Shown one piece after another: positions 1 to 64,000 of a DNA stretch of 64,000 nucleotides. The notes under the pieces were generated by a model that saw only the letters and a program-made list of their open reading frames with translations, did not search any database and was not told the DNA's origin. Each line of letters begins with the position of its first letter. Within the stretch, counting starts at the first letter, position 1. The position numbers and the translations under genes were made by a program. The stretch spans positions 186,001 to 250,000 of the forward strand of contig WTFY01000009.1 of NCBI GenBank assembly GCA_011523795.1, read 5' to 3'. This stretch comes from Gammaproteobacteria bacterium (GTDB lineage: Bacteria > Pseudomonadota > Gammaproteobacteria > UBA4575).

Positions 1-526
1 CAACCTGCTGCTGCGGCCAAAGTGTCCCAGTAGGATTATTTGGGTAAGCAAGAAATATCAAGGCCGGGTTATGCTCACGAATTGCTTCACCAACCAATTC
101 CGTCTGTAAGGAAAAAGAACCGGCAGACAACGGAACCTTGATGACCCGCACACCTATGAACTTGGCAATCAGCTCATACATGGAAAAGCTCGGCGTAACA
201 GTGAGAATACAGGCATCGGCCCTTGCTACTGCCATGATCAAAATCTGGATCAGTTCGTCTGAGCCATTACCGAACATCAATTCAATGCCATGGGGAACCG
301 AAAACGTCCTGCGGAAATTCTGAACCAGTTCGGTCGCTCTCGAGTCTGGATAACGGTTAAATGAAGCTTGCAATAGCGGAATTTGCAGCTTTTCCCTTAG
401 TTCCTGTGGCCAGTCATAAGGATTTTCCATCGCATCCAGCTTAATGCAATCCTGAATATCAGCCACGCTATATGCACTAAGACTGCGAATTTCAGCACGC
501 AGCAACTGTCGTGGTGAAATATTCAT
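1..526 (-). CDS. hisC: Histidinol-phosphate aminotransferase, partial (C-terminus beyond window)
   Basis: PLP-dependent aminotransferase of histidine biosynthesis, converting imidazole-acetol phosphate to histidinol phosphate in the cytosol. I translated the minus strand by hand from the ATG at 526-524. It reads through without a stop to the window edge and gives about 175 residues typical of the HisC N-terminal half: the early LDAMENP segment, FNRYPD, a GNGSDEL loop and a YPNNPTG motif. It lies 24 bp downstream of hisD on the same strand, the usual his operon order. The PLP lysine is outside the window. Confidence 0.9.
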   Translation of the reverse strand, partial: MNISPRQLLRAEIRSLSAYSVADIQDCIKLDAMENPYDWPQELREKLQIPLLQASFNRYPDSRATELVQNFRRTFSVPHGIELMFGNGSDELIQILIMAVARADACILTVTPSFSMYELIAKFIGVRVIKVPLSAGSFSLQTELVGEAIREHNPALIFLAYPNNPTGTLWPQQQV

Positions 527-549
527 AAATGGGACAACCAGATAGCTGA

Positions 550-1851
550 TTACTGCTTTCGCCGATATTCGGCCGACTTTGCATGTGCCGTCAGCCCTTC
601 ACTGTGTGCCAGTACGGCTGCGATCGCACCCAGTTTCACTGCCCCTTCACGGGTACAGCTCACTACACTTGTACGCTTTTGAAAATCATACACTCCCAAA
701 GGTGACGAATACCTTGCAGTGCCGGCAGTAGGTAAAACGTGATTGGGTCCGGCACAGTAATCTCCGAACACTTCAGGAGCCTGATGTCCCAGAAATACTG
801 CTCCTGCGTTACGAATCATTTTCAGTAACATATCGGGTTCTGACACACATAATGCCAAATGTTCCGGTGCGATCCTATTACTCAGTTCAGCCGCTTCACT
901 TAGACTATTAACCTTTATGAACGCACCACAATGTTTTATCGACTGCGCAATAGTATCAGCACGGTCCAACTGACCAAGCAGACGAGTCATATGATCCAGA
1001 ACACTCTGCAGAAACACATCCTGATTTGCAATCAGTATGGCGCGTGCATGGCTGTCATGTTCGGCCTGCGAAAACAGGTCCATCGCAACCCATTCAGGGT
1101 TTGCACTCTCATCGCAAATCACCAGTACTTCTGAAGGTCCTGCAATCATGTCTATGCCGACCTGTCCAAACAGCATTCGCTTGGCACTTGACACATATGT
1201 ATTGCCAGGGCCTACGATTTTATCGACTTTAGGGACTGTTTGTGTTCCATAAGCAAATGCTGCAACAGCCTGTGCACCGCCAATTGTAAATACCCGATCC
1301 ACTTCAGCAATGGCGCCTGCTGCCAGGACCATCGGATTTAATTTTCCATGCGGCGCAGGAACTGCCATGCAAATAAACTCAACTCCCGCGACTTTTGCAG
1401 GTATTACATTCATCAGAACGGAAGACGGATAAGCGGCAGTCCCGCCTGGAACGTATACACCTACGCTTTGCAAAGCGGTAACCCTCTGGCCCATGGTATT
1501 CCCGTATTCATCCTTAATTGACCATGACCTGATCCGTTGCTGGTCTGCATAACACCGAATTCGAGATGCAGCGGCATCAAGTGCAGCACGCTGTTCATTG
1601 CCAATGTTCTGCAAAGCCTCCTGCATTTGCGAGCCTGAAACTTCCAGGTCTTTCACCCGCTGCACAGAAACATGATCATGGTGCCGTGTGAATTCAAGAA
1701 TCGCTTCGTCACCGCGAAAGCGAACCGCCTCGATGATCTCTTCGACAGTTCGATGCACATCCTCTTCATACATTTGACTGCTAGAGAGCCACGTTTCAAA
1801 CTGCGCAGGGAAATCTGCGTCTTGGATATTAAGACGTCTAATCTCCAGCAT
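550..1851 (-). CDS. hisD: Histidinol dehydrogenase
   Basis: Zn-dependent, NAD-dependent enzyme that oxidises histidinol to histidine in two steps. The 433 residues match the usual HisD length. Visible signatures are GVYVPGGTAAYPSS, the IVGPGNTYV segment, the IDMIAGPSEVLV region and FSQAEHDSHA, which contains metal and catalytic residues, followed by NRIAPEHL and GDYCAGPNHVLPT. The ATG at 1851 starts 18 bp after the end of the upstream DAHP synthase gene, so the genes are probably co-transcribed with hisG and hisC. Confidence 0.97.
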   Translation of the reverse strand: MLEIRRLNIQDADFPAQFETWLSSSQMYEEDVHRTVEEIIEAVRFRGDEAILEFTRHHDHVSVQRVKDLEVSGSQMQEALQNIGNEQRAALDAAASRIRCYADQQRIRSWSIKDEYGNTMGQRVTALQSVGVYVPGGTAAYPSSVLMNVIPAKVAGVEFICMAVPAPHGKLNPMVLAAGAIAEVDRVFTIGGAQAVAAFAYGTQTVPKVDKIVGPGNTYVSSAKRMLFGQVGIDMIAGPSEVLVICDESANPEWVAMDLFSQAEHDSHARAILIANQDVFLQSVLDHMTRLLGQLDRADTIAQSIKHCGAFIKVNSLSEAAELSNRIAPEHLALCVSEPDMLLKMIRNAGAVFLGHQAPEVFGDYCAGPNHVLPTAGTARYSSPLGVYDFQKRTSVVSCTREGAVKLGAIAAVLAHSEGLTAHAKSAEYRRKQ

Positions 1852-1869
1852 GGCTATGCTGATTCAGAA

Positions 1870-2949
1870 TTACGCAGCAGTGGCAGCAGAACTGACATGC
1901 CGCCGCTCACGTCCGGCCTCGGCGAGTAAGTGAAGCAACTCCTCCGTTTCCTGCCATCCAATGCAGGCATCAGTGATGCTTTGACCGTATGTCAATGCTC
2001 CATCGGGCTTCGCATCCTGACGGCCAGAAACAAGGTGGCTTTCAATCATCACACCGAATATGCGTGTGTCCCCCGTACTTATCTGGGAAGAAATGGATTT
2101 CCCCACCTCCATTTGTCTGTCATGCTGCTTGAAACTGTTCGCATGACTGCAATCCACCATCAGCCGAGGTTCCAAGCCAGACTTCTCAAGTAAGTCTGCA
2201 GCCAGATTGATGCTTTCCTGACTGTAATTTGTCTCTTTGCCACCCCCGCGCAAGATAATATGGCAGTCCTTGTTGCCAACAGTAGAGAATATTGCTGACC
2301 TGCCGAACTTGGTCACAGACAGGAAGTGATGCGGATGAATCGCAGAACCCACTGCATCTACAGCAACCTGCAGATCACCACTCGTTGCATTTTTGAAGCC
2401 AACCGGACAGGATAACCCGCTTGCAAGTTCCCGGTGAACCTGGCTCTCAGTTGTACGTGCACCAATTGCACCCCAACTCACCAGATCTGCAACATATTGG
2501 GGACTGATCAAATCCAGGTACTCTGTACCAGAGGGCAAGCCCATTTCATTCAGGTCCAGCAGCAACTTTCGTGCAACACGCAGACCCTTGTTGATTTTGA
2601 AGCTCCCATCCAAATCAGGATCATTGATCAACCCTTTCCAACCGACTGTTGTGCGCGGCTTTTCAAAATAAACACGCATCACAATCGCCAGATCACTTTT
2701 GAGCTTACTGCGCATGGTCGACAGGCGATTAGCATATTCGATTGCAGCTTCAGGGTCATGTATTGAACAGGGACCAACAATTACAAGCAAACGATCATCT
2801 CCTCCATGAAGTATCTTCTGGATATCCGTGCGTGCATTGAATACGCACTTGGAGGCATTGTCGGTAATTGGATATTCACTACGCAGTACCGAGGGGGATA
2901 TCACCTCTTTGGTTTCTGCAATTCTGAGATCATCTGTAGGATAGCTCAT
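1870..2949 (-). CDS. aroG: 3-deoxy-7-phosphoheptulonate synthase (class I DAHP synthase)
   Basis: Commits PEP and erythrose 4-phosphate to the shikimate pathway. At 359 residues it is the length of class I AroF/G/H enzymes. It carries VGPCSIHDPEAAIEYA near residue 57, MRVYFEKPRTTVGWKG, and the metal-site segment MVDCSHANS, and ends with an IGWQETEELL stretch. Which of the three feedback classes it belongs to cannot be decided by eye. It sits between hisG and hisD, which are normally adjacent, so an aromatic amino acid gene lies inside a histidine operon. Spacings of 18 and 24 bp indicate co-transcription. Confidence 0.95.
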   Translation of the reverse strand: MSYPTDDLRIAETKEVISPSVLRSEYPITDNASKCVFNARTDIQKILHGGDDRLLVIVGPCSIHDPEAAIEYANRLSTMRSKLKSDLAIVMRVYFEKPRTTVGWKGLINDPDLDGSFKINKGLRVARKLLLDLNEMGLPSGTEYLDLISPQYVADLVSWGAIGARTTESQVHRELASGLSCPVGFKNATSGDLQVAVDAVGSAIHPHHFLSVTKFGRSAIFSTVGNKDCHIILRGGGKETNYSQESINLAADLLEKSGLEPRLMVDCSHANSFKQHDRQMEVGKSISSQISTGDTRIFGVMIESHLVSGRQDAKPDGALTYGQSITDACIGWQETEELLHLLAEAGRERRHVSSAATAA

Positions 2950-2973
2950 GTCTAACTTACCTAGAAAAACCGT

Positions 2974-3621
2974 TTATTTCTTAACTGCTTGCTTAAATTG
3001 TTCAATAAGGGACTTAAGTGTATCAGATTTTATCTTCATTGCTGCCTTATTGACTATGAGACGACAGCTAATGTCAGAAATGTGCTCGACAGGCACCAAG
3101 CCATTCGCTTTAAGCGTATTACCTGTGGCAACTAGGTCTACGATACAATCAGCCAGTCCCAGCACTGGTGCCAACTCCATAGAGCCGTAAAGCTTTATCA
3201 ACTCTACCTGCTGCCCTTTTTGTGCAAAATGTCGTTGCGTGCTACGCACATACTTGGTTGCTACACGCATGCGCCTGCGATTCTCGGTCCCATCCTCTGC
3301 CACGGCTACCATGAGACGGCACTTGGCAATGCCCAGGTCTACAGGCTCATAGATTCCGTCTCCATTGAATTCCATCAATACATCCTTGCCCACTATGCCT
3401 AACTCAGCTACACCATACTGTACATAGGTCGGTACATCTCTTGAGCGAATGATCAGAAGACGCACCCCTGGTCGACTGGTTGATAACAGAAGCTTGCGAC
3501 CATCCAGGTCCTCTTCTGGTACAGTGATGCCCAGCGCTGCAAGAAGTGACAGGCTCTCCTCGAAGACGCGCCCCTTTGATACAGCTATAGTAATCACATC
3601 CAAACTGGCTTTCTTTTTCAT
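2974..3621 (-). CDS. hisG: ATP phosphoribosyltransferase, short form
   Basis: First enzyme of histidine synthesis, joining ATP and PRPP. At 215 residues it is the short HisG type, which lacks the C-terminal ACT-like regulatory domain and in known systems needs the HisRS-like partner HisZ. No hisZ is in this window. The N-terminus has the typical [12 protein letters not shown], and near residue 155 the loop [17 protein letters not shown] corresponds to the PRPP-binding region. It lies 43 bp from murA, the common gammaproteobacterial murA-hisG-hisD order. Confidence 0.96.
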
Positions 3622-3664
3622 GCGCTAATGAAAACAGGAACAATAATCTCGTGGCCATCACTGA

Positions 3665-5328
<1,664 letters not shown>

Positions 5329-5988
5329 TTACTCTGCTGGAACCGCATCCGAATCACCAGTCTTGTTGCTATTCGCAAGTCGCTTGATCAGTGCATTCAG
5401 TGAAGTTTCCTCAATTTCCTGGTTAAAGCTGGTCCGAAAATTTTTCACAAGGCTCAACCCATCTACGGAAAGGTCAAAGATTTTCCATTCATCGAGCTTG
5501 GTATTACGAAAAACATAGGCAATCTGCAATGGGGCCTTACCGGTACCGATGTCAAGTTCAGTCTTTACTGTGTGATATTTTCCCTGCTGCTCCTGATTAT
5601 GCAGCACTTTGACTTGGGCATGGCCGAATTCCAGCATGGACCTTGCATAGATTCTGATCAGCATGTCTTTGAATTCCTGTATGAAACTTGACCGCTGTTC
5701 TTCACTCGCCTGCTTCCAATACTTGCCCAGTATCAGCTTGCCCATCGACACCATGTCCAAAACCGGAAGTACCGTCTCTTGGATGAGTTCATTCAGTAGG
5801 TCTGGATTGGCCCTCAGGCGTTCACGCTCATTATTCAATACACTGAACAGTTTAGAGGCATTTTCCTCAACAATTTGCTCAGGAGAGCGGCTGTCTTTGG
5901 CAAGGGCATGTGCGGTAAAGAACACCAGCAGCACTGAAACCATAGCACCATAACTGGAAGTGATTCGAACTAGCCTCAGATATTTCAC
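5329..5988 (-). CDS. mlaC: Phospholipid-binding periplasmic protein MlaC (Ttg2D)
   Basis: Periplasmic carrier that shuttles phospholipids between the outer-membrane MlaA complex and the inner-membrane MlaFEDB ABC transporter. I place the start at the GTG at 5988-5986 because GGGGAG (5996-6001) lies seven bases upstream. This gives 219 residues with a signal peptide ending at AHA-LAKDS. The frame also extends to a TTG at 6009. Family features include an N-terminal helix with VLPVLDM, GKYWKQASEEQRSSFIQEF, and a C-terminal WKIFDLSVDGLSLVKNFR segment. The usual partner genes mlaF, mlaE, mlaD and mlaB are not adjacent. Confidence 0.88.
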   Translation of the reverse strand: MKYLRLVRITSSYGAMVSVLLVFFTAHALAKDSRSPEQIVEENASKLFSVLNNERERLRANPDLLNELIQETVLPVLDMVSMGKLILGKYWKQASEEQRSSFIQEFKDMLIRIYARSMLEFGHAQVKVLHNQEQQGKYHTVKTELDIGTGKAPLQIAYVFRNTKLDEWKIFDLSVDGLSLVKNFRTSFNQEIEETSLNALIKRLANSNKTGDSDAVPAE

Positions 5989-6455
5989 GATTGAACTCCC
6001 CAAATACAATTAGCCTGTCTGCGTCGCATTGATAAGCATTTGAGCCAGAGTAGTCAAATATCATCTTGACGTCAATTTGACCATGATTTGGCCCAGAACT
6101 TCTTTGAAACCCACATCAATCAAATATAATTCGCCAATTCCACGTCTGCTTTCGTATCCTTCTTGAATTCAGATAACAGGGCGCTATGCTGCGTCCACAT
6201 TCAGGCCGAAGGTCGTGATTTCAGGACCGCCGCGGCATGCCGAGGCTGCATGGGAAAGACAGCCCTAGTATGTACTGATAATACACTTATTGTTCTTTCC
6301 TAATCTGAGTTAACCGAATACCATATGCTGGGGTTATCAGACTTTGCTCAGCATCTTTCTTGGACCCGAAATTCTCTGTAACCCAGAGTTTGATGACTGA
6401 CAACCCGAAAGCTGTTACTCGCTTAAAATCCAGAACATTCTCAGACTATCCAGAT
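5989..6455. promoter_or_regulatory. Divergent intergenic region between mlaC and the yrbG-lpt operon
   Basis: About 465 bp separating the minus-strand mlaC from the plus-strand yrbG cluster. It must hold promoters for both directions. The best plus-strand candidate is a TATAAT at 6125-6130 with a weak TTTGAA 16 bp upstream at 6103-6108. I see no coding frame resembling MlaD, MlaE or MlaF, which normally occupy this position. Part of the right end (from 6360) could be coding if yrbG starts further upstream. Confidence 0.35.
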
Positions 6456-7418
6456 ATGTACCTATTCGTTGCGGCACTCTTGGCAGGTTTTTTGCTACTC
6501 ATGTGGAGTGCTAATCAGCTGGTAAACAGTGCCTCCAATCTACGACAACGCCTGAACGTGTCGGGGTACATCATCGGATTCCTGGTTCTGGGATTCGGAA
6601 CCTCAGCACCTGAACTGCTGGTCTCCGGTTTTTCTGCTTGGCAAGGCAATCCGGGCTTGGCAATCGGAAATGCCCTTGGGTCAAACTCCACCAATATTTT
6701 ACTGATCCTGGGGGTGGCGTTATGCATAGCTCCGCTTCATCTGAACAGAAACACGCTATATATGGGCTTCATGATTCTCCTTGCAGCAACCTCATTGTTT
6801 GCCGGGTTAATATTCGATCAACGGCTACAGTTCCATGACGGGCTGATCCTGCTTTTAACGCTGCTGGGGATTCTGATTTACAAAGCTCGTCTAGGACCTG
6901 AGGAACAAGTTAAAGAACCCTCCGAGCAGACACTCAGCCCCCAAAGCGGGCTTACACTCCTGTTGGTAAAAATTCTCACCAGCCTGGTGTTGCTGATACT
7001 CAGTTCAAAGCTGGTAGTTTGGAGTTCCGTCTCGATTGCAGAATACCTGGGAACAAGTGACCTGATAATAGGACTTACAATCGTAGCAATCGGAACCAGT
7101 CTGCCGGAGCTCGCGACATGTATCACGTGTACCCTGAAAAAACAGAGCGAGCTGGTTCTGGGAAATATCATAGGCTCAAATATTTTTAATACGCTGGGAG
7201 TAGTTGGCACTGCAAGCCTGATTTCTGCCTATGATGTTCCACGCGAGATATTTGTGCGTGATCTCCCTACAATGTCAGCTGCAACAGCTGTATTGTTGAT
7301 TTTGGCTCTAGTCTGTTTGCGTACTGGAAGGATTCCTAGGGGAGGCTTCGGAGTTATATTTATAGCGTCCTACATCGCATACATACTCATTGTCTATCAA
7401 CAATCCGTACAAGTGTAA
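6456..7418 (+). CDS. yrbG: Calcium/sodium antiporter, CaCA family (YrbG-like)
   Basis: Inner-membrane cation antiporter with about ten hydrophobic segments. It carries both hallmark alpha-repeats: GTSAPELLVSGFSA with GNALGSNSTN in the first half, and GTSLPELATCI with GNIIGSNIFN in the second. The ATG at 6456 puts the first membrane helix at the N-terminus, as in the family. The frame is open back to a TTG at 6360 and has another ATG at 6393, so the start is uncertain. It heads the kdsC-lpt-rpoN cluster as in E. coli, but kdsD, which follows it there, is absent. Confidence 0.9.
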   Translation: MYLFVAALLAGFLLLMWSANQLVNSASNLRQRLNVSGYIIGFLVLGFGTSAPELLVSGFSAWQGNPGLAIGNALGSNSTNILLILGVALCIAPLHLNRNTLYMGFMILLAATSLFAGLIFDQRLQFHDGLILLLTLLGILIYKARLGPEEQVKEPSEQTLSPQSGLTLLLVKILTSLVLLILSSKLVVWSSVSIAEYLGTSDLIIGLTIVAIGTSLPELATCITCTLKKQSELVLGNIIGSNIFNTLGVVGTASLISAYDVPREIFVRDLPTMSAATAVLLILALVCLRTGRIPRGGFGVIFIASYIAYILIVYQQSVQV

Positions 7419-7440
7419 CTACAGACCCATAGCATCACTA

Positions 7441-7974
7441 ATGAAAATACCAGATATTGTCTACGAACGTGCCAAGGCAATTCGCCTTGTACTGTTTGAT
7501 GTAGACGGTGTATTTACGGATGGAAATATCTACATTGACTCCCATGGTACTGAGACAAAAGCCTTTAACACGCATGATGGACATGGGATTCGGCTACTTT
7601 TGCACTATGGTTTTGAGGTTGGCGTAATTACTGGCCGAACATCCAAAGCGCTCGAGTACCGAATGCAAGACCTAACAGTCAAACATGTATACCAGGGCTG
7701 CAAGGACAAATACCTTGCATTCCAGGATTTGTTATCAAAATTGCATATGGACGAGAAGCAGGCAGCATATGTAGGAGATGACATTTTTGATTTGCAGGTC
7801 ATGTCGCGGTGCGGTCTGGCAATCGCAGTGGCAAACGCACACTCATCTGTAAAGAAGCACGCGCAATTGCAAACAGTCCGTGCAGGCGGACATGGTGCAG
7901 TAAGGGAAGTATGTGAACTTCTGCTAGATGCACAAGGTCTGCTGGACGAAGCCATATCCTATAACCTGCGTTGA
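7441..7974 (+). CDS. kdsC: 3-deoxy-D-manno-octulosonate 8-phosphate phosphatase
   Basis: HAD-superfamily phosphatase that dephosphorylates KDO 8-phosphate for lipopolysaccharide core synthesis. From the ATG at 7441 the 177 residues match KdsC length. The nucleophile motif is LFDVDGVFTDG, followed by FNTHDGHGIRLL, GVITGRTSKALEYR and the acidic YVGDDIFDLQVM motif. The upstream ATG at 7390 would overlap yrbG by 29 bp and adds residues absent from the family, so 7441 is preferred. Confidence 0.95.
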   Translation: MKIPDIVYERAKAIRLVLFDVDGVFTDGNIYIDSHGTETKAFNTHDGHGIRLLLHYGFEVGVITGRTSKALEYRMQDLTVKHVYQGCKDKYLAFQDLLSKLHMDEKQAAYVGDDIFDLQVMSRCGLAIAVANAHSSVKKHAQLQTVRAGGHGAVREVCELLLDAQGLLDEAISYNLR

Positions 7975-7989
7975 ACCGCAGAGTCTAGC

Positions 7990-8556
7990 ATGCAGTCAAG
8001 GCTGGTTTGGACAGGTTGTTTGATTGTAGCCGGTGCTGCCTTTGCTCTGTGGTTTTTAGGTCAACGTGACTCAGCGGTCAATGTTATAGAACAAGCGGCC
8101 TTGACAGACACACCTTCTGTACGTTTCACGAATGTGAAAATGCAAATCAATGGCATGGACGGCAGACCTCAATACAGACTGCTGGCATCTGAATATCGCG
8201 TCTATGAAGATGAACAACGGAGCGAGTTTGATCTTCCTGATATTACCCTCTATGATAGTGACGGAGACCAAATTCACGCTCATGCACTTCGTGGAGAAAC
8301 AAACAATTACACCAGCGTAATTGTTTTGACAGGTGATGTCAGAATCACCCGGGCAAAGCGTGATACCAGTCCACACCCGTTGAATATCACAATGGATACC
8401 CTGACAGTGTTCCCTGACGAACAGCGTGCCCATACTGATTCTGCCATCAAGGCCACACTCGGTTCACAAATGTTTTCATCACTGGGAATGAGCCTGGACT
8501 TAAAAACAAAAGTGTTGCTTTTACACAGCAATGTAGAAAGTACTTATGAACCTTAG
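7990..8556 (+). CDS. lptC: LPS export ABC transporter periplasmic protein LptC
   Basis: Bitopic inner-membrane protein passing lipopolysaccharide from LptBFG to LptA across the periplasm. It has 188 residues: one N-terminal membrane helix (about residues 7-24), then a beta-jellyroll domain with YRLLASEYRVYEDEQRSEFDLPDI and TGDVRI stretches typical of LptC. It starts 15 bp after kdsC and overlaps lptA by 11 bp, supporting translational coupling. Confidence 0.93.
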   Translation: MQSRLVWTGCLIVAGAAFALWFLGQRDSAVNVIEQAALTDTPSVRFTNVKMQINGMDGRPQYRLLASEYRVYEDEQRSEFDLPDITLYDSDGDQIHAHALRGETNNYTSVIVLTGDVRITRAKRDTSPHPLNITMDTLTVFPDEQRAHTDSAIKATLGSQMFSSLGMSLDLKTKVLLLHSNVESTYEP

Positions 8557-9076
8557 ACACAAACTGTGTTCATCATGTGTGATCGCATTAATTGTATGTA
8601 GCACTTCCCTCTGGGCTTACTCTGATGATGCGAGCAAACCGGTTAAAATCAAGGCCGACTCGGCTGAAATTAATGAAAACACCGGAACCAGCATATATCG
8701 AGGTAATGTCAGAATCTCGCAGGGCAGTATACTGCTCACCGGTGACAGAGTTGTACTTGAAACCGTTGACAAGAAAATTCATAAGATAACATCCGAAGGC
8801 AGTCTGTGCACATTCAGGCAAGTAAGGGACGATGGTAAAACTGTACACGCACAGGCTGAAAAAATGGTCTATACCGTAGGCAAAAAGCAAGTCGTATTGT
8901 CCAAAAATGCCAAGCTCACAGAAGGCGGCAATACTTTTGCCAGTGATAGAATTGTCTTTCATGTCGACAAGAAGACTATCAGCGGGGGGGGCCTTAGTGG
9001 AAACGAAAGGGTCAATATTACAGTTCTTCCAGAAACCCCTAATGGGGAAAACCAGACAAACTCTGCTGGTCAATGA
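8546..9076 (+). CDS. lptA: Lipopolysaccharide transport periplasmic protein LptA
   Basis: Periplasmic bridge protein of the Lpt machine. It has 176 residues with a cleavable signal peptide ending near SLWAYS-DDA, then the OstA/LptA fold with KIKADSAEINENTGTSIYRG and GDRVVLE, both family signatures. It overlaps lptC by 11 bp and ends at 9076, 38 bp before the preferred lptB start. Confidence 0.94.
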   Translation: MNLRHKLCSSCVIALIVCSTSLWAYSDDASKPVKIKADSAEINENTGTSIYRGNVRISQGSILLTGDRVVLETVDKKIHKITSEGSLCTFRQVRDDGKTVHAQAEKMVYTVGKKQVVLSKNAKLTEGGNTFASDRIVFHVDKKTISGGGLSGNERVNITVLPETPNGENQTNSAGQ

Positions 9077-9114
9077 TTGGACCTGCTGGGTTCCACGATT
9101 CTACCACCTGTAGA

Positions 9115-9846
9115 ATGAATAGCCTGCATGCACAAAATTTACGTAAGAGCTTCAATGCGCATGTGGCTGTTGACCATGCCAGTCTGAACGTCCAATCCGG
9201 TGAAATAGTGGGTTTGCTGGGTCCAAATGGTGCAGGGAAAACGACATGTTTTTACATGCTTGCCGGATTGTTACGTTCTAACAAGGGGAAAATTACTTTA
9301 AACAATCTTGATATCACACGCATGCCTATGCACGTGCGTGCCAGGCATGGCATTGGATACCTGCCTCAGGAACCATCAATTTTCCGTGGCCTAACTGTTG
9401 AACAGAATGTCATGACGGGTCTTGAAGCACGATGTGACTTAAAAAAAAGCCAGCGTGCACCACTATGTGATTCGTTGCTAGCTGAACTTAGGATTGAAAA
9501 GATTCGTAACTACAAGGGTGCGCAGTTATCAGGAGGAGAAAGACGGCGTACAGAAATTGCACGTGCGCTTGCCTTGAAACCGAAGTTCATACTGCTTGAT
9601 GAACCGTTTACAGGAGTGGACCCTATTTCAGTCAAAGACATACAGCGCATACTCAAGGACTTGTGTGAAAAAAAAATAGGTTTGCTGATTACCGACCACA
9701 ATGTGCGGGAAACACTCAGTATTTGTAATCGAGCTTATATCCTAAGCGACGGCCACATCCTGGCACAAGGTACCCCAACGGACATACTAGGCAACCAACG
9801 TGTACAGGATGTTTATCTAGGCAAGAACTTTTCTCTTCCTGAATAG
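9115..9846 (+). CDS. lptB: LPS export ABC transporter ATP-binding protein LptB
   Basis: Cytoplasmic ATPase that powers LPS extraction with LptFG. From the ATG at 9115 it has 243 residues, the normal length. It shows Walker A GPNGAGKTT, the ABC signature LSGGERRR, Walker B FILLDEPFTGVDP and the H-loop ITDHNVRETL. A frame extension to the ATG at 9073 would overlap lptA by 4 bp and add 14 residues not typical of LptB. The next gene, rpoN, follows as in E. coli. Confidence 0.96.
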   Translation: MNSLHAQNLRKSFNAHVAVDHASLNVQSGEIVGLLGPNGAGKTTCFYMLAGLLRSNKGKITLNNLDITRMPMHVRARHGIGYLPQEPSIFRGLTVEQNVMTGLEARCDLKKSQRAPLCDSLLAELRIEKIRNYKGAQLSGGERRRTEIARALALKPKFILLDEPFTGVDPISVKDIQRILKDLCEKKIGLLITDHNVRETLSICNRAYILSDGHILAQGTPTDILGNQRVQDVYLGKNFSLPE

Positions 9847-9974
9847 CTGGCTGAATACAGCCTTCCTGGACAGCTGATTTTGGAATAGCACTCTCCACAA
9901 GGCAGGCTTTGCAGCCTTGGAGGCTATCAGCATTATTTCTCAACGCAGAGCAATTTTCATGCCATAATTCAAGG

Positions 9975-11426
9975 ATGCTCAAACCCTCACTTCAGGTGCG
10001 TTTAAGTCAACAGCTGACCATGACGCAACAGCTAAGACAGGCAATTCGCCTGTTGCAGCTGTCATCTTTGGAACTCAGAGCCGAAATCCAAGAGGCATAT
10101 GAATCAAACCCCTTGCTGGAGACAGAAGAAAGCAATGAGTCTGAAACGTATGCAATAAAAAATGGAGAATCAGAGCATGCTGACCAATTTAGACAGGATA
10201 TCAAACCAGAGCCACAGCCAGAAGAAAGCATGCCGGAAAACCAGTGGGACGACTTCTATGAGGCTTCATATGTATCTGTAAGTGGCAGTCGTCACAAGAA
10301 CAATGACTACTTTGATTATCTGGAAACACAGGATGCTGCTGACCAGGACTCGCTTCAAAATCACTTGCTGTGGCAACTTGGTCTAAGTTCTATGTCCAAC
10401 CGAGACCTCATGATTGCAGCAACTTTGGTCAATGCGCTGGATGAATCCGGTTATTTGCAGGAGTCTCTGGAAAGTATTCATAGTAACCTGAACCATGATA
10501 TTGAACTGGATGAAATAGAGGCAGTACTTAAATTTGTTCAAAGCCTGGACCCGGTCGGCTGTGGCACGAGATGCCTCCAGGAATGCCTGGAGGTACAGTT
10601 GCAACAAGTTCCCGACAATACGCCCTTTCTGGCTCAGGCAAAGTCTATTGTAAACAAGCACCTCGACCTGGTTGGGATGCAGGACTATGAAAGACTCTCA
10701 ATTCAGTGCGGGTATAGTGAAGAAGAAATTTCAAATGCAATTTCACTAATACAGTCTTTGCATCCCAAACCAGGTGACTTGATCAATACACAAATATCTG
10801 AATACATAGTGCCTGATGTGTATGTGGAAAGGTGTGAGGGTGTCTGGCGTGTAAGGCTGAACTCTGATGCAACCCCTAGACTAAGCATCAACAATGTATA
10901 TTCAGGTATGATCAAAAACCTGGTGAACAGTGAAGCAGACTACATGCGTAACCAGCTGCAGGAAGCACGATGGCTGATAAAGAGTGTGCAGCATCGAAAT
11001 AAAACCCTGCTGAGTGTTGCAACTTCCATAGTCAGGCATCAAAAAGCCTTCTTCGAGTACGGTGAAGAGGCAATGAAGCCCCTGGTATTGAAAGATATTG
11101 CCAAAGAACTGGACCTGCATGAATCTACCATTTCACGAATTACCACCAACAAATACATGGACTCACCTAGAGGGGTCTATGAGTTCAAATATTTTTTTTC
11201 AAGTCACGTCAAGACAAAAGAAGGAGGAACATGCTCAGCTACAGCAATCAAGGCCTTGATAAAAAAGCTTGTCAAAGAAGAAAGTAGGGAAAAACCTCTG
11301 AGCGACAGCAAGATTGCCGACATGTTGAAGCAAAAGGGTGTCCGTGTAGCGCGCCGAACGATTGCCAAATATCGTGAATCCCTTGCTATTCCTCCGTCCA
11401 ATGAGCGCAGGCGGTTACGTAAATAG
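9975..11426 (+). CDS. rpoN: RNA polymerase factor sigma-54
   Basis: Alternative sigma factor for promoters with -24/-12 elements that need an AAA+ activator. From the ATG at 9975 it is 483 residues. Domains in order: the glutamine- and leucine-rich activator-interaction region (MTQQLRQAIRLLQLSSLEL), an acidic linker, the core-binding domain (DLMIAATLVNALDESGYL; LDPVGCGTRCLQECL), a helix-turn-helix segment (DLHESTISRITTNKYMDSP) and the RpoN box ARRTIAKYRE near the C-terminus. The frame is open to 9909, but the N-terminal LKPSLQVRLSQQL fixes the start. Confidence 0.97.
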   Translation: MLKPSLQVRLSQQLTMTQQLRQAIRLLQLSSLELRAEIQEAYESNPLLETEESNESETYAIKNGESEHADQFRQDIKPEPQPEESMPENQWDDFYEASYVSVSGSRHKNNDYFDYLETQDAADQDSLQNHLLWQLGLSSMSNRDLMIAATLVNALDESGYLQESLESIHSNLNHDIELDEIEAVLKFVQSLDPVGCGTRCLQECLEVQLQQVPDNTPFLAQAKSIVNKHLDLVGMQDYERLSIQCGYSEEEISNAISLIQSLHPKPGDLINTQISEYIVPDVYVERCEGVWRVRLNSDATPRLSINNVYSGMIKNLVNSEADYMRNQLQEARWLIKSVQHRNKTLLSVATSIVRHQKAFFEYGEEAMKPLVLKDIAKELDLHESTISRITTNKYMDSPRGVYEFKYFFSSHVKTKEGGTCSATAIKALIKKLVKEESREKPLSDSKIADMLKQKGVRVARRTIAKYRESLAIPPSNERRRLRK

Positions 11427-11481
11427 ATTTTTATGCCGTGTTCACGCTTAATACCTTCTGCACAATATATAAGGAATAATT

Positions 11482-11802
11482 ATGCAAATCGATATCACAG
11501 GCCATCACCTCAAAGTGACGGCTGCGTTAAGACAATATGTCGAAAAGAAGTTCAAACGGATAACAAAGCATTTTGATCATGTAATTGACATCCATGTCGT
11601 ACTGACAGTTGAAAAACTGACTCACAAGGCTGAAGCTTCTTTGCATGTTCGTGGCAACAAGATCTTCGCCAACTCAAATAACGAAGGCATGTATGCCGCA
11701 GTTGATTCCCTGGTTGACAAACTGGATCGTCAGATTGTCAAGCATAAAGAAAAGGTAAAAGACCACCACCAGAGTGAAGCAAGACGTCACACTGCGCATT
11801 GA
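11482..11802 (+). CDS. hpf: Ribosome hibernation promoting factor, short form
   Basis: Binds the small ribosomal subunit in stationary phase and stabilises inactive ribosomes. It has 106 residues and is the short form without the dimerising C-terminal domain. The N-terminus MQIDITGHHLKVTAALRQYV and the following KKFKRITKHFDHVIDIHVVL are characteristic. It lies between rpoN and ptsN as in other Gammaproteobacteria, with AAGGAA about 8 bp before the ATG. Confidence 0.95.
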   Translation: MQIDITGHHLKVTAALRQYVEKKFKRITKHFDHVIDIHVVLTVEKLTHKAEASLHVRGNKIFANSNNEGMYAAVDSLVDKLDRQIVKHKEKVKDHHQSEARRHTAH

Positions 11803-11820
11803 CAACTTATTTTTCATCCC

Positions 11821-12288
11821 ATGTTGCTCAAGGACTACATCTCCGAAGAAGGGATAAATTTTGCATCTGCTGTCAGCAGCAAAAAAAGAGCGCTGGAACT
11901 CCTCAGCGAAACACTTGCTAAGCAAGCTTCTGGACTTACAAAAAGCAAGGTTTTGAATGCATTACTGGCTCGCGAGAAACTAGGGTGTACCGGGCTTGGC
12001 AAAGGGATTGCAATCCCGCATTGCAGGCTTGCAGGTATTGATAATATCCATGTGGCCATGCTTAAGCTGAAAGAAGGGGTTGAATTCGAATCCAGTGATG
12101 ACCTTCCAGTCAAATTTCTATTTTGCATGGTAGTTCCTGAGCAAGCTGCTGAAGATCAGCTTCAACTGTTGGCAGGCCTTGCCACACTTCTGAATAACAA
12201 CAAAGTTCGCCAGTCCATTGAAAAATGCTACCATGCGGAGTGCCTCTACGAACTGCTTTGCCAAGACCCACAGGGTCTTGCAACTTAG
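11821..12288 (+). CDS. ptsN: Nitrogen-regulatory PTS EIIA protein
   Basis: Phosphoryl acceptor at the end of the PTS-Ntr chain, with regulatory rather than transport roles. It has 155 residues of the EIIA fructose/mannitol fold. The phosphorylated histidine is His67 in GIAIPHCRLAG. It starts 18 bp after hpf and is followed by hprK and rapZ, so the phosphotransfer proteins HPr and enzyme I further down are its likely donors. Confidence 0.95.
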   Translation: MLLKDYISEEGINFASAVSSKKRALELLSETLAKQASGLTKSKVLNALLAREKLGCTGLGKGIAIPHCRLAGIDNIHVAMLKLKEGVEFESSDDLPVKFLFCMVVPEQAAEDQLQLLAGLATLLNNNKVRQSIEKCYHAECLYELLCQDPQGLAT

Positions 12289-12382
12289 CCTCCAAAATTG
12301 AGTATTGCGTGGGAACTCACTGTTGTGTGCACGTGAAGCAGTAGCTAGTTGTACGCCTGATGACAGGATTGAGGAAAACCCG

Positions 12383-13312
12383 GTGGGCTTGACTGCTAGA
12401 GACCTGTTCTCAAGGAAAGAAAATAATTTGAAACTGACGTGGTGGGCAGGAAATGAATCCTGTAAAAAAACGTTCACGCGACTTCCATACACTTATTCAA
12501 ATTTAGGCTTGGTTGGCTATTTCAATCCAACGCGTCAGAATCAGGCACAGATTCTTGGCGCGGCAGAGATTGAACTCCTCCTGGAAGCAGAGCCTGCTGT
12601 CATGGAAGATATATTGCACCGGCTCTTCAAGGGAAAATCAGCAGCAGTTTTTATCTGTGACGACCTAAAGCCTCCCGAGATATTCAAAAGATACTCGGAA
12701 GAATACGATCTTCCGGTTATATGCTCCCCGCTTGCAGGTGATCATCTAATTGATCAGCTATTGCAGTTTCTGTCAGAAACGCTTGCTGAAAACACTATTT
12801 TGCATGGAGTGTTCCTCGAAATTATAGGCGTAGGTGTGCTGATTACAGGACAAAGTGGACTGGGAAAAAGTGAACTTGCGCTGGATCTAGTAAGCAGAGG
12901 AAACCGCCTGATTGCGGATGACGCTCCAGAATTCACACGCAGTACACAAAACGAAATTTATGGTACCTGTCCGGCTTTGCTAAAAAACTTCCTTGAAGTT
13001 CGAGGACTCGGAATATTAAATATACGCAAGATGTATGGAGCCAAGGCTATCAAACCTGATCATAAGCTTGAATTGATTATTAAACTACTCAATCCAAGCC
13101 AGGGCACTTCAGAGGGTGAGGACCGAAGCAAGTTAATGGAAAGGAAAATCGAGGTACTTGGTATCAGCATCCCCTTCATCCCTCTTGCAGTGGTACCAGG
13201 TAGAAACCTGGCGGTTCTGGTTGAAGCTGCAGTTCGTGATCACTTGCTTATCAAACAAGGCTATATCGCCAGCAAGGATCTTAGTAAAAAACAGAAAAAA
13301 TTGATGCAGTAA
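12383..13312 (+). CDS. hprK: HPr kinase/phosphorylase
   Basis: Bifunctional enzyme that phosphorylates and dephosphorylates HPr on Ser46. I place the start at the GTG at 12383, which has GAGGA at 12371-12375. This gives 309 residues beginning GLTARDLF, as in the family. The frame is open to 12305, but the extra 26 residues look non-coding. Features are the GQSGLGKSE P-loop (about 156-164), the preceding ILHG histidine and the signature LEVRGLGILNIRKMYGA. Its target serine is conserved in the HPr encoded 1.3 kb downstream. Confidence 0.93.
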   Translation: MGLTARDLFSRKENNLKLTWWAGNESCKKTFTRLPYTYSNLGLVGYFNPTRQNQAQILGAAEIELLLEAEPAVMEDILHRLFKGKSAAVFICDDLKPPEIFKRYSEEYDLPVICSPLAGDHLIDQLLQFLSETLAENTILHGVFLEIIGVGVLITGQSGLGKSELALDLVSRGNRLIADDAPEFTRSTQNEIYGTCPALLKNFLEVRGLGILNIRKMYGAKAIKPDHKLELIIKLLNPSQGTSEGEDRSKLMERKIEVLGISIPFIPLAVVPGRNLAVLVEAAVRDHLLIKQGYIASKDLSKKQKKLMQ

Positions 13313-13318
13313 ACTCTG

Positions 13319-14182
13319 ATGAGACTCGTAATTGTGAGTGGTCTTTCAGGCTCTGGAAAATCAGTGGCTATCAATACGCTTGAAGATAACGATTTTTACT
13401 GTATAGATAATCTGCCACTGAACATGCTCCCTATTTGTATCGAGCAGTTGACAGCAACCATGTCAAACTTTTATGAAAGAATCGCAATTGGAGTAGATGC
13501 ACGCAGTGTAAGCCACGACGCCCAGGCATTTCCAAATATTATCAAGAAGTTCAGACAGCAAGACTTCGATTTAGAGCTGGTCTATTTGGAAGCCAGCGAA
13601 GAAACATTGATACAACGTTACAGGGAAACCGGGCGCAAACATCCCTTCACCAAAAGTGGACTGCCACTAATCGACGCAATACATACTGAAAAACAGATTC
13701 TTGCAGAAGTAATCCTCCTTGCAGACATTAGTATTGACACAACATCGACAAATGTAAGGCAGTTGCGTTCTATCGTCACAGATCAGGTTTGCAGGGACAA
13801 ATCAGCAACACTTACATTACTTTTACAGTCATTTGGCTTCAAGTACAGTGTGCCCAACGACTCAAATTATGTCTTCGATGTTCGATTTCTTCCCAACCCA
13901 TATTGGGAACCTCATTTACGTAATCTGACTGGATACCACCCAAAAGTTATTGAATACCTTCAGTCTCACGAAGAAGTGATACAAATGACCACCTCCATAG
14001 GGGATTTTATTGACAGCTGGATTTCACATTTCTCTCGTGAAAGCCGGAATTACCTCTGTGTCTCCATAGGCTGCACCGGCGGGCAACACCGTTCGGTGCA
14101 CATCACCGAGTTCCTTGCTGACCGTTTCAGAAAATCAGCAGACAGGCATGTATTGGTCAGGCATCGCGATTTAAAATACTGA
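13319..14182 (+). CDS. rapZ: RNase adapter protein / nucleotide-binding protein RapZ
   Basis: In E. coli RapZ directs RNase E to the GlmZ small RNA and so controls glucosamine-6-phosphate synthase. It has 287 residues with N-terminal Walker A GLSGSGKS and DFYCIDNLPLNML, and a C-terminal domain with DVRFLPNPYWEPHLR and SIGCTGGQHRSV. It begins 6 bp after hprK. Whether it acts on an RNA here is unknown; no GlmZ-like RNA was seen in the window. Confidence 0.95.
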   Translation: MRLVIVSGLSGSGKSVAINTLEDNDFYCIDNLPLNMLPICIEQLTATMSNFYERIAIGVDARSVSHDAQAFPNIIKKFRQQDFDLELVYLEASEETLIQRYRETGRKHPFTKSGLPLIDAIHTEKQILAEVILLADISIDTTSTNVRQLRSIVTDQVCRDKSATLTLLLQSFGFKYSVPNDSNYVFDVRFLPNPYWEPHLRNLTGYHPKVIEYLQSHEEVIQMTTSIGDFIDSWISHFSRESRNYLCVSIGCTGGQHRSVHITEFLADRFRKSADRHVLVRHRDLKY

Positions 14183-14183
14183 C

Positions 14184-14582
14184 ATGGCTGTATCTATTCT
14201 AACTGTCACACATGGCATTTTGGGCCATGAACTGATTGGCACAACCAAGTCTATGCTGAACTCATCCCTGCCTCTTGTATGCAAATCATTGTCAGTTACA
14301 AACACCTGTAATACAGATGAATTGCTATCTGCGGCTCAGAAACTATGCGTTGAGATTGACCAGGGGGATGGTGTACTGGTTCTGACAGACATCTTTGGGT
14401 CCACTCCAAGTAACATTTGCAACAAAATTGACACTGGGACGAATATACGAGTGCTTGCAGGCCTAAGCCTTCCAATGCTGATCCGTACCATGAATTATCC
14501 TAACCTGAGCTTGGACAAGCTTGCTGAAAAAGCGCTCAGCGGTGCCCGCGACGGTATTGTTGACTGTACCCTGAACAAGTAA
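14184..14582 (+). CDS. PTS system mannose-type EIIA component
   Basis: A 132-residue EIIA of the mannose family with the phospho-accepting His10 in LTVTHGILG and the GDGVLVLTDIFGSTPSN loop. No EIIB, EIIC or EIID is nearby, so it probably has a signalling role in the regulatory PTS rather than sugar uptake. It begins one base after the rapZ stop codon and precedes HPr by 5 bp. Similar rapZ-EIIA-HPr-EI arrangements occur in several proteobacteria lacking sugar permeases. Confidence 0.9.
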   Translation: MAVSILTVTHGILGHELIGTTKSMLNSSLPLVCKSLSVTNTCNTDELLSAAQKLCVEIDQGDGVLVLTDIFGSTPSNICNKIDTGTNIRVLAGLSLPMLIRTMNYPNLSLDKLAEKALSGARDGIVDCTLNK

Positions 14583-14587
14583 AGCAT

Positions 14588-14857
14588 GTGATCAGCAAGG
14601 AATTTACCATCGTTAACAAACTTGGGCTACATGCTCGGGCTGCCGCTAAGTTGGTTGCCATAGCTTCAACATTTGAAAGCAAGATTCTGATTGAAAAAGA
14701 TAACCGAAATGTTAACGGAAAAAGCATCATGGGCGTCATGATGCTGGCGGCAAGTCAACATTCAACAGTCACTGTCACAACATCTGGCACTGATGAGCAA
14801 GTGGCAATGGCCGCTATCGAAAACCTAATCAACAATTATTTTGATGAAGAAGAGTAG
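14588..14857 (+). CDS. ptsH: Phosphocarrier protein HPr (NPr-like)
   Basis: Small phosphotransfer protein between enzyme I and the EIIA proteins. It has 89 residues from a GTG start at 14588. His15 lies in KLGLHARAAAKL, the site phosphorylated by enzyme I. Ser46 lies in NGKSIMGVMML, the site used by HPr kinase, matching the hprK gene in this operon. Both positions are exactly canonical, so the PTS can carry both kinds of phosphorylation. Confidence 0.94.
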   Translation: MISKEFTIVNKLGLHARAAAKLVAIASTFESKILIEKDNRNVNGKSIMGVMMLAASQHSTVTVTTSGTDEQVAMAAIENLINNYFDEEE

Positions 14858-14881
14858 GCGGCCCATGAACAGCTTAATACC

Positions 14882-16621
14882 ATGGCTCTGATCATTTCAG
14901 GAATTGATGTGTCGAAGGGTATTGCCATAGGCAATGTGCACTTGTTGAACAGAGGTGCACCAGAAGTTTTCGAGCTTAAACTTAAAAAACACGAGATCAA
15001 ATCAGAAATTGAACGTTTTCAAGATGCGTTAGATGAAGCCAGCTGTCACTTGCGCAGCATACAGGACTCAATTCCTGAAGACACACCCACTGATATTGCT
15101 GCCTTTATCGATTCACATATTCTCATGGTCGAAGACTCCATGCTGCGCAAGGTACCGGTTGAGATTATCAAAAAACAGCATTGCAATGCTGAATGGGCAC
15201 TCAAACAGCAGTACGACAAACTGGTTTCAGTGTTTGAGCAAATGGAGGATGACTACTTGCGTACGAGAATCAATGATGTTGAGCATGTCATCAATTTGAT
15301 TCAGCAGATCCTTAAGGACAAACAGTATACAGCACAGATTGACGAACAACCGTTGAAAGGCCGTATAGTAGTTGCTGACGATCTCACTCCAGCGGATACC
15401 GTACTGATGCAAAATCAGAATATTGCGGGCTTTGTCACTGAATTAGGAGGGCCATTGTCTCATACAGCAATCCTCGCACGCAGCATGGGAATTCCGGCCG
15501 TAGTTGGCATTCAGGATGCGCGTGCGCTCCTGCAACAGGAAGAGCTGGTAATTGTAGACGGTGGAACCGGCATGGTACTCGCGGGTGTCGGTAAAAAGAC
15601 AATCGAGGACTACCGAAGGAGACAACGCACACAAAGAGAAGCCCGAAGAAAGCTACGCGCACTACGTGATGTTTCAGCTAGAACCCGTGATGGGCAACGT
15701 ATAAGCCTGCAGGCCAATATTGAACTTGATGAGGATGTCAGTGCACTCAAACAATCGGGAGCAGAAGGAGTGGGACTTTACCGAACGGAATTCCTCTACA
15801 TCGACCGAGAAGAACCTGCTGACGAGATTGAACAACTTCATGCCTATCTAAGGATTATCCGCGTACTCAAAGGCAAGCCGTTAACCATTCGTACGCTAGA
15901 CCTAGGGGCTGAAAAGGAATTTGATCCAAATTTTCAGGGCCCACTTACACAAAATCCTGCGTTGGGCTTACGTGCAATACGTCGATCTTTGAAGGATACA
16001 GACCTGTTTAAACGGCAGTTACGTGCAATTTTACGAGCCTCTGCCAGTGGGCCCGTCAAGATACTGTTGCCTATGGTCACGAGTCAAATCGAGCTTGTTC
16101 AGTCTTTGTCCATACTCAAGCAAGCATACAAGGAACTGGAAAACGAACAACTTCACTTTGATGCCAACATTCCTGTCGGCGCCATGATTGAAGTGCCTGC
16201 GGCTGCACTGTCGGCAAATATTCTGGCAAAACAACTCAATTTCCTTTCAATTGGCACTAATGACCTGATCCAGTACACCCTTGCCATTGACCGTATCGAC
16301 GACCAGGTCAATTACCTGTACGACCCACTGCACCCATCTGTTTTGAAGCTTATCAACTTGACATTGCAAGCAGGCCGTAGGGCAAAAATCCCAGTAGCCA
16401 TGTGTGGAGAAATGGCGGGTGATACGCGTTACACTCGACTTCTTCTGGGAATGGGACTGCAGGAATTCAGTGCGCCTCCATCCAGCCTTTTGGAAATAAA
16501 ACAGATCATAAATCGAAGCAAAGTCTCTGAACTGAAAAAGCCAGCAATGAAAATTCTCAACACAACAGTTCCGGACAGGATTAATACCATGGTCGATGCG
16601 CTGAACGACCAGTCATTCTGA
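14882..16621 (+). CDS. ptsI: Phosphoenolpyruvate-protein phosphotransferase (enzyme I)
   Basis: Starts the PTS chain by autophosphorylating from PEP. It has 579 residues. The active histidine is in GGPLSHTAILARSMGIPAVVG. The C-terminal PEP-binding TIM barrel shows GAEGVGLYRTEFLY, IRTLDLGAEK, LSIGTNDLIQYTLAIDR and the active-site MCGEMAGD. It lacks an N-terminal GAF domain, so it is a plain enzyme I rather than full-length PtsP. It completes the EIIA-HPr-EI operon. Confidence 0.95.
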   Translation: MALIISGIDVSKGIAIGNVHLLNRGAPEVFELKLKKHEIKSEIERFQDALDEASCHLRSIQDSIPEDTPTDIAAFIDSHILMVEDSMLRKVPVEIIKKQHCNAEWALKQQYDKLVSVFEQMEDDYLRTRINDVEHVINLIQQILKDKQYTAQIDEQPLKGRIVVADDLTPADTVLMQNQNIAGFVTELGGPLSHTAILARSMGIPAVVGIQDARALLQQEELVIVDGGTGMVLAGVGKKTIEDYRRRQRTQREARRKLRALRDVSARTRDGQRISLQANIELDEDVSALKQSGAEGVGLYRTEFLYIDREEPADEIEQLHAYLRIIRVLKGKPLTIRTLDLGAEKEFDPNFQGPLTQNPALGLRAIRRSLKDTDLFKRQLRAILRASASGPVKILLPMVTSQIELVQSLSILKQAYKELENEQLHFDANIPVGAMIEVPAAALSANILAKQLNFLSIGTNDLIQYTLAIDRIDDQVNYLYDPLHPSVLKLINLTLQAGRRAKIPVAMCGEMAGDTRYTRLLLGMGLQEFSAPPSSLLEIKQIINRSKVSELKKPAMKILNTTVPDRINTMVDALNDQSF

Positions 16622-16704
16622 ATTCTTTAATCAGATTTTTGGTAACCCCTGCCAAAGCAGTTACACTTGCCAAAATTTCCGCAGTCTGCTTAAACCCTGA
16701 AAAT

Positions 16705-18057
16705 ATGCCAGAATCGAACACACATACTCCTAACCAGGCTTTACAAGTTATCAGTGAGGCCTTGCAGACTGGAACTATGCTGCAGGCAAAGCGCATACTC
16801 AATGCGCTGCACCCTGCAGAAATTGGCAATCTCCTTGAAGCACTCCCACACTCCCAAAGGATCATCGTCTGGAACATGCTGGACGAGGTGGATGGTGAAA
16901 TCCTTCTGAATGTTGGCGAAGAAGTGCGTAGCGGCCTGATCAAACTAATGGATAGTGAAGCCCTGGTGGCAGCGACAGAGGGGCTGGAGATTGACGACCT
17001 TGCTGATTTGCTGGTAGATCTCCCGCATACAGTCACACAACAAGCGCTTTCCAGCATGGATCACCAAGACCGACAGCGTCTGGAAGCTGTACTTTCGTAT
17101 GATGAAAATACTGCTGGCGGCCTTATGAACACTGATACAGTGACTGTTAGGAGCGATGTCACACTTGACGTGGTGTTGCGCTATCTGCGAACCCGAGGAA
17201 CACTACCAGATGGAACTGACTCCCTTTTCGTGGTGGATCGCTACGGGAATTACATGGGAACATTACCCTTATCAAAGGTGCTGACCAGCAAACCTACAAA
17301 GCTGGTACGTGATGCGCTGGACGACACTGTCCGAGCATTTGAAGCCAACACAGATGCTTCCATTGTTGCCAGGTCATTCGAAGACCTTGACCTTGTCTCT
17401 GCAGCCGTTGTAGATGGGCACAACAGGCTGATTGGCCGCATTACCGTTGATGATGTAGTAGATGTTATACGTGAGGAAGCAGAACATTCTGTTTTCAGCA
17501 TGGCAGGATTGTCCGAAGAGGCAGATTTATTTGGTCCGGTTTTTACTTCTGCACAACGCCGTACGATCTGGCTGGGAGTAAACTTGTTGACTGCATTCTT
17601 GGCCGCCTGGGTCATCAGCCTGTTTCAGCTAACCTTGGAAAAAATCATCGTATTGGCCATTCTTATTCCAGTTGTTGCCAGTATGGGCGGAATAGCTGGC
17701 AGCCAGACCTTGACTCTGGTGATACGTGGACTTGCGCTTGGTCAAATCGGTCGCAGTAACTCTAAATTACTGCTACTCAAAGAACTGGCTGTAGGTGTCT
17801 TAAATGGAATAACATGGGCTGTCATCGTAGCACTTGTTGTGGTTTTGTGGTTTAAAGACTTCAGGATGGGGGGAGTCATAGCGGCAGCTACTATGGCAAA
17901 TCTAATTTGTGCTGCACTTGCTGGCGTATCAATTCCGGTTATCTTGCGCTTTCTCAAGATTGACCCAGCACTGGCGGGGGGCGTTATCCTTACCACTATT
18001 ACAGATGTGATTGGTATCTTCGCTTTTCTTGGCTTGGCAACGTGGCTCCTTCTATAG
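16705..18057 (+). CDS. mgtE: Magnesium transporter MgtE
   Basis: Channel-like Mg2+ transporter gated by cytoplasmic magnesium sensing. From the ATG at 16705 it has 450 residues. Domains: superhelical N domain (LHPAEIGNLLEALP; DLADLLVDLP), two CBS domains (about 130-250) with TAGGLMNTDTVTV and GRITVDDVVDVIREE, then about five membrane helices. VASMGGIAGSQTLTL and ALAGGVILTTITDVIGIF are pore motifs. The frame extends to a TTG at 16639, but that segment is not family-like. MgtE next to the PTS operon is common in proteobacteria. Confidence 0.94.
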   Translation: MPESNTHTPNQALQVISEALQTGTMLQAKRILNALHPAEIGNLLEALPHSQRIIVWNMLDEVDGEILLNVGEEVRSGLIKLMDSEALVAATEGLEIDDLADLLVDLPHTVTQQALSSMDHQDRQRLEAVLSYDENTAGGLMNTDTVTVRSDVTLDVVLRYLRTRGTLPDGTDSLFVVDRYGNYMGTLPLSKVLTSKPTKLVRDALDDTVRAFEANTDASIVARSFEDLDLVSAAVVDGHNRLIGRITVDDVVDVIREEAEHSVFSMAGLSEEADLFGPVFTSAQRRTIWLGVNLLTAFLAAWVISLFQLTLEKIIVLAILIPVVASMGGIAGSQTLTLVIRGLALGQIGRSNSKLLLLKELAVGVLNGITWAVIVALVVVLWFKDFRMGGVIAAATMANLICAALAGVSIPVILRFLKIDPALAGGVILTTITDVIGIFAFLGLATWLLL

Positions 18058-18141
18058 CTGAATTACGCGAGCACCCAAGCCTGTTCAGCACTTTCATTTT
18101 ACCTGCATGCCACAGACGGGCAGCCCTGGCCTTTTATCTTT

Positions 18142-18708
18142 TTATGCCTTAGGTAACGTCACTCCACGCTGTCCCTGATACTTGCCAGATCTATCCTTGT
18201 AGGAGACCTCACAGATTTCATCCGACTCTAAGAAAAGCATTTGTGCAATCCCCTCATTTGCATAAATCTTTGCCGGTAACGGTGTTGAATTGGATATTTC
18301 TATGGTGACATGGCCTTCCCATTCAGGCTCCAAGGGCGTGACGTTGATGATAATTCCACAACGGGCATATGTAGACTTACCCAAACAGACTGTCAGCACC
18401 GAGCGAGGGATACGGAAGTATTCAACGGTTCTGGTCAGTACAAATGAATTTGGCGGTATAACACACTCCGTTGCCTTCAAGTCAATGAAACTGTTTTCAT
18501 CGAAGTGCTTCGGATCGACGATTACAGAATTTATGTTGGTAAAAATTTTAAATTCATCTGCACAACGTACATCATAACCGTAGCTTGATGTCCCGTAAGA
18601 TATCAGCCGGTGATGGTCACAGGCACGAACCTGGCCCTTTTCAAACGGATCTATCATGGCGTGATCTTCCGCCATCTTGCGGATCCACCGGTCTGATTTA
18701 ATCGTCAT
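18142..18708 (-). CDS. dcd: dCTP deaminase
   Basis: Deaminates dCTP to dUTP, feeding dTMP synthesis. It has 188 residues, the usual size. Signatures are the N-terminal [33 protein letters not shown] and the catalytic region [21 protein letters not shown]. It is convergent with mgtE and in the same direction as mrp, which ends 125 bp upstream of it. Confidence 0.96.
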
Positions 18709-18806
18709 TTAGATTCAACAGCGGGAAATTCGTTTAAGACACTGCCTGTTTGCGGCACCTTCTGCGTGTCTTTACCATGCAACTGGCTTCTAGAAGAATT
18801 CACTTC

Positions 18807-18833
18807 TGCTGTCCTGAGACAATCAGGACAGCA
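18807..18833 (-). terminator. Hairpin directly after mrp
   Basis: A perfect 11-bp inverted repeat (TGCTGTCCTGA and its complement) with a five-base GACAA loop ends one base before the mrp stop codon. No U-run follows on the minus strand, so it may act as an mRNA 3-prime end or processing structure rather than a classical intrinsic terminator. Confidence 0.5.
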
Positions 18834-19922
18834 TCATGTATTCTGAATGACAATTTTTGGAAACCTAGCACTGTAATCCTTGCTCTGTGCGGCAAGTTTT
18901 GCAGCAGCCTTGCGAGCAATTTCCCTGTATATTTCTGCAATTCGGCTATTTGGCATCATCGCAACTGACGGATTTCCTCCATCCGCCTGCTCACGAATCC
19001 TGATATCCAGAGGCAATGCCCCCAGCATGTCTACACCTGATTCGTCAGCCATTTGCTGGCCCCCTCCTTCGCCAAAAATGGGTTCTTCATGACCACACTT
19101 ACTGCAAATATGGATACTCATGTTTTCCACAATCCCTAGTACAGGCACTTCCACTTTTTCGAACATCTTCAGACCCTTGCGGGCATCAAGCAGAGCAATG
19201 TCCTGTGGAGTCGTTACGATGATCGCCCCACTTACCGGGATTTTTTGTGCCAGCGTCAACTGTACGTCTCCCGTACCGGGAGGAAGATCAACCACCAAGT
19301 AATCAAGACCACGCCAGCAAGTATCATTTAGTAATTGTTCCAATGCTTGGGTCACCATTGGACCGCGCCAGATCATTGGCGTTTCTTCATCAATCAGAAA
19401 GCCGATTGACATAGCCTGCAATCCGTGTGCTTCCATGGGCTCAAGGCTTTTCCCGTCGCTTGACTTGGGCTGGCCACTCACACCCAGCATGCGCGGCTGA
19501 CTGGGTCCGTAGATATCAGCATCCAGCACCCCCACCATGGCTCCTTCCATAGAAAGTGCCAGTGCAAGATTGGCAGCAGTGGTTGACTTGCCTACGCCAC
19601 CTTTACCTGAAGCTACAGCAATGATGTTCTTGATGTTATCTAAAGGCTTGAGACTTTTTTGTACAGTATGGGCCTCTACCTGCCAGCTTACGCTGGCCTG
19701 CACATTTTCAGCACCCGCCTCAGAAACTTTTGCTTCAATCTGTGCGGCAAGATCGTCTACAATTCCATTTGCAGGATAGCCCAGCTTGACTGAAATACTT
19801 ACACTGCCAGCTTCGGTTTCAACCTTTTTCACGGCGTTGCTGGCCACTAGATCCTTGCCAAGGTAGGGATCCTGCACCTGTTTCAGTACTGTTTCCACCT
19901 GCCCCTTTGTCAGCTGCGCCAT
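18834..19922 (-). CDS. mrp: Iron-sulfur cluster carrier protein Mrp/ApbC
   Basis: P-loop ATPase that binds and transfers Fe-S clusters to apoproteins. It has 362 residues: an N-terminal DUF59/MIP18 domain (about 1-85), then the NTPase with the deviant Walker A GKGGVGKSTTAANLA, and the cluster-binding CxxC in CSKCGHEEPIFGEGGG. It is divergent from metG, a widespread arrangement. It could help supply the many Fe-S proteins of the dsr locus, but nothing in the sequence shows this. Confidence 0.96.
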   Translation of the reverse strand: MAQLTKGQVETVLKQVQDPYLGKDLVASNAVKKVETEAGSVSISVKLGYPANGIVDDLAAQIEAKVSEAGAENVQASVSWQVEAHTVQKSLKPLDNIKNIIAVASGKGGVGKSTTAANLALALSMEGAMVGVLDADIYGPSQPRMLGVSGQPKSSDGKSLEPMEAHGLQAMSIGFLIDEETPMIWRGPMVTQALEQLLNDTCWRGLDYLVVDLPPGTGDVQLTLAQKIPVSGAIIVTTPQDIALLDARKGLKMFEKVEVPVLGIVENMSIHICSKCGHEEPIFGEGGGQQMADESGVDMLGALPLDIRIREQADGGNPSVAMMPNSRIAEIYREIARKAAAKLAAQSKDYSARFPKIVIQNT

Positions 19923-20090
19923 ACTTTGACTCCCCTGAAATATCTGACTCTAGCAAAATTTGGAGCTTACTATACCATGCAAACCATGGCAGCAAAGACC
20001 CAAATTCTATAACCGTAAAATAGTTAAAATACAGTGGCAATTTCTTCAAACTGCTAATAAGGTGAAATAGCAATATCAATTGACACCGTT

Positions 20091-22118
20091 ATGTCTAGCC
20101 CAAAACGCAAGATCCTCGTCACCAGTGCACTGCCTTACGCAAATGGCCCCATACATATCGGCCACTTGGTCGAGTATATCCAAACGGACATCTGGTCCAG
20201 ATTCCAGAAGATGTGCGGGCATGACTGTATATATATCTGTGCTGACGATGCCCACGGCACCCCCATCATGCTCAAGGCACAACAGGAAGGGATTACACCA
20301 GAACAACTCATTTCAAGAGTTAGCCTGGAACATCAGAAAGATTTTTTTGATTTTCATGTCAAGTTTGATAATTACCACTCTACTCACTCAGAAGAAAACA
20401 GAATTCATGCCACAAAAATTTATGAATGCCTGAAAAAAAATGGGCACATTTCCTCAAGATCAGTTGTAGACCTGTATGATCCGGTCAATAAAATGTTTCT
20501 GCCTGACCGTTACGTCAAAGGTGAATGCCCAAGATGCCATGCCAAAGACCAGTACGGGGATAACTGTGAGGTTTGTGGAAGTACATACACCCCGGCTGAG
20601 GTGATCAACCCGTATTCTTCAGTAAGTGGCGCTACACCGGTTAAAAAAGAAAACCTGCATTACTTTTTCAAGCTGGATAACTTCAGAGACATACTGCAAG
20701 ACTGGATCAAGAGCGAATCACTTCAGCCGGAAATCATAAACAAGCTGCTAGAGTGGTTTGATGCCGGTCTCAAAGACTGGGATATCTCTCGTGATGCGCC
20801 GTATTTCGGCTTTGAGATACCAGATGCCCCAGGTAAGTTCTTTTATGTGTGGCTTGATGCACCTATAGGCTATATGGCCAGCCTCCAGCAATATTGTGAC
20901 CGTACAGGAAAAGAATTTGACGCATACTGGAGCAGAGACAGTGACTATGAAGTTTACCACTTCATCGGCAAGGACATTGCATACTTCCACATGCTATTTT
21001 GGCCAGCAATGTTGCACGGAGCAAACTACCGAATTCCGACAGCAGTTTATTGTCATGGTTTCCTGACCGTTGACGGACAAAAAATGTCCAAGTCACGAGG
21101 CACATTTATCAAGGCACGAACCTATCTCGATTACCTAAACCCAGAATATCTACGCTATTACTTCGCAGCAAAGCTGGGACCCGATGTAGGAGATATAGAT
21201 CTGAACCTGAGTGATTTCCGACAACGTGTCAACAGCGATGTAGTCGGTAAGCTCGTAAATATAGCAAGTCGCTGTTCAGGGTTTATTTACAAGTATTTTG
21301 ATGGGAAACTCACATCCAGGTTTCTCAAAGACTGTCAGGATATATTTCAAGATGCAGTCCGACACAACCAGCAAATAAGAGAGCTATACGAGTCCCGCAG
21401 TTATTCACATGCCATCAGAGTAATCATGGCACACGCGGATGCAACCAATCAGGTTATCGATACTCACAAACCATGGGAACTTGCAAAAAAAGAGGCCAGC
21501 AATTACAAGGTGCAACAGATATGCAGCTTTGGTTTGAATATGTATCGGCAGCTGGCTGGTTACCTGAAGCCGATCATGCCTGAGCTTGCAGAAAAATCCG
21601 AAACTTTTCTAAATGTAGAAACAAACTGGAAAGATCTAGCTTCTGGAATTCCAATGCCTGAAGACCATATGATCAATGAATTCAAACCCCTGATCACCCG
21701 TATCGAAAAAGAGTCTATAGATAAAATGGTAGAAGATTCCAAACAAGCAGATATGCCAAGCAACCAAGATCCCATCGACGATGAGGTTACTTTCGAGGAT
21801 TTCGCAAAACTTGATTTGAGAGTAGCTAGAATCATTCAGGCAGATATCGTTGAAGGGGCTGACAAGTTGCTAAAACTAACCCTCGACTTAGGCAAACCGA
21901 CTGGAAACGAGCACCGCACTGTCTTAGCCGGAATCAAGTCCGCCTACAGTCCGGAAGAGATAGAAGGACGCTTGACGATTGTTATCGCAAATCTTATGCC
22001 TCGTAAAATGCGTTTTGGAACTTCAGAGGGAATGGTGCTGGCTGCAGGGCCTGGCGGGAAAGATATATTCCTGTTACAACCCGACAGCGGCGCAGAGCCC
22101 GGGATGCGTGTGAAATAA
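20091..22118 (+). CDS. metG: Methionyl-tRNA synthetase
   Basis: Charges tRNA-Met. It has 675 residues with the HIGH motif in [15 protein letters not shown], a zinc-binding knuckle ([18 protein letters not shown]), the KMSKS loop in [11 protein letters not shown] and a C-terminal EMAP/OB-fold tRNA-binding domain (about 570-675; [11 protein letters not shown]). It is full length with no sign of disruption. A short ferredoxin gene and nth follow in the same direction. Confidence 0.98.
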
Positions 22119-22125
22119 TTTTCCA

Positions 22126-22557
22126 GTGCAAGATTTCTACTCTGGTACTGCAACGGGCAAATTCATTGCGAGAATTGACGAACAACGCTGTATCGGTTGT
22201 GCGTTGTGTATCAAGGCATGTCCTTTTGATGCAATTTTGGGAGCTTCGCGACATACACACACTGTCATCACCAGATATTGTACAGGATGTAAATTGTGCC
22301 TCGCACCATGCCCGGTGAATTGTATTGAACTCAAAGCGAATACCAAATTTCATCATCTTTGCGTAACCTTGCCAAAAATTGAGCAGCGAAAATTAAAAGA
22401 ACAGTTCGCGGCTAGCTCACGGGAAAGCAAAAGACGACGCATACAAAGAATCGAACGGAACCAGAGAGAACGACAGGAATTGTTTGAACTAAGGAAAGAA
22501 AAAATCTTACTCAAGAAACGAACTTCTATTCAAAGCAATGAACGAGGAAAAATGTAA
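22126..22557 (+). CDS. RnfB-like two-cluster ferredoxin
   Basis: 143-residue protein with two [4Fe-4S] motifs, [16 protein letters not shown] and [16 protein letters not shown], followed by a long basic charged helix (about 85-143). It resembles the ferredoxin half of RnfB/RsxB but lacks the membrane anchor and the N-terminal cluster domain of full RnfB, so it is probably a soluble electron carrier. The apparent start is a GTG at 22126 with no strong ribosome-binding site. It lies between metG and nth and overlaps nth by 20 bp. No other rnf genes are present. Confidence 0.8.
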
Positions 22558-23179
22558 CGAAATTTTTCGGCGACTGAAAAAGGCAAACCCTGAGCCCAGA
22601 ACAGAACTTGTACACGAATCCGATTTTGAGCTTCTGATCTCGGTCATCCTTTCCGCTCAAGCGACAGACGTAAGCGTAAACAAGGCAACCAAGGAACTCT
22701 TCAAGATTGCCAACACTCCAAAGCAAATGCTGGCACTCGGGGAAAAAGGGCTGAAGCGCTATATCAAATCAATTGGTTTGTATAACAGCAAGGCTCAACA
22801 CATTATCAAAACGTGCCGCATCCTTGATGAAAAATTTGGAAGCCAGATTCCACAAAGCCGTGAAGCCTTACAGTCTTTACCTGGTGTCGGCAGGAAAACG
22901 GCAAATGTAGTGCTCAACAATGCCTTCAATCAGCCAACTATTGCAGTTGACACGCATATTTTTCGGGTTGCCAACCGAACCGGTATTGCTCCTGGGAAAA
23001 ATACCCTTGCCGTAGAGCTTGGGCTTGAGGATCAGGTACCGGAAAAGTACAAGCTGCATGCACACCACTGGCTGATCTTGCTTGGCAGGTATATTTGTCT
23101 GGCCCGCAAGCCAAAATGCCAAAAATGCCCAATTGTGGACCTATGTGAATACAGTGAAAAAAACATAACCCAGCAGTGA
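22538..23179 (+). CDS. nth: Endonuclease III
   Basis: Bifunctional DNA glycosylase/AP lyase for oxidised pyrimidines. It has 213 residues with the helix-hairpin-helix [17 protein letters not shown] (catalytic lysine included), the catalytic aspartate in [14 protein letters not shown], and the C-terminal [4Fe-4S] motif with CX6CX2CX5C spacing ([17 protein letters not shown]). It follows the RnfB-like gene, an association also seen in E. coli (rsx-nth). Confidence 0.97.
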
Positions 23180-23202
23180 TAAATAATACTCAGGAGACCA
23201 CT

Positions 23203-23853
23203 ATGTCAGGAGTCATTGCATTCATTAACACATTACAAAATGCACTAGACAGGTTCAGGACGATCGACTTTTTAGCACCTCTTGCCTTGCGCCTGTATCT
23301 GGCACCTGTTTTTATCGCTGTTGGCTTACATAAGTTCATGCATCTGGAAGATATGGCAAGCTGGTTTGGAAATCCTGACTGGGGACTTGGCCTGCCCGCT
23401 CCAATGCTCATGGCCATACTCGCCGCATCTGCTGAACTGTTTGGTGGTATTGCTCTTTTGTTCGGAATCGCCGTTCGTTGGTTTGCTATACCACTGATGA
23501 TTACGATGCTGGTTGCAACCTTCGCAGTGCATTGGGACAAGGGTTGGTTTGCTGTAGCACCCGGCAATCCAGAAACCAGTACAGCCAAGCCATTGGCATC
23601 AGTGGGGATTCCTGCTGCAAAACGCAGCCTGGAAAACAGCAGAGCAGTAGGTAAGCGTCTGGAGGCGGCCAAGTCACTCCTTAAAAAACACGGAAATTAT
23701 AACTGGCTTACAGAAAAGGGAAGTTTCGTGGTGCTCAATAATGGCATTGAATTCGCCGTTACCTACTTTATCATGCTACTAGTGCTGTTTTTTATTGGTT
23801 CTGGTAAATACCTTAGCCTTGACTACTGGATTGCCAGATATTTCAGGAAATAA
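23203..23853 (+). CDS. DoxX family membrane protein
   Basis: 216-residue inner-membrane protein with about four hydrophobic segments (ALRLYLAPVFIAVGLHKF; MLMAILAASAELFGGIALLFG; FAIPLMITMLVATFAVHW; a C-terminal helix). The start is the ATG at 23203, preceded by AGGAG at 23192-23196. A charged insert of about 60 residues lies between helices 3 and 4. DoxX proteins often accompany DUF692/DUF2063 pairs such as the two genes that follow. Its biochemical role is not established. Confidence 0.85.
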   Translation: MSGVIAFINTLQNALDRFRTIDFLAPLALRLYLAPVFIAVGLHKFMHLEDMASWFGNPDWGLGLPAPMLMAILAASAELFGGIALLFGIAVRWFAIPLMITMLVATFAVHWDKGWFAVAPGNPETSTAKPLASVGIPAAKRSLENSRAVGKRLEAAKSLLKKHGNYNWLTEKGSFVVLNNGIEFAVTYFIMLLVLFFIGSGKYLSLDYWIARYFRK

Positions 23854-23919
23854 CCAGGTATATTTTGCAGGCTGATTCTCACCTATAGAATAATGGCTGT
23901 ATCAGGAAAAGCGACGTAA

Positions 23920-24786
23920 ATGAAAGCCCATAGTCAAAATACATATTCTGTAACAGGTTCGGGCCTTGGCCTGAGGCGGGATATCCTCAACGAACTGGAA
24001 GCCAGTTTTCCGGAAATTGTTGATTTCATGGAAGTCGCACCAGAAAACTGGATAGGAATTGGAGGCAAGCTAGGTAAACGTTTTCGGGCTTTTACCGAAA
24101 AGACCCCTTTTGTAATACACGGTCTTTCCCTGTCGATAGGAAGCCCGGCTCCGCTTGACGAATCTTTGGTATATGAAATCAAGAAATTCATACGTACACA
24201 TGACATCCGTTGTTACAGTGAGCACTTGAGTTATTGCTCAGACAATGGTCACTTGTATGATCTCATGCCTATCCCGTTTACCGAAGAAGCCGTGTATTAC
24301 GTTGCAGACAGGATCAAACGCGTACAAGAAATCCTGGAACAAAAAATTGCCATGGAAAATGTGTCTTATTACGCTGCTCCTGGAAAGGAAATGGATGAGA
24401 TCGACTTCGTTAATGCAGTACTCGAAGAGGCGGACTGTAACCTGCTGCTGGACGTTAATAACATTTATGTCAATTCAGTAAATCACTCTTATGACCCTGT
24501 TGAATTTCTGCAAGCCTTGCCTAGAGAACGCATTGCATATTGTCATGTGGCGGGTCATTACAATGAAGCCGAGGACCTGCTCGTCGATACGCATGGAGCC
24601 GATGTAATCGATCCCGTTTGGAGCCTGCTGCACAAGGCATATGATACGTTTGGTGTATTCCCTACGCTACTTGAGCGGGATTTCAATATCCCGCCCCTAG
24701 CGGCTCTTACACAGGAAGTACAAACCATTCACAAACTCCAGGCGAAATGCCATACACCATCAGCATCATTTCAGGTTGTGGGGTAA
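23920..24786 (+). CDS. DUF692 family multinuclear non-haem iron oxidase (MNIO, BufB-like)
   Basis: 288-residue TIM-barrel protein of the MNIO family, whose studied members modify cysteine residues in precursor peptides using two or three iron atoms. Likely metal-binding segments are VIHGLSLSIG, YSEHLSYC, MENVSYY, LLLDVNNIYVN, CHVAGHYN and VDTHG. The downstream DUF2063 gene is the usual partner, and its open frame overlaps by 40 bp, although its probable start is 12 bp after this gene. No DUF2282-type substrate peptide gene fits in the 66-bp gap upstream. Confidence 0.88.
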   Translation: MKAHSQNTYSVTGSGLGLRRDILNELEASFPEIVDFMEVAPENWIGIGGKLGKRFRAFTEKTPFVIHGLSLSIGSPAPLDESLVYEIKKFIRTHDIRCYSEHLSYCSDNGHLYDLMPIPFTEEAVYYVADRIKRVQEILEQKIAMENVSYYAAPGKEMDEIDFVNAVLEEADCNLLLDVNNIYVNSVNHSYDPVEFLQALPRERIAYCHVAGHYNEAEDLLVDTHGADVIDPVWSLLHKAYDTFGVFPTLLERDFNIPPLAALTQEVQTIHKLQAKCHTPSASFQVVG

Positions 24787-24797
24787 ACAGTAATCAA

Positions 24798-25583
24798 ATG
24801 GCTTTGGAAATACCCGCATTCAAGAAAGTCCAGTACGAGTTTACTGCCCATTTGAGGGACCCGGAAACGGTAAGCGCACCGAGTGATATCGAGGATAGGC
24901 GCATGGAGATTTATCGTGGTCTTCTTTACCGTAACATAGAAAATTTTCTCTCCAGCGCATTTCCCGTGCTTCACAGACTTTACACAGATGATAACTGGCA
25001 TAAGCTGGTAAGACATTTTTTCGCACATCATCGATCCAAATCACCTTACTTCAGGGATATACCTCGAGAATTTCTAGATTATCTGCACAATGAACGCGAG
25101 AGCCAGCCTGAAGACCCGGCCTTCATCAATGAACTGGCATACTACGAATGGATTGAGGCCTACTTGGCCTATGCAGAGTTTGACGAAAACATGTCAAACA
25201 TAGACCCAGAAGGTGACTTGATGCACAACGTACCTGTTCTATCACCTCTTACAGAACTGCGGGGGTACAATTTCCCTGTTCACAAAATCAAACCAGGCTT
25301 TGAGCCCAGGCAAGCAAGTAAACAGCCAGTCTTTCTGATGGTCTACAGGAACTCACAGGATAAAATCGGGTTCATGGAGCTAAATCCCCTCACAGTCACG
25401 CTGGTTGAACATATTGAATCCAATCACACGAAAACCGGCAAACAGCTCCTCAAAGAGATTGCTGAATTGCTAAAGCTTCCCGACCCTGAAGCAGTTTACA
25501 GCAGTGGTGAACAGGCCCTGAAACAGTTAAGGGACAAGGACATTTTACTGGGCACCCTGCTGCTGGATTCCACAGAAACCTAG
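24798..25583 (+). CDS. DUF2063 (putative DNA-binding domain) partner protein of MNIO
   Basis: 261-residue protein from the ATG at 24798. Its N-terminal domain (RRMEIYRGLLYRNIENFLSSAFPVLHRL; HHRSKSPYFRDIPREFLDYL) is the DUF2063 fold, and the C-terminal part resembles winged domains found after it. In characterised MNIO systems this partner recognises the leader of the precursor peptide. It is convergent with the cobalamin adenosyltransferase gene, leaving one base between them. Confidence 0.85.
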   Translation: MALEIPAFKKVQYEFTAHLRDPETVSAPSDIEDRRMEIYRGLLYRNIENFLSSAFPVLHRLYTDDNWHKLVRHFFAHHRSKSPYFRDIPREFLDYLHNERESQPEDPAFINELAYYEWIEAYLAYAEFDENMSNIDPEGDLMHNVPVLSPLTELRGYNFPVHKIKPGFEPRQASKQPVFLMVYRNSQDKIGFMELNPLTVTLVEHIESNHTKTGKQLLKEIAELLKLPDPEAVYSSGEQALKQLRDKDILLGTLLLDSTET

Positions 25584-25584
25584 C

Positions 25585-26139
25585 TTAATATCCCGGGTCA
25601 GTAGATGGCCAGAACATTTCCGTATGACCCGAACTTCTGGACAACGCCCTGCATGCCACAAACAGGTAATCTGATAAGCGGTTCAAATAGATTTGTATGT
25701 TCGGGTTGATACCATGATGCTGGCTCAAACTAACAACACTTCTCTCTGCCCTTCTGCAGGTGGCACGCGCCAAATGGCAAATTGATGCTGCAACCCCACC
25801 ATTTGGCAAAATAAAATTTTTCAACACTGGCAGGCTCTGGTTGATCTCATCAATCTTTTGCTCAAGTTGCATTACCATTTCTTCATGAACGAGTTCAAGG
25901 TCGGGATTGCTTAATTCTGCACCTACATCGAAAAGCCTATGCTGGATTTCTACAAGACTGGTCTTCACATCTGCAGGTATGTCATGGGCAAGTACCATCC
26001 CAATCACTGAATTCAGTTCGTCAACATCCCCGATAGCTTGAATCTCATGGCAGTCCTTACACACCCGCCTGCCTCCAGACAAACCGGTTTTACCCTGATC
26101 TCCGGTTTTGGTATAAATTCTTGCAACCCGGTCTGGCAT
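25585..26139 (-). CDS. Cob(I)alamin adenosyltransferase, PduO type
   Basis: Adds the adenosyl group to cob(I)alamin. It has 184 residues with the PduO-type signature YTKTGDQGKTGLSGG at the N-terminus, GDVDELNSVIG near residue 40 and the C-terminal RLSDYLFVACR segment. It lies 19 bp downstream of btuB on the same strand, so B12 uptake and activation are probably co-expressed. Confidence 0.94.
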   Translation of the reverse strand: MPDRVARIYTKTGDQGKTGLSGGRRVCKDCHEIQAIGDVDELNSVIGMVLAHDIPADVKTSLVEIQHRLFDVGAELSNPDLELVHEEMVMQLEQKIDEINQSLPVLKNFILPNGGVAASICHLARATCRRAERSVVSLSQHHGINPNIQIYLNRLSDYLFVACRALSRSSGHTEMFWPSTDPGY

Positions 26140-26158
26140 GTCCTATTAGCCAGAAACT

Positions 26159-27943
26159 TCACAGGGTTGGCCTGAATTGAAACTCCGCAAAGATGGACTG
26201 GCCAGGCTGATTATAGCCCGTAGCCAATTCATACTCCTTGTCGAACAGGTTTTCTGCTTTCAGTGCGAGCGTTACGTACGGAAAGTGATACCCTGCGGAG
26301 ATATCTATCAAGCCGTATCCAGACATGTTCACTCCTCCAAAATCTCTTCTTTCTGACGTCACCAAGCCATTCAACTGAACGAAATATTTTTCACGGGTGT
26401 ACGCAAGATATCCCGTCAGTGTGCGCTTTGCACGCCTTAGCAAGCGTGTATCATCTGTCTCATTGCGGGGGTTTTGTATTATCCCCTCAAGGCTGAAATT
26501 CCATGGCCCGGATTGATGACTGAATGTGAGTTCGAGTCCCCTGGTACGTGCCGTTTCAACATTCCTGTTTTCATAAACAAAATTTTCAGGATCAATTGCC
26601 ACAGCTTCTATCAGATCATCAATCTTGTTTTCGAATACACGCAAGGATATTGCCGAGAACGGATTCATCTCGTACTGGATTCCAGCCTCGATAGAGCGTG
26701 AGGTCTCCTCTTTTAAACCTGGATTTCCACCAAATCCAAATCTGGCGTTGCTGTCCGGTGCCCGAAAACCTGTCCCAATGCTCGCAAATAGTTTCGTTTT
26801 ATCTGCAAGACTGTAACCGTATTCCAAATTCCAAGTCATCGCATCATCGAAGTCTTCGTGATTTGTATAGCGGGTTGCCGTATACAGACTGTGCCTGTCG
26901 TGAACAAACTGTTCATTCAGATAAACAGAGTATATGTCTGTATCTTCCCGGTAAGAAGTGCCAAAGGACAACGAATCTGTGTCTTCTTCTGCAAGTGACA
27001 TACCGAACACCAGCACATTGTCATACAGTTTGAAACTGTTTTCCCAGTCATACACCACTCTGTCTGTGTAGGCATGGTCCCGATTCCCCAGAAAGTTAGC
27101 CTGGTTTTGGCGAACCTCGTCTTTCATTCGTGATATCGACAGGGTAGACAGCCAGTTTTCAGTAACCGGCAAGGTCAGCCCGGCTTTCAGGATGTTGTTT
27201 TTCCGGTCCTGGTCAAGGTCGCCAAAACTATCGTATTCCGTATTTCCGTCTGCCTGCCAGAATCCAAATACCAGTTCACCTGCCCCTGCTTTTGCTCTTA
27301 TATTTACATCGAATGTCTCATTATCATGCCCATGATCAGAACTCGATTCAGCACGCGCCGGAAAGCCTCCCGTCTCCAGCTTGCTGAAAGACAGGTCGGC
27401 TGATGCACGGTCATTTCCGTAGCTCAAATTCATGCTTTGCCCGTTTGTCGCATACCTTCCATGCGTGACTCGTAAATCAGCAAATCTTCCCAGTTCTGAA
27501 TCAGCAGTAATGATATTGATGACACCCCCTACCGCTTCCGAGCCATATACCGTAGAACGGGGTCCTTTAACGACCTCGATACGCTCAATCACAGACGTGT
27601 TGATCATCCCGAGAGCGCCGCCACCTGTCGTAGCAGAATTCATTTTAATGCCGTTAATGAGAACCGTAGAGTGATTACTGTTGGTACCACGGATAAATAC
27701 AGATGTCTGCTGTCCGATGCCTCCGGTCCGCCCGATTTCCAGACCCGCATGCCACCGCAGCAAGCCCGCTATATCAAGTGACGGGCTCCTCTCTATCATC
27801 TCCCGATTGATGATGATCACAGAAGGAACAACCTCTTTCACAGACTGGGAATACCTTGCAGGGGTTACAACTACTTCTTCCACAGCATAACTGAGTGCAC
27901 TCATGCAGATCAGCCACATGACCAGGCAGGTTTTGAATTTCAT
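26159..27943 (-). CDS. btuB: TonB-dependent vitamin B12 receptor
   Basis: Outer-membrane beta-barrel importer. The start is the ATG at 27943, with GGAAGG just upstream; the frame also extends to a TTG at 27955. It has 594 residues: a signal peptide ending near ALSYA, a TonB box (EEVVVTPARY), the plug domain with VFIRGTNSNHSTVLINGIK and the SEAVGGVINIIT segment, then the barrel. It ends in leucine rather than the usual phenylalanine. Substrate is inferred from length, plug motifs and the adjacent adenosyltransferase. No cobalamin riboswitch was found upstream. Confidence 0.88.
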   Translation of the reverse strand: MKFKTCLVMWLICMSALSYAVEEVVVTPARYSQSVKEVVPSVIIINREMIERSPSLDIAGLLRWHAGLEIGRTGGIGQQTSVFIRGTNSNHSTVLINGIKMNSATTGGGALGMINTSVIERIEVVKGPRSTVYGSEAVGGVINIITADSELGRFADLRVTHGRYATNGQSMNLSYGNDRASADLSFSKLETGGFPARAESSSDHGHDNETFDVNIRAKAGAGELVFGFWQADGNTEYDSFGDLDQDRKNNILKAGLTLPVTENWLSTLSISRMKDEVRQNQANFLGNRDHAYTDRVVYDWENSFKLYDNVLVFGMSLAEEDTDSLSFGTSYREDTDIYSVYLNEQFVHDRHSLYTATRYTNHEDFDDAMTWNLEYGYSLADKTKLFASIGTGFRAPDSNARFGFGGNPGLKEETSRSIEAGIQYEMNPFSAISLRVFENKIDDLIEAVAIDPENFVYENRNVETARTRGLELTFSHQSGPWNFSLEGIIQNPRNETDDTRLLRRAKRTLTGYLAYTREKYFVQLNGLVTSERRDFGGVNMSGYGLIDISAGYHFPYVTLALKAENLFDKEYELATGYNQPGQSIFAEFQFRPTL

Positions 27944-28026
27944 CGAACCTTCCAAGTTTCAGTCTGTGAGTCAGACAGGCTTCGTTTGAAACTGTCAAGC
28001 AAAACAGCGAGAACCGCGACTGTCAT

Positions 28027-28740
28027 TCAGCTTTTCCCGTAAACAGGTACGGCAGCACCGGTTACACCTACTGCCTGCTTCGAGCAAAGATGCAGGATTT
28101 CATTGGCTAACTGTTCCGTGGGCACCCATTTGCTAAAATCACTTGCCGGCATGTCAGCCCTGTTCTGTGGTGTATCTATTGTCCCCGGCAAAATGCAGTT
28201 TACATTAATATTTTTTTCCCTGCATTCAGCTGAAAGACTTTGTGTGAGGGTTATTACAGCTGCTTTGCTTACACAGTATGGTGCCATTTTTGCTTTGCCT
28301 TCCAAGGCTGCCCTGGCAGCCACATTCACTATTTTTCCTTTACCCCCTTCCAGCATATGTGGAACCACGGCTCGACACATCAAGAATGCGCTCTTTGCAT
28401 TCATGTCCAACATAAAATTCCAGTCATCCACTGGCGTTTCATGTACATGAGGACCCATCCTGAAACCCCCGGCGATATTGGCAAGGATATCTATTTTCTG
28501 AAATTGTTTTCTGATCTGTTCCACCAAACGATTTACCTGATCAACGTCTGTCAAGTCTGCTTTAAACAATCCAACATCCTGTGCATCCTGCCAGGGTTCA
28601 GACCGCAAGCGGTCAAGAGAAATATCCACCAACGCCAGCCTTGCCCCCGCCTCATGAAAAAGTCTTGCCACCGTCAGTCCAAGGTTTCCAGCCGCCCCGG
28701 TCACTATCGCAACCTGACTGCGAAAATCATACATACTCAT
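28027..28740 (-). CDS. SDR family NAD(P)-dependent oxidoreductase
   Basis: 237-residue Rossmann-fold short-chain dehydrogenase. The cofactor loop is VTGAAGNLGLTVARLF, followed by ILANIAGG and the catalytic Tyr/Lys in YCVSKAAV. The position usually held by the catalytic serine, about 13 residues before the tyrosine, reads alanine (VNVAARAALEG), a variant seen in some SDR subfamilies. Substrate is unknown. It lies upstream of btuB on the same strand with an 83-bp gap and downstream of the nrdB terminator. Confidence 0.85.
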   Translation of the reverse strand: MSMYDFRSQVAIVTGAAGNLGLTVARLFHEAGARLALVDISLDRLRSEPWQDAQDVGLFKADLTDVDQVNRLVEQIRKQFQKIDILANIAGGFRMGPHVHETPVDDWNFMLDMNAKSAFLMCRAVVPHMLEGGKGKIVNVAARAALEGKAKMAPYCVSKAAVITLTQSLSAECREKNINVNCILPGTIDTPQNRADMPASDFSKWVPTEQLANEILHLCSKQAVGVTGAAVPVYGKS

Positions 28741-28866
28741 TACTGCTCCAAATGATTTTATTTCTGGAAAATTCTACTACACGGACTGCACTCTTATCAT
28801 TCGCGGCAGACAAAAGCCCTTTCACTCGCCCTGGGGCTCCTCCAGTACAATTCAGATCGTCAGTAT

Positions 28867-28892
28867 AAAAAAAGGGAGCAGGACGCTCCCTT
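28867..28892 (-). terminator. Intrinsic terminator of nrdAB
   Basis: On the minus strand, a perfect 8-bp stem (AAGGGAGC with GCTCCCTT, loop of five) is followed by a run of seven T residues. It lies 53 bp after the nrdB stop codon, so it should end the nrdA-nrdB transcript before the SDR gene. Confidence 0.85.
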
Positions 28893-28944
28893 GAACGACC
28901 ATCACAGGGATAGATGGTCTCACAACACTGGCTAACCCAGCCTC

Positions 28945-30159
28945 TTACCAAGTAAGAGCTCCTCCAGTTTGATATTCGGTCACACGTGTTTCAAAAAAGT
29001 TCTTTTCCTTTTTCAGGTCTAGTATTTCGGACATCCACGGAAAGGGATTGCTTACTCCAGCATATTGCTGGGGCAAGCCGATTTGTGCATAACGCCGATT
29101 GGCAATAAATTTCAGGTACTCCTCAAACATGGGCGCATTCAGACCAAGAATGCCGCGCGGCATGGTATCGCGGGCGTACTGGATTTCAAGCTCTACACCC
29201 TGCTTAACAAGCATGGTTATTTCCTGCTGGAAACTTTCAGTCCACAAATGCGGGTTCTCCAGCTTGATCTGGTTGATAACATCAATTCCAAAATTCATAT
29301 GCATGGATTCATCACGCAAGATATACTGAAACTGCTCAGCAACACCGGTCATCTTGTTGCGGCGGCCCATGGATAGAATTTGTACAAAACCCACGTAAAA
29401 GAAAATTCCCTCAAACACCACATAAAATGCAATAAGATCCCGCAATAACCGCTGGTCATCTTCGAGAGTACCGGTCCTGAAATTTGGATCACCCAGGCTA
29501 TTGGTATATGGCAGAGCCCATTCAGCCTTGCGGGCTACCACGGGCAGTTCACGATACATATTGAACACTTCGCCTTCATCCAAACCCAAAGACTCGATGC
29601 AGTATTGATAGGCATGCGTATGAACGGCTTCTTCAAAGGCCTGACGCAGCAGGTACTGCCGACATTCCGGATTGGTGATGTGCCGATATACTGCCAGTAC
29701 CAGGTTGTTTGCAACCAGAGAGTCCGCAGTGGAAAAGAACCCCAGATTACGCTTGACAATGGTACGTTCGTCTTCAGTCAGACCTTCTGGATTTTTCCAT
29801 AGGGCTATATCCGCAGTCATGTTGATTTCCTGCGGCATCCAGTGGTTGGCACACCCATCCAGATACTTTTGCCAAGCCCATTCGTATTTAAATGGAACCA
29901 ACTGATTCAGGTCAGCCCGGCAATTGATGATTTTTTTATCATCCACCCGAATGCGATCAGCACCTCTTTCAATGCTCTCCAAGCCAGTAACACCTTCATG
30001 CCTTTCCCGGGAGGCCACAGCAACTGTGCTTGAACCCAGGGCAGAATCTTCAGTCTGCTCTCGTTTTTCCGTAGTGAGCGGATCTATAAAAACAGCAGGC
30101 GCATTAGCACTTGATGTGCTGGTTCGCGCATCAGCGATCGGATCTTCCCAACTTTGCAT
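28945..30159 (-). CDS. nrdB: Ribonucleoside-diphosphate reductase beta subunit, class Ia
   Basis: Radical-generating subunit of aerobic ribonucleotide reductase. It has 404 residues with a poorly conserved N-terminal extension of about 65 residues. The di-iron and radical site is visible: TADSLV, then EEAVHTHAY in which Glu, His and the radical Tyr have the same spacing as Glu115, His118 and Tyr122 of E. coli NrdB, and RDESMHMNF for the second Glu/His pair. It is 24 bp downstream of nrdA and followed by a terminator. Confidence 0.96.
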
Positions 30160-30183
30160 AACAGCTGCTCTCCTCTTTGCTAC

Positions 30184-33081
30184 CTATTGACAAGCTTCAC
30201 AATCAGGATCCAGTATCGAACAAGCCTCAGGCGCATTATCGCCACTGCCGTTGCCATTGTTTTTGACAGCGTTAAGCTTGTTTTCCCGGCCTTGGACGGT
30301 ACTTTTCTCTACATGCGTAGCACCTATAGAACGCAGGTAATACGTCGTCTTCAAACCACGTACCCACGCCAGCTTGTACAAGTTGTCCAGTTTTTGTCCT
30401 GACGGTTTGGACATGTAAAGATTGAGTGACTGCGCCTGATCAATCCATTTCTGCCGACGCGATGCGGCTTCGATCAACCAGCGCGGATCGATCTCAAAGG
30501 CAGTCGCATAGATGTTTTTCAGTTCGGCAGGGACACGGTCTATCGGCTGCACACTGCCATCGAAATACTTAAGATCATTGACCATCACCTCATCCCACAG
30601 ATTGTTCGCCTTCAAGTCTGCAACCAGATAAGGATTGCTGACCGTAAACTCTCCCGACAAGTTCGATTTCACGAACAGGTTTTGATACGTGGGTTCAATA
30701 CTTTGTGTTACACCGCAGATATTCGAGATTGTGGCGGTCGGCGCGATCGCCATGGTGTTGGAGTTGCGCATGCCAGCTTTTTGCACCCTCTGCCGCAGGC
30801 TATCCCAATCCATCGTGGCAGAACGATCCTGTTTCAGATAGCCGTTACGCCCCTTGGCTAAAAGCTCGATTGAATCTATCGGTAAAACACCCTGATCCCA
30901 GAGCGAGTTTTTGAATGTCGGATAAGTTCCCCGTTCCTCGGCCAGATCAGTCGAAGCCTTGATGGCATAGTAACTCACTGCCTCCATGGAACGATCGGCA
31001 AACTCCACGGCATCATCACTTCCATAGGCAATACACTGCTTGTACAAGGCATCCTGAAAGCCCATTATGCCCAGCCCGACAGGCCGGTGCCGGAAATTGG
31101 AGCGACGTGCCTTGGGTACACTGTAATAGTTATACTCGATCACATTATCCAGCATGCGCATAGCAGTCGATACAGTCTGCTCCAGCTTTTCAAGGTCAAG
31201 GCCGTTTTCATCAACGTGTGCTGCCAGGTTAACGGAACCCAGGTTACATACGGCGATCTCTTCATCATCAGTGTTCAGGGTTATTTCCGTACACAGGTTG
31301 GATGAATGCACTACACCGACATGCTGCTGCGGGGAGCGCAGATTGCAGGGGTCCTTGAACGTGACCCATGGGTGGCCAGTTTCATACAGCATGCCAAGCA
31401 TCTTGCGCCACAGGTCAACAGCGTTTACCTTTTTAAAGTGCTTGATCTCGCCGCGTACAGCTTTCTGCTCGTATTCCTCATAGCGTGCTTCGAATTCAGC
31501 ACTGCACAAGTCATGCAACTCGGGCGTTTCATGTGGCGAGAACAGCGTCCATTGCTGCTGCTCACTGACACGTTTCATGAACAGGTCCGGCACCCAGTTG
31601 GCAGTATTCATGTCATGCGTGCGCCGACGGTCGTCACCTGTGTTTTTGCGCAGTTCCAGGAACTCTTCAATGTCAAGATGCCAAGTTTCCAGATACGCAC
31701 ACATGGCACCTTTACGCTTTCCACCCTGGTTCACCGCAACTGCAGTGTCATTGGCAACTTTCAGAAATGGAACTACACCCTGTGACTTGCCGTTCGTACC
31801 CTTGATATGTGAGCCCATGGCACGCACCCGGGACCAGTCATTGCCGAGGCCCCCAGCAAACTTGGACAGCATGGCATCATCCCGGATCGCCTCAAAGATC
31901 CCATACAGATCATCCGGCACAGTGCTGAGGTAGCATGAAGACATTTGCGAACGCAAAGTGCCCGAATTAAACAGTGTGGGAGTTGAGCTCATGAAATCAA
32001 AAGAGGACAACAGGTCATAAAACTCGATGGTGCGGGCTTCACGATCAACTTCGTTCATGGCCAAGCCCATGGCAACACGCATGAAAAAGGCCTGTGGAAG
32101 CTCAATCCGGGCACCCTTGCTTTGGATGAAGTAGCGGTCGTACAGTGTTTGCATCCCGAGGTAGGTGAACTGGTGATCACGCTCAGGCTTTATGGCCTTG
32201 CCAAGCTCCACCAGGTCATACTCGGAAACAAGTTTTGCATCCAGAAGTTCCAGTTCTGAGGCCCTACGAATATAGCGTTCAAAGTAGTCTGCATACTGGT
32301 GTGACATCTCTTTGAATGTTGCTTCAGTGGAAGCCCCGTAAATAAAGCTAAGCACCTCGCGACGCAGGCAGTCCAGCAGAAGACGTGCAGCAACGTACGT
32401 GTAGCTCGGCTCCAGTTCAATCAGGGTACGCGCACTCATGGTCAGCGCTGTACCAACTTCTGCTTCAGGGATACCGTCGTACAGGTTGCGCAATGCCTCA
32501 TCAACAATAGATTGCGCATGGACATCCTCGGTATCTGCACATGCCTCGGTGACCATGCGGGTAAGGCGCTCTACATCCAGTGGCTTCGGATTGCCTTTCG
32601 CATCCAGCACGTTAATCGTTTCTGGCAAACTGTCCGCTTCCTGCAGCGTACTTTTTTCGGCAAGCTGTGCAGCGCGCAGCTGTGCACGCTGTTCACGGTA
32701 CAGTACATAGGCACGGGCAATCTTGTGCTGGCCATAACGCATGAGAGCCAGCTCCACCTGATCCTGGATATCTTCTATATGAAACGTACCGCCCTGGGGC
32801 TGGCTACGTGAAAGTGCATAAAATACTTTCTCTGTAATTTCTTCGACCATCGCATGTATGCGCGAAGAAGCTGCAGCATGGCCTCCTTCGACCGCAAGGA
32901 AGGCCTTGGTCACCGCAATCTTGATCTTGTCGCGATCGAAGCTGGTAACCTTGCCGTTACGTCGAATTACACGGTACTGGCCAGGTGAAGTGACCGCAAC
33001 TTTGGAATCAGGCCGCCCGGAACGACCTTCTGGCTTATTCAGTGTTGTAGGATTATTGCTGGTAGCAATTTCTGACCGCAT
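30184..33081 (-). CDS. nrdA: Ribonucleoside-diphosphate reductase alpha subunit, class Ia
   Basis: Catalytic subunit that reduces NDPs to dNDPs. It has 965 residues, long for NrdA because the N-terminal region (about 35-260) appears to hold two ATP-cone-like segments (RVIRRNGKVTSFDRDKIKIA; INVLDAKGNPKPLDVERLT). The barrel shows SSCYLSTVPDDL, KRKGAMCAYLETWHLDIEEF and NLCTEITLNT. The tail ends CEACQ, the redox-active cysteine pair that regenerates the active site. A tandem NrdR operator lies 125-171 bp upstream. Confidence 0.97.
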   Translation of the reverse strand: MRSEIATSNNPTTLNKPEGRSGRPDSKVAVTSPGQYRVIRRNGKVTSFDRDKIKIAVTKAFLAVEGGHAAASSRIHAMVEEITEKVFYALSRSQPQGGTFHIEDIQDQVELALMRYGQHKIARAYVLYREQRAQLRAAQLAEKSTLQEADSLPETINVLDAKGNPKPLDVERLTRMVTEACADTEDVHAQSIVDEALRNLYDGIPEAEVGTALTMSARTLIELEPSYTYVAARLLLDCLRREVLSFIYGASTEATFKEMSHQYADYFERYIRRASELELLDAKLVSEYDLVELGKAIKPERDHQFTYLGMQTLYDRYFIQSKGARIELPQAFFMRVAMGLAMNEVDREARTIEFYDLLSSFDFMSSTPTLFNSGTLRSQMSSCYLSTVPDDLYGIFEAIRDDAMLSKFAGGLGNDWSRVRAMGSHIKGTNGKSQGVVPFLKVANDTAVAVNQGGKRKGAMCAYLETWHLDIEEFLELRKNTGDDRRRTHDMNTANWVPDLFMKRVSEQQQWTLFSPHETPELHDLCSAEFEARYEEYEQKAVRGEIKHFKKVNAVDLWRKMLGMLYETGHPWVTFKDPCNLRSPQQHVGVVHSSNLCTEITLNTDDEEIAVCNLGSVNLAAHVDENGLDLEKLEQTVSTAMRMLDNVIEYNYYSVPKARRSNFRHRPVGLGIMGFQDALYKQCIAYGSDDAVEFADRSMEAVSYYAIKASTDLAEERGTYPTFKNSLWDQGVLPIDSIELLAKGRNGYLKQDRSATMDWDSLRQRVQKAGMRNSNTMAIAPTATISNICGVTQSIEPTYQNLFVKSNLSGEFTVSNPYLVADLKANNLWDEVMVNDLKYFDGSVQPIDRVPAELKNIYATAFEIDPRWLIEAASRRQKWIDQAQSLNLYMSKPSGQKLDNLYKLAWVRGLKTTYYLRSIGATHVEKSTVQGRENKLNAVKNNGNGSGDNAPEACSILDPDCEACQ

Positions 33082-33205
33082 CTGGTTCCTTGATAATATA
33101 TATTCGAGTTATTTGTTTTGAAATGTTCCCCGCAAATCCTCTCGCCTGCCTCCTCCGCACCCTTCATGCAGGCAAGCATCCGCGGGTAGCCCTATAGTAA
33201 TACAA

Positions 33206-33221
33206 ACACAATATATTGTGT
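33206..33221. promoter_or_regulatory. NrdR box 1
   Basis: ACACAATATATTGTGT is a perfect 16-bp palindrome and matches the established NrdR consensus (ACACWATATATWGTGT) at every position. NrdR represses ribonucleotide reductase genes when dATP is abundant. Confidence 0.85.
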
Positions 33222-33236
33222 ATATCTGCGCGAGAA

Positions 33237-33252
33237 AAACTAATTATAGTAG
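33237..33252. promoter_or_regulatory. NrdR box 2 (weaker copy)
   Basis: AAACTAATTATAGTAG matches the NrdR consensus at about 11 of 16 positions. It starts 31 bp from box 1, the three-helical-turn spacing typical of paired NrdR boxes, and this spacing is the main reason for the call. Confidence 0.65.
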
Positions 33253-33429
33253 TTGGCGAGCCCAAGCTTGCCCGGCAAATCAAAAACCCTGAATAATCGT
33301 AGAGTTACGCCACAGCTACAGCAGAGTCACACTGGCGTTACAGTCCATAAATTTAATTGAATAAATTTTTTTGATGGCTGAAAAACTGTACAGAAAAACA
33401 ATGCAGAAACTTCCCTGTACAATACGGCC

Positions 33430-33783
33430 ATGACCAACCCCAAAACTATCCCCCTGCAGGCAGACCTGGCCGATCACGGCGGGTGTGCAAATTCGGAGCC
33501 GTTTGCCCTGCGTGTTTTAGGTGACAGCATGGAACCTGAATTCAAGGATGGAAGCATCATCATCATTGATTCTGCTGCAGCTGTGAAAAGCGGCTGTTAT
33601 GTACTGGCCATGGTCAATGACGAATACATTTTCCGCCAGTTGGTCATAGAGGATGGACGCTACATGCTCAGGGCTCTGAACGAAGGGTATGAAACGATCG
33701 AGGTTTCAGGTCTTAATGCCATTCGCGGCGTGATCGTGCAGCGCTCAGGCACCCGCCGCAAATACCACAAGCATTACAACTGA
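33430..33783 (+). CDS. S24/LexA-type peptidase-like protein without DNA-binding domain
   Basis: 117-residue protein consisting almost only of the LexA/UmuD C-terminal fold. The serine nucleophile motif is GDSMEPEFKDG. Where LexA and UmuD have the catalytic lysine (DEVTVKRL-like), this protein reads DEYIFRQL, with arginine at the aligned position, so self-cleavage may be lost. There is no helix-turn-helix. It is convergent with the rhodanese gene. It may be a signalling or binding module; the function is unknown. Confidence 0.75.
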   Translation: MTNPKTIPLQADLADHGGCANSEPFALRVLGDSMEPEFKDGSIIIIDSAAAVKSGCYVLAMVNDEYIFRQLVIEDGRYMLRALNEGYETIEVSGLNAIRGVIVQRSGTRRKYHKHYN

Positions 33784-33828
33784 AAATCGTTTCTGGAATC
33801 CAGGCCTGGTGCCGCTGCAGGGCTTGTC

Positions 33829-34296
33829 TCACCGAACCGGCTTTTGCTGTTCAGGAGCAATGTCGGGACTCAAACAGGCTTCTGCAAAATCCGGGTCAAT
33901 TTCATCATTGCTTAGATCAACCAGAGGCTGCTCGTAGTCGGTCCAGCCTTTCAGGCCTGTTTTTAACGAGGCAACCTTCTCATAACCCATCAGTTGCATG
34001 GTGTAGGCCGCCAATATACTGCGGTTTCCGGAGCGACAAGCGATAACTATTTCTTTTTTGCGGGCTTCAACAAGCTCGGGCACAGTTTCACTGTAGCCGT
34101 AATCACATGCTGCTTCCAGTGTTCCCCGCGGGACATTAATGGAACCTGCTATATGCATTGCTGCGAATTCCTCAGGTTCACGTATGTCCAATACAAGGAG
34201 GCCGTGACTGCATGAGAGTTTCTGCTCAAGATCCCAAGGTAATATCTCATCGACGAGCTTTTCATGTTCGCTCACAAGCTGCTTAAATGTTTTCAT
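33829..34296 (-). CDS. Rhodanese-like domain protein
   Basis: 155-residue single-domain rhodanese. The active-site loop IVIACRSGNRSI contains the persulfide-forming cysteine. LLVLDIREPEEFAAMHIAGSINVPRG is the typical entry motif. There is no signal peptide, so it is cytoplasmic. Its location near the dsr locus suggests sulfane-sulfur transfer, but rhodaneses are common and the gene is separated from dsrR by the two-component genes. Confidence 0.88.
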   Translation of the reverse strand: MKTFKQLVSEHEKLVDEILPWDLEQKLSCSHGLLVLDIREPEEFAAMHIAGSINVPRGTLEAACDYGYSETVPELVEARKKEIVIACRSGNRSILAAYTMQLMGYEKVASLKTGLKGWTDYEQPLVDLSNDEIDPDFAEACLSPDIAPEQQKPVR

Positions 34297-34349
34297 CGGG
34301 ATACGGGTCCACTAAATTCAGGCAGGAACCATTTGAAAAAGAGGGGTTT

Positions 34350-35027
34350 CTAACTGTCTGTGTAGGTTTTTCTGGCTCTGAGCCCTTGTTCTACGGCAAT
34401 TACCGCAGCCTCCACGCGCGAGTGTATGTCCAGCTTTCTTAGAATGGCTTTCACGTGCAGCTTGACAGTGCCATCCGAGATGCCCAGATTTCTTGCAATG
34501 ACCTTGTTGCTTTGACCTTCTGCCAACAAGCTGAGAATTTCCCGTTCACGCGGTGTCAGGTTGTCAAGCGGACTCTGCTTGGATTCCAGAGGGTCTTCAC
34601 CTTTCACCACCTTGGCCAAGATCTGGGTCAAATTAGGCGCTACAACCGTTTCGCCCCTGACAATCTCGCGCAAAGCTGCAACCACATTATCAGGTTCCAT
34701 GTCCTTCAGCAGGTAACCCTTGGCCCCGTTTCTCAAGGCTTCGACCAGGTCACGCTCATCACCACTGGTTGTCAGCATGACTATTGGTGCCTGAAGCTTC
34801 AGTTGCTGGAATTGCTTCAGCACTTCAAGGCCCGACATCCCGGGCATTCTCATATCCAGCAATACCAGGTCATGTTGTTTTTCTTGTGCTGCCCTGATCC
34901 CCTCCTGACCATCGCTTACCGAGGCAACAACCTCTATTCCATGTCGGCTTAACAGGCTTTCCAAGCCTTCACGAAACAGGGTGTGGTCATCAATTACTAT
35001 AATCCGCAACTTCATATTGGATAGCAT
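34350..35027 (-). CDS. NarL/FixJ family response regulator
   Basis: 225-residue regulator with an N-terminal receiver domain (phospho-acceptor Asp in LVLLDMRMPGMSG, conserved Lys in YLLKDMEPDN) and a C-terminal LuxR/NarL helix-turn-helix (LTPREREILSLLAEGQSNKVIARNLGIS within about 155-205). It is 10 bp downstream of its partner kinase. A second ATG at 35015 is an alternative start. Targets are unknown; the location near the dsr operon makes control of sulfur oxidation or respiration a reasonable guess. Confidence 0.92.
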   Translation of the reverse strand: MLSNMKLRIIVIDDHTLFREGLESLLSRHGIEVVASVSDGQEGIRAAQEKQHDLVLLDMRMPGMSGLEVLKQFQQLKLQAPIVMLTTSGDERDLVEALRNGAKGYLLKDMEPDNVVAALREIVRGETVVAPNLTQILAKVVKGEDPLESKQSPLDNLTPREREILSLLAEGQSNKVIARNLGISDGTVKLHVKAILRKLDIHSRVEAAVIAVEQGLRARKTYTDS

Positions 35028-35037
35028 AATTCAGATT

Positions 35038-36411
35038 TCACACCATTTCGTACTGGACATCATCCTTGAGATCACCCGGCAAGTAGTCAAACTCAAATCG
35101 GACCTGTACACCTTCACCCAGCTCCCCGTCGACGGTCAGTGTACCACCAATTCGGTCTGCACGATCCTGCATGATGCTGATCCCGACATGTTCTCCGACA
35201 GAATCCTGCTTTTCAAGATCTGTAATGCCCACTCCATCATCTTCTATCAAAATCGTATAGTGGCCTTCTGTGTCACCCCGCATAAGCACGCGCACAGTAT
35301 CGGCTTCACTGTGCTTGCGCACATTGGTGAGGGCCTCCTGAATGACACGCAGCACCTGCAGTTCAATCTGTGGCGGCAGGGTGGTATCAGGCCACTCTTT
35401 TTGCAGGTACACCTGCACGTCATCACAGTCCTGTTTAAATCGCTCTATGACCTGTTCGACCGAGACCGTCAGACTGCTTTCACCAATTGGCATACGGAAA
35501 TGTGCAATAAGTGTACGTAACTCTGTATGCGCTTCATCTATGGTGGATTCAATACGCTCCAGCTCCTGCCAGGTCGCTGCTTCGTCTTCCTGGTGTATCG
35601 TTTCATCCAGCACCCTTACCTGGTACTTGATGCTTGCTAATGTTTGCGCAAGCGAGTCATGTAATTCATTGGCAATATTGGTCCTCTCTCGCATAATGGA
35701 CAAAGCATTGGCTTCCTTGTCCAAACGCGCTTTTTCCACTGCAATTCCAAGGTGCCTTCCCATACTTGTAAATAATTCTTCATACTCTCCATCGCTTTTG
35801 AACTGATCTCCATCAATGTACAGGTTATACACGCCAAGGACCTTCCCTCGATACTGCAACGGGATGATCAGAATGGAAAGCCTCTCGCCTGCCAAGCCGC
35901 ACTGACGACCAATCTGATCAGGAATAGGTATCACCCTGATTGGAATCGCCTCCTTCTCATCAGAAGCTCGTACACTTTCTGGCAGGTACGGAGACCCTTC
36001 ACTTAATGTTGCCGCTACGCCGGTTTCAGCAATCAGCGAAAACGTGTTTTTTTTTGCCTCCAGGTAAACAGCAGCCCCTCGTGCGTCAACCAGTTCAGTC
36101 ATGGTATGCAGGAAACGTGTAAGCAGTTCATGTACATTCCTGGACATATTGATGCTGGTAACCACGTCATACAGTATCTTCAGGGATTTGTTTTTACGCG
36201 CAATATGCTCGGTGTGTCGCTGCAACTGTATCTCGGCGTCTCTGGACAGGGATTCCAGCATCTCGGCTACGAAATTGATATCCTGGCCCAGTTCAGATAC
36301 GTCTGGCGGTGAACGGTCTGGAATGCGAGCGGAAAGCTCGCCTGCACGGATTTTTTGAGTCCATGCTCGCAAGGCTGTCAGGAACTCACTTGGCTTGATG
36401 TCCTGCAGCAT
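35038..36411 (-). CDS. NarX-like cytoplasmic sensor histidine kinase (GAF, HisKA_3)
   Basis: 457 residues with no clear membrane segments. Order: a HAMP-like N-terminal region (RAGELSARIPDRSPPDVSELG), a coiled segment, a GAF domain (about 95-230), the HisKA_3 phosphorylation helix with the acceptor His in NIANELHDSLAQTL, then the ATPase domain with EALTNVRKHS and EDDGVGI. It resembles the cytoplasmic part of NarX and presumably senses a soluble or redox signal. It pairs with the response regulator 10 bp downstream. Confidence 0.9.
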   Translation of the reverse strand: MLQDIKPSEFLTALRAWTQKIRAGELSARIPDRSPPDVSELGQDINFVAEMLESLSRDAEIQLQRHTEHIARKNKSLKILYDVVTSINMSRNVHELLTRFLHTMTELVDARGAAVYLEAKKNTFSLIAETGVAATLSEGSPYLPESVRASDEKEAIPIRVIPIPDQIGRQCGLAGERLSILIIPLQYRGKVLGVYNLYIDGDQFKSDGEYEELFTSMGRHLGIAVEKARLDKEANALSIMRERTNIANELHDSLAQTLASIKYQVRVLDETIHQEDEAATWQELERIESTIDEAHTELRTLIAHFRMPIGESSLTVSVEQVIERFKQDCDDVQVYLQKEWPDTTLPPQIELQVLRVIQEALTNVRKHSEADTVRVLMRGDTEGHYTILIEDDGVGITDLEKQDSVGEHVGISIMQDRADRIGGTLTVDGELGEGVQVRFEFDYLPGDLKDDVQYEMV

Positions 36412-36635
36412 TTACAGGCCCAGTATGAACGGAGTGAACATTTCGCGACACCATGTTGTACGCGTCATTATTAACTGATACTTTACCAGTATTGAAATTA
36501 TATGCGTATTGAAAACCGCCTCTAGCCGTAATCAAGCCCTTTCGATTTCCACTCAGGATGTTACTGGCAGTCGATCGTGTCACGAGGCTATAGTTCGAAA
36601 AATTTTGGGATTTGGAAAATTACAGGAGAAAGACT

Positions 36636-36725
36636 ATGAGTGAGATGACAAAAACAATGCTGGTTGTTGCCGCAATGGTAATCCCGTGCATTATTTTAAT
36701 AATAGCAATTGCTATGAAGTTTTAA
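36636..36725 (+). CDS. Putative 29-residue single-helix membrane peptide
   Basis: Short frame from the ATG at 36636 to the TAA at 36723-36725, with AGGAG at 36624-36628 well placed seven bases upstream. The product is Met-Ser-Glu-Met-Thr-Lys followed by about 20 hydrophobic residues and a C-terminal Lys-Phe, i.e. a single membrane helix. It stands alone between the sensor kinase and dsrR, on the opposite strand to both. I do not recognise it; the ribosome-binding site and hydrophobicity are the only support. Confidence 0.45.
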   Translation: MSEMTKTMLVVAAMVIPCIILIIAIAMKF

Positions 36726-36851
36726 GTCACCTTGCGTCGAGCGAAGCTTGAGGTTGGCGATACCTGGCCAGGAAAGCTGTTTGAAAACGAGCTATAGCAT
36801 TTAATACTTATCGGCCCTCCCCGACTGTTACCGTCTTGTATCCAGCCTGCC

Positions 36852-37178
36852 CTATTCTTCGGTAGGCGGTGAATAATTCGGGTCATTGGGGTTGAGGAAT
36901 ACGAAATGAAACTGCTTGGGTTCGAGTTCGACAAAATCGATTGTGGTCCCGTCCAGCAAATCAAGACTGGACTCAGCTACTACGAGCGCGACACCATTGG
37001 ATTCAAAATGGAAATCCTTCTCGTCGCCACTCCCGATATCATCAAAGCCCATTCCGTAGTGAATACTATTGTCCTTGTTGAGGGTGGCAGCGATTCGCAG
37101 GGGAATGTTATCCAGTTGCGCTTCTAATGCAGATTTTTTTGCCTGATCCGCAGCAGCTTTTGTCATTTTTATAGACAC
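36852..37178 (-). CDS. dsrR: DsrR, A-type (IscA/HesB-like) protein without cysteines
   Basis: 108 residues with the IscA fold: MTKAAADQAKKSA, LRIAATLNKDNSIHYGMGFDD and the C-terminal FHFVFLNPNDPNYSPP. The protein contains no cysteine, so it cannot bind an Fe-S cluster as IscA does. This is a known property of Allochromatium DsrR, which affects dsr expression after transcription. The GTG at 37178 with GCGAG upstream is the likely start. It is the last gene of the dsr operon, directly after dsrN as in Allochromatium. Confidence 0.88.
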   Translation of the reverse strand: MSIKMTKAAADQAKKSALEAQLDNIPLRIAATLNKDNSIHYGMGFDDIGSGDEKDFHFESNGVALVVAESSLDLLDGTTIDFVELEPKQFHFVFLNPNDPNYSPPTEE

Positions 37179-37233
37179 TTAATCTCGCCTGCCATTGCCC
37201 ACTCCGCAGGAAAGGGGCCATTGTAATACATTC

Positions 37234-38592
37234 TCAGGAACACGATTTTATAAATTCAATAAAGTCAGGAATCCACTGGTTGCGCTGCGTATTTCTCTGA
37301 TGACTGTAGCAGGCAAGAAGATTTTTGTACCGAAGTCCGTCAAACTGCCCATCCACTCCAAAGCCACGTTGGACTTCATAGGAGTACTCATAGTCAGCAA
37401 GATCTCTTAATGTTGAGTAATGAAACTCATGCCCAGGCACAGGATGCCTGATGTTGCCTGACCATAAATGCTGAGGTCTTTTTTGCAGGACTGTGTAACC
37501 GCGTCCTATGGGCTTTTCATGCATCTCACAATCCGCATCAATGACACCCACCATATCGCACTGCACGGCTTTAAATTTGATTGAATTACACAGATACATA
37601 AGACCCCCACATTCAGCATATGCCGGCATCCCGTGTTCAACAGCCTCCCGAACTGCGCGTTTCATTGAAACATTTGCTGCCAGCTTATGCATATTCATTT
37701 CCGGGAAACCCCCTCCTAGAAATAATGCATCTGCTTCAGGCAGGCTGGTGTCGTGCAATACGTCAAACGGAACCATTTCCACTCCCAGTTGAGAGAAGGT
37801 GTCCAGATCATCCGCATAGTAGAAACCGAAGGCTTCGTCACATGCATAAGCAATCCTGAGCCTGCAATTCGACATCACCAAGGCTGGTGCTTCCACGTTC
37901 GGGACAGGGGGTGCTGAGTTTGCGATTTGCTCTATCCGGTCAAGGTTTACCTGCTCTGCGACGACCTTCGAAATTTTCTCAATGTGGCTTCCTGCACGCA
38001 AATCTTCGTTGCTTGGCTTCAGTCCCAGATAACGCTCTACCAGCTCAAGTTCATCATTCCGGTACACGGTCCCGACTACAGGCACATCCGTGTAGTTCTC
38101 CATGACACGAATCAACTTGGCTGCATGCCGGTCACCTCCAACAAAATTCAAAATCACTCCGGCAATCTTGATCTCTGGATCAAACTGCTGGTAACCCAAT
38201 ACAAGGGGAGCCACGCCCCGAATTGTGCCACGTGTGTCTAGAATCAACACAACAGGTGCCTTGAGCAGCCTTGCCAGTGCTGCATTACTGTCTCGGCCAT
38301 CTTCAGACAGGCCGTCATGCAGGCCCTTGTTGGCCTCGACTACACCAATATCAGCACCATCCACCTGTTTCGCAAACATGGAAATAATTTCCCGGTCCGT
38401 TTGGGTCCAGAAGTCAAGGTTGTAACAGTTACGGTGTGATGCCCGGCTCAGCCACATCGGGTCGATGTAATCGGGACCTTTTTTGAAAGTCTGGACCGTC
38501 AATCCCTTGTCGTGTAGTGCAGCGCAGATACCTGCACTCAATACAGTCTTGCCAGATGACTTGTGAGCAGCGGATATTAAGACATGAGCCAC
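37234..38592 (-). CDS. dsrN: DsrN, siroheme amidase (CbiA/CobB-like)
   Basis: Glutamine-dependent amidase proposed to convert siroheme to siroheme amide for DsrAB. It has 452 residues from a GTG start. An N-terminal ATPase domain has P-loop ISAAHKSSGKTVLSAG, and the C-terminal class I glutamine amidotransferase domain has the nucleophile in YAECGGLMYL. Homology alone would also allow cobyrinate a,c-diamide synthase, but the place between dsrP and dsrR and the lack of cobalamin synthesis genes favour DsrN. Confidence 0.92.
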   Translation of the reverse strand: MAHVLISAAHKSSGKTVLSAGICAALHDKGLTVQTFKKGPDYIDPMWLSRASHRNCYNLDFWTQTDREIISMFAKQVDGADIGVVEANKGLHDGLSEDGRDSNAALARLLKAPVVLILDTRGTIRGVAPLVLGYQQFDPEIKIAGVILNFVGGDRHAAKLIRVMENYTDVPVVGTVYRNDELELVERYLGLKPSNEDLRAGSHIEKISKVVAEQVNLDRIEQIANSAPPVPNVEAPALVMSNCRLRIAYACDEAFGFYYADDLDTFSQLGVEMVPFDVLHDTSLPEADALFLGGGFPEMNMHKLAANVSMKRAVREAVEHGMPAYAECGGLMYLCNSIKFKAVQCDMVGVIDADCEMHEKPIGRGYTVLQKRPQHLWSGNIRHPVPGHEFHYSTLRDLADYEYSYEVQRGFGVDGQFDGLRYKNLLACYSHQRNTQRNQWIPDFIEFIKSCS

Positions 38593-38626
38593 AGCGCAGT
38601 ATAAAGCACGTTACAGGTCTGCCCGA

Positions 38627-39838
38627 TTAAGTCGTTGCAGACTCCAGCTTAAGTGCCTTGTCGGACAGGCTTTCAGGTAAAAACTCAAGCACGGCAATGC
38701 CCACTGTGACGATAGCTAGGGCAAGACATATGCCCCCAGCACCCAGCAAAATCTCAAATATACTTGGCGCATATTGTGCTACAACACCATCAAAGAAACT
38801 GCTGCTTTCCTCCATTCCCGGGAAAAGTACCAGGGGATAAGCTTGTCCACCAATTATGATGACGTATAGCTGTGCCATACCGCCTACAATCACCAGCAGA
38901 GAAGCAACCGAAACCATATGCCTCGACTGACTGAAAGGCTTGATGAAAATCAGCACGAGGGGGACTACACAACCTGCAAACACCTGTACAAACCAGAACA
39001 GGAAAGTGTAGACCCCCCCGCCAATAAGAACGAAATGCTCGACACCATGATGTTCTGTGGCATATAAGTTGGTCAGGTGGTATGCCAACACGAAATACAA
39101 TACTGCCGCAACAAAGATACCCAGGAGTATCTTAAGCTTGCGCAATATTGCATCACCCAGTGGTCTGCCTGTCCCCGCATAGCTTGCCTGCAGTACGAGT
39201 AAAAAAACTGCAAGACCAAAAGCAAACGACATAATGATGAATAGTGGCGCCATGATTGCGGCATCGTACGCCTGACGTGCAACCAGAAACCCAAAAATAG
39301 ACCCGGTGCCTGTGGTGAGAATCAGCCTCCATATGAAAGCGATAAACCCTGCCGGCTTAACAAACCGGTTCATTTTCCGCTCCATCATCATCCACAGGTA
39401 TACAAAGGTGACAACGATAAACCCGATATACAGAAATATGTTCCAGGCAAATATTGACTTGAAGTTGTACACAGTCATGGCAACGATCAACCGGTCCGGG
39501 CGACCCAGGTCCAGTACCAGTATGATCAAGCCTCCTACCAGCAGGGCAATAGCCAGTAAGCCCGACAGGCGTGCAAGCGGCTTGTAATCGATTTTGCCGA
39601 ATACCGAAGAGATTGAAGCAACGTTCAGAGATCCGGAAGCAGCTACTATAAGAAAGACGGCCACCACGTGCGGAAAACCCCACACAACCTGATTGTTCAT
39701 TCCTGTTATATGATGACCCTCTACATCCATATGGTGTGCAGCCAAATAACCCACCAACGCAGTCAGTGCCAACGCGCCAAGCAAGAGCCAGTACTGGACG
39801 GATCTTGCATCGACAGAACTGAAGCGGACACTTTCCAT
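38627..39838 (-). CDS. dsrP: DsrP, NrfD-family integral membrane subunit
   Basis: 403-residue inner-membrane protein with about ten hydrophobic segments (for example YWLLLGALALTALVGYLAA and LLAIALLVGGLIILVLDLG). It belongs to the NrfD/PsrC family, which exchanges electrons with quinone, and is part of the DsrMKJOP complex. It lies 49 bp downstream of dsrO. The membrane topology and the gene order support the assignment. Confidence 0.94.
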   Translation of the reverse strand: MESVRFSSVDARSVQYWLLLGALALTALVGYLAAHHMDVEGHHITGMNNQVVWGFPHVVAVFLIVAASGSLNVASISSVFGKIDYKPLARLSGLLAIALLVGGLIILVLDLGRPDRLIVAMTVYNFKSIFAWNIFLYIGFIVVTFVYLWMMMERKMNRFVKPAGFIAFIWRLILTTGTGSIFGFLVARQAYDAAIMAPLFIIMSFAFGLAVFLLVLQASYAGTGRPLGDAILRKLKILLGIFVAAVLYFVLAYHLTNLYATEHHGVEHFVLIGGGVYTFLFWFVQVFAGCVVPLVLIFIKPFSQSRHMVSVASLLVIVGGMAQLYVIIIGGQAYPLVLFPGMEESSSFFDGVVAQYAPSIFEILLGAGGICLALAIVTVGIAVLEFLPESLSDKALKLESATT

Positions 39839-39887
39839 AACTATGCCTTTAGCAGAAAATTACAGAACTCTTGCATGCAGGCAGGAC

Positions 39888-40643
39888 TCAGATTCCCTGA
39901 TAACGCACGCCGGTGTTGAGTCCGAGGTCGGCCCTGATCTGCGAACCTCCATGCTTTTCCAGCAATCTTGAAATCTCGCTGTGTGGGTCGTTCAGGTCCC
40001 CAAAAACAAGCGCTTCATGACCATCTTTCGCACAAGCCTCGGCACATGCAGTGTTGTTATCACCACGGTCCACCTTGTGCACACACAAGGTGCAACTTTC
40101 CACACACCCCTTGCCGCGAGGTGAATGTGGCAACTGCTCGTACAATGGCTCATGGATAAAGGATCGTGCCTTGTAGGGACACGCCATCATGCAGTAGCGA
40201 CAGCCGATGCAAGTATGCTTGTTGACAAGCACGATTCCATCTTCACGTCGGAAGGAAGCCTTTGTTGGACAGACATCCACACAGGGTGGGTGCTCGCAAT
40301 GCTGACACATCATGGGCAATGAGGTGACATGACCAGTTTGCCTGTCTTTCACGTTCAGTTTTCGGATCCACTGCGCGTCTGTTGCGGGACGACCCAAACT
40401 CCATAGGCCGTTCTCTTCATTGCATGCAGTCACGCATGCACTGCAATCTTCCTGACAAACATTCGTGTTAACCAGCATCCCCCACCGCTGCTTGTTCGAA
40501 ACAGGTTGATCTGCAGGTTTCGCACTTGCAGAATGATATAAAAATATCCCTGGAGCAACGGACAACCCCCCCAAGGCAGCAACCCCCAGGGTAAAGCCGC
40601 GACGGCCTGAATCCACTTCAGATGTATCGAACGTATAACGCAT
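39888..40643 (-). CDS. dsrO: DsrO, periplasmic ferredoxin-like subunit
   Basis: 251-residue multi-cluster Fe-S protein of the DsrMKJOP complex. It starts with a twin-arginine signal (RRGFTLGVAALGGLSVAPG), showing export in folded form. Cysteine clusters include CQEDCSACVTAC, CQHCEHPPCVDVCP, CIGCRYCMMACPYKA and CVESCTLCVHK, as in NrfC-type proteins carrying several [4Fe-4S] centres. It probably passes electrons between DsrJ and DsrP. Confidence 0.95.
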   Translation of the reverse strand: MRYTFDTSEVDSGRRGFTLGVAALGGLSVAPGIFLYHSASAKPADQPVSNKQRWGMLVNTNVCQEDCSACVTACNEENGLWSLGRPATDAQWIRKLNVKDRQTGHVTSLPMMCQHCEHPPCVDVCPTKASFRREDGIVLVNKHTCIGCRYCMMACPYKARSFIHEPLYEQLPHSPRGKGCVESCTLCVHKVDRGDNNTACAEACAKDGHEALVFGDLNDPHSEISRLLEKHGGSQIRADLGLNTGVRYQGI

Positions 40644-40676
40644 TACATTCCTGACCTGCCTTATTGAATAATTTTT

Positions 40677-41153
40677 TCACTTAAGCGCATCCAACTGCAT
40701 CAGCTTCCCGAGCTCTTGTACACCAATAACCTGTCCCGACATGCGCAAAGTTGCCCGCACAGCCTCCTCAGGCCGGTCAGCGTGACACTGGAAACAGTCG
40801 ATCGTCACCGCAGTGAACAGGTGGCAGCTGGCGCAAAAGTGTATCTCTTCCGAGTACCGTGCGTATTTACCCTGTGCATCAGGCGTGATATGACAATCTA
40901 TGCAACCGGTGAGACTGTATTTTTCCGTACGGATGCCTTCAATAACAGTTTTGTCCCGGTGGTCCAAAATGTATTCGAAATGTTGCCTGCGCATGACATC
41001 AACAGGCTCTACGCAAACCGTTTCTTCACTGTATTTGCCCTTGGGTGGAGGTATGTTTTCGGGACCGTCCGCAAAGACCTGGATCATGGATACACAGGTC
41101 ACCATGATAACTGCAAGCCATACAGGTCTGCTATAGACAATACTTCTGATCAA
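40677..41153 (-). CDS. dsrJ: DsrJ, triheme cytochrome c
   Basis: 158 residues with an uncleaved or cleavable N-terminal hydrophobic segment (VWLAVIMVTCVSMIQVFA) and three CXXCH haem sites: CIDCH, CASCH and CFQCH. Cys47 in EETVCVEP corresponds to the unusual haem-ligating cysteine described in Allochromatium DsrJ. The apparent start is a TTG at 41153; no better start is in frame. It follows dsrK directly because dsrL is missing from its usual place between them. Confidence 0.94.
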   Translation of the reverse strand: MIRSIVYSRPVWLAVIMVTCVSMIQVFADGPENIPPPKGKYSEETVCVEPVDVMRRQHFEYILDHRDKTVIEGIRTEKYSLTGCIDCHITPDAQGKYARYSEEIHFCASCHLFTAVTIDCFQCHADRPEEAVRATLRMSGQVIGVQELGKLMQLDALK

Positions 41154-41192
41154 AACTTTTGACTTCAGTTCAGTTATGCAGACTTCAGCCAG

Positions 41193-42731
41193 TCAGGCCG
41201 CTTCTGCCTGCCCTTCCTCTTGGCACGCCTGATTATCATCGCCAGGCTGAAGTACAATCGCATTGCTCACAAGCTGATGCAGGCTGACGATCTGGTCCAT
41301 ATCAAAGTCATAGTATGGAAACACCTTTGAAAACTGGCTTTTGCAAATTGCACAAATTGCAGCCATATGTGTTACACCGTAGTCATCGACCACATTCTTC
41401 AAAGCCTCCATGCGCGGCAATGCACCTTTCACACGAAGCTCAATCAAGTCATCTGTCAGCAACCCGCCGCCACCGCCGCAACAGTATGTACCTTCCTTGA
41501 TGGCATAACCCGGCATGTCCACATAGTTATTACATACTGCCTTGATAATTTCCCTCGGAATCTCAAACTGGCCGCCGGGTCGGTCACCCATACGAGACGC
41601 ACGAGCAACGTTGCAGGAATCATGATATGTGACCACCATGTCGTCATTCTGTGAAGGATCAAGAACCAGCTTGCCTTCCTGAATCAGTCCATGCGTAACT
41701 TCACAGACGTGTTGTGGTACGGGATAATCAGGGTCCAGAAAGTCAAATGGCCCGGCAAGTGTGTTCAGGAAAGAGTACGCCACACGCCATGCATGTCCGC
41801 ACTCGCCGAACACAATTCGCTTTACACCAAGATCGATCGCAGCCTGGCGGATCCGCATAGCCAGCTTCTGCATGTTTTCATAGCTGCCAATGAACATGCC
41901 AAAGTTAGCCGCCTCGCTGGCATAGGAACTCAGGGTCCATGAAATTCCTGCCTGGTGAAATACTTTTGCGTATCCGATCAATCCGTCTATGTGCGGTTCT
42001 GCAAAAAAATCTGCAGACGGGGTAATCAACAGAACTTCCGCGCCCTCTACATCCAGTGGAAACCTCACCGCTACGCCGGTCTCTTCCTCAACGTCTTCTT
42101 CAAGGCCCTCCAAGGTGTCCGCCAAGGCTGGCTCCGGCAAGCCAAGATTATTTCCTATTACATGAACCTTGCCGATAATCTCATTACAGTACTTTTGCCC
42201 TTTTCCCACTGCATCCATCACTTCACGTGCAGCCATGGATATTTCTGCAGTATCTATTCCATAAGGGCAGTAAACGGAACAGCGCCTGCACTGTGAACAC
42301 TGGTGAAAGTAGCTGTACCAGTCATCCAGAACTTCCTCGGTCAGGTCTTCAGCACCTACAAGTTTCGGGAATAGCCTGCCGGAAAGGGTGTGATAACGCC
42401 TGTAAACTTTTCTGAACAGGTCCTGGCGGGCAACCGGCATGTTTTTCGGGTCTGATGTCCCAAGGTAATAGTGACACTTGTCTGTACAAGCGCCACATTT
42501 AACACAGGAATCCAAAAATACCTGCAATGAACGATACTTGCCCGTCAGTTCACCCATTTTTTCAATAGCCACCTCTTTCCAGTTGTCCACCAGTTCGCCT
42601 GGAAAACCTAGCTTCTCCTGGAAATCGGCCTTCGCAACAAATGGCCGACTATGTGACATTACGCCTTCCTGCAGGCGAGGAATCACGGGGTATTCATCGA
42701 TTTTTGGTGTTTCAAATTCTGGTGCAGCCAT
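41193..42731 (-). CDS. dsrK: DsrK, HdrD-like catalytic Fe-S subunit
   Basis: 512-residue cytoplasmic subunit of DsrMKJOP, related to heterodisulfide reductase HdrD. Two ferredoxin motifs (CVKCGACTDKCHYY and CSQCRRCSVYCPYG) are followed by the two CCG-type segments: CGHAWRVAY/YHDSCNVARA and YCCGGGGGLLTDD. In the accepted model it handles the DsrC disulfide/trisulfide. It starts 11 bp after dsrM. Confidence 0.96.
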   Translation of the reverse strand: MAAPEFETPKIDEYPVIPRLQEGVMSHSRPFVAKADFQEKLGFPGELVDNWKEVAIEKMGELTGKYRSLQVFLDSCVKCGACTDKCHYYLGTSDPKNMPVARQDLFRKVYRRYHTLSGRLFPKLVGAEDLTEEVLDDWYSYFHQCSQCRRCSVYCPYGIDTAEISMAAREVMDAVGKGQKYCNEIIGKVHVIGNNLGLPEPALADTLEGLEEDVEEETGVAVRFPLDVEGAEVLLITPSADFFAEPHIDGLIGYAKVFHQAGISWTLSSYASEAANFGMFIGSYENMQKLAMRIRQAAIDLGVKRIVFGECGHAWRVAYSFLNTLAGPFDFLDPDYPVPQHVCEVTHGLIQEGKLVLDPSQNDDMVVTYHDSCNVARASRMGDRPGGQFEIPREIIKAVCNNYVDMPGYAIKEGTYCCGGGGGLLTDDLIELRVKGALPRMEALKNVVDDYGVTHMAAICAICKSQFSKVFPYYDFDMDQIVSLHQLVSNAIVLQPGDDNQACQEEGQAEAA

Positions 42732-42742
42732 TTCTAACCTGT

Positions 42743-43474
42743 CTAGGACGATTCAAGTCTGTTGGCCCAGTCCGCAACATGACGCTTTTCACGAGGATTA
42801 TCCACCTGGTTTCGAGTAGGGCTGAAAAAAACACCCGGGGCATGCAAGAGCTTGCTGAATGGGAAAATGATCATCAGCAAGATGACAAGGCTCAAATGCA
42901 CAATCAAAACCAGATCATTCGGCATGGGCGACCAGTTAAATACCATCAACCCCAGTATAAATGCTTTAAGTGACACGATATCCGTATGATCTACAAAAGT
43001 CATCAACGCTCCTGTCACACCGATAGCAATTAACAACAGCAGCATCAGGTGGTCCGAAGGCGCAGAAATATAACGAACACGGTCTACCAATATCCTTCGT
43101 GCCCACAAGCCGGCAAGGCCAGCCAGCATCATGAAGGCGGCATACTTGCCGAAAGGCTGCAAGAAAACAACCCATGCCCAGACGGGATCAGTGAAGTAAC
43201 GCAAGTGCCTCAACAGCACCAAGAGCAAACCAAAGTGAAACATCCAGCCGAACAACCATGTCCATTTGCTCGACTTGAACAGGCTTTCAAATACTGTGAG
43301 TTCCTTGACCATCCGGAATACTACGCCAAGACGGGTCGTCGGGGCTGGAGTAGTGGGAATCTTCAATGGCGCCGGCGTTTTGGCATATCCCCAGATTTTA
43401 TATGCAGTAAAGGCCAGCAATACAACGGTTGCCACATAGAACAAGGCTGCAAAGACTATAGTTAAGACCGGCAT
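42743..43474 (-). CDS. dsrM: DsrM, membrane cytochrome b subunit
   Basis: 243-residue integral membrane protein with about five helices, related to NarI-type diheme cytochrome b. Histidines likely to bind haem lie in WMFHFGLLLVLLRHL and in the LVLIVHLSLVIL helix. It partners DsrK in electron exchange with the quinone pool. It follows the hairpin after dsrC. Confidence 0.94.
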   Translation of the reverse strand: MPVLTIVFAALFYVATVVLLAFTAYKIWGYAKTPAPLKIPTTPAPTTRLGVVFRMVKELTVFESLFKSSKWTWLFGWMFHFGLLLVLLRHLRYFTDPVWAWVVFLQPFGKYAAFMMLAGLAGLWARRILVDRVRYISAPSDHLMLLLLIAIGVTGALMTFVDHTDIVSLKAFILGLMVFNWSPMPNDLVLIVHLSLVILLMIIFPFSKLLHAPGVFFSPTRNQVDNPREKRHVADWANRLESS

Positions 43475-43523
43475 CTACAACTTCCCTAGGCGTATTAGGT
43501 CCTGTTCATACTATACGTCCGGT

Positions 43524-43552
43524 GAAACGAAAGGCAGCATGCCTTTCATTTC
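43524..43552 (-). promoter_or_regulatory. Strong hairpin between dsrC and dsrM
   Basis: Inverted repeat GAAAGGCA/TGCCTTTC with a three-base loop, extended by four further pairs after one mismatch, about 24 bp downstream of the dsrC stop on the minus strand. There is no long U-run. It could be a partial terminator or an mRNA-stabilising structure that gives dsrC higher transcript levels than the membrane-complex genes. Confidence 0.6.
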
Positions 43553-43575
43553 AGCCTGCACACATGATTCAGAGC

Positions 43576-43908
43576 CTAGACGCAACCTGTCGGTTTAGGC
43601 AGGCCTGCATACTTACATGCTTGCTTAGCAGGCCCATAAGGAAACAGTTCATACAGGTACTTGCTGTTACCTTTATCCTTTCCCAGTTTTTTGCCAATCG
43701 CCTTGGTTAAGACCCGCACGGCTGGAGCAATCTGGTATTCCTCGTAGTATGAGCGAAGAAAATTAATTACTTCCCAGTGGTTCTCTCCGAGTTCAGCGCC
43801 GTCTGCTTCTGCCATGGCATCAGCCAGTTCCGGTCGCCAATCGTTTAGGTTGGCCAGATAGCCTTCCTCATCAGTCTCAAAGGACTGGCCATTTACTTCT
43901 AAGGACAT
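43576..43908 (-). CDS. dsrC: DsrC, canonical two-cysteine sulfur carrier
   Basis: 110 residues: MSLEVNGQSFETDEEGYL, then WEVINFLRSYYEEYQIAPAV (helix-turn-helix-like region) and the C-terminal arm ACKYAGLPKPTGCV. Cys98 and the penultimate Cys109 have the CX10C spacing needed to form the DsrC trisulfide. It receives sulfur from DsrEFH and presents it to DsrAB. It is the only one of three DsrC-like proteins in this window with both cysteines. Confidence 0.97.
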   Translation of the reverse strand: MSLEVNGQSFETDEEGYLANLNDWRPELADAMAEADGAELGENHWEVINFLRSYYEEYQIAPAVRVLTKAIGKKLGKDKGNSKYLYELFPYGPAKQACKYAGLPKPTGCV

Positions 43909-43947
43909 GCAACTCTCCTCATCTTTCTAGTATTCGTTAAACATATG

Positions 43948-44256
43948 TCACAACCACGATTGAACCGCATCATGTTCAGTCGCCAAATCTACAAAACCAT
44001 TATAATCTACTACCTGAATACCATTGATCAACTTGTCTTCACCAAGTCCACGCGCCTTGACATCCGGACCCATTACATAGAACGAGAAATCATGCATGGC
44101 CTGAGCAATTCTTTCACTGAACTTCGTATTCTGCATGGCAGCTATTACGCCGTCTTCGAACAAAAGTATGGAGCTCCCCGCCTTGGCAAGGCGTAGACAT
44201 GATTCCAGGGCGTTGCGTTCGAATGGTGATTTATTTACGGTGTGTAAAACTGACAT
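43948..44256 (-). CDS. dsrH: DsrH (TusB-like) sulfurtransferase subunit
   Basis: 102-residue subunit of the DsrE2F2H2 hexamer. Cys20 in NALESCLRLAKAG corresponds to the conserved DsrH cysteine. It starts 3 bp after dsrF and belongs to the dsrEFHC sulfur-transfer module that marks oxidative rather than reductive Dsr pathways. Confidence 0.94.
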   Translation of the reverse strand: MSVLHTVNKSPFERNALESCLRLAKAGSSILLFEDGVIAAMQNTKFSERIAQAMHDFSFYVMGPDVKARGLGEDKLINGIQVVDYNGFVDLATEHDAVQSWL

Positions 44257-44259
44257 GGC

Positions 44260-44679
44260 TTAGAAACTCAATATCACGTCCTGTTCATTGATAATTTCAG
44301 TCAGTTCGCTGCGGCCCACGAGGAACAGTGAATCCTTCTCTGCCCAGTCATCATCTTCGTCCTCATACTTCAACGCCTGAAGATCATCAGCGGTTAAACC
44401 ACGCTCTTCCAACGACTCCTTCTCGACATAGACCTTTTTGATGTCGTAGTCACCAAGTGCCGTATACGTTTTGGAGAAATTCTTCATGCCAATGCTTTCA
44501 GTGTCCTGTCCTTTGGTCAGTTGGTATACGCCATCATCCACAAATACCAGACTGATGTCCTGGTCGAATGCCGCTGCGATTAGCACTACTTCCAGAGACT
44601 CCAATGCGTAGATGGTGCCGTAGGGTGCCTTGCGATTGATATAACAGAACCTCTTGACTACGCCTTCACCATTTTCCAC
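44260..44679 (-). CDS. dsrF: DsrF (TusC-like) sulfurtransferase subunit
   Basis: 139-residue member of the DsrE/F superfamily with VVKRFCYINRKAPYGTIYALE at the N-terminus and IGMKNFSKTYTALGDYDI near the middle. The start is a GTG at 44679. It forms the DsrEFH complex with its neighbours, 16 bp from dsrE and 3 bp from dsrH. Confidence 0.94.
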   Translation of the reverse strand: MENGEGVVKRFCYINRKAPYGTIYALESLEVVLIAAAFDQDISLVFVDDGVYQLTKGQDTESIGMKNFSKTYTALGDYDIKKVYVEKESLEERGLTADDLQALKYEDEDDDWAEKDSLFLVGRSELTEIINEQDVILSF

Positions 44680-44695
44680 AGGAAACCCCTAAATA

Positions 44696-45088
44696 CTAAT
44701 CCCCGAAAGTTACAAGACGGTCTGTCTGGATTCCCGCTTCGATAAGTTGCCCCAGGCCAGAAATACGAAATCCCGGTGCCAGGTTATGTGCATTTTTGCC
44801 GTGTCGCCCCATCTCATCTTCGTCCAAAATGCCACGGCGTTGGGCAGCAGCTACGCACACGACCAAATCCAGCCCATGCTTTTCTGCAAGTTCAGACCAC
44901 TCTTTTGTCAGGTTCCGGTCATCTTGAGGCGGCACACCGAGACGGGTGCCGTTATTGACTCCATCATGATAGAAAAAGACACGAAAAATATCGTGCCCCT
45001 TTTCTATCGCAGCTTTTACAAACTGCAATGCCGAGTCAGAAGATTGATGCGTATACGGTCCCTCATTGATAACAATTCCAAACTTCAC
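44696..45088 (-). CDS. dsrE: DsrE (TusD-like) sulfur-accepting subunit
   Basis: 130 residues. Cys78 in HGLDLVVCVAAAQRRG matches the position of the active cysteine of Allochromatium DsrE, which carries the sulfur passed to DsrC. The N-terminal KFGIVINEGPYTHQSSDSA is typical. The start is a GTG at 45088, 15 bp after dsrB. Confidence 0.95.
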   Translation of the reverse strand: MKFGIVINEGPYTHQSSDSALQFVKAAIEKGHDIFRVFFYHDGVNNGTRLGVPPQDDRNLTKEWSELAEKHGLDLVVCVAAAQRRGILDEDEMGRHGKNAHNLAPGFRISGLGQLIEAGIQTDRLVTFGD

Positions 45089-45103
45089 ACCGATGCCTCA
45101 TGC

Positions 45104-46177
45104 CTAGAAGCGGATATGGGCAGATGAATTCAGGCTTCTGCGTGCACCACGCCAATTGTCGATGTGAAACTTGGTAAAGGGAAGTCCGGTTGCCTCAAAA
45201 AATCTTGGCCAGCCGATGCGCTCAATCCAGTCGTTGATACGCTCCCAGTCCTTGGCTCCATCGCGATAGGCACGCAGAATTTGCTTGACTACCGCCGTGG
45301 CTTCTGGCCAGCGTGGCGGATTGTTGGGTATGCCTGCAGCAACGAGTTTCTGGAAAGTGGGCTTGCCTCGGGCATTGCTGTGATTTCCTCCTACCCATAT
45401 TGCAAGCTGACTGTGCTCAGCATCATTGATCTGCATGGGTGGGCATGGAGGATAACATGCACCACAGCAAATACATTTCTTTTCGTCCACTTCAAGGGAA
45501 GGCTTGCCATTTACCTGGGCTGGACGGATGGCAGCTACGGGACAACGGGCAACGACTGATGGCCGCTCACATACATTGGATACCAAGTCATGGTTGATCT
45601 TGGGTGGCTTGGTATGCTGCACATTGATGGCAATATCACCCTGGCCTCCACAATTAATTTGACAGCATGAGGTCGTGATGTGCACGCGATTGGGCATGTT
45701 GTTCTCCCTGAACTCATCAATCAACTCATCCATCATCGCCTTGACTACTCCGGAAGCGTCAGTCCCCGGGATATCGCAATGCAGCCAACCCTGCGTATGC
45801 GAGATCATGGCTACGGAGTTTTTCGTTCCCCCTACTACGAAACCTTCCGATTCCAATTCATCAATCAGCGGCTGCACCTTGGCTTCGTCTGCGACCATGT
45901 ATTCAATGTTGCTGCGAATCGTGAATCGCACGTAGCCTTCTGCAAACTCGTCTCCAATCTCGCAGAGTTTCCGCAAGGTAAACACATCCAAGATACGCTG
46001 CGTCCCAGCACGCACAGTCCAGATCCTGTCTCCACTCTCTGCCACATGAAGCAACACGCCGGGTCGTGGGTGTTCGTGGTAATCCCAGCTTCCGTAATTT
46101 CTACGCATCACGGGGTGCATGTACTGAAATCCGTCCGGACAGCCTGATTCAATCGGTGCGCGATGGTGTTGCGCCAT
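45104..46177 (-). CDS. dsrB: Reverse dissimilatory sulfite reductase subunit beta
   Basis: 357 residues of the siroheme sulfite reductase beta chain. Cluster-binding cysteines appear in ITTSCCQINCGGQGDI, and the inserted ferredoxin domain has CICCGACYPPCPPM. With DsrA it forms the alpha2-beta2 enzyme that, in sulfur oxidisers, converts DsrC-bound sulfur to sulfite. Direction of catalysis is inferred from the neighbouring dsrEFH and dsrL. Confidence 0.97.
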   Translation of the reverse strand: MAQHHRAPIESGCPDGFQYMHPVMRRNYGSWDYHEHPRPGVLLHVAESGDRIWTVRAGTQRILDVFTLRKLCEIGDEFAEGYVRFTIRSNIEYMVADEAKVQPLIDELESEGFVVGGTKNSVAMISHTQGWLHCDIPGTDASGVVKAMMDELIDEFRENNMPNRVHITTSCCQINCGGQGDIAINVQHTKPPKINHDLVSNVCERPSVVARCPVAAIRPAQVNGKPSLEVDEKKCICCGACYPPCPPMQINDAEHSQLAIWVGGNHSNARGKPTFQKLVAAGIPNNPPRWPEATAVVKQILRAYRDGAKDWERINDWIERIGWPRFFEATGLPFTKFHIDNWRGARRSLNSSAHIRF

Positions 46178-46230
46178 ACTTTTCTCCTAAATCTCGTTTC
46201 AATAGGGTGCGCTGCTGGCAAGAAAGCCTG

Positions 46231-47493
46231 TTATGCGGCGGATGCCCGCTGTTCAGCTTTCCTCTGGAACCATTTTTCGGCTTCCTCATCCCAGCTGTCT
46301 GCACGCAGGTATGAACTCTGACGTGGCTCATTCACCATGTTGGGATCCACATCAACACCAATGCCTTCCAGAAAGTTGACGAGGCCGATACGCTCGATCA
46401 TTTCGCCACAGCGTTCATGCTCCAAGCCATTTTCTGCCCAGAAATCGATGGTCTCTTCTGCCAGCTCGACCAGCTTTTCGTAGTCTTCTTCCGTCTCAAG
46501 TTTCATGAAAGGCACTACTACAGTACCCATCAGGTCGCCTATCTTGAGGGTTCGCTTGCCACCGATCAAAACAGTTATGCCCGTGTCGTCTCCCGGAGAC
46601 AGTGCTTTTACCATTACATTCAGACAGTGCATGCATCGCACGCAGTCCTGGTTGTTAACCTCAAGGGTATCGTCATCCTTGAGCGCAAGTGCCTGGGTGG
46701 GACAACGGGTGATTACATTGTCTATGACATACTGACGGCCCTTACGCTTCACGAATTTCTTGACTTCATCCTGATCAACTTTCATGTCGTCACGCCATGT
46801 GCCGATGATGGAGAAATCCGAACGTTCAACCGAATTCATGCAATCATTCGGACATCCTGAAACTTTGAACTTGAATTTATAGGGTAGTGCTGGCCTGTGA
46901 ACATCATCAGTAAAATTGTTGAGCAGGGTTCGATGAATCCTCATTTCATCGGCATTCGACATCTCGCAACGCGCAGAACCTACGCAGGACTGGCCTGTTC
47001 GCACACATGGCCCTGCACCCCCCAGATCCCATCCATAGTCATTGATTTCATCAAAAAAGTGCTGCGTATTTTCCGTTGTAGCACCAATGAACATGATATT
47101 GCCGGTCTGCCCATGGAAAGTAACCAGGCCTGAACCCCATTTTTCCCAGCTTGTGCCAAGCTGTCGCAGCATGTCTGTCGTATAGTAGTTTCCTGCAGGA
47201 GGCTGAACTCGCAGAGTATGAAATTCCTTCGATTCGGGAAACGCGGCACCCACCTCTGAAAACCGGGGGATAATGCCGCTGCCGTATCCGAACACTGACA
47301 CCGTACCCCCTTTCCAGTAGCCCTTGCGTGTTTCGTAGGAGTGCTCCAACTGGCCCAACAGTGAATTGGCTACACCGCGTACTCGTTCGTCCTGATGTTT
47401 GTCACGCAAGCGTTTGATGCCGGAAACAAAACTTGGCCATGGACCCGTTTCCAGATCATCAAGCATGGGGGTGGGATGGTGCGTATCGGCCAT
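46231..47493 (-). CDS. dsrA: Reverse dissimilatory sulfite reductase subunit alpha
   Basis: 420 residues. The siroheme/[4Fe-4S] cysteines lie in SCVGSARCEMSNADE and SGCPNDCMNSVERSD, and the ferredoxin insert has CPTQALAL and CVRCMHCLNVM. It is the first gene of the dsr operon, with AAGGAG about nine bases before the ATG and a promoter about 70 bp upstream. The long run of dsr genes that follows has short gaps throughout. Confidence 0.97.
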   Translation of the reverse strand: MADTHHPTPMLDDLETGPWPSFVSGIKRLRDKHQDERVRGVANSLLGQLEHSYETRKGYWKGGTVSVFGYGSGIIPRFSEVGAAFPESKEFHTLRVQPPAGNYYTTDMLRQLGTSWEKWGSGLVTFHGQTGNIMFIGATTENTQHFFDEINDYGWDLGGAGPCVRTGQSCVGSARCEMSNADEMRIHRTLLNNFTDDVHRPALPYKFKFKVSGCPNDCMNSVERSDFSIIGTWRDDMKVDQDEVKKFVKRKGRQYVIDNVITRCPTQALALKDDDTLEVNNQDCVRCMHCLNVMVKALSPGDDTGITVLIGGKRTLKIGDLMGTVVVPFMKLETEEDYEKLVELAEETIDFWAENGLEHERCGEMIERIGLVNFLEGIGVDVDPNMVNEPRQSSYLRADSWDEEAEKWFQRKAEQRASAA

Positions 47494-47557
47494 TGTACAA
47501 TCTCCTTACTTTCTAGTTTCTGCAGACCCGTGGCTCTGGCACGGACCCGGTACATGG

Positions 47558-47570
47558 ACTCAAGTATACT
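47558..47570. repeat. Partial copy of the dsrA upstream palindrome
   Basis: ACTCAAGTATACT repeats one arm of the palindrome at 47604-47624 and overlaps the proposed dsrA -10 element. Binding of the same regulator here could repress or anchor transcription; this is inference from the repeat alone. Confidence 0.35.
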
Positions 47571-47591
47571 GGAACCCGCTGGGGCAAAGAA
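47563..47591 (-). promoter_or_regulatory. Putative sigma-70 promoter of the dsr operon
   Basis: On the minus strand, a TATACT (-10, 47563-47568) is 17 bp from a weak TTCTTT (-35, 47586-47591), about 70 bp before the dsrA start codon. The poor -35 suggests dependence on an activator; a palindrome lies immediately upstream. Confidence 0.45.
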
Positions 47592-47603
47592 GCCAAAAAC
47601 CCT

Positions 47604-47624
47604 AGTCAAGTACACCACTTGAGT
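47604..47624. promoter_or_regulatory. Imperfect palindrome upstream of the dsrA promoter
   Basis: Arms AGTCAAGT (47604-47611) and ACTTGAGT (47617-47624) pair at seven of eight positions around a 5-bp spacer. It lies just upstream of the proposed -35 of dsrA and between the divergent dsrA and TauD genes. It does not match the NarL heptamer consensus. The binding protein is unknown. Confidence 0.45.
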
Positions 47625-47765
47625 CTAGAAGCAGGAGCAGCACGGCAAAACCCCCTCCATGGGGGGCCAGATTATCCCAATAGGGATAGGGTCAATCGAG
47701 GACCTATCCCCCGGAAAATCCTAGAAACATCAGGTATAGTTCTCAATTGGCTGGTATGCAGTGTC

Positions 47766-48731
47766 ATGACCTGGCCAGCCTGTCCTGAATGTCCAAGATT
47801 CCTCTATGCCATGCAGCAATTCTCCCTAGAAAATGATAGCGCGTACCGTCAGTGGAGAACCCGCAAACTCCGGGCATATCCGACCGGTACTGAACAGCTC
47901 ACCGTCATGGTTCAAAGGCCCCATCAGCTCACGCAAGAAGAAAAGGGAAACCTGCTGCAAGCATGTGAAAAAACCAATCTTGTTTTCTACAGGACCGACC
48001 CTGGACTGGAACAGAGCAAGCATGTCGTGGCTGCAATGGCCCGGCAGCTGAGCCTGACCCATATGGATGCCAACTTCTGTGCTGACAAAGACAGCATCTC
48101 TTCAATCCAGGTGATGGATAAAGGGCCAGGGAGCACTTCCTATATTCCGTACACGCACAGGGCCCTGAACTGGCATACAGATGGCTACTATAACCTGGAT
48201 TCACAGCGCATCCGGGCATTTCTCATGCATTGCGTGCGCCCGGCAAGTACAGGCGGAGAAAATACCTACCTGGACCCTGAAATCCTGTACATCCAGCTGC
48301 GGGATCAAAACCCGGATCATGTTGAGGCGTTGATGGACCCGCAAGCCATGACCATCCCCCCTAATCCGGAAAACCAGAAAAGGGGGTTCAGTGCAAAATC
48401 TGGACCCGTGTTCATGGTTGATGAACCTACACAGACGCTCTACATGCGCTATACCGCACGCACGCGTAACATCATGTGGAAGGACAGCTTTCATCTACGC
48501 AAGGCAAGACTTACACTACAGGAAATTCTCAATGACAGTGAGTACCGGTTTCGGCATCTCCTGCAGAGTGGAGAAGGTGTATTGTGCAACAACGTGTTAC
48601 ATAACCGAACGATGTTCACCGATCATTCAACGTCAAAACGCCTGTTATACCGTGCCCGCTTTTACGAGCGCGTGGCAAAGCCCGGTGTTACCAGCGACAA
48701 ACGGCCGGCAACCGATGCTGTGGCTCAGTGA
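47766..48731 (+). CDS. TauD/TfdA-family 2-oxoglutarate/Fe(II) dioxygenase
   Basis: Non-haem iron dioxygenase of the clavaminate synthase/TauD fold. The facial triad is visible: His and Asp in LNWHTDGYYN and the distal His in CNNVLHNRTMF, followed by the arginine-rich RLLYRARFYERV expected to bind 2-oxoglutarate. From the ATG at 47766 it would be 321 residues; the ATG at 47811 and an open frame back to 47619 are alternatives, and none has a good ribosome-binding site. It is divergent from dsrA and begins a run of accessory genes. The substrate is unknown; sulfonates are possible but unproven. Confidence 0.75.
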   Translation: MTWPACPECPRFLYAMQQFSLENDSAYRQWRTRKLRAYPTGTEQLTVMVQRPHQLTQEEKGNLLQACEKTNLVFYRTDPGLEQSKHVVAAMARQLSLTHMDANFCADKDSISSIQVMDKGPGSTSYIPYTHRALNWHTDGYYNLDSQRIRAFLMHCVRPASTGGENTYLDPEILYIQLRDQNPDHVEALMDPQAMTIPPNPENQKRGFSAKSGPVFMVDEPTQTLYMRYTARTRNIMWKDSFHLRKARLTLQEILNDSEYRFRHLLQSGEGVLCNNVLHNRTMFTDHSTSKRLLYRARFYERVAKPGVTSDKRPATDAVAQ

Positions 48732-48738
48732 AATTCTC

Positions 48739-48915
48739 ATGCAGCATCATGAGCTGCAGTCATTTGAGGAACTCAAGGAAATGCTGAACAGGTGTGCGCA
48801 AAAGGGAGAGAGATTCTTTCGCATGGACGTGCGCCCCCCTTTCCATGATACCCCTGAAAACTGGGAAGACATTCTCGAATCCGTTTTCACAACAGCGAAC
48901 AAGGTGACCGACTGA
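48739..48915 (+). CDS. Small hypothetical protein in the dsr accessory cluster
   Basis: 58 residues from the ATG at 48739, or 66 from 48715, which would overlap the TauD gene by 17 bp. It is acidic and helical at the start (HELQSFEELKEMLNRCAQKG), followed by RFFRMDVRPPFHDTPENWED. It lies between the TauD and Cas6-like genes with 6-7 bp on either side, so it is probably translated from the same transcript. I do not recognise the family. Confidence 0.6.
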   Translation: MQHHELQSFEELKEMLNRCAQKGERFFRMDVRPPFHDTPENWEDILESVFTTANKVTD

Positions 48916-48921
48916 CTTCTC

Positions 48922-49611
48922 ATGTACTGGCAGGACTCGAATGACAAGAAAGAACAGTTCGTTGTACCGGATGAAATTGTAGACCTGTCCTTCAAGGTAC
49001 AGTGCAGGCAGTTGCCACTTGACCATGCCTACGACCTTTCCAGGGCCATTCAGGAGGAACTGCCCTGGATGGCTGACGAACCCCGGGCAGGTATTCACCT
49101 GATACATGGAGCAGAATCAGGAAATGGCTGGATACGGCCACAGGATCCCAATGCACTTTTGACACTGTCCCGCCGTACCCGCTTCATGCTGCGGCTGCCG
49201 AAACAAAAGGTTAACGCCGCCACACAGCTTGCAGGAAAAAGGATTCGGGTAGGCAGCCATGAACTCGTGCTCAGTCAGCCACAAGAAAAATTACTTTCCT
49301 CACACACCACGATCTTTGCCCGGTACATCGCTACTGATTACCTCACAGATGAACAGGCCTTTCTGAACCAGGTCGCTGGTTGGCTGGGCAATGAGGGCAT
49401 ACAGGCGAGAAAAATGATAAGCGGACGTGCCCATGTATTGCGCATGCCTGAAAAGGATCTGGCCACGCGAAGCCTGATGATTGCAAGTCTTGACATAAAG
49501 GACTCCATTCACTTGCAACAACATGGCCTGGGTGCGGGACGCAAGGTGGGGTGTGGACTATTCCTACCTCATAAGGGTATTGACGCAGTAGGACAATCGC
49601 AGGAAAAATAA
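48922..49611 (+). CDS. Cas6/Cmx6-like RAMP protein, no CRISPR array nearby
   Basis: 229-residue protein resembling the Cas6 family called Cas6/Cmx6 (subtype MYXAN). Features: VDLSFKVQCRQLPLDHAYDL, GIHLIHGAESGNGW, LSRRTRFMLRLP, GRAHVLRM and a C-terminal glycine-rich loop GLGAGRKVGCGLFLPHKG (about 202-219) typical of RAMP RNA-binding proteins. Cas6 proteins cut CRISPR precursor RNA. Here there are no other cas genes and no repeat array in 64 kb, and the gene lies between dsr-associated genes, 63 bp before a DsrC paralogue. A role in RNA binding or processing for sulfur metabolism is conceivable but inferred. Confidence 0.75.
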   Translation: MYWQDSNDKKEQFVVPDEIVDLSFKVQCRQLPLDHAYDLSRAIQEELPWMADEPRAGIHLIHGAESGNGWIRPQDPNALLTLSRRTRFMLRLPKQKVNAATQLAGKRIRVGSHELVLSQPQEKLLSSHTTIFARYIATDYLTDEQAFLNQVAGWLGNEGIQARKMISGRAHVLRMPEKDLATRSLMIASLDIKDSIHLQQHGLGAGRKVGCGLFLPHKGIDAVGQSQEK

Positions 49612-49674
49612 TATAGCAGTCAAAAAACTTTCCAACTTTCAGAAAACACAATTTGTATCTTCTAGGAGTGGAAT

Positions 49675-50016
49675 ATGGCAATTAACGTTAATGGCAAAGA
49701 CGTCGAAACTACAAATTCAGGATTCCTGGTCAATATCGAAGACTGGAATGAAGAGGTAGCAGAAGTAATTGCTCGGGAAGAAGACATCGAACTGTCAGAC
49801 AAACACTGGGACGTGATCCGGTATCTCCGAGATGAATTCATCAACAACAACGGCAACCAGCCCAATACCCGTAACATGGTCAAGGCGATGGCAAAGGCAT
49901 GGAACGAAAAAAAGGTAGATGCCAAGTTCTTATATGAACTGTTTCCAGGCAATCCCAGCAAACAGGCTGGGCGTATAGGCGGGTTACCGGAAAGCCGGCG
50001 TAAAGGTGGCTATTGA
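49675..50016 (+). CDS. DsrC/TusE-family paralogue lacking both cysteines
   Basis: 113 residues with the DsrC fold (MAINVNGKDVETTNSGFLVN; WDVIRYLRDEFINNNGNQP; FLYELFPGNPSKQAG). In the C-terminal arm the first cysteine is replaced by glycine and the second by lysine (AGRIGGLPESRRKGGY), and no cysteine remains in the protein, so it cannot carry sulfur. Such proteins are considered regulatory relatives of DsrC (RspA type). AGGAG at 49664-49668 supports the start. It follows the Cas6-like gene. Confidence 0.9.
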   Translation: MAINVNGKDVETTNSGFLVNIEDWNEEVAEVIAREEDIELSDKHWDVIRYLRDEFINNNGNQPNTRNMVKAMAKAWNEKKVDAKFLYELFPGNPSKQAGRIGGLPESRRKGGY

Positions 50017-50115
50017 TTCCGAACTTGGTTTCCCCCACCCAATACGGAATACAGACAGTCTGCCGGCAGTGCACTAAATTTGGTACGCAACACATGATGA
50101 CCATGAGGATCAGAC

Positions 50116-50319
50116 GTGAGTTCTAAACAGGAAAGAATCCAGAAACTGCTTGAGATGCAGAGAAAATTCATTGAGCTTGAGCAAAGAGGGGACTTTACTC
50201 CGGAAGATTACTGGTTGCCGAAGGAAGGAACGGACCTGGCCGGCTTCAAGGATGAATACACGAAACTGGCCATGCAAGTGGTTGATGACGCCCACGAGGA
50301 AGTCGGCTCCAAGGCTTAA
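50116..50319 (+). CDS. Small conserved-looking hypothetical protein (67 residues)
   Basis: Starts at the GTG at 50116 with GAGGA at 50104-50108. The product is highly charged: KQERIQKLLEMQRKFIELEQ forms a likely amphipathic helix, followed by GDFTPEDYWLPKEGTDLAGF and a second helix. It lies 99 bp after the cysteine-free DsrC paralogue in the same direction. I do not recognise a named family. Confidence 0.7.
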   Translation: MSSKQERIQKLLEMQRKFIELEQRGDFTPEDYWLPKEGTDLAGFKDEYTKLAMQVVDDAHEEVGSKA

Positions 50320-50402
50320 GGCCGTTCTGGCTTGACATCAGCCAAACTCCGGTGATTTCGGGTGTTGCCAGGTCGGCACGACAGTGCCCCGAGCGAGAGA
50401 GT

Positions 50403-51071
50403 TCATGTGTCACTCCACATCCGCACCAGATTGACATAAACATTGTCCACGCGCTTGGCATCCTCTGTGTCTGGATCTCTACGCAGCAGCTTTTCACGGG
50501 TTTTCCCCAGCTGATACAGCAGGCCGCGCTGCTCATGGCTTCGCACCAGACTCTGTACCCAGGTCACTGCGACCAGACGTTCACCACCTGCTACCCGCGC
50601 TACCTGATGGCAGGTTGATGCAGGGTACAGCACCGCATCACCTGCAGGACACTTGATTTTCTGAACGCCAAATGGAGTCTGAATCACCAGGTCGCCGCCT
50701 TCGTATTCATCAGGTGAGTTCAGGAATATGGTGACGGCAACATCAGAACGGTAGCGGTCATGTTCGCCCATGACAGGATCATCGATATGCTCACCATAGT
50801 ACATCCCTTCCCTGTACCGGACGTAAAATGGCACAGCTATACGATACGGAAGTGCAGCAAGCTTGTACTCCGGATGACGAACCAAGTTCCCCACAACCAG
50901 TCGATTCAGCTCGGATACGGAGTCTTCGCTGTTTACTTCCTCATTATGCTTCACCACCTGGGCAGTGGCCCCGGCAGAAAGCCTGCCATCACGAAAATCT
51001 GCAGCAGCCAGCAACTTGCGTGCCTGCCTCAGTTCACTTTCACCCAGAACGTACTTGATTTGTACCAACAT
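50403..51071 (-). CDS. PKHD-type 2OG-Fe(II) hydroxylase (PiuC-like)
   Basis: 222 residues from the ATG at 51071. It resembles PiuC/YbiX, which have this length. The metal triad is His/Asp in YYGEHIDDPVMG and the distal His in PASTCHQVARV, with a conserved arginine following (GGERLVAVTW). DVAVTIFLNSPDEYEGGDLVIQ and FGVQKIKCPAGDAVLYP are family segments. PiuC genes usually lie beside iron-siderophore receptors; here the gene is inside the dsr accessory region on the opposite strand, so its target may differ. Confidence 0.88.
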   Translation of the reverse strand: MLVQIKYVLGESELRQARKLLAAADFRDGRLSAGATAQVVKHNEEVNSEDSVSELNRLVVGNLVRHPEYKLAALPYRIAVPFYVRYREGMYYGEHIDDPVMGEHDRYRSDVAVTIFLNSPDEYEGGDLVIQTPFGVQKIKCPAGDAVLYPASTCHQVARVAGGERLVAVTWVQSLVRSHEQRGLLYQLGKTREKLLRRDPDTEDAKRVDNVYVNLVRMWSDT

Positions 51072-51126
51072 TCTTTGAATACTCGGTTTGCCAATACTGA
51101 CATGCCCGCATGACGGAGTGAAGTCG

Positions 51127-51450
51127 ATGATACTGAAAGTCACCATTGATGAAAAAACTTTTCCCTTGCAGCTGGATGACGAAATGGTGCGCGATGCACA
51201 GGAGGCATTCAGAAAAATGGATGAAGACATGGACCGGGGCTGGCAGATGAGCCGGACCTGGGTTGAGCACCCTGATGATCTTCAGCGCTGTCAAATTGCA
51301 GCGGACAGGATGCTCACCGCAATCCAGCAGGAAAAGACGGCCACCGTGGGGTTGATGGCCGCCTATATCGTGAACAGGGTCCCCGGTGTCCAGGCCGTAG
51401 ACATCGATACCTCTGGCGACATGACCCGAACCGAGGTGGTTACAGGATGA
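51127..51450 (+). CDS. Hypothetical protein (107 residues) upstream of dsrL
   Basis: Starts at the ATG at 51127, divergent from the PiuC-like gene. ILKVTIDEKTFPLQLDDEMV forms a beta-strand start, followed by a charged helix (EAFRKMDEDMDRGWQMSRTW) and a second helical part (CQIAADRMLTAIQQEKTATV). There are no catalytic motifs and I do not recognise the family. It ends 201 bp before dsrL. Confidence 0.7.
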   Translation: MILKVTIDEKTFPLQLDDEMVRDAQEAFRKMDEDMDRGWQMSRTWVEHPDDLQRCQIAADRMLTAIQQEKTATVGLMAAYIVNRVPGVQAVDIDTSGDMTRTEVVTG

Positions 51451-51562
51451 GCCTGGTCAACGATTGGCTGGCCTGAGAAACGGGCCTGTCATACCGAATT
51501 TAGCGTAGTCCACCTGGCCAGAAGTAATGCTTAAGTTATATTCTATTGTTCTCAATTTTCCT

Positions 51563-51642
51563 TATAATCAGCAATTCTTATTTACTTGATAAAATTTTTG
51601 ATTCAGTCAAAATCTGGAATTCAAGGCACTTGTACTGGGAGG
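51563..51642 (+). promoter_or_regulatory. Putative dsrL promoter and ribosome-binding site
   Basis: An AT-rich stretch with a perfect TATAAT at 51563-51568 but no good -35 element 16-18 bp upstream. GGGAGG at 51637-51642 lies nine bases before the dsrL ATG. It indicates that dsrL is transcribed separately from the main dsr operon. Confidence 0.45.
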
Positions 51643-51651
51643 TAACCGGTA

Positions 51652-53577
51652 ATGGCAGAGAAGCTCACTTTTCGACTCTATGAAGATGGTGACCACATTA
51701 CGAAACAATGGGGCAAGTCTGTTGTGCAAAACGGGTTGTCAGAAATCTGTCCCACTTATATTCACCGGACTCCTCCTTGCCAGGCAAGCTGCCCGTCTGG
51801 TCATGACATCCGTGGCTGGCTTTCGATCGTTCGTGGCATTGACAAACCAGTAGGTGACATGACCTGGCAGGAGCATGCATTTTGGCGCATGACCTCAGCC
51901 AATCCTTTTCCATCGGTCATGGGGAGGGTGTGCCCGGCCCCATGTGAAGACGGGTGTAACAGAAACGAAGTGGAGGAAGCAGTCGGCATCAATGCGGTAG
52001 AGCAGTATGTCGGGGACTGGGCACTGAAACAGGATTTGACCTTTTCAGTACCTGAACAGGACAGCGGCAAGAAAGTTGCCATAATTGGTGGCGGGTGTGC
52101 CGGGCTGACAGCCGCATATTTTCTGCGTAAACAGGGTCATGCCTGCACCATTTTTGACGAGTACGACAAGTTGGGCGGCATGATGGTATTCGGCATACCA
52201 GGTTACCGGACACCGCGTTCCGTGCTTGACGGCGAGATCAACCGGATCATCGACATGGGTGTCGAGGTAAAGCTGAACACCCGGGTCGGCACAGACGTTT
52301 CAGTCGAAGAGCTGGAGCGTGATTATGACGCCATACTCTGGGGAATCGGCGCCGTGGCGGGAAAGAAACTGCCCATACCGGGGGGCGATGCCCCCAATGT
52401 GGTGGATGGTATGTCCTATTTGCGCGCATTCAATGAAGATCGTTTGAAATACATCAGTGGACGGATACTTGTGATAGGGGCTGGAGATACAGCCATGGAC
52501 GTGCTGGCCGTCGCAAGACGTATCGGCAATATCAAGAATACCACGCAAAAAGACCGGCCGGAAAATGTCATTCTGGGCTATACCGTGCACGACGTGGCGA
52601 GTATCGCCAAGCGCCAAGGTGCCGATGTATGGGTCGTCTATCGGCGTCCAATTTCGCAGGCGCCAGCAACCCAGCACGAACTTGATGCAGTAATTCAAGA
52701 AGGTGTGGAAATACATGACGGGTTGTCGCCTATCGAAGTCATCAAGGATGAGGAAGGCAGGGCCAAGGCCCTCAGGGTCGTACCCGTCGAGGAAGTGGAT
52801 GGCAAGCTGTGCCCCAAGGAAGGAGAAGAGTTCGATATCGAATGTACCCTGATCGTAAGTGCGACGGGTCAGACCGGGGACTACACCGGTATTGAAGAAT
52901 TTGACAATGGACGAGGACTGATGGATGCAGACAAGACGTACCAGGTGGTTGACAAACCTGGTCATTTCGTAGCTGGAGATGCCATCAATCCTCACCTTTT
53001 AACCACGGCAATCGGACAAGCCTCAATTGCTGCTGAAAGCCTGCACCACTACCTGATGGACAAGGAAATTCCATCCCGTCCTAAAATTGACACGCATCAT
53101 TTCAAGCTGCTGGAGGAATTACGTACACGCGAGCTTGAACCTGCCCCGTTTGACAGCGAAGAAGCGTGGGGAACGGACTCTTCCAATTTTGCAATCCACA
53201 ACTACGAAGACCGCTCTAAGACTGAAATTGCCACTCATGACCAGTTGCACCTGGCATATTTTGAACACGAACTGATGAATCGCAGGCAGGAGGCAAATAT
53301 ATCAGCAGAGTCTGTGCTGAATAATTTTCAGGAAAGATTCTCCGCGCTCGAGGAGCAGAAAGCGATCGACGAGGCAGCCCGTTGCATGAGCTGCGGCATG
53401 TGCTTTGAATGTGACAACTGCGTGGTGTACTGCCCAGAAGATGCGATCTTTCGGGTCAAGAAAGACCAGCGGGCGATGGGACGCTACGTAGACACTGATT
53501 ACGACAAATGCGTCGGATGCCACATTTGTGCAGATGTCTGCCCCAGTGGCTATATCAAGATGGGCCTGACTTACTGA
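51652..53577 (+). CDS. dsrL: DsrL, NAD(P)H:acceptor oxidoreductase partner of rDsrAB
   Basis: 641-residue flavoprotein related to the GltD subunit of glutamate synthase. Order: an N-terminal cysteine-rich Fe-S region (CPTYIHRTPPCQASCPSG; CPAPCEDGCNRNEV), the FAD loop IGGGCAGLTAAYFL, the NAD(P) loop VIGAGDTAMDVLAVARR, a late FAD segment (FVAGDAINPH) and a C-terminal ferredoxin domain with CMSCGMCFECDNCVVYCP and CVGCHICADVCP. In sulfur oxidisers it accepts electrons from DsrAB and reduces NAD+. It normally lies between dsrK and dsrJ; here it is about 4 kb from dsrA on the other strand. Confidence 0.95.
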   Translation: MAEKLTFRLYEDGDHITKQWGKSVVQNGLSEICPTYIHRTPPCQASCPSGHDIRGWLSIVRGIDKPVGDMTWQEHAFWRMTSANPFPSVMGRVCPAPCEDGCNRNEVEEAVGINAVEQYVGDWALKQDLTFSVPEQDSGKKVAIIGGGCAGLTAAYFLRKQGHACTIFDEYDKLGGMMVFGIPGYRTPRSVLDGEINRIIDMGVEVKLNTRVGTDVSVEELERDYDAILWGIGAVAGKKLPIPGGDAPNVVDGMSYLRAFNEDRLKYISGRILVIGAGDTAMDVLAVARRIGNIKNTTQKDRPENVILGYTVHDVASIAKRQGADVWVVYRRPISQAPATQHELDAVIQEGVEIHDGLSPIEVIKDEEGRAKALRVVPVEEVDGKLCPKEGEEFDIECTLIVSATGQTGDYTGIEEFDNGRGLMDADKTYQVVDKPGHFVAGDAINPHLLTTAIGQASIAAESLHHYLMDKEIPSRPKIDTHHFKLLEELRTRELEPAPFDSEEAWGTDSSNFAIHNYEDRSKTEIATHDQLHLAYFEHELMNRRQEANISAESVLNNFQERFSALEEQKAIDEAARCMSCGMCFECDNCVVYCPEDAIFRVKKDQRAMGRYVDTDYDKCVGCHICADVCPSGYIKMGLTY

Positions 53578-53609
53578 CGAATCCTGTCTGCAGTTTCGTC
53601 GCTCAGCAC

Positions 53610-53948
53610 TCAGGCAACACTGCCGAAACCTTTATCCACTGCACCGGCAGGTACGTGCAGCCCTGCCATTTTGCAGCCCTGGGCAATGGGCCCGCCCGGG
53701 AAAAGGTCGTACAGATATTTCAGCCCACCCTTGTAGTGAAACTTTTCCTCTAATGCATCGTGCAGTTCACGCATGTTAATCAGATTGATCTCATGCCGTG
53801 AATAGTACTCCTGCAGGGCATGCATCACCTCAAAATGGTCATCCGTCAGGGTAATCCCCTCCTCCGCGGCAACTTTTCTGACATCCTCATCAGACCAGTC
53901 TTCAGACATGAAAGAGCGCTCGTTTTCACCTGTCGTCAAGGCAGTCAT
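53610..53948 (-). CDS. DsrC/TusE-family paralogue with one cysteine
   Basis: 112 residues (99 if the ATG of MSEDWSDEDV is used). A near-perfect Shine-Dalgarno, AAGGAGGTG (53956-53964), supports the ATG at 53948. The C-terminal arm reads GCKMAGLHVPAGAVDKGF: the inner cysteine (Cys92) is kept, but the position 11 residues later, the sulfur-carrying cysteine of DsrC, is alanine, and the tail is longer. It may be a regulatory relative. It is the last gene of a minus-strand group with an acetyltransferase, a 2OG oxygenase and a hypothetical protein. Confidence 0.9.
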   Translation of the reverse strand: MTALTTGENERSFMSEDWSDEDVRKVAAEEGITLTDDHFEVMHALQEYYSRHEINLINMRELHDALEEKFHYKGGLKYLYDLFPGGPIAQGCKMAGLHVPAGAVDKGFGSVA

Positions 53949-54065
53949 GAGCTTTCACCTCCTTGGAAAATATATGCGTCTCTGGTGTGGATTGTACCAC
54001 ACCCGTCTGTACCGGAAGGGTTACCGCTCTCAGGGGACCGGGAGAAAAAAACCTGTCCTAAAACC

Positions 54066-54545
54066 CTAACCTGGCTGCACAAAACACTTTTCCATCCTCT
54101 CATGATGCAACCCGGACAGTTCACTCAGGGCTTCTCCACGTACGACGTAGCCGTTTCTGAAATAAAAGCTTACTGCCGCTTCGCGTGCATACAACCAGCA
54201 GACTCGTATACAGTGGTCCTGTGCAAACTGCTCCAGCTGTAAAAGAAGGGTGCTCCCAATCCCCTTGAGCCTGTACCGGCTGTGAACAGCCATGTACCTG
54301 ATCCTGGCGGTGTGTTGGGTTTCAACATTCAGCCTGCCCACCCCCACAATTTGATCCCCGTCATATGCCGCAAGATGAAATGCATCATTTTCAAGTTCAT
54401 CTCGTTCGCTGCCGCGTGGCAAACACAGGGGTTTGCGCAACATTTCCCACCTGAACGCAAAATACTCGGCAAACTCTGCTGGAGTAGCTGGAGACTTGTA
54501 AAACACCGCGTCTGTGTCATGCAAAGACGACCCACGTCGTGGCAA
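54066..54545 (-). CDS. GNAT family N-acetyltransferase
   Basis: Up to 159 residues with the GNAT fold: DGDQIVGVGRLNVE, ARIRYMAVHSRYRLKGIGSTLL (the acetyl-CoA loop is RLKGIG) and AVSFYFRNGYVVRGE. The nominal start is a TTG at 54545, overlapping the upstream oxygenase gene by 29 bp; a GTG at 54506 is an alternative without overlap. It may modify a small molecule or a protein N-terminus; the target is unknown. Confidence 0.82.
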   Translation of the reverse strand: MPRRGSSLHDTDAVFYKSPATPAEFAEYFAFRWEMLRKPLCLPRGSERDELENDAFHLAAYDGDQIVGVGRLNVETQHTARIRYMAVHSRYRLKGIGSTLLLQLEQFAQDHCIRVCWLYAREAAVSFYFRNGYVVRGEALSELSGLHHERMEKCFVQPG

Positions 54546-55134
54546 TGTACTTAACCCCCTGTTTCAAGGTAACGCCCCGATGCTCATGTGTCCAGAAAGG
54601 TGGAAACAGAACCAGCTTGCCTGCGTCCGGCCGGACCTTTACGCCTTGGAACAGGAATTCCGTTTCTCCCCCGGGACCCTCCACATCATTCAGGTACCAT
54701 ATTGCCACCAGTTGTCGATGACTGAAATCATGGCTGCCGCCGTCCACATGCCAGTGATAATACTCGCCTGCACGGGTCCTTTGTATACCGTAGCCCATGT
54801 CCTTGAATGGACCCTTGAAAAATGGATAACGTTCCCGAAATTCCAGGATGGCGTGTCCTAACGCTCGAAATAACATCCGGTCAGCAAATTTCCAATGTGG
54901 TTTCCCACTGATAACGAGATCCGTGGACTTCTTAACCGTCGTGTCCTGGCCGGCCAGTTGTCCTATACGCCCTTCATATTGTTCATTTTCGGCATTCTCA
55001 AAGCCCTGAATGACCTCGGCACAAAACTGCCTGGAAAGGGAGCCGTGCTGCTCAAAAATGAAACTGCCCGGCTTGATCTCCCGAATTGCCTTGGGTGGAG
55101 TCCCGGCCCGGTCTGTTGCCCGACCGACTGTCAC
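54517..55134 (-). CDS. 2OG-Fe(II) oxygenase, prolyl-hydroxylase-like
   Basis: 205 residues from a GTG that overlaps the stop of the upstream gene by 4 bp, so the two are translationally coupled. The iron triad is His/Asp in YHWHVDGGSHDF and the distal His in FWTHEHRGV, with the GGETEFLFQGVKVRPDAG strand pair between. It is the third 2OG-dependent oxygenase within 8 kb. The substrate is unknown. Confidence 0.85.
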   Translation of the reverse strand: MTVGRATDRAGTPPKAIREIKPGSFIFEQHGSLSRQFCAEVIQGFENAENEQYEGRIGQLAGQDTTVKKSTDLVISGKPHWKFADRMLFRALGHAILEFRERYPFFKGPFKDMGYGIQRTRAGEYYHWHVDGGSHDFSHRQLVAIWYLNDVEGPGGETEFLFQGVKVRPDAGKLVLFPPFWTHEHRGVTLKQGVKYIATTWVVFA

Positions 55135-56180
55135 GATCGAAGTGAGTTTTTCATGACAAAGTTCTCTAGGGCGGACAGCCCCCTGTCACCTTGGCGCTCA
55201 TAGCAGGCCAGCATGTCGCCTGCCACATTCAGCCAGTGCCGGGTTCCTTTTGCCACCAGATTTTTCAACGGCTTCAGATTTCCAGTATCTGCCCATTTCG
55301 CATATGCATCCAGAAAGCCTGGAAACAATTCCCTGCGCATGGATGTAAGGTTGGCTGCAAAAAAATGCAAGGAAGCCGGGTTATAGTTTTCAATCAACCC
55401 CGGCAAGGTAGAAACACAGTCCGCCAGCAGATCCTTCACCGCCCTGGCGGTCATTTCAGCCCTAGACCGGGGCAAACTGAAAATCATGTCATGCCAGCCT
55501 TGACCAAGTTCCCGGGAGGCAATGAACTCTCCTATCTCATGCAGTGCCACTGCCTCCAGTTCATTGTCGGTCATTTGATCCAATGCCTGGCCAATATCAT
55601 TTTCGAAATCATAATAGGACAATGCCTTGGCCATGGCATTGTCTTTCTTGTGCCATCTCCACTCCTCAAATTTTTCCCACATGAGCCTGCGCAGCGACTC
55701 TTTCCGTACGAAGACATTCTTTCCCTGAGTCATTGCAGGGGGGGCCGTCAAATCCCGTGCACATTCATCCGCAGACACGTACATGGTGAAGTCATCATAT
55801 ACTTCCTTTGATTCAAGCCTGGCCAGAAAGAAGTTGGGGACAGCACGCAAGCCTATTCCACCGCTGTATACGTAGTGTTTGGGTGCCAGCGCTTTGTTTA
55901 TGTTCTCTGTATCAAAGGGATCGAATTCCTTGCCGTCTATAGGCAGCGGGATAAAGTTCTCCTGCTCGAGACTCTCCCACAAGTCCTCGCGTTCCTGTAC
56001 CCAGTCACCCACTTCCTTTTTCGGCAAAACCGCATTGAAGGCATAACCGTTTTCCCAGCGGAAATATTCCCGCATCTTCAAAAGGTAGACACACAGCGTG
56101 TAGTTCGCCGCATTTTGTGCATCCGAAATGTCACAGTTCTTTTGAACAGCCGTACAAAGTAGTTCTGGATGGTTCACCAT
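55131..56180 (-). CDS. Hypothetical protein with LHEIGEF motif (349 residues)
   Basis: No family recognised. The first half is mixed (VYLLKMREYFRWENGYAFN; YSGGIGLRAVPNFFLARLES), the second half is helical and contains LEAVALHEIGEFIASRELG, a histidine/glutamate pair that might bind a metal, then MTARAVKDLLADCVSTLPGL and an ending rich in helices. The N-terminal part has several cysteines. It begins at the ATG at 56180, divergent from the 204-residue protein, and is coupled to the oxygenase downstream. It was considered and rejected as DsrS; see the entry at 61323. Confidence 0.7.
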   Translation of the reverse strand: MVNHPELLCTAVQKNCDISDAQNAANYTLCVYLLKMREYFRWENGYAFNAVLPKKEVGDWVQEREDLWESLEQENFIPLPIDGKEFDPFDTENINKALAPKHYVYSGGIGLRAVPNFFLARLESKEVYDDFTMYVSADECARDLTAPPAMTQGKNVFVRKESLRRLMWEKFEEWRWHKKDNAMAKALSYYDFENDIGQALDQMTDNELEAVALHEIGEFIASRELGQGWHDMIFSLPRSRAEMTARAVKDLLADCVSTLPGLIENYNPASLHFFAANLTSMRRELFPGFLDAYAKWADTGNLKPLKNLVAKGTRHWLNVAGDMLACYERQGDRGLSALENFVMKNSLRS

Positions 56181-56255
56181 AGGTATATTATATGCCCAGT
56201 TACATCATGATCATAAAACAGGTATACGCCTGACCAGTATTCCAAAGAGGAAATC

Positions 56256-56870
56256 GTGGCTAGACTGAAAACCAAGTGGAACCTGCAGGACCGACAGCGT
56301 ACACCTGAAGAAATTGCGAGTGTAGTTGCCTTCAATCTTTGGGTACTGGGCGCTGACTCGTGCCTGTTCCTAGAAAATGAAGGGTTTGAAACCCATAGCC
56401 AGTCACAGCGACTTGACGTCATCGCAGAATTTGTCGCTTTTGGCGCCCATGTTGCAGACCGCATGGTATTTGACAGCATGACGGCCGCTGAGCGTGAGCA
56501 GTTTATCAATTCCCTGGGCCAACATCTCGCCAATACCATGCAGGAGAACCGGTCAGAAGCCTGCGGAACAGGAAACTACCGCAAGGACTTCATCGATCTG
56601 CTGAACGACAGGATGACCGAATTTTCTGAGTGCAGCTACACTGAGGAATACGGTCCCGGATTTCCCATGCGGCGCTTGGCTGGAAACCATGTGCAGGCAG
56701 TAATGGGGTCAAAAGACAACAAGTGGATTCCAGATTACGTGATTGACTCGGAGATACCAAAACTGTTACTGGGCCTCAAAAAAGTCTTTAAAGGCCAGGA
56801 GGCTTCATTAAGCGAGGCTGATTTCTCGCCGCCTCCTATCCCGGAATCAGGCGTGTGGGGTGAAGAATGA
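56256..56870 (+). CDS. Hypothetical protein (204 residues)
   Basis: Starts at the GTG at 56256 with AGAGG at 56246-56250. It is mostly helical: TPEEIASVVAFNLWVLGADSC, RLDVIAEFVAFGAHVADRMV and AAEREQFINSLGQHLANTMQ. The middle carries MRRLAGNHVQAVMGSKDNKW, and the tail is acidic and proline-rich. There is no signal peptide and no motif I recognise. It is divergent from the 349-residue protein, and the two may share a control region of 75 bp. Confidence 0.7.
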   Translation: MARLKTKWNLQDRQRTPEEIASVVAFNLWVLGADSCLFLENEGFETHSQSQRLDVIAEFVAFGAHVADRMVFDSMTAAEREQFINSLGQHLANTMQENRSEACGTGNYRKDFIDLLNDRMTEFSECSYTEEYGPGFPMRRLAGNHVQAVMGSKDNKWIPDYVIDSEIPKLLLGLKKVFKGQEASLSEADFSPPPIPESGVWGEE

Positions 56871-56875
56871 AGTCA

Positions 56876-56907
56876 TGTGTGTTTACCCTGCGGTAAACAG
56901 GCACACA
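56876..56907. terminator. Hairpin after the 204-residue gene
   Basis: GTTTACC and GGTAAAC form a 7-bp stem with a four-base loop, extended by TGTGT pairing with ACACA across a bulge. It begins six bases after the stop codon. No U-run follows on either strand, so termination is uncertain. Confidence 0.4.
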
Positions 56908-56963
56908 GGTGCAACCGTGATTTCCCGGCCGGAGCAGGACTAGGCGGTCGGGGCAACAACCGA

Positions 56964-57158
56964 TTATTTTTTCCACTTTTCAAAGTTTTCCGTGTTTTTT
57001 TCCTGCCCGTCTTCATAACCTGCAGTATAGGCTTCCGTTACGCGCTGTTCTTCACGCTCCGGATGCCCAAGGTAACCGCCCTGCCAGCCGAGCAGGTATT
57101 CCGGGTCTACGCCCGCAGACTCCATTTTGATTACGGCATCTCTGTATTCCTGGTCCAT
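56964..57158 (-). CDS. Small hypothetical protein (64 residues)
   Basis: Starts at the ATG at 57158 with AAGGAG about six bases upstream. It is charged and aromatic: MDQEYRDAVIKMESAGVDPE, LLGWQGGYLGHPEREEQRV, then the motif YTAGYEDGQEKN. It lies 14 bp downstream of the TrpD-like gene and is probably co-transcribed with it. The family is not recognised. Confidence 0.72.
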   Translation of the reverse strand: MDQEYRDAVIKMESAGVDPEYLLGWQGGYLGHPEREEQRVTEAYTAGYEDGQEKNTENFEKWKK

Positions 57159-57172
57159 GTTTTCTCCTTGGT

Positions 57173-58309
57173 CTAATTTCGTCTGTTTCCCAAAAAATGC
57201 TTTAAAGCCTTGCCCGAGTCAATTGCTGTCCTGACTATCCCGGCCGAATCATTCAGATTCTTTCCAATGCCCATATGAGTAAGCATGATCGCTCCCGAAT
57301 AGATCAGGCTGTCTCGAGCAGGACCGTGCTCCCCTTCCAGCGCAGACATCCCAACCAGCGCCGCCTGGCCTGCAAGTTGATCCACATCAAACTTTGCAGC
57401 CGTACCGTCCAGACTGTGCCTGCTTGAATCCAGCTCCGGCAAGGGCACCGCGCGGACATCCTGGTGTATGCCGGCCTGCTCAGGATGAATTTCCACTTCC
57501 GCTAACGTGCCACCGTTCTGGTATTCAAAATACTTCGATACCTGTTTTAAAGAAGGGACCACGCCTCCTTCGACACCCCGCACAAATACTGAAGATTCAA
57601 AACCGGACAACCTGGCCAAATGTTCATATACCGGAGGGTATGGTTTATGAACATAACCTGTCATCAGGTGCGTCCCCACCTTTCCCCGAACAGGTCCGAT
57701 TAAAACTTCCACAGTAGTGAGAACAGGCCTTTTAACTATCCGGGTGCGCAAGGAAATGAGGTCATGCAGTGCCGGGCACAGGTGCTGTTGATCGATGTAG
57801 GCCCAGCCAATATCAGGATTGTTGATCCGGCTGACGGTCTGCAACGGGTCCAGGTCCACGTTGATCGATGCAGCACGCAAGACCTTTCTGTGCGTGGCCC
57901 CAAACTTGGGTCCCACGGCTTCGGCTCCATGTGAAACTGCCCGCAGTCCGCTTGCAGCAAGCACGGCGGGCAGGAATGGCGAAACCGGCAGCCCACGCGT
58001 ATACCCGTCGTAAGGGTCCGCAATGTCCGCAATATGATCCACCTCTGCAGTGACGATGTTCGAGGCGTCAATGATTGCCTGCAGGGACCCCCCGTTTTCA
58101 TCCAGTGTTTCGCGCTTCATGCGCAGGGCGATCAAAAAGATACCTGCCTGGACCGGGTCAGCAGTGCCATCGAGAATATGCTGCATCGCATCACGCGCTT
58201 CCCCGAAAGAGATATCCTTGCTGTACTCGGGCCCGGTCGCTACACGCTGAATATAGGAACGCATCGCGAGTGCTGGATCTGTAATCGTATGCAGTTCGGT
58301 TGGTGACAT
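57173..58309 (-). CDS. TrpD-fold (anthranilate phosphoribosyltransferase-like) protein
   Basis: 378 residues from the ATG at 58309; the frame is open to a TTG at 58447, but that part is atypical. N-terminal helices with FGEARDAMQHILDGTADPVQAGIFLIALRMK sit where the TrpD helical domain is, followed by HGAEAVGPKFGATHRKVL and GHLMTGYVHKPY-like segments. The PRPP loop GTGGD of true TrpD is replaced by DPYDGYTRG, so it is unlikely to make phosphoribosyl anthranilate. E. coli YbiB, a related protein, binds nucleic acid. It lies at the edge of the dsr accessory region. Confidence 0.8.
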   Translation of the reverse strand: MSPTELHTITDPALAMRSYIQRVATGPEYSKDISFGEARDAMQHILDGTADPVQAGIFLIALRMKRETLDENGGSLQAIIDASNIVTAEVDHIADIADPYDGYTRGLPVSPFLPAVLAASGLRAVSHGAEAVGPKFGATHRKVLRAASINVDLDPLQTVSRINNPDIGWAYIDQQHLCPALHDLISLRTRIVKRPVLTTVEVLIGPVRGKVGTHLMTGYVHKPYPPVYEHLARLSGFESSVFVRGVEGGVVPSLKQVSKYFEYQNGGTLAEVEIHPEQAGIHQDVRAVPLPELDSSRHSLDGTAAKFDVDQLAGQAALVGMSALEGEHGPARDSLIYSGAIMLTHMGIGKNLNDSAGIVRTAIDSGKALKHFLGNRRN

Positions 58310-58568
58310 GAAACTCAGGGTATCGGTTGGTGTAGCATGGCAGGATATAAAAAGCAGTATCGACGCTAATATACCCCTATAGAGAGAACCCGCATTGCCC
58401 CACTGTTCCGGGCATGTCATAGCATGCTCACATGCCGATCTGTACAAGGCCTCGCTGCATGGGATAATCTGCTACCCCGCCTGCTGCCAAATCAGGCTAT
58501 TCCTCAGGCTTTCAATATTCGCGTATTATATATGCAAGACTAAGGACTACCTATTGCTTGGAGAAGTC

Positions 58569-59006
58569 ATGCCAGACGACGATATGGACTTGGCCAGCGG
58601 CATCATGGCATTTGAAGCAAAACATTTTTCTCGAGCGCTGCAGATTCTTTCGCAGCTTGCTGAAAAAGGTGAACCAGATGCCCAGTACCGATGCGCAATC
58701 ATGTACCAGAATGGCCTTGGAGTTGTTGCCAATCCAGATGCAGCATTCAAGTGGATGAAGACTGCGGCCGAAACAGGACATGCACTGGCTCAGCATGGAC
58801 TGGGGTTCATGTACATGGAAGGAGATTGTGCCGAACAAAATGGTGCAGAGGCTGTCCTGTGGTTCACGAAAGCGGCCGAACAGGGTTTACAGGGCTCTCA
58901 GACGACGCTTGCAATGATGTATGAGGAAGGCCGGGTCATCGCACGTGATCCGGAAAAGGCCAGGCAGTGGTATGGCAGGGCAGGTTTTTCTCCGGAAGAA
59001 TCATAG
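58569..59006 (+). CDS. Sel1-repeat (SLR) protein
   Basis: 145 residues from the ATG at 58569, preceded by GGAG. It consists of about three Sel1-like repeats, helix pairs with the pattern AQHGLGFMYMEGDCAEQNGA-EAVLWFTKAAEQG and AMMYEEGRVIARDPEKARQW. There is no signal peptide in this version, so it is a probable cytoplasmic scaffold. It starts the operon with the MoxR ATPase (20 bp apart). Confidence 0.85.
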   Translation: MPDDDMDLASGIMAFEAKHFSRALQILSQLAEKGEPDAQYRCAIMYQNGLGVVANPDAAFKWMKTAAETGHALAQHGLGFMYMEGDCAEQNGAEAVLWFTKAAEQGLQGSQTTLAMMYEEGRVIARDPEKARQWYGRAGFSPEES

Positions 59007-59026
59007 CGACTGCCATACGTTCTCTC

Positions 59027-60076
59027 ATGCGACCCGCGCATTTAATTATCGTTCTTGGAAAAGAATTTGCAGGGGCTGCCGTTGGCCATCACACCCCTGT
59101 GATGCTATGGGGTCCCCCGGGTGTTGGCAAGTCCCAAATGGTCGCTCAAGTGGCAGAAGAAAATAACGTCGAGGTCATTGATATCCGCCTGTCACAAATG
59201 GAGCCAAGTGATTTGCGCGGCATCCCTTTTCGGGACAAGGACACCGTGGAATGGGCGATTCCTGCCATGTTGCCTGACATGAAAAGACACGGCTCCAGAG
59301 GGATACTGTTTCTGGACGAAATCACTTCCGCAGCTCCTAGTGTGTCGGCCGCGGCGTATCAACTCATATTGGACAGGAGCCTGGGCCAGTACCGGGTTCC
59401 AAATGGCTGGGCCATATTTGCTGCTGGCAATCGCCAGGGAGACCGCGGTGTTACTTACTCCATGCCTGCACCTCTCGCCAACAGGTTTTCCCATTTTGAG
59501 GTAGATATAAACCTGGATGACTGGGTGAGCTGGGCATACAGAAACCAGATTGACGAAAAAATCATCGCATTTTTACGTTTTCGCCCTGACTTACTGTTCG
59601 ACTTTGATCCTGCACACAATCCGGTTGCTTTTCCATCACCCCGTTCCTGGGAGTTTGCGCACCGGGCCTTGCAAAAATTTTCAGAGCGCCCCGATCTTCT
59701 TACCGGCGCACTGCAGGCCTGCGTCGGTCCTGCAGCAGGAGTGGAACTCAATGCCTTCATCTCCAACCTCGATCAAATGCCTGACCTGGAAGCTATCGTA
59801 CGTGGTGATGATATTGCCGCCCCCAAGGAAATCGATCTGCAATATGCCATTGCATCCGCTCTGGTGGGCCATGCGATCCGTGCCAAACAGACTGTCAATG
59901 CCGAGCATGTTCACGGCAACATCCTGAACTATGCAAGCAGATTTCCCCAACGCGAAATGGGTGTGATGATGGTTTCGGACATGCATCGTGCAATCGGTGA
60001 GGACCTTTTCAGCTTGCCCGAGTTCACAGTATGGGCAGACAAGATTGCAGACATCATGATCTATGACCAAGTCTGA
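59027..60076 (+). CDS. MoxR-family AAA+ ATPase
   Basis: 349 residues from the ATG at 59027; the frame is open to 58967, overlapping the Sel1 gene. Walker A GPPGVGKSQMVAQ, Walker B GILFLDEITSA and sensor 1 AIFAAGNRQGD are clear. MoxR ATPases work with vWA proteins as chaperones that insert metal cofactors or remodel complexes (NorQ/NorD, CbbQ/CbbO). A vWA gene follows 21 bp later, and DsrS-like and CysG genes come next, pointing to maturation of siroheme or Dsr proteins. Confidence 0.88.
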   Translation: MRPAHLIIVLGKEFAGAAVGHHTPVMLWGPPGVGKSQMVAQVAEENNVEVIDIRLSQMEPSDLRGIPFRDKDTVEWAIPAMLPDMKRHGSRGILFLDEITSAAPSVSAAAYQLILDRSLGQYRVPNGWAIFAAGNRQGDRGVTYSMPAPLANRFSHFEVDINLDDWVSWAYRNQIDEKIIAFLRFRPDLLFDFDPAHNPVAFPSPRSWEFAHRALQKFSERPDLLTGALQACVGPAAGVELNAFISNLDQMPDLEAIVRGDDIAAPKEIDLQYAIASALVGHAIRAKQTVNAEHVHGNILNYASRFPQREMGVMMVSDMHRAIGEDLFSLPEFTVWADKIADIMIYDQV

Positions 60077-60097
60077 TACGGTGGCAGAGCGCGTCAA

Positions 60098-61321
60098 GTG
60101 GGTGATACAAGACTTCAAAATAAACTCGCGACGGCAAGAACCCGCTTGATTCTTGACAAGCCTTTCCTCGGTGCGCTGGTCCTGCGCCTGCCACTGGTTG
60201 CCGCCGATCCTGGCTGGTGCAAAACGACTGCCACCGACGCACGCAAGGTTTATTTCAACCAGGAATACATCGGGCAACTTGATATTGAGGAAACCCAGTT
60301 TGTACTGGCTAAACAGGCCTTGCATTGCGCCCTCTCCCACTTTGCCCGCAGGCAGCATCGCATCAAGCACCGTTGGGAACTGGCCTGTGATTACGCAGTC
60401 AACCCGCTGCTGGTTCATGACGGGCTGAAGGCTCCGCCTGGAACCATCATGGAAGAAAATTTTGAAGGAATGACCGCAGAGGAGATCTATCACTGTATCG
60501 AGGAATTTGAAAACGAAACCAGCGAACAGGAAATGCAGCCCCAAAGTCTTGGTGAGGACAGTGCCGCCGATCCACTGCCAGACAATGCAGACCAGGACCT
60601 GCAACCAGTTGATCGTGGAGCGGGCGCAGAGGATGAAACAGAGGATGACCAGCATCTGGCCCCACCGCCTGACAGCCTGACATCACAACAGCAAGAGGAA
60701 CTGTCGATCCAGTGGCAACAGCGGCTCGCCGGTGCTGCCCAGCAGGCAATGCAAGCGGGAAAACTCGGTGGGGCCATGGCGCGGATGGTCGACTTCATGC
60801 TGCAGCCCAGGCTTCCCTGGAGGATGCTGCTTGCCAAATACATGACTGCCAATGCGCGAGATGACTACAGCTATTCCAGGCCATCGTCACGCCGGGGGAA
60901 CCCGGCAATCTTCCCGAGCCTACGCAGCTCCCAGGTCAATGTTGCGGTAGGCATAGATATCAGCGGATCTGTCAGCGACCAGGAAATGAATGAATTTCTG
61001 TCTGAAGTGGATGCCATCAAAGGGAATATGCGTGCACGTATCACGCTGTTGCCATGCGATGCCGACCTCACGGAAGGTGCGCCGTGGGTATTCGAGCCAT
61101 GGGAAGATGTCGAAATGCCATCCGTTCTGAAGGGCGGAGGCGGAACCAGTTTTCGTCCCGTCTTCAAGTGGCTGGATTCACAAGACCAGTATCCCGACCT
61201 GCTGGTTTACTTTACGGATTGTCAAGGAACATTCCCGGAAACCGCGCCTTGCTACCCGGTCATTTGGCTGGTAAAGGGAAAAGAATCGGCGCCCTGGGGC
61301 CAAAGAATACAACTGAACTGA
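60098..61321 (+). CDS. vWA-domain protein (DUF2201-like), partner of MoxR
   Basis: 407 residues. The N-terminal putative metallopeptidase-like domain has VYFNQEYIGQLDIEETQFVL and ALHCALSHFARRQ, but the HExxH motif is not intact (KQALHCALSH). An acidic linker (about 130-200) is followed by the C-terminal vWA domain with the MIDAS motif DISGSVS and later GGTSFRPVF. The start is uncertain: the GTG at 60098 is used, while an ATG at 60063 opens a different frame encoding a short segment, so an N-terminal frameshift cannot be excluded. Confidence 0.82.
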   Translation: MGDTRLQNKLATARTRLILDKPFLGALVLRLPLVAADPGWCKTTATDARKVYFNQEYIGQLDIEETQFVLAKQALHCALSHFARRQHRIKHRWELACDYAVNPLLVHDGLKAPPGTIMEENFEGMTAEEIYHCIEEFENETSEQEMQPQSLGEDSAADPLPDNADQDLQPVDRGAGAEDETEDDQHLAPPPDSLTSQQQEELSIQWQQRLAGAAQQAMQAGKLGGAMARMVDFMLQPRLPWRMLLAKYMTANARDDYSYSRPSSRRGNPAIFPSLRSSQVNVAVGIDISGSVSDQEMNEFLSEVDAIKGNMRARITLLPCDADLTEGAPWVFEPWEDVEMPSVLKGGGGTSFRPVFKWLDSQDQYPDLLVYFTDCQGTFPETAPCYPVIWLVKGKESAPWGQRIQLN

Positions 61322-61322
61322 T

Positions 61323-62432
61323 ATGCAGATGTCCAGTGAAGATCAGCTGCGGCTGAATGTACTTCTGGCCCAACCCCTGCAGGCCGTACGCATTGACGAA
61401 TCCAGAATGCGTGTGCACGCACTGTCTGAAAGGGGTGAAGCAAGTGTCAAGCTCAATCCTACTTGCAAGGACGAAAAGTACATCCGGCTGGTCCAGCAGT
61501 TCCTTTCTACCCACTACCTGGGTTCACCTGGCGGATACCCCGTGTACCTGAGACGCTGGACGCGCATGGGCCAGGCGCGGGATGGCAGCCTGGAGAAACT
61601 GCTGCTCACAGGAGAGCCGGAAGCGGTGGCTGCCGTGGTACATGCGTCAGGGCTTACGAACGAACTGGCGCGCAGAGCATGGTGGACAGATACCAATTCA
61701 GAAAACGCACGACGCATGCTCGAAAAAAAATGCGTTGTCCAGGGAGACATGGGAAGGAAACTGGCCTGTTTTCTCGTAGAGTTTTTGCCATTCGAGGAAG
61801 AACAGAAAGCGATTATCGACAGTGTGCGGCTTGTCCTCCAGCCGGGGTTGGTCAGCGATGAAATGCGTAACGAAATCTGGAACAGGGGTAAAAGGAAAAA
61901 TTCCTACTATGTTGGCTTCCTGCAACAGACACCCGATGACTTGCCTATTGAAATCGCGCCGCATTCGAACTGGGAAAATACTGTAGACTGTCTGAAGCCG
62001 GAGATCGAGAGGGGCAACCGGTTGGCGGAACAACTGTGCCGTACGCTCGGATCCAGCGGACAGGCTTTTCTGCATGTATCGACCCTGGTCTTGCAAAAAC
62101 CCAATGACCAAGAAGTGGTGGTCGCACTGCTGAACGCGATTGGAGGTTACTTCAGTTTCGTGAAGGTCAATCCAGAATACATGCGCAATACACAATCCTT
62201 GTCGCAACACGTTGAAAATCACTATATGGAAAACCCGGACGTCGAAAAGATCATGGCTATCGATCCGGCCTTGATGCCACAAATCAAGGCAATCCTGAGC
62301 CTGTCGATGGTCAGTGAGGCCCTTGTTGACCCCATATTTGGCATGACGGATGCTATCGGCTCTGTCATGAGAAAAAAAATTGAACCGGTGACCGGGCCTG
62401 TCACCGAGTATATACGCACACTGCAGTCATAA
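61323..62432 (+). CDS. dsrS: DsrS-like cytoplasmic protein
   Basis: 369 residues with segments I associate with DsrS: LNVLLAQPLQAVRIDESRM, LGSPGGYPVYLRRWTRMGQ, ELARRAWW and NSYYVGFLQQTPDDLP. DsrS is a soluble protein that occurs with dsr genes in sulfur oxidisers; in Allochromatium it influences dsr expression. It starts one base after the vWA stop and ends 5 bp before cysG. In Allochromatium dsrS follows dsrR; here it is about 25 kb away in the siroheme operon. Naming is from memory of the family, not from a search. Confidence 0.68.
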   Translation: MQMSSEDQLRLNVLLAQPLQAVRIDESRMRVHALSERGEASVKLNPTCKDEKYIRLVQQFLSTHYLGSPGGYPVYLRRWTRMGQARDGSLEKLLLTGEPEAVAAVVHASGLTNELARRAWWTDTNSENARRMLEKKCVVQGDMGRKLACFLVEFLPFEEEQKAIIDSVRLVLQPGLVSDEMRNEIWNRGKRKNSYYVGFLQQTPDDLPIEIAPHSNWENTVDCLKPEIERGNRLAEQLCRTLGSSGQAFLHVSTLVLQKPNDQEVVVALLNAIGGYFSFVKVNPEYMRNTQSLSQHVENHYMENPDVEKIMAIDPALMPQIKAILSLSMVSEALVDPIFGMTDAIGSVMRKKIEPVTGPVTEYIRTLQS

Positions 62433-62437
62433 GTCAC

Positions 62438-63877
62438 ATGGACTACCTGCCCCTTTTCCTGGACGTAAAAAACAAACTGTGTCTCATCGTGGGAGGCGGC
62501 CGCATTGCTTCGAGGAAACTTTCGTTACTCATTCGTGCACAAGCAAAAATTACCGTTATTGCACCAGACATCACCCCTGAGATCAGAGACCAGATCGATG
62601 AGGCCAGGGTCATCTGGCTGCAAAAAAAAATTACACCAGAAGATCTGAAGGATTTTCAACTTGTTCTGGTTGCAACAGATGACCGGAATGTCAACTCGGA
62701 AATTGCCACCTATTGCAAGGAACGGAATATCCTGGTGAATACTGCAGACGACGTGCAGAACTGCAATTTCATATTGCCTTCAATGATAGACCGCTCACCT
62801 GTCCAGATTGCGGTATCCACAGGCGGTGCGTCTCCGGTACTGGCGCGGATGCTGCGTGCGAAGCTGGAAAACTGCATACCTGCCGCTTACGGACAGTTGG
62901 CCAAATTGATAGAAAGCTACCGTCTCAGGGTCAAGGAAAAGTTTTCCACCACGGACCAGAAAAGAAAGTTCTGGGAAGAAATCCTGCAGGGCCCCGTTGC
63001 CGAGCTTGTGTTTTCCAGACAATTCAGTCGGGCAGAAAAACTGTTGCAGGATGTAATCGAGCATTCCGGTCAACAGGATTTGCCACAAGGGGAAGTATAC
63101 CTCGTCGGTGCAGGACCCGGGGACCCTGACCTGCTGACATTCCGCGCATTAAGACTCATGCAACAGGCCGATGTGGTCGTGTACGACCGGCTTGTCTCAA
63201 AGGAAATCATGGACCTTATCCGCAAGGAAGCAGAACTCATCTATGCCGGTAAAGAACGTGCACAACACACGCTGCCCCAGGAAACCATCAACCAGCTCCT
63301 GGTTCGTTTGGCAAAAGACGGTAAACGCGTATTGCGGCTGAAAGGTGGAGATCCGTTTATCTTTGGAAGAGGCGGCGAGGAAATCAATACATTGATTGAT
63401 GAACAGATTCCATTTCAGGTGGTGCCCGGCATCACAGCAGCTGCAGGATGTGCCGCATATGCCGGTATTCCACTCACTCATCGCGAATATTCACAAGCAG
63501 TGATTTTTGCAACCGGACACCTGAGTGACGGCACGGTTAATCTAAACTGGGAAATGCTCGCCCACGACAATCAGACACTGGTATTTTACATGGGGCTGCA
63601 GGGTCTTGATTTCATCTGCTCCAACCTGAAAACGCATGGCATGGCAGCTGAAACTCCGGCTGCACTAATCATGCAAGGTACAACATCGCAGCAGAAGGTG
63701 ATTATCGGAAATTTGGACAGCTTGCCAGAACTGGTCATCCAGCATGATGTCAAGCCTCCAACCTTGGTAATTGTCGGAGAAGTAGTGAAGCTTCACAACA
63801 GGCTGCACTGGTTCAACCCCGAATCAGACGTGTCCGCAACAGCGATCAGGTTTTTTGGAGGAAGGTTTCGCTTGTAA
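62438..63877 (+). CDS. cysG: Siroheme synthase (multifunctional CysG)
   Basis: Makes siroheme, the cofactor of DsrAB, from uroporphyrinogen III. It has 479 residues. The N-terminal part is precorrin-2 dehydrogenase/ferrochelatase with the NAD loop VGGGRIASRK and IAVSTGGASPVLARMLR. The C-terminal part is the SAM uroporphyrinogen methyltransferase with VYLVGAGPGDPDLLTFRALR, RLKGGDPFIFGRGGEE and VVPGITAAAGCAAYAGIPLTHR. It is the last gene of the Sel1-MoxR-vWA-DsrS operon. Confidence 0.97.
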   Translation: MDYLPLFLDVKNKLCLIVGGGRIASRKLSLLIRAQAKITVIAPDITPEIRDQIDEARVIWLQKKITPEDLKDFQLVLVATDDRNVNSEIATYCKERNILVNTADDVQNCNFILPSMIDRSPVQIAVSTGGASPVLARMLRAKLENCIPAAYGQLAKLIESYRLRVKEKFSTTDQKRKFWEEILQGPVAELVFSRQFSRAEKLLQDVIEHSGQQDLPQGEVYLVGAGPGDPDLLTFRALRLMQQADVVVYDRLVSKEIMDLIRKEAELIYAGKERAQHTLPQETINQLLVRLAKDGKRVLRLKGGDPFIFGRGGEEINTLIDEQIPFQVVPGITAAAGCAAYAGIPLTHREYSQAVIFATGHLSDGTVNLNWEMLAHDNQTLVFYMGLQGLDFICSNLKTHGMAAETPAALIMQGTTSQQKVIIGNLDSLPELVIQHDVKPPTLVIVGEVVKLHNRLHWFNPESDVSATAIRFFGGRFRL

Positions 63878-64000
63878 GGGCAGTTCCAGGCAGTTCTGCG
63901 AATCCATGATTCCAGGAAACTTTTTGTGTGGACCCAGGTCAAGGATACAGGTCTTCATGGAAACCGGGGCAGGTTCGCTGTCAAACCCGCAGTGTAATGA

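Follow-up and report, generated by a model that had tools for sequence, protein, structure and literature searches.

The textbook role of Cas6 is the processing of crRNA, and to our knowledge Cas6-type proteins are normally confined to CRISPR immune systems. DsrC, in turn, is a sulfur carrier with two reactive C-terminal cysteines. CRISPR-derived RNA machinery outside adaptive immunity is described for CreTA and other cases of non-defence CRISPR RNA processing (PMC9458426). For sulfur oxidation, PMC7596348, citing Lenk et al. (2012), places a TauD-like protein, DsrQ, upstream of dsr in the Roseobacter clade and other aerobic sulfur oxidizers.

The locus analysed here carries a Cas6 beside dsrA, within a 64-kb stretch of gammaproteobacterial DNA hereafter called the window. 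Its closest described relatives are the Cas6/Cmx6 proteins of type I-MYXAN and of type I-B CAST (PDB 8fcj), with which it shares the sequence family, the fold, the histidine at the catalytic position and the loop GxGxxRxxGCGxF. Unlike them, it adjoins dsrA and has neither a CRISPR array nor cas3, cas5, cas7, cas8 or cas1 as neighbours. CreTA needs a resident Cascade and CRISPR-like repeats, and we found neither at the dsr-linked Cas6. DsrQ loci are alike in having the tauD–s65 pair divergent from dsrA, as in all seven Cas6-less loci of Alphaproteobacteria type that we examined, whereas Gammaproteobacteria add cas6, dsrC2 and s67 downstream. Our literature search found no paper linking cas6 to dsr or describing cas6, dsrC2 or s67 at dsr, which is weak evidence of absence, as subscription papers lay mostly beyond it.

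Results

The Cas6 family and fold

An earlier note, made from the DNA alone, had read the open reading frame as a Cas6/Cmx6 family member with the RAMP glycine-rich loop, and had named a profile search as the check. The match is significant: Pfam PF09559 covers the full profile (206.2 bits against a cut-off of 26.7, E = 6.2e-61), NCBIfam TIGR02807, the type I-MYXAN Cas6/Cmx6 family, scores 136.6 against a curated cut-off of 98.85, and several Cas6 models of PADLOC match the same frame. The sole solved structure related by sequence is 8fcj, the Cas6 of a type I-B CAST Cascade (1.2e-14). An AlphaFold2 model, built on an alignment of 53 relatives (pLDDT 88), has the tandem ferredoxin-like RAMP fold of Cas6; its top Foldseek match in the PDB is 8fcu_B (E = 1.9e-17, TM 0.76/0.82), with other Cas6 structures next. 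Because the Pfam, NCBIfam, PADLOC, 8fcj and predicted-fold matches agree, we regard the assignment to the Cas6 family and fold as secure.

His35, which occupies the position of the catalytic histidine in Cas6 enzymes, is kept in 80/80 gammaproteobacterial Cas6 proteins in our tree, as are R91 and G212; the other loop glycines are nearly as constant (G202 and G210 in 79, G204 in 78). H35, R91 and the loop residues G202, G204, R207 and G210-C211-G212 are common to CRISPR-linked Cmx6 relatives, and the histidine and loop residues are identical in all six cyanobacterial Cmx6 relatives. Compared with CRISPR Cas6/Cmx6, the dsr clade adds Trp3, an NGWxRP insert (N68-G69-W70-x-R72-P73), Glu144, Lys164/Gly168 and a PHK tail (H217-K218), so the protein shows newly acquired constraints and not decay. 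RNA endonuclease activity has probably been retained. The gene is under strong purifying selection, with a dN/dS of 0.03–0.09 among close relatives and a similar range for s65 and dsrC2. A profile scan of genome contigs confirmed at least 568 relatives, and no full-length match was found in phage and viral collections.

Gene neighbourhood

The earlier note had placed the gene between a TauD-type dioxygenase and a cysteine-free DsrC, close to dsrA. That description held, but it missed the conserved s65 in the gap between tauD and cas6 (Table 1), and a single sequence could not show that the arrangement recurs throughout the class. The commonest gene order among 133 loci runs dsrC-H-F-E-B-A and, divergently, tauD, s65, cas6, dsrC2 and s67, followed by a convergent PKHD-type oxygenase gene. 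We detected s65 in 122 and tauD in 118 of these loci, many of which are just 3.6 kb long. The tauD of the window corresponds to the tauD-like dsrQ of PMC7596348.

Table 1 Features of the window, with the insert protein of other loci in the last line
Feature	Position	Strand	Description
dsrK	41193-42731	-	dsrABEFHCMK operon
dsrM	42743-43474	-	dsrABEFHCMK operon
dsrC–dsrM hairpin	43523-43553	-	TGAAATGAAAGGCATGCTGCCTTTCGTTTCA; strong; single copy in genome; candidate Cas6 substrate
dsrC	43576-43908	-	dsrABEFHCMK operon
dsrH	43948-44256	-	dsrABEFHCMK operon
dsrF	44260-44679	-	dsrABEFHCMK operon
dsrE	44696-45088	-	dsrABEFHCMK operon
dsrB	45104-46177	-	dsrABEFHCMK operon
dsrA	46231-47493	-	first gene of the dsrABEFHCMK operon; divergent from the tauD-s65-cas6 side
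tauD	47619-48731	+	ORF of a TauD/TfdA-family 2-oxoglutarate dioxygenase; true start probably near 47805
s65	48715-48915	+	66-aa conserved protein, family unassigned; overlaps the tauD stop; 6 nt upstream of cas6
cas6	48922-49611	+	229 aa; PF09559/TIGR02807; His35, Gly-rich loop G202-G212, NGWxRP insert (68-73), PHK tail (216-218)
dsrC2	49675-50016	+	cysteine-free DsrC paralogue; RRKGGY end where DsrC has two reactive cysteines
Motif CCCAWWNGGGATAYRG	50038-50054	+	palindromic, conserved; recurs between dsrC2 and s67 in many loci (L070, L134, L140 and L146 among them)
s67	50116-50319	+	67-aa conserved protein; no Pfam or NCBIfam family
PKHD-type hydroxylase	50403-51230	-	near dsr
DsrC-family protein	53610-53948	-	72.7 bits to TIGR03342; downstream of a DsrL-like gene
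2OG-FeII_Oxy_3 protein	54517-55134	-	near dsr
~235-aa insert protein	L181:1525-2235, L184:5611-6312, L194:7317-8012, L209:5122-5835, L210:7869-8528		

Several further features accompany these genes. The DsrC-family protein downstream of the DsrL-like gene adds to dsrC and dsrC2, so the window holds three DsrC paralogues. The PKHD-type hydroxylase and the 2OG-FeII_Oxy_3 protein are Fe(II)/2-oxoglutarate oxygenases near dsr besides TauD. A ~235-aa protein with no Pfam or NCBIfam family lies between s65 and cas6 in several families.

CRISPR context

The window has no CRISPR array and no other cas gene, as the earlier note had also observed. The neighbours of cas6 were identified as non-cas genes, and neither tandem nor regularly spaced repeats were found in the 64-kb window. 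In the genome, which measures 2.07 Mb and is 97% complete, there is a single PF09559 match and no Cas1; Cas1 is also missing in 17 of the 19 members of its family. The linkage to cas3, cas5, cas7, cas8 or cas1 and to an array that marks type I-MYXAN was not found at the window locus.

A spaced-repeat scan, which detected the arrays of the CRISPR loci L214 and L217 used as controls, found no array in the window or in the inspected Cas6 loci. Its matches at Cas6 loci were at L119, L129, L206, L024/L050, L090 and L178; the first three were read out and consist of simple tandem repeats or short dispersed ones, with no spacers between them. Across the class, Cas1 occurs in 135 of 369 genomes and is uncorrelated with Cas6 (phi 0.08, p = 0.13). 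We therefore rejected the idea that the window Cas6 is a CRISPR remnant, given that no Cas1 was found in the genome and no array in the window or the inspected loci, and that its presence is independent of Cas1. At the protein level the identity is Cas6; at the system level it is not CRISPR.

Co-occurrence and adjacency with dsrA

We scored Cas6 by PF09559 and dsrA by TIGR02064 (E < 1e-50, fragments included) in 369 genomes drawn evenly from the class. Each was present in 118 genomes: 111 had both, 7 only Cas6, 7 only dsrA and 244 neither (phi 0.91; Fisher 5e-76, with counts that ignore shared ancestry). Where both lay on one contig, dsrA was directly upstream and divergent in 82 of 84 genomes, at a gap of 662–4511 bp (median 1.7 kb). 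The window's family has exactly this Cas6 in 17 of 19 genomes, including one (G017) in which it is split over two contigs.

The single-gene exceptions are mostly explained by contig ends. For six of the seven Cas6-only genomes, the contig stops at or just past the cassette on the dsrA side (L181–L184, L186, L187), and the L187 contig terminates in a dsrA fragment. The seventh, G315, comes from family f57, in which two other genomes (G074 and G210) have Cas6 and dsrA on separate contigs. At least five of the seven dsrA-only genomes (G087, G096, G127, G140, G223) lose the contig on the expected cas6 side, the other two being G227 and G371. Families f2, f33 and f134 have members with both genes and one member each with neither (G286, G300 and G151, respectively).

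Cas6 is unlinked to dsrA in the dsrA-positive genomes G126, G341, G242 and G321. Where cas6 lies away from dsrA, s65 and/or dsrC2 or s67 have often relocated too (L191, L193, L194, L209). In family f109 (L188 and L189, from G126 and G341), cas6 lies without s65, dsrC2 and s67, divergently adjoining rnc, which encodes RNase III; dsr is at another site of the genome. The neighbourhood survey that the earlier note had proposed thus finds the homologues beside dsrA, not CRISPR, in essentially all sampled dsrA-positive Gammaproteobacteria, so that, with the significant profile match, neither of the refuting outcomes named in the note came about. Its word 'orphan' fits the gene relative to CRISPR but not within the dsr neighbourhood, of which Cas6 is a fixed member. 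It is close to certain that oxidative dsr in Gammaproteobacteria has this CRISPR-free Cas6 as a fixed associate.

Distribution outside the class

Class labels were taken from the window's class (named relatives) and from the known taxonomy of other dsr-bearing classes. A phylum sample contained two further dsrA-positive Gammaproteobacteria, G585 and G612, in which Cas6 adjoins dsrA divergently and the cassette is rearranged (cas6, dsrC-like, tauD). Outside the class, PF09559 was found in 0 of 50 dsrA-positive genomes (47 from the phylum sample and 3 of Alphaproteobacteria type). Alpha-type dsr genomes have the same dsr operon and no Cas6 in 7/7 cases, so Cas6 is not needed for Dsr chemistry itself. 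All seven of these Cas6-less loci (L170–L173, L219–L221) carry tauD and s65 divergent from dsrA; tauD–s65 is thus probably the older dsr-linked pair, and cas6 with dsrC2 an addition seen in this class alone.

In a tree, 80/80 gammaproteobacterial Cas6 proteins form one clade against six cyanobacterial plasmid relatives, a small outgroup. Five of the six have cas3/cas8 or other cas neighbours; the Gloeobacter copy has none.

DsrC2, s65, s67 and a palindromic motif

DsrC2 belongs to the DsrC family by profile (TIGR03342), within the wider TusE/DsrC family. The window protein lacks the reactive C-terminal cysteines of DsrC and has no cysteine at all, and an RRKGGY or KGGY ending is conserved in place of the DsrC tail. 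With the cysteines missing, DsrC2 would be unable to act as a sulfur carrier like DsrC, and its role may instead be structural or regulatory. Neither s65 nor s67 has a family in Pfam or NCBIfam. The invariant residues of s65 are P41, D45, P47, W50, E55 and F58, and a fold search with its model (pLDDT 86) gave no meaningful PDB match.

The palindromic motif downstream of dsrC2 matches as a pattern in 37 of 64 DsrC2–s67 gaps and in some dsrA–tauD regions, and in none of the shuffles or other dsr gaps. It stands 20–21 nt before a TATANT box (16 + 3 of 19 cases). Because its spacing is fixed and no consistent pairing is seen by eye, it is better read as a promoter with an operator near −42 than as RNA, and we set it aside as a Cas6 RNA. 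Motif and box together resemble the operator and promoter of a dsr regulon under a class-II activator.

Candidate RNAs

The strong hairpin that the earlier note had reported after dsrC is there and is conserved in structure. Hairpins below −14 kcal/mol occupy the dsrC–dsrM gap in 56 of 65 loci (median −19), compared with 11% of shuffles, and their sequence differs between genera. A T-rich run follows in just 14%, so most are not simple terminators. A strong hairpin is likewise present here in two or three of the seven dsr operons that lack Cas6 (L171, −27.4; L221, −30.8; perhaps L172). The hairpin is therefore independent of Cas6 and not specific evidence for it, and, being single-copy in the genome as well, it was rejected as a Cas6-specific element.

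No multi-copy RNA motif was found, and all Rfam matches over the dsr region lay far below threshold. GC-rich strong hairpins without shared sequence also occur in the dsrA–dsrB gaps of many loci (for example, L148, L138 and L158). In A. vinosum on sulfide, dsrEFH and dsrC transcripts are reported to exceed dsrA (Grimm et al. 2010, as cited in PMC3397948), so segmental control of the dsr operon does occur.

The dsrC–dsrM hairpin is the kind of site that a Cas6 could use, and as such a candidate. The earlier note's proposal of recruitment to a cellular RNA is a natural inference, because the homologues adjoin dsrA rather than CRISPR and keep the histidine and the loop; its choice of target gains no specific support from the hairpin, since strong ones also occur in some Cas6-less operons. 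We consider the dsr mRNA a plausible target, though we lean slightly against it, and the dsrC–dsrM hairpin in particular an unlikely one.

Discussion

A functional link between Cas6 and Dsr is highly probable. Its best explanation, to which we give even chances, is that a CRISPR Cas6 was exapted as an endoribonuclease that serves oxidative Dsr, its most likely task being the processing or control of an RNA. This explanation builds on the family and fold, the loss of CRISPR context, the co-occurrence and adjacency with dsrA, purifying selection, the retained histidine and loop, and the clade-specific additions; from these we infer the binding and probable cleavage of a specific cellular RNA hairpin and the service to Dsr. 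Cas6 would have been acquired no later than the common ancestor of the sampled dsr-bearing Gammaproteobacteria and then kept as a fixed accessory of the oxidative (reverse) dissimilatory sulfite reductase. It would still bind, and probably cleave, its hairpin in the service of the Dsr pathway, most likely so that a portion of the dsr transcript is processed or stabilised. Action at the dsrC–dsrM hairpin, for example, would leave dsrABEFHC product in excess of dsrMK product, and the adjacently encoded, cysteine-free DsrC2 may take part. The fuller proposal makes a domesticated Cas6, controlled by DsrC2 and processing either the dsr transcript or a dedicated RNA, a requirement of oxidative Dsr in Gammaproteobacteria; it is tentative, and we incline to doubt it.

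Cas6 might instead serve the Dsr lifestyle through another RNA (a tRNA, a regulatory small RNA or the mRNA of its own cassette), or bind without cutting, for example as a DsrC2-coupled sensor. DsrC2, a paralogue of the tRNA-thiolation protein TusE, belongs to the TusE/DsrC family and adjoins Cas6 in most loci, the relocated Cas6 of family f109 lies beside an RNase III gene, and the dsrC–dsrM hairpin is not specific to Cas6. However, the cassette has no conserved tRNA-modification gene, the rnc adjacency is confined to one family, and the invariant histidine at the catalytic position argues against binding only; we consider these variants rather improbable.

That Cas6 was inserted beside dsr once and has persisted as a passenger, functionally unconnected to sulfur oxidation, would accord with the single clade, as seen against six cyanobacterial outgroup sequences, and with the conserved synteny. 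The low dN/dS, the retention of Cas6 in dsrA-positive genomes even when away from dsr, and the joint absence of Cas6 and dsrA from members of f2, f33 and f134 make such passive carriage very unlikely. Hardly any weight falls on a Cas6 that is defence-related or supplies crRNA processing in trans to CRISPR systems at other sites of the genome. Cyanobacterial members of the family are CRISPR-associated, but Cas1 is absent from the window's own genome and from most of its family and uncorrelated with Cas6 across the class, and the scan that recovered the control arrays found none in the inspected cassette loci.

CRISPR-less Cas6 genes are easily dismissed as remnants or misannotations, and the present case is a warning for annotators because automated naming makes them CRISPR-associated in hundreds of genomes, with no CRISPR implied. 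Among the sampled Gammaproteobacteria, Cas6 marks oxidative dsr as constantly as dsrA itself does, and gammaproteobacterial Dsr gains a lineage-specific accessory set beyond the textbook dsr genes: cas6, dsrC2 and s67, together with the older tauD–s65. Two testable questions follow, namely which RNA Cas6 cuts and whether sulfur oxidation fails without it. As a near-universal, CRISPR-independent companion of gammaproteobacterial dsr, Cas6 points to an undescribed RNA-level step in the running or regulation of sulfur oxidation by these bacteria; if the fuller proposal is true, CRISPR would have supplied a central energy pathway with a regulator that acts by RNA processing.
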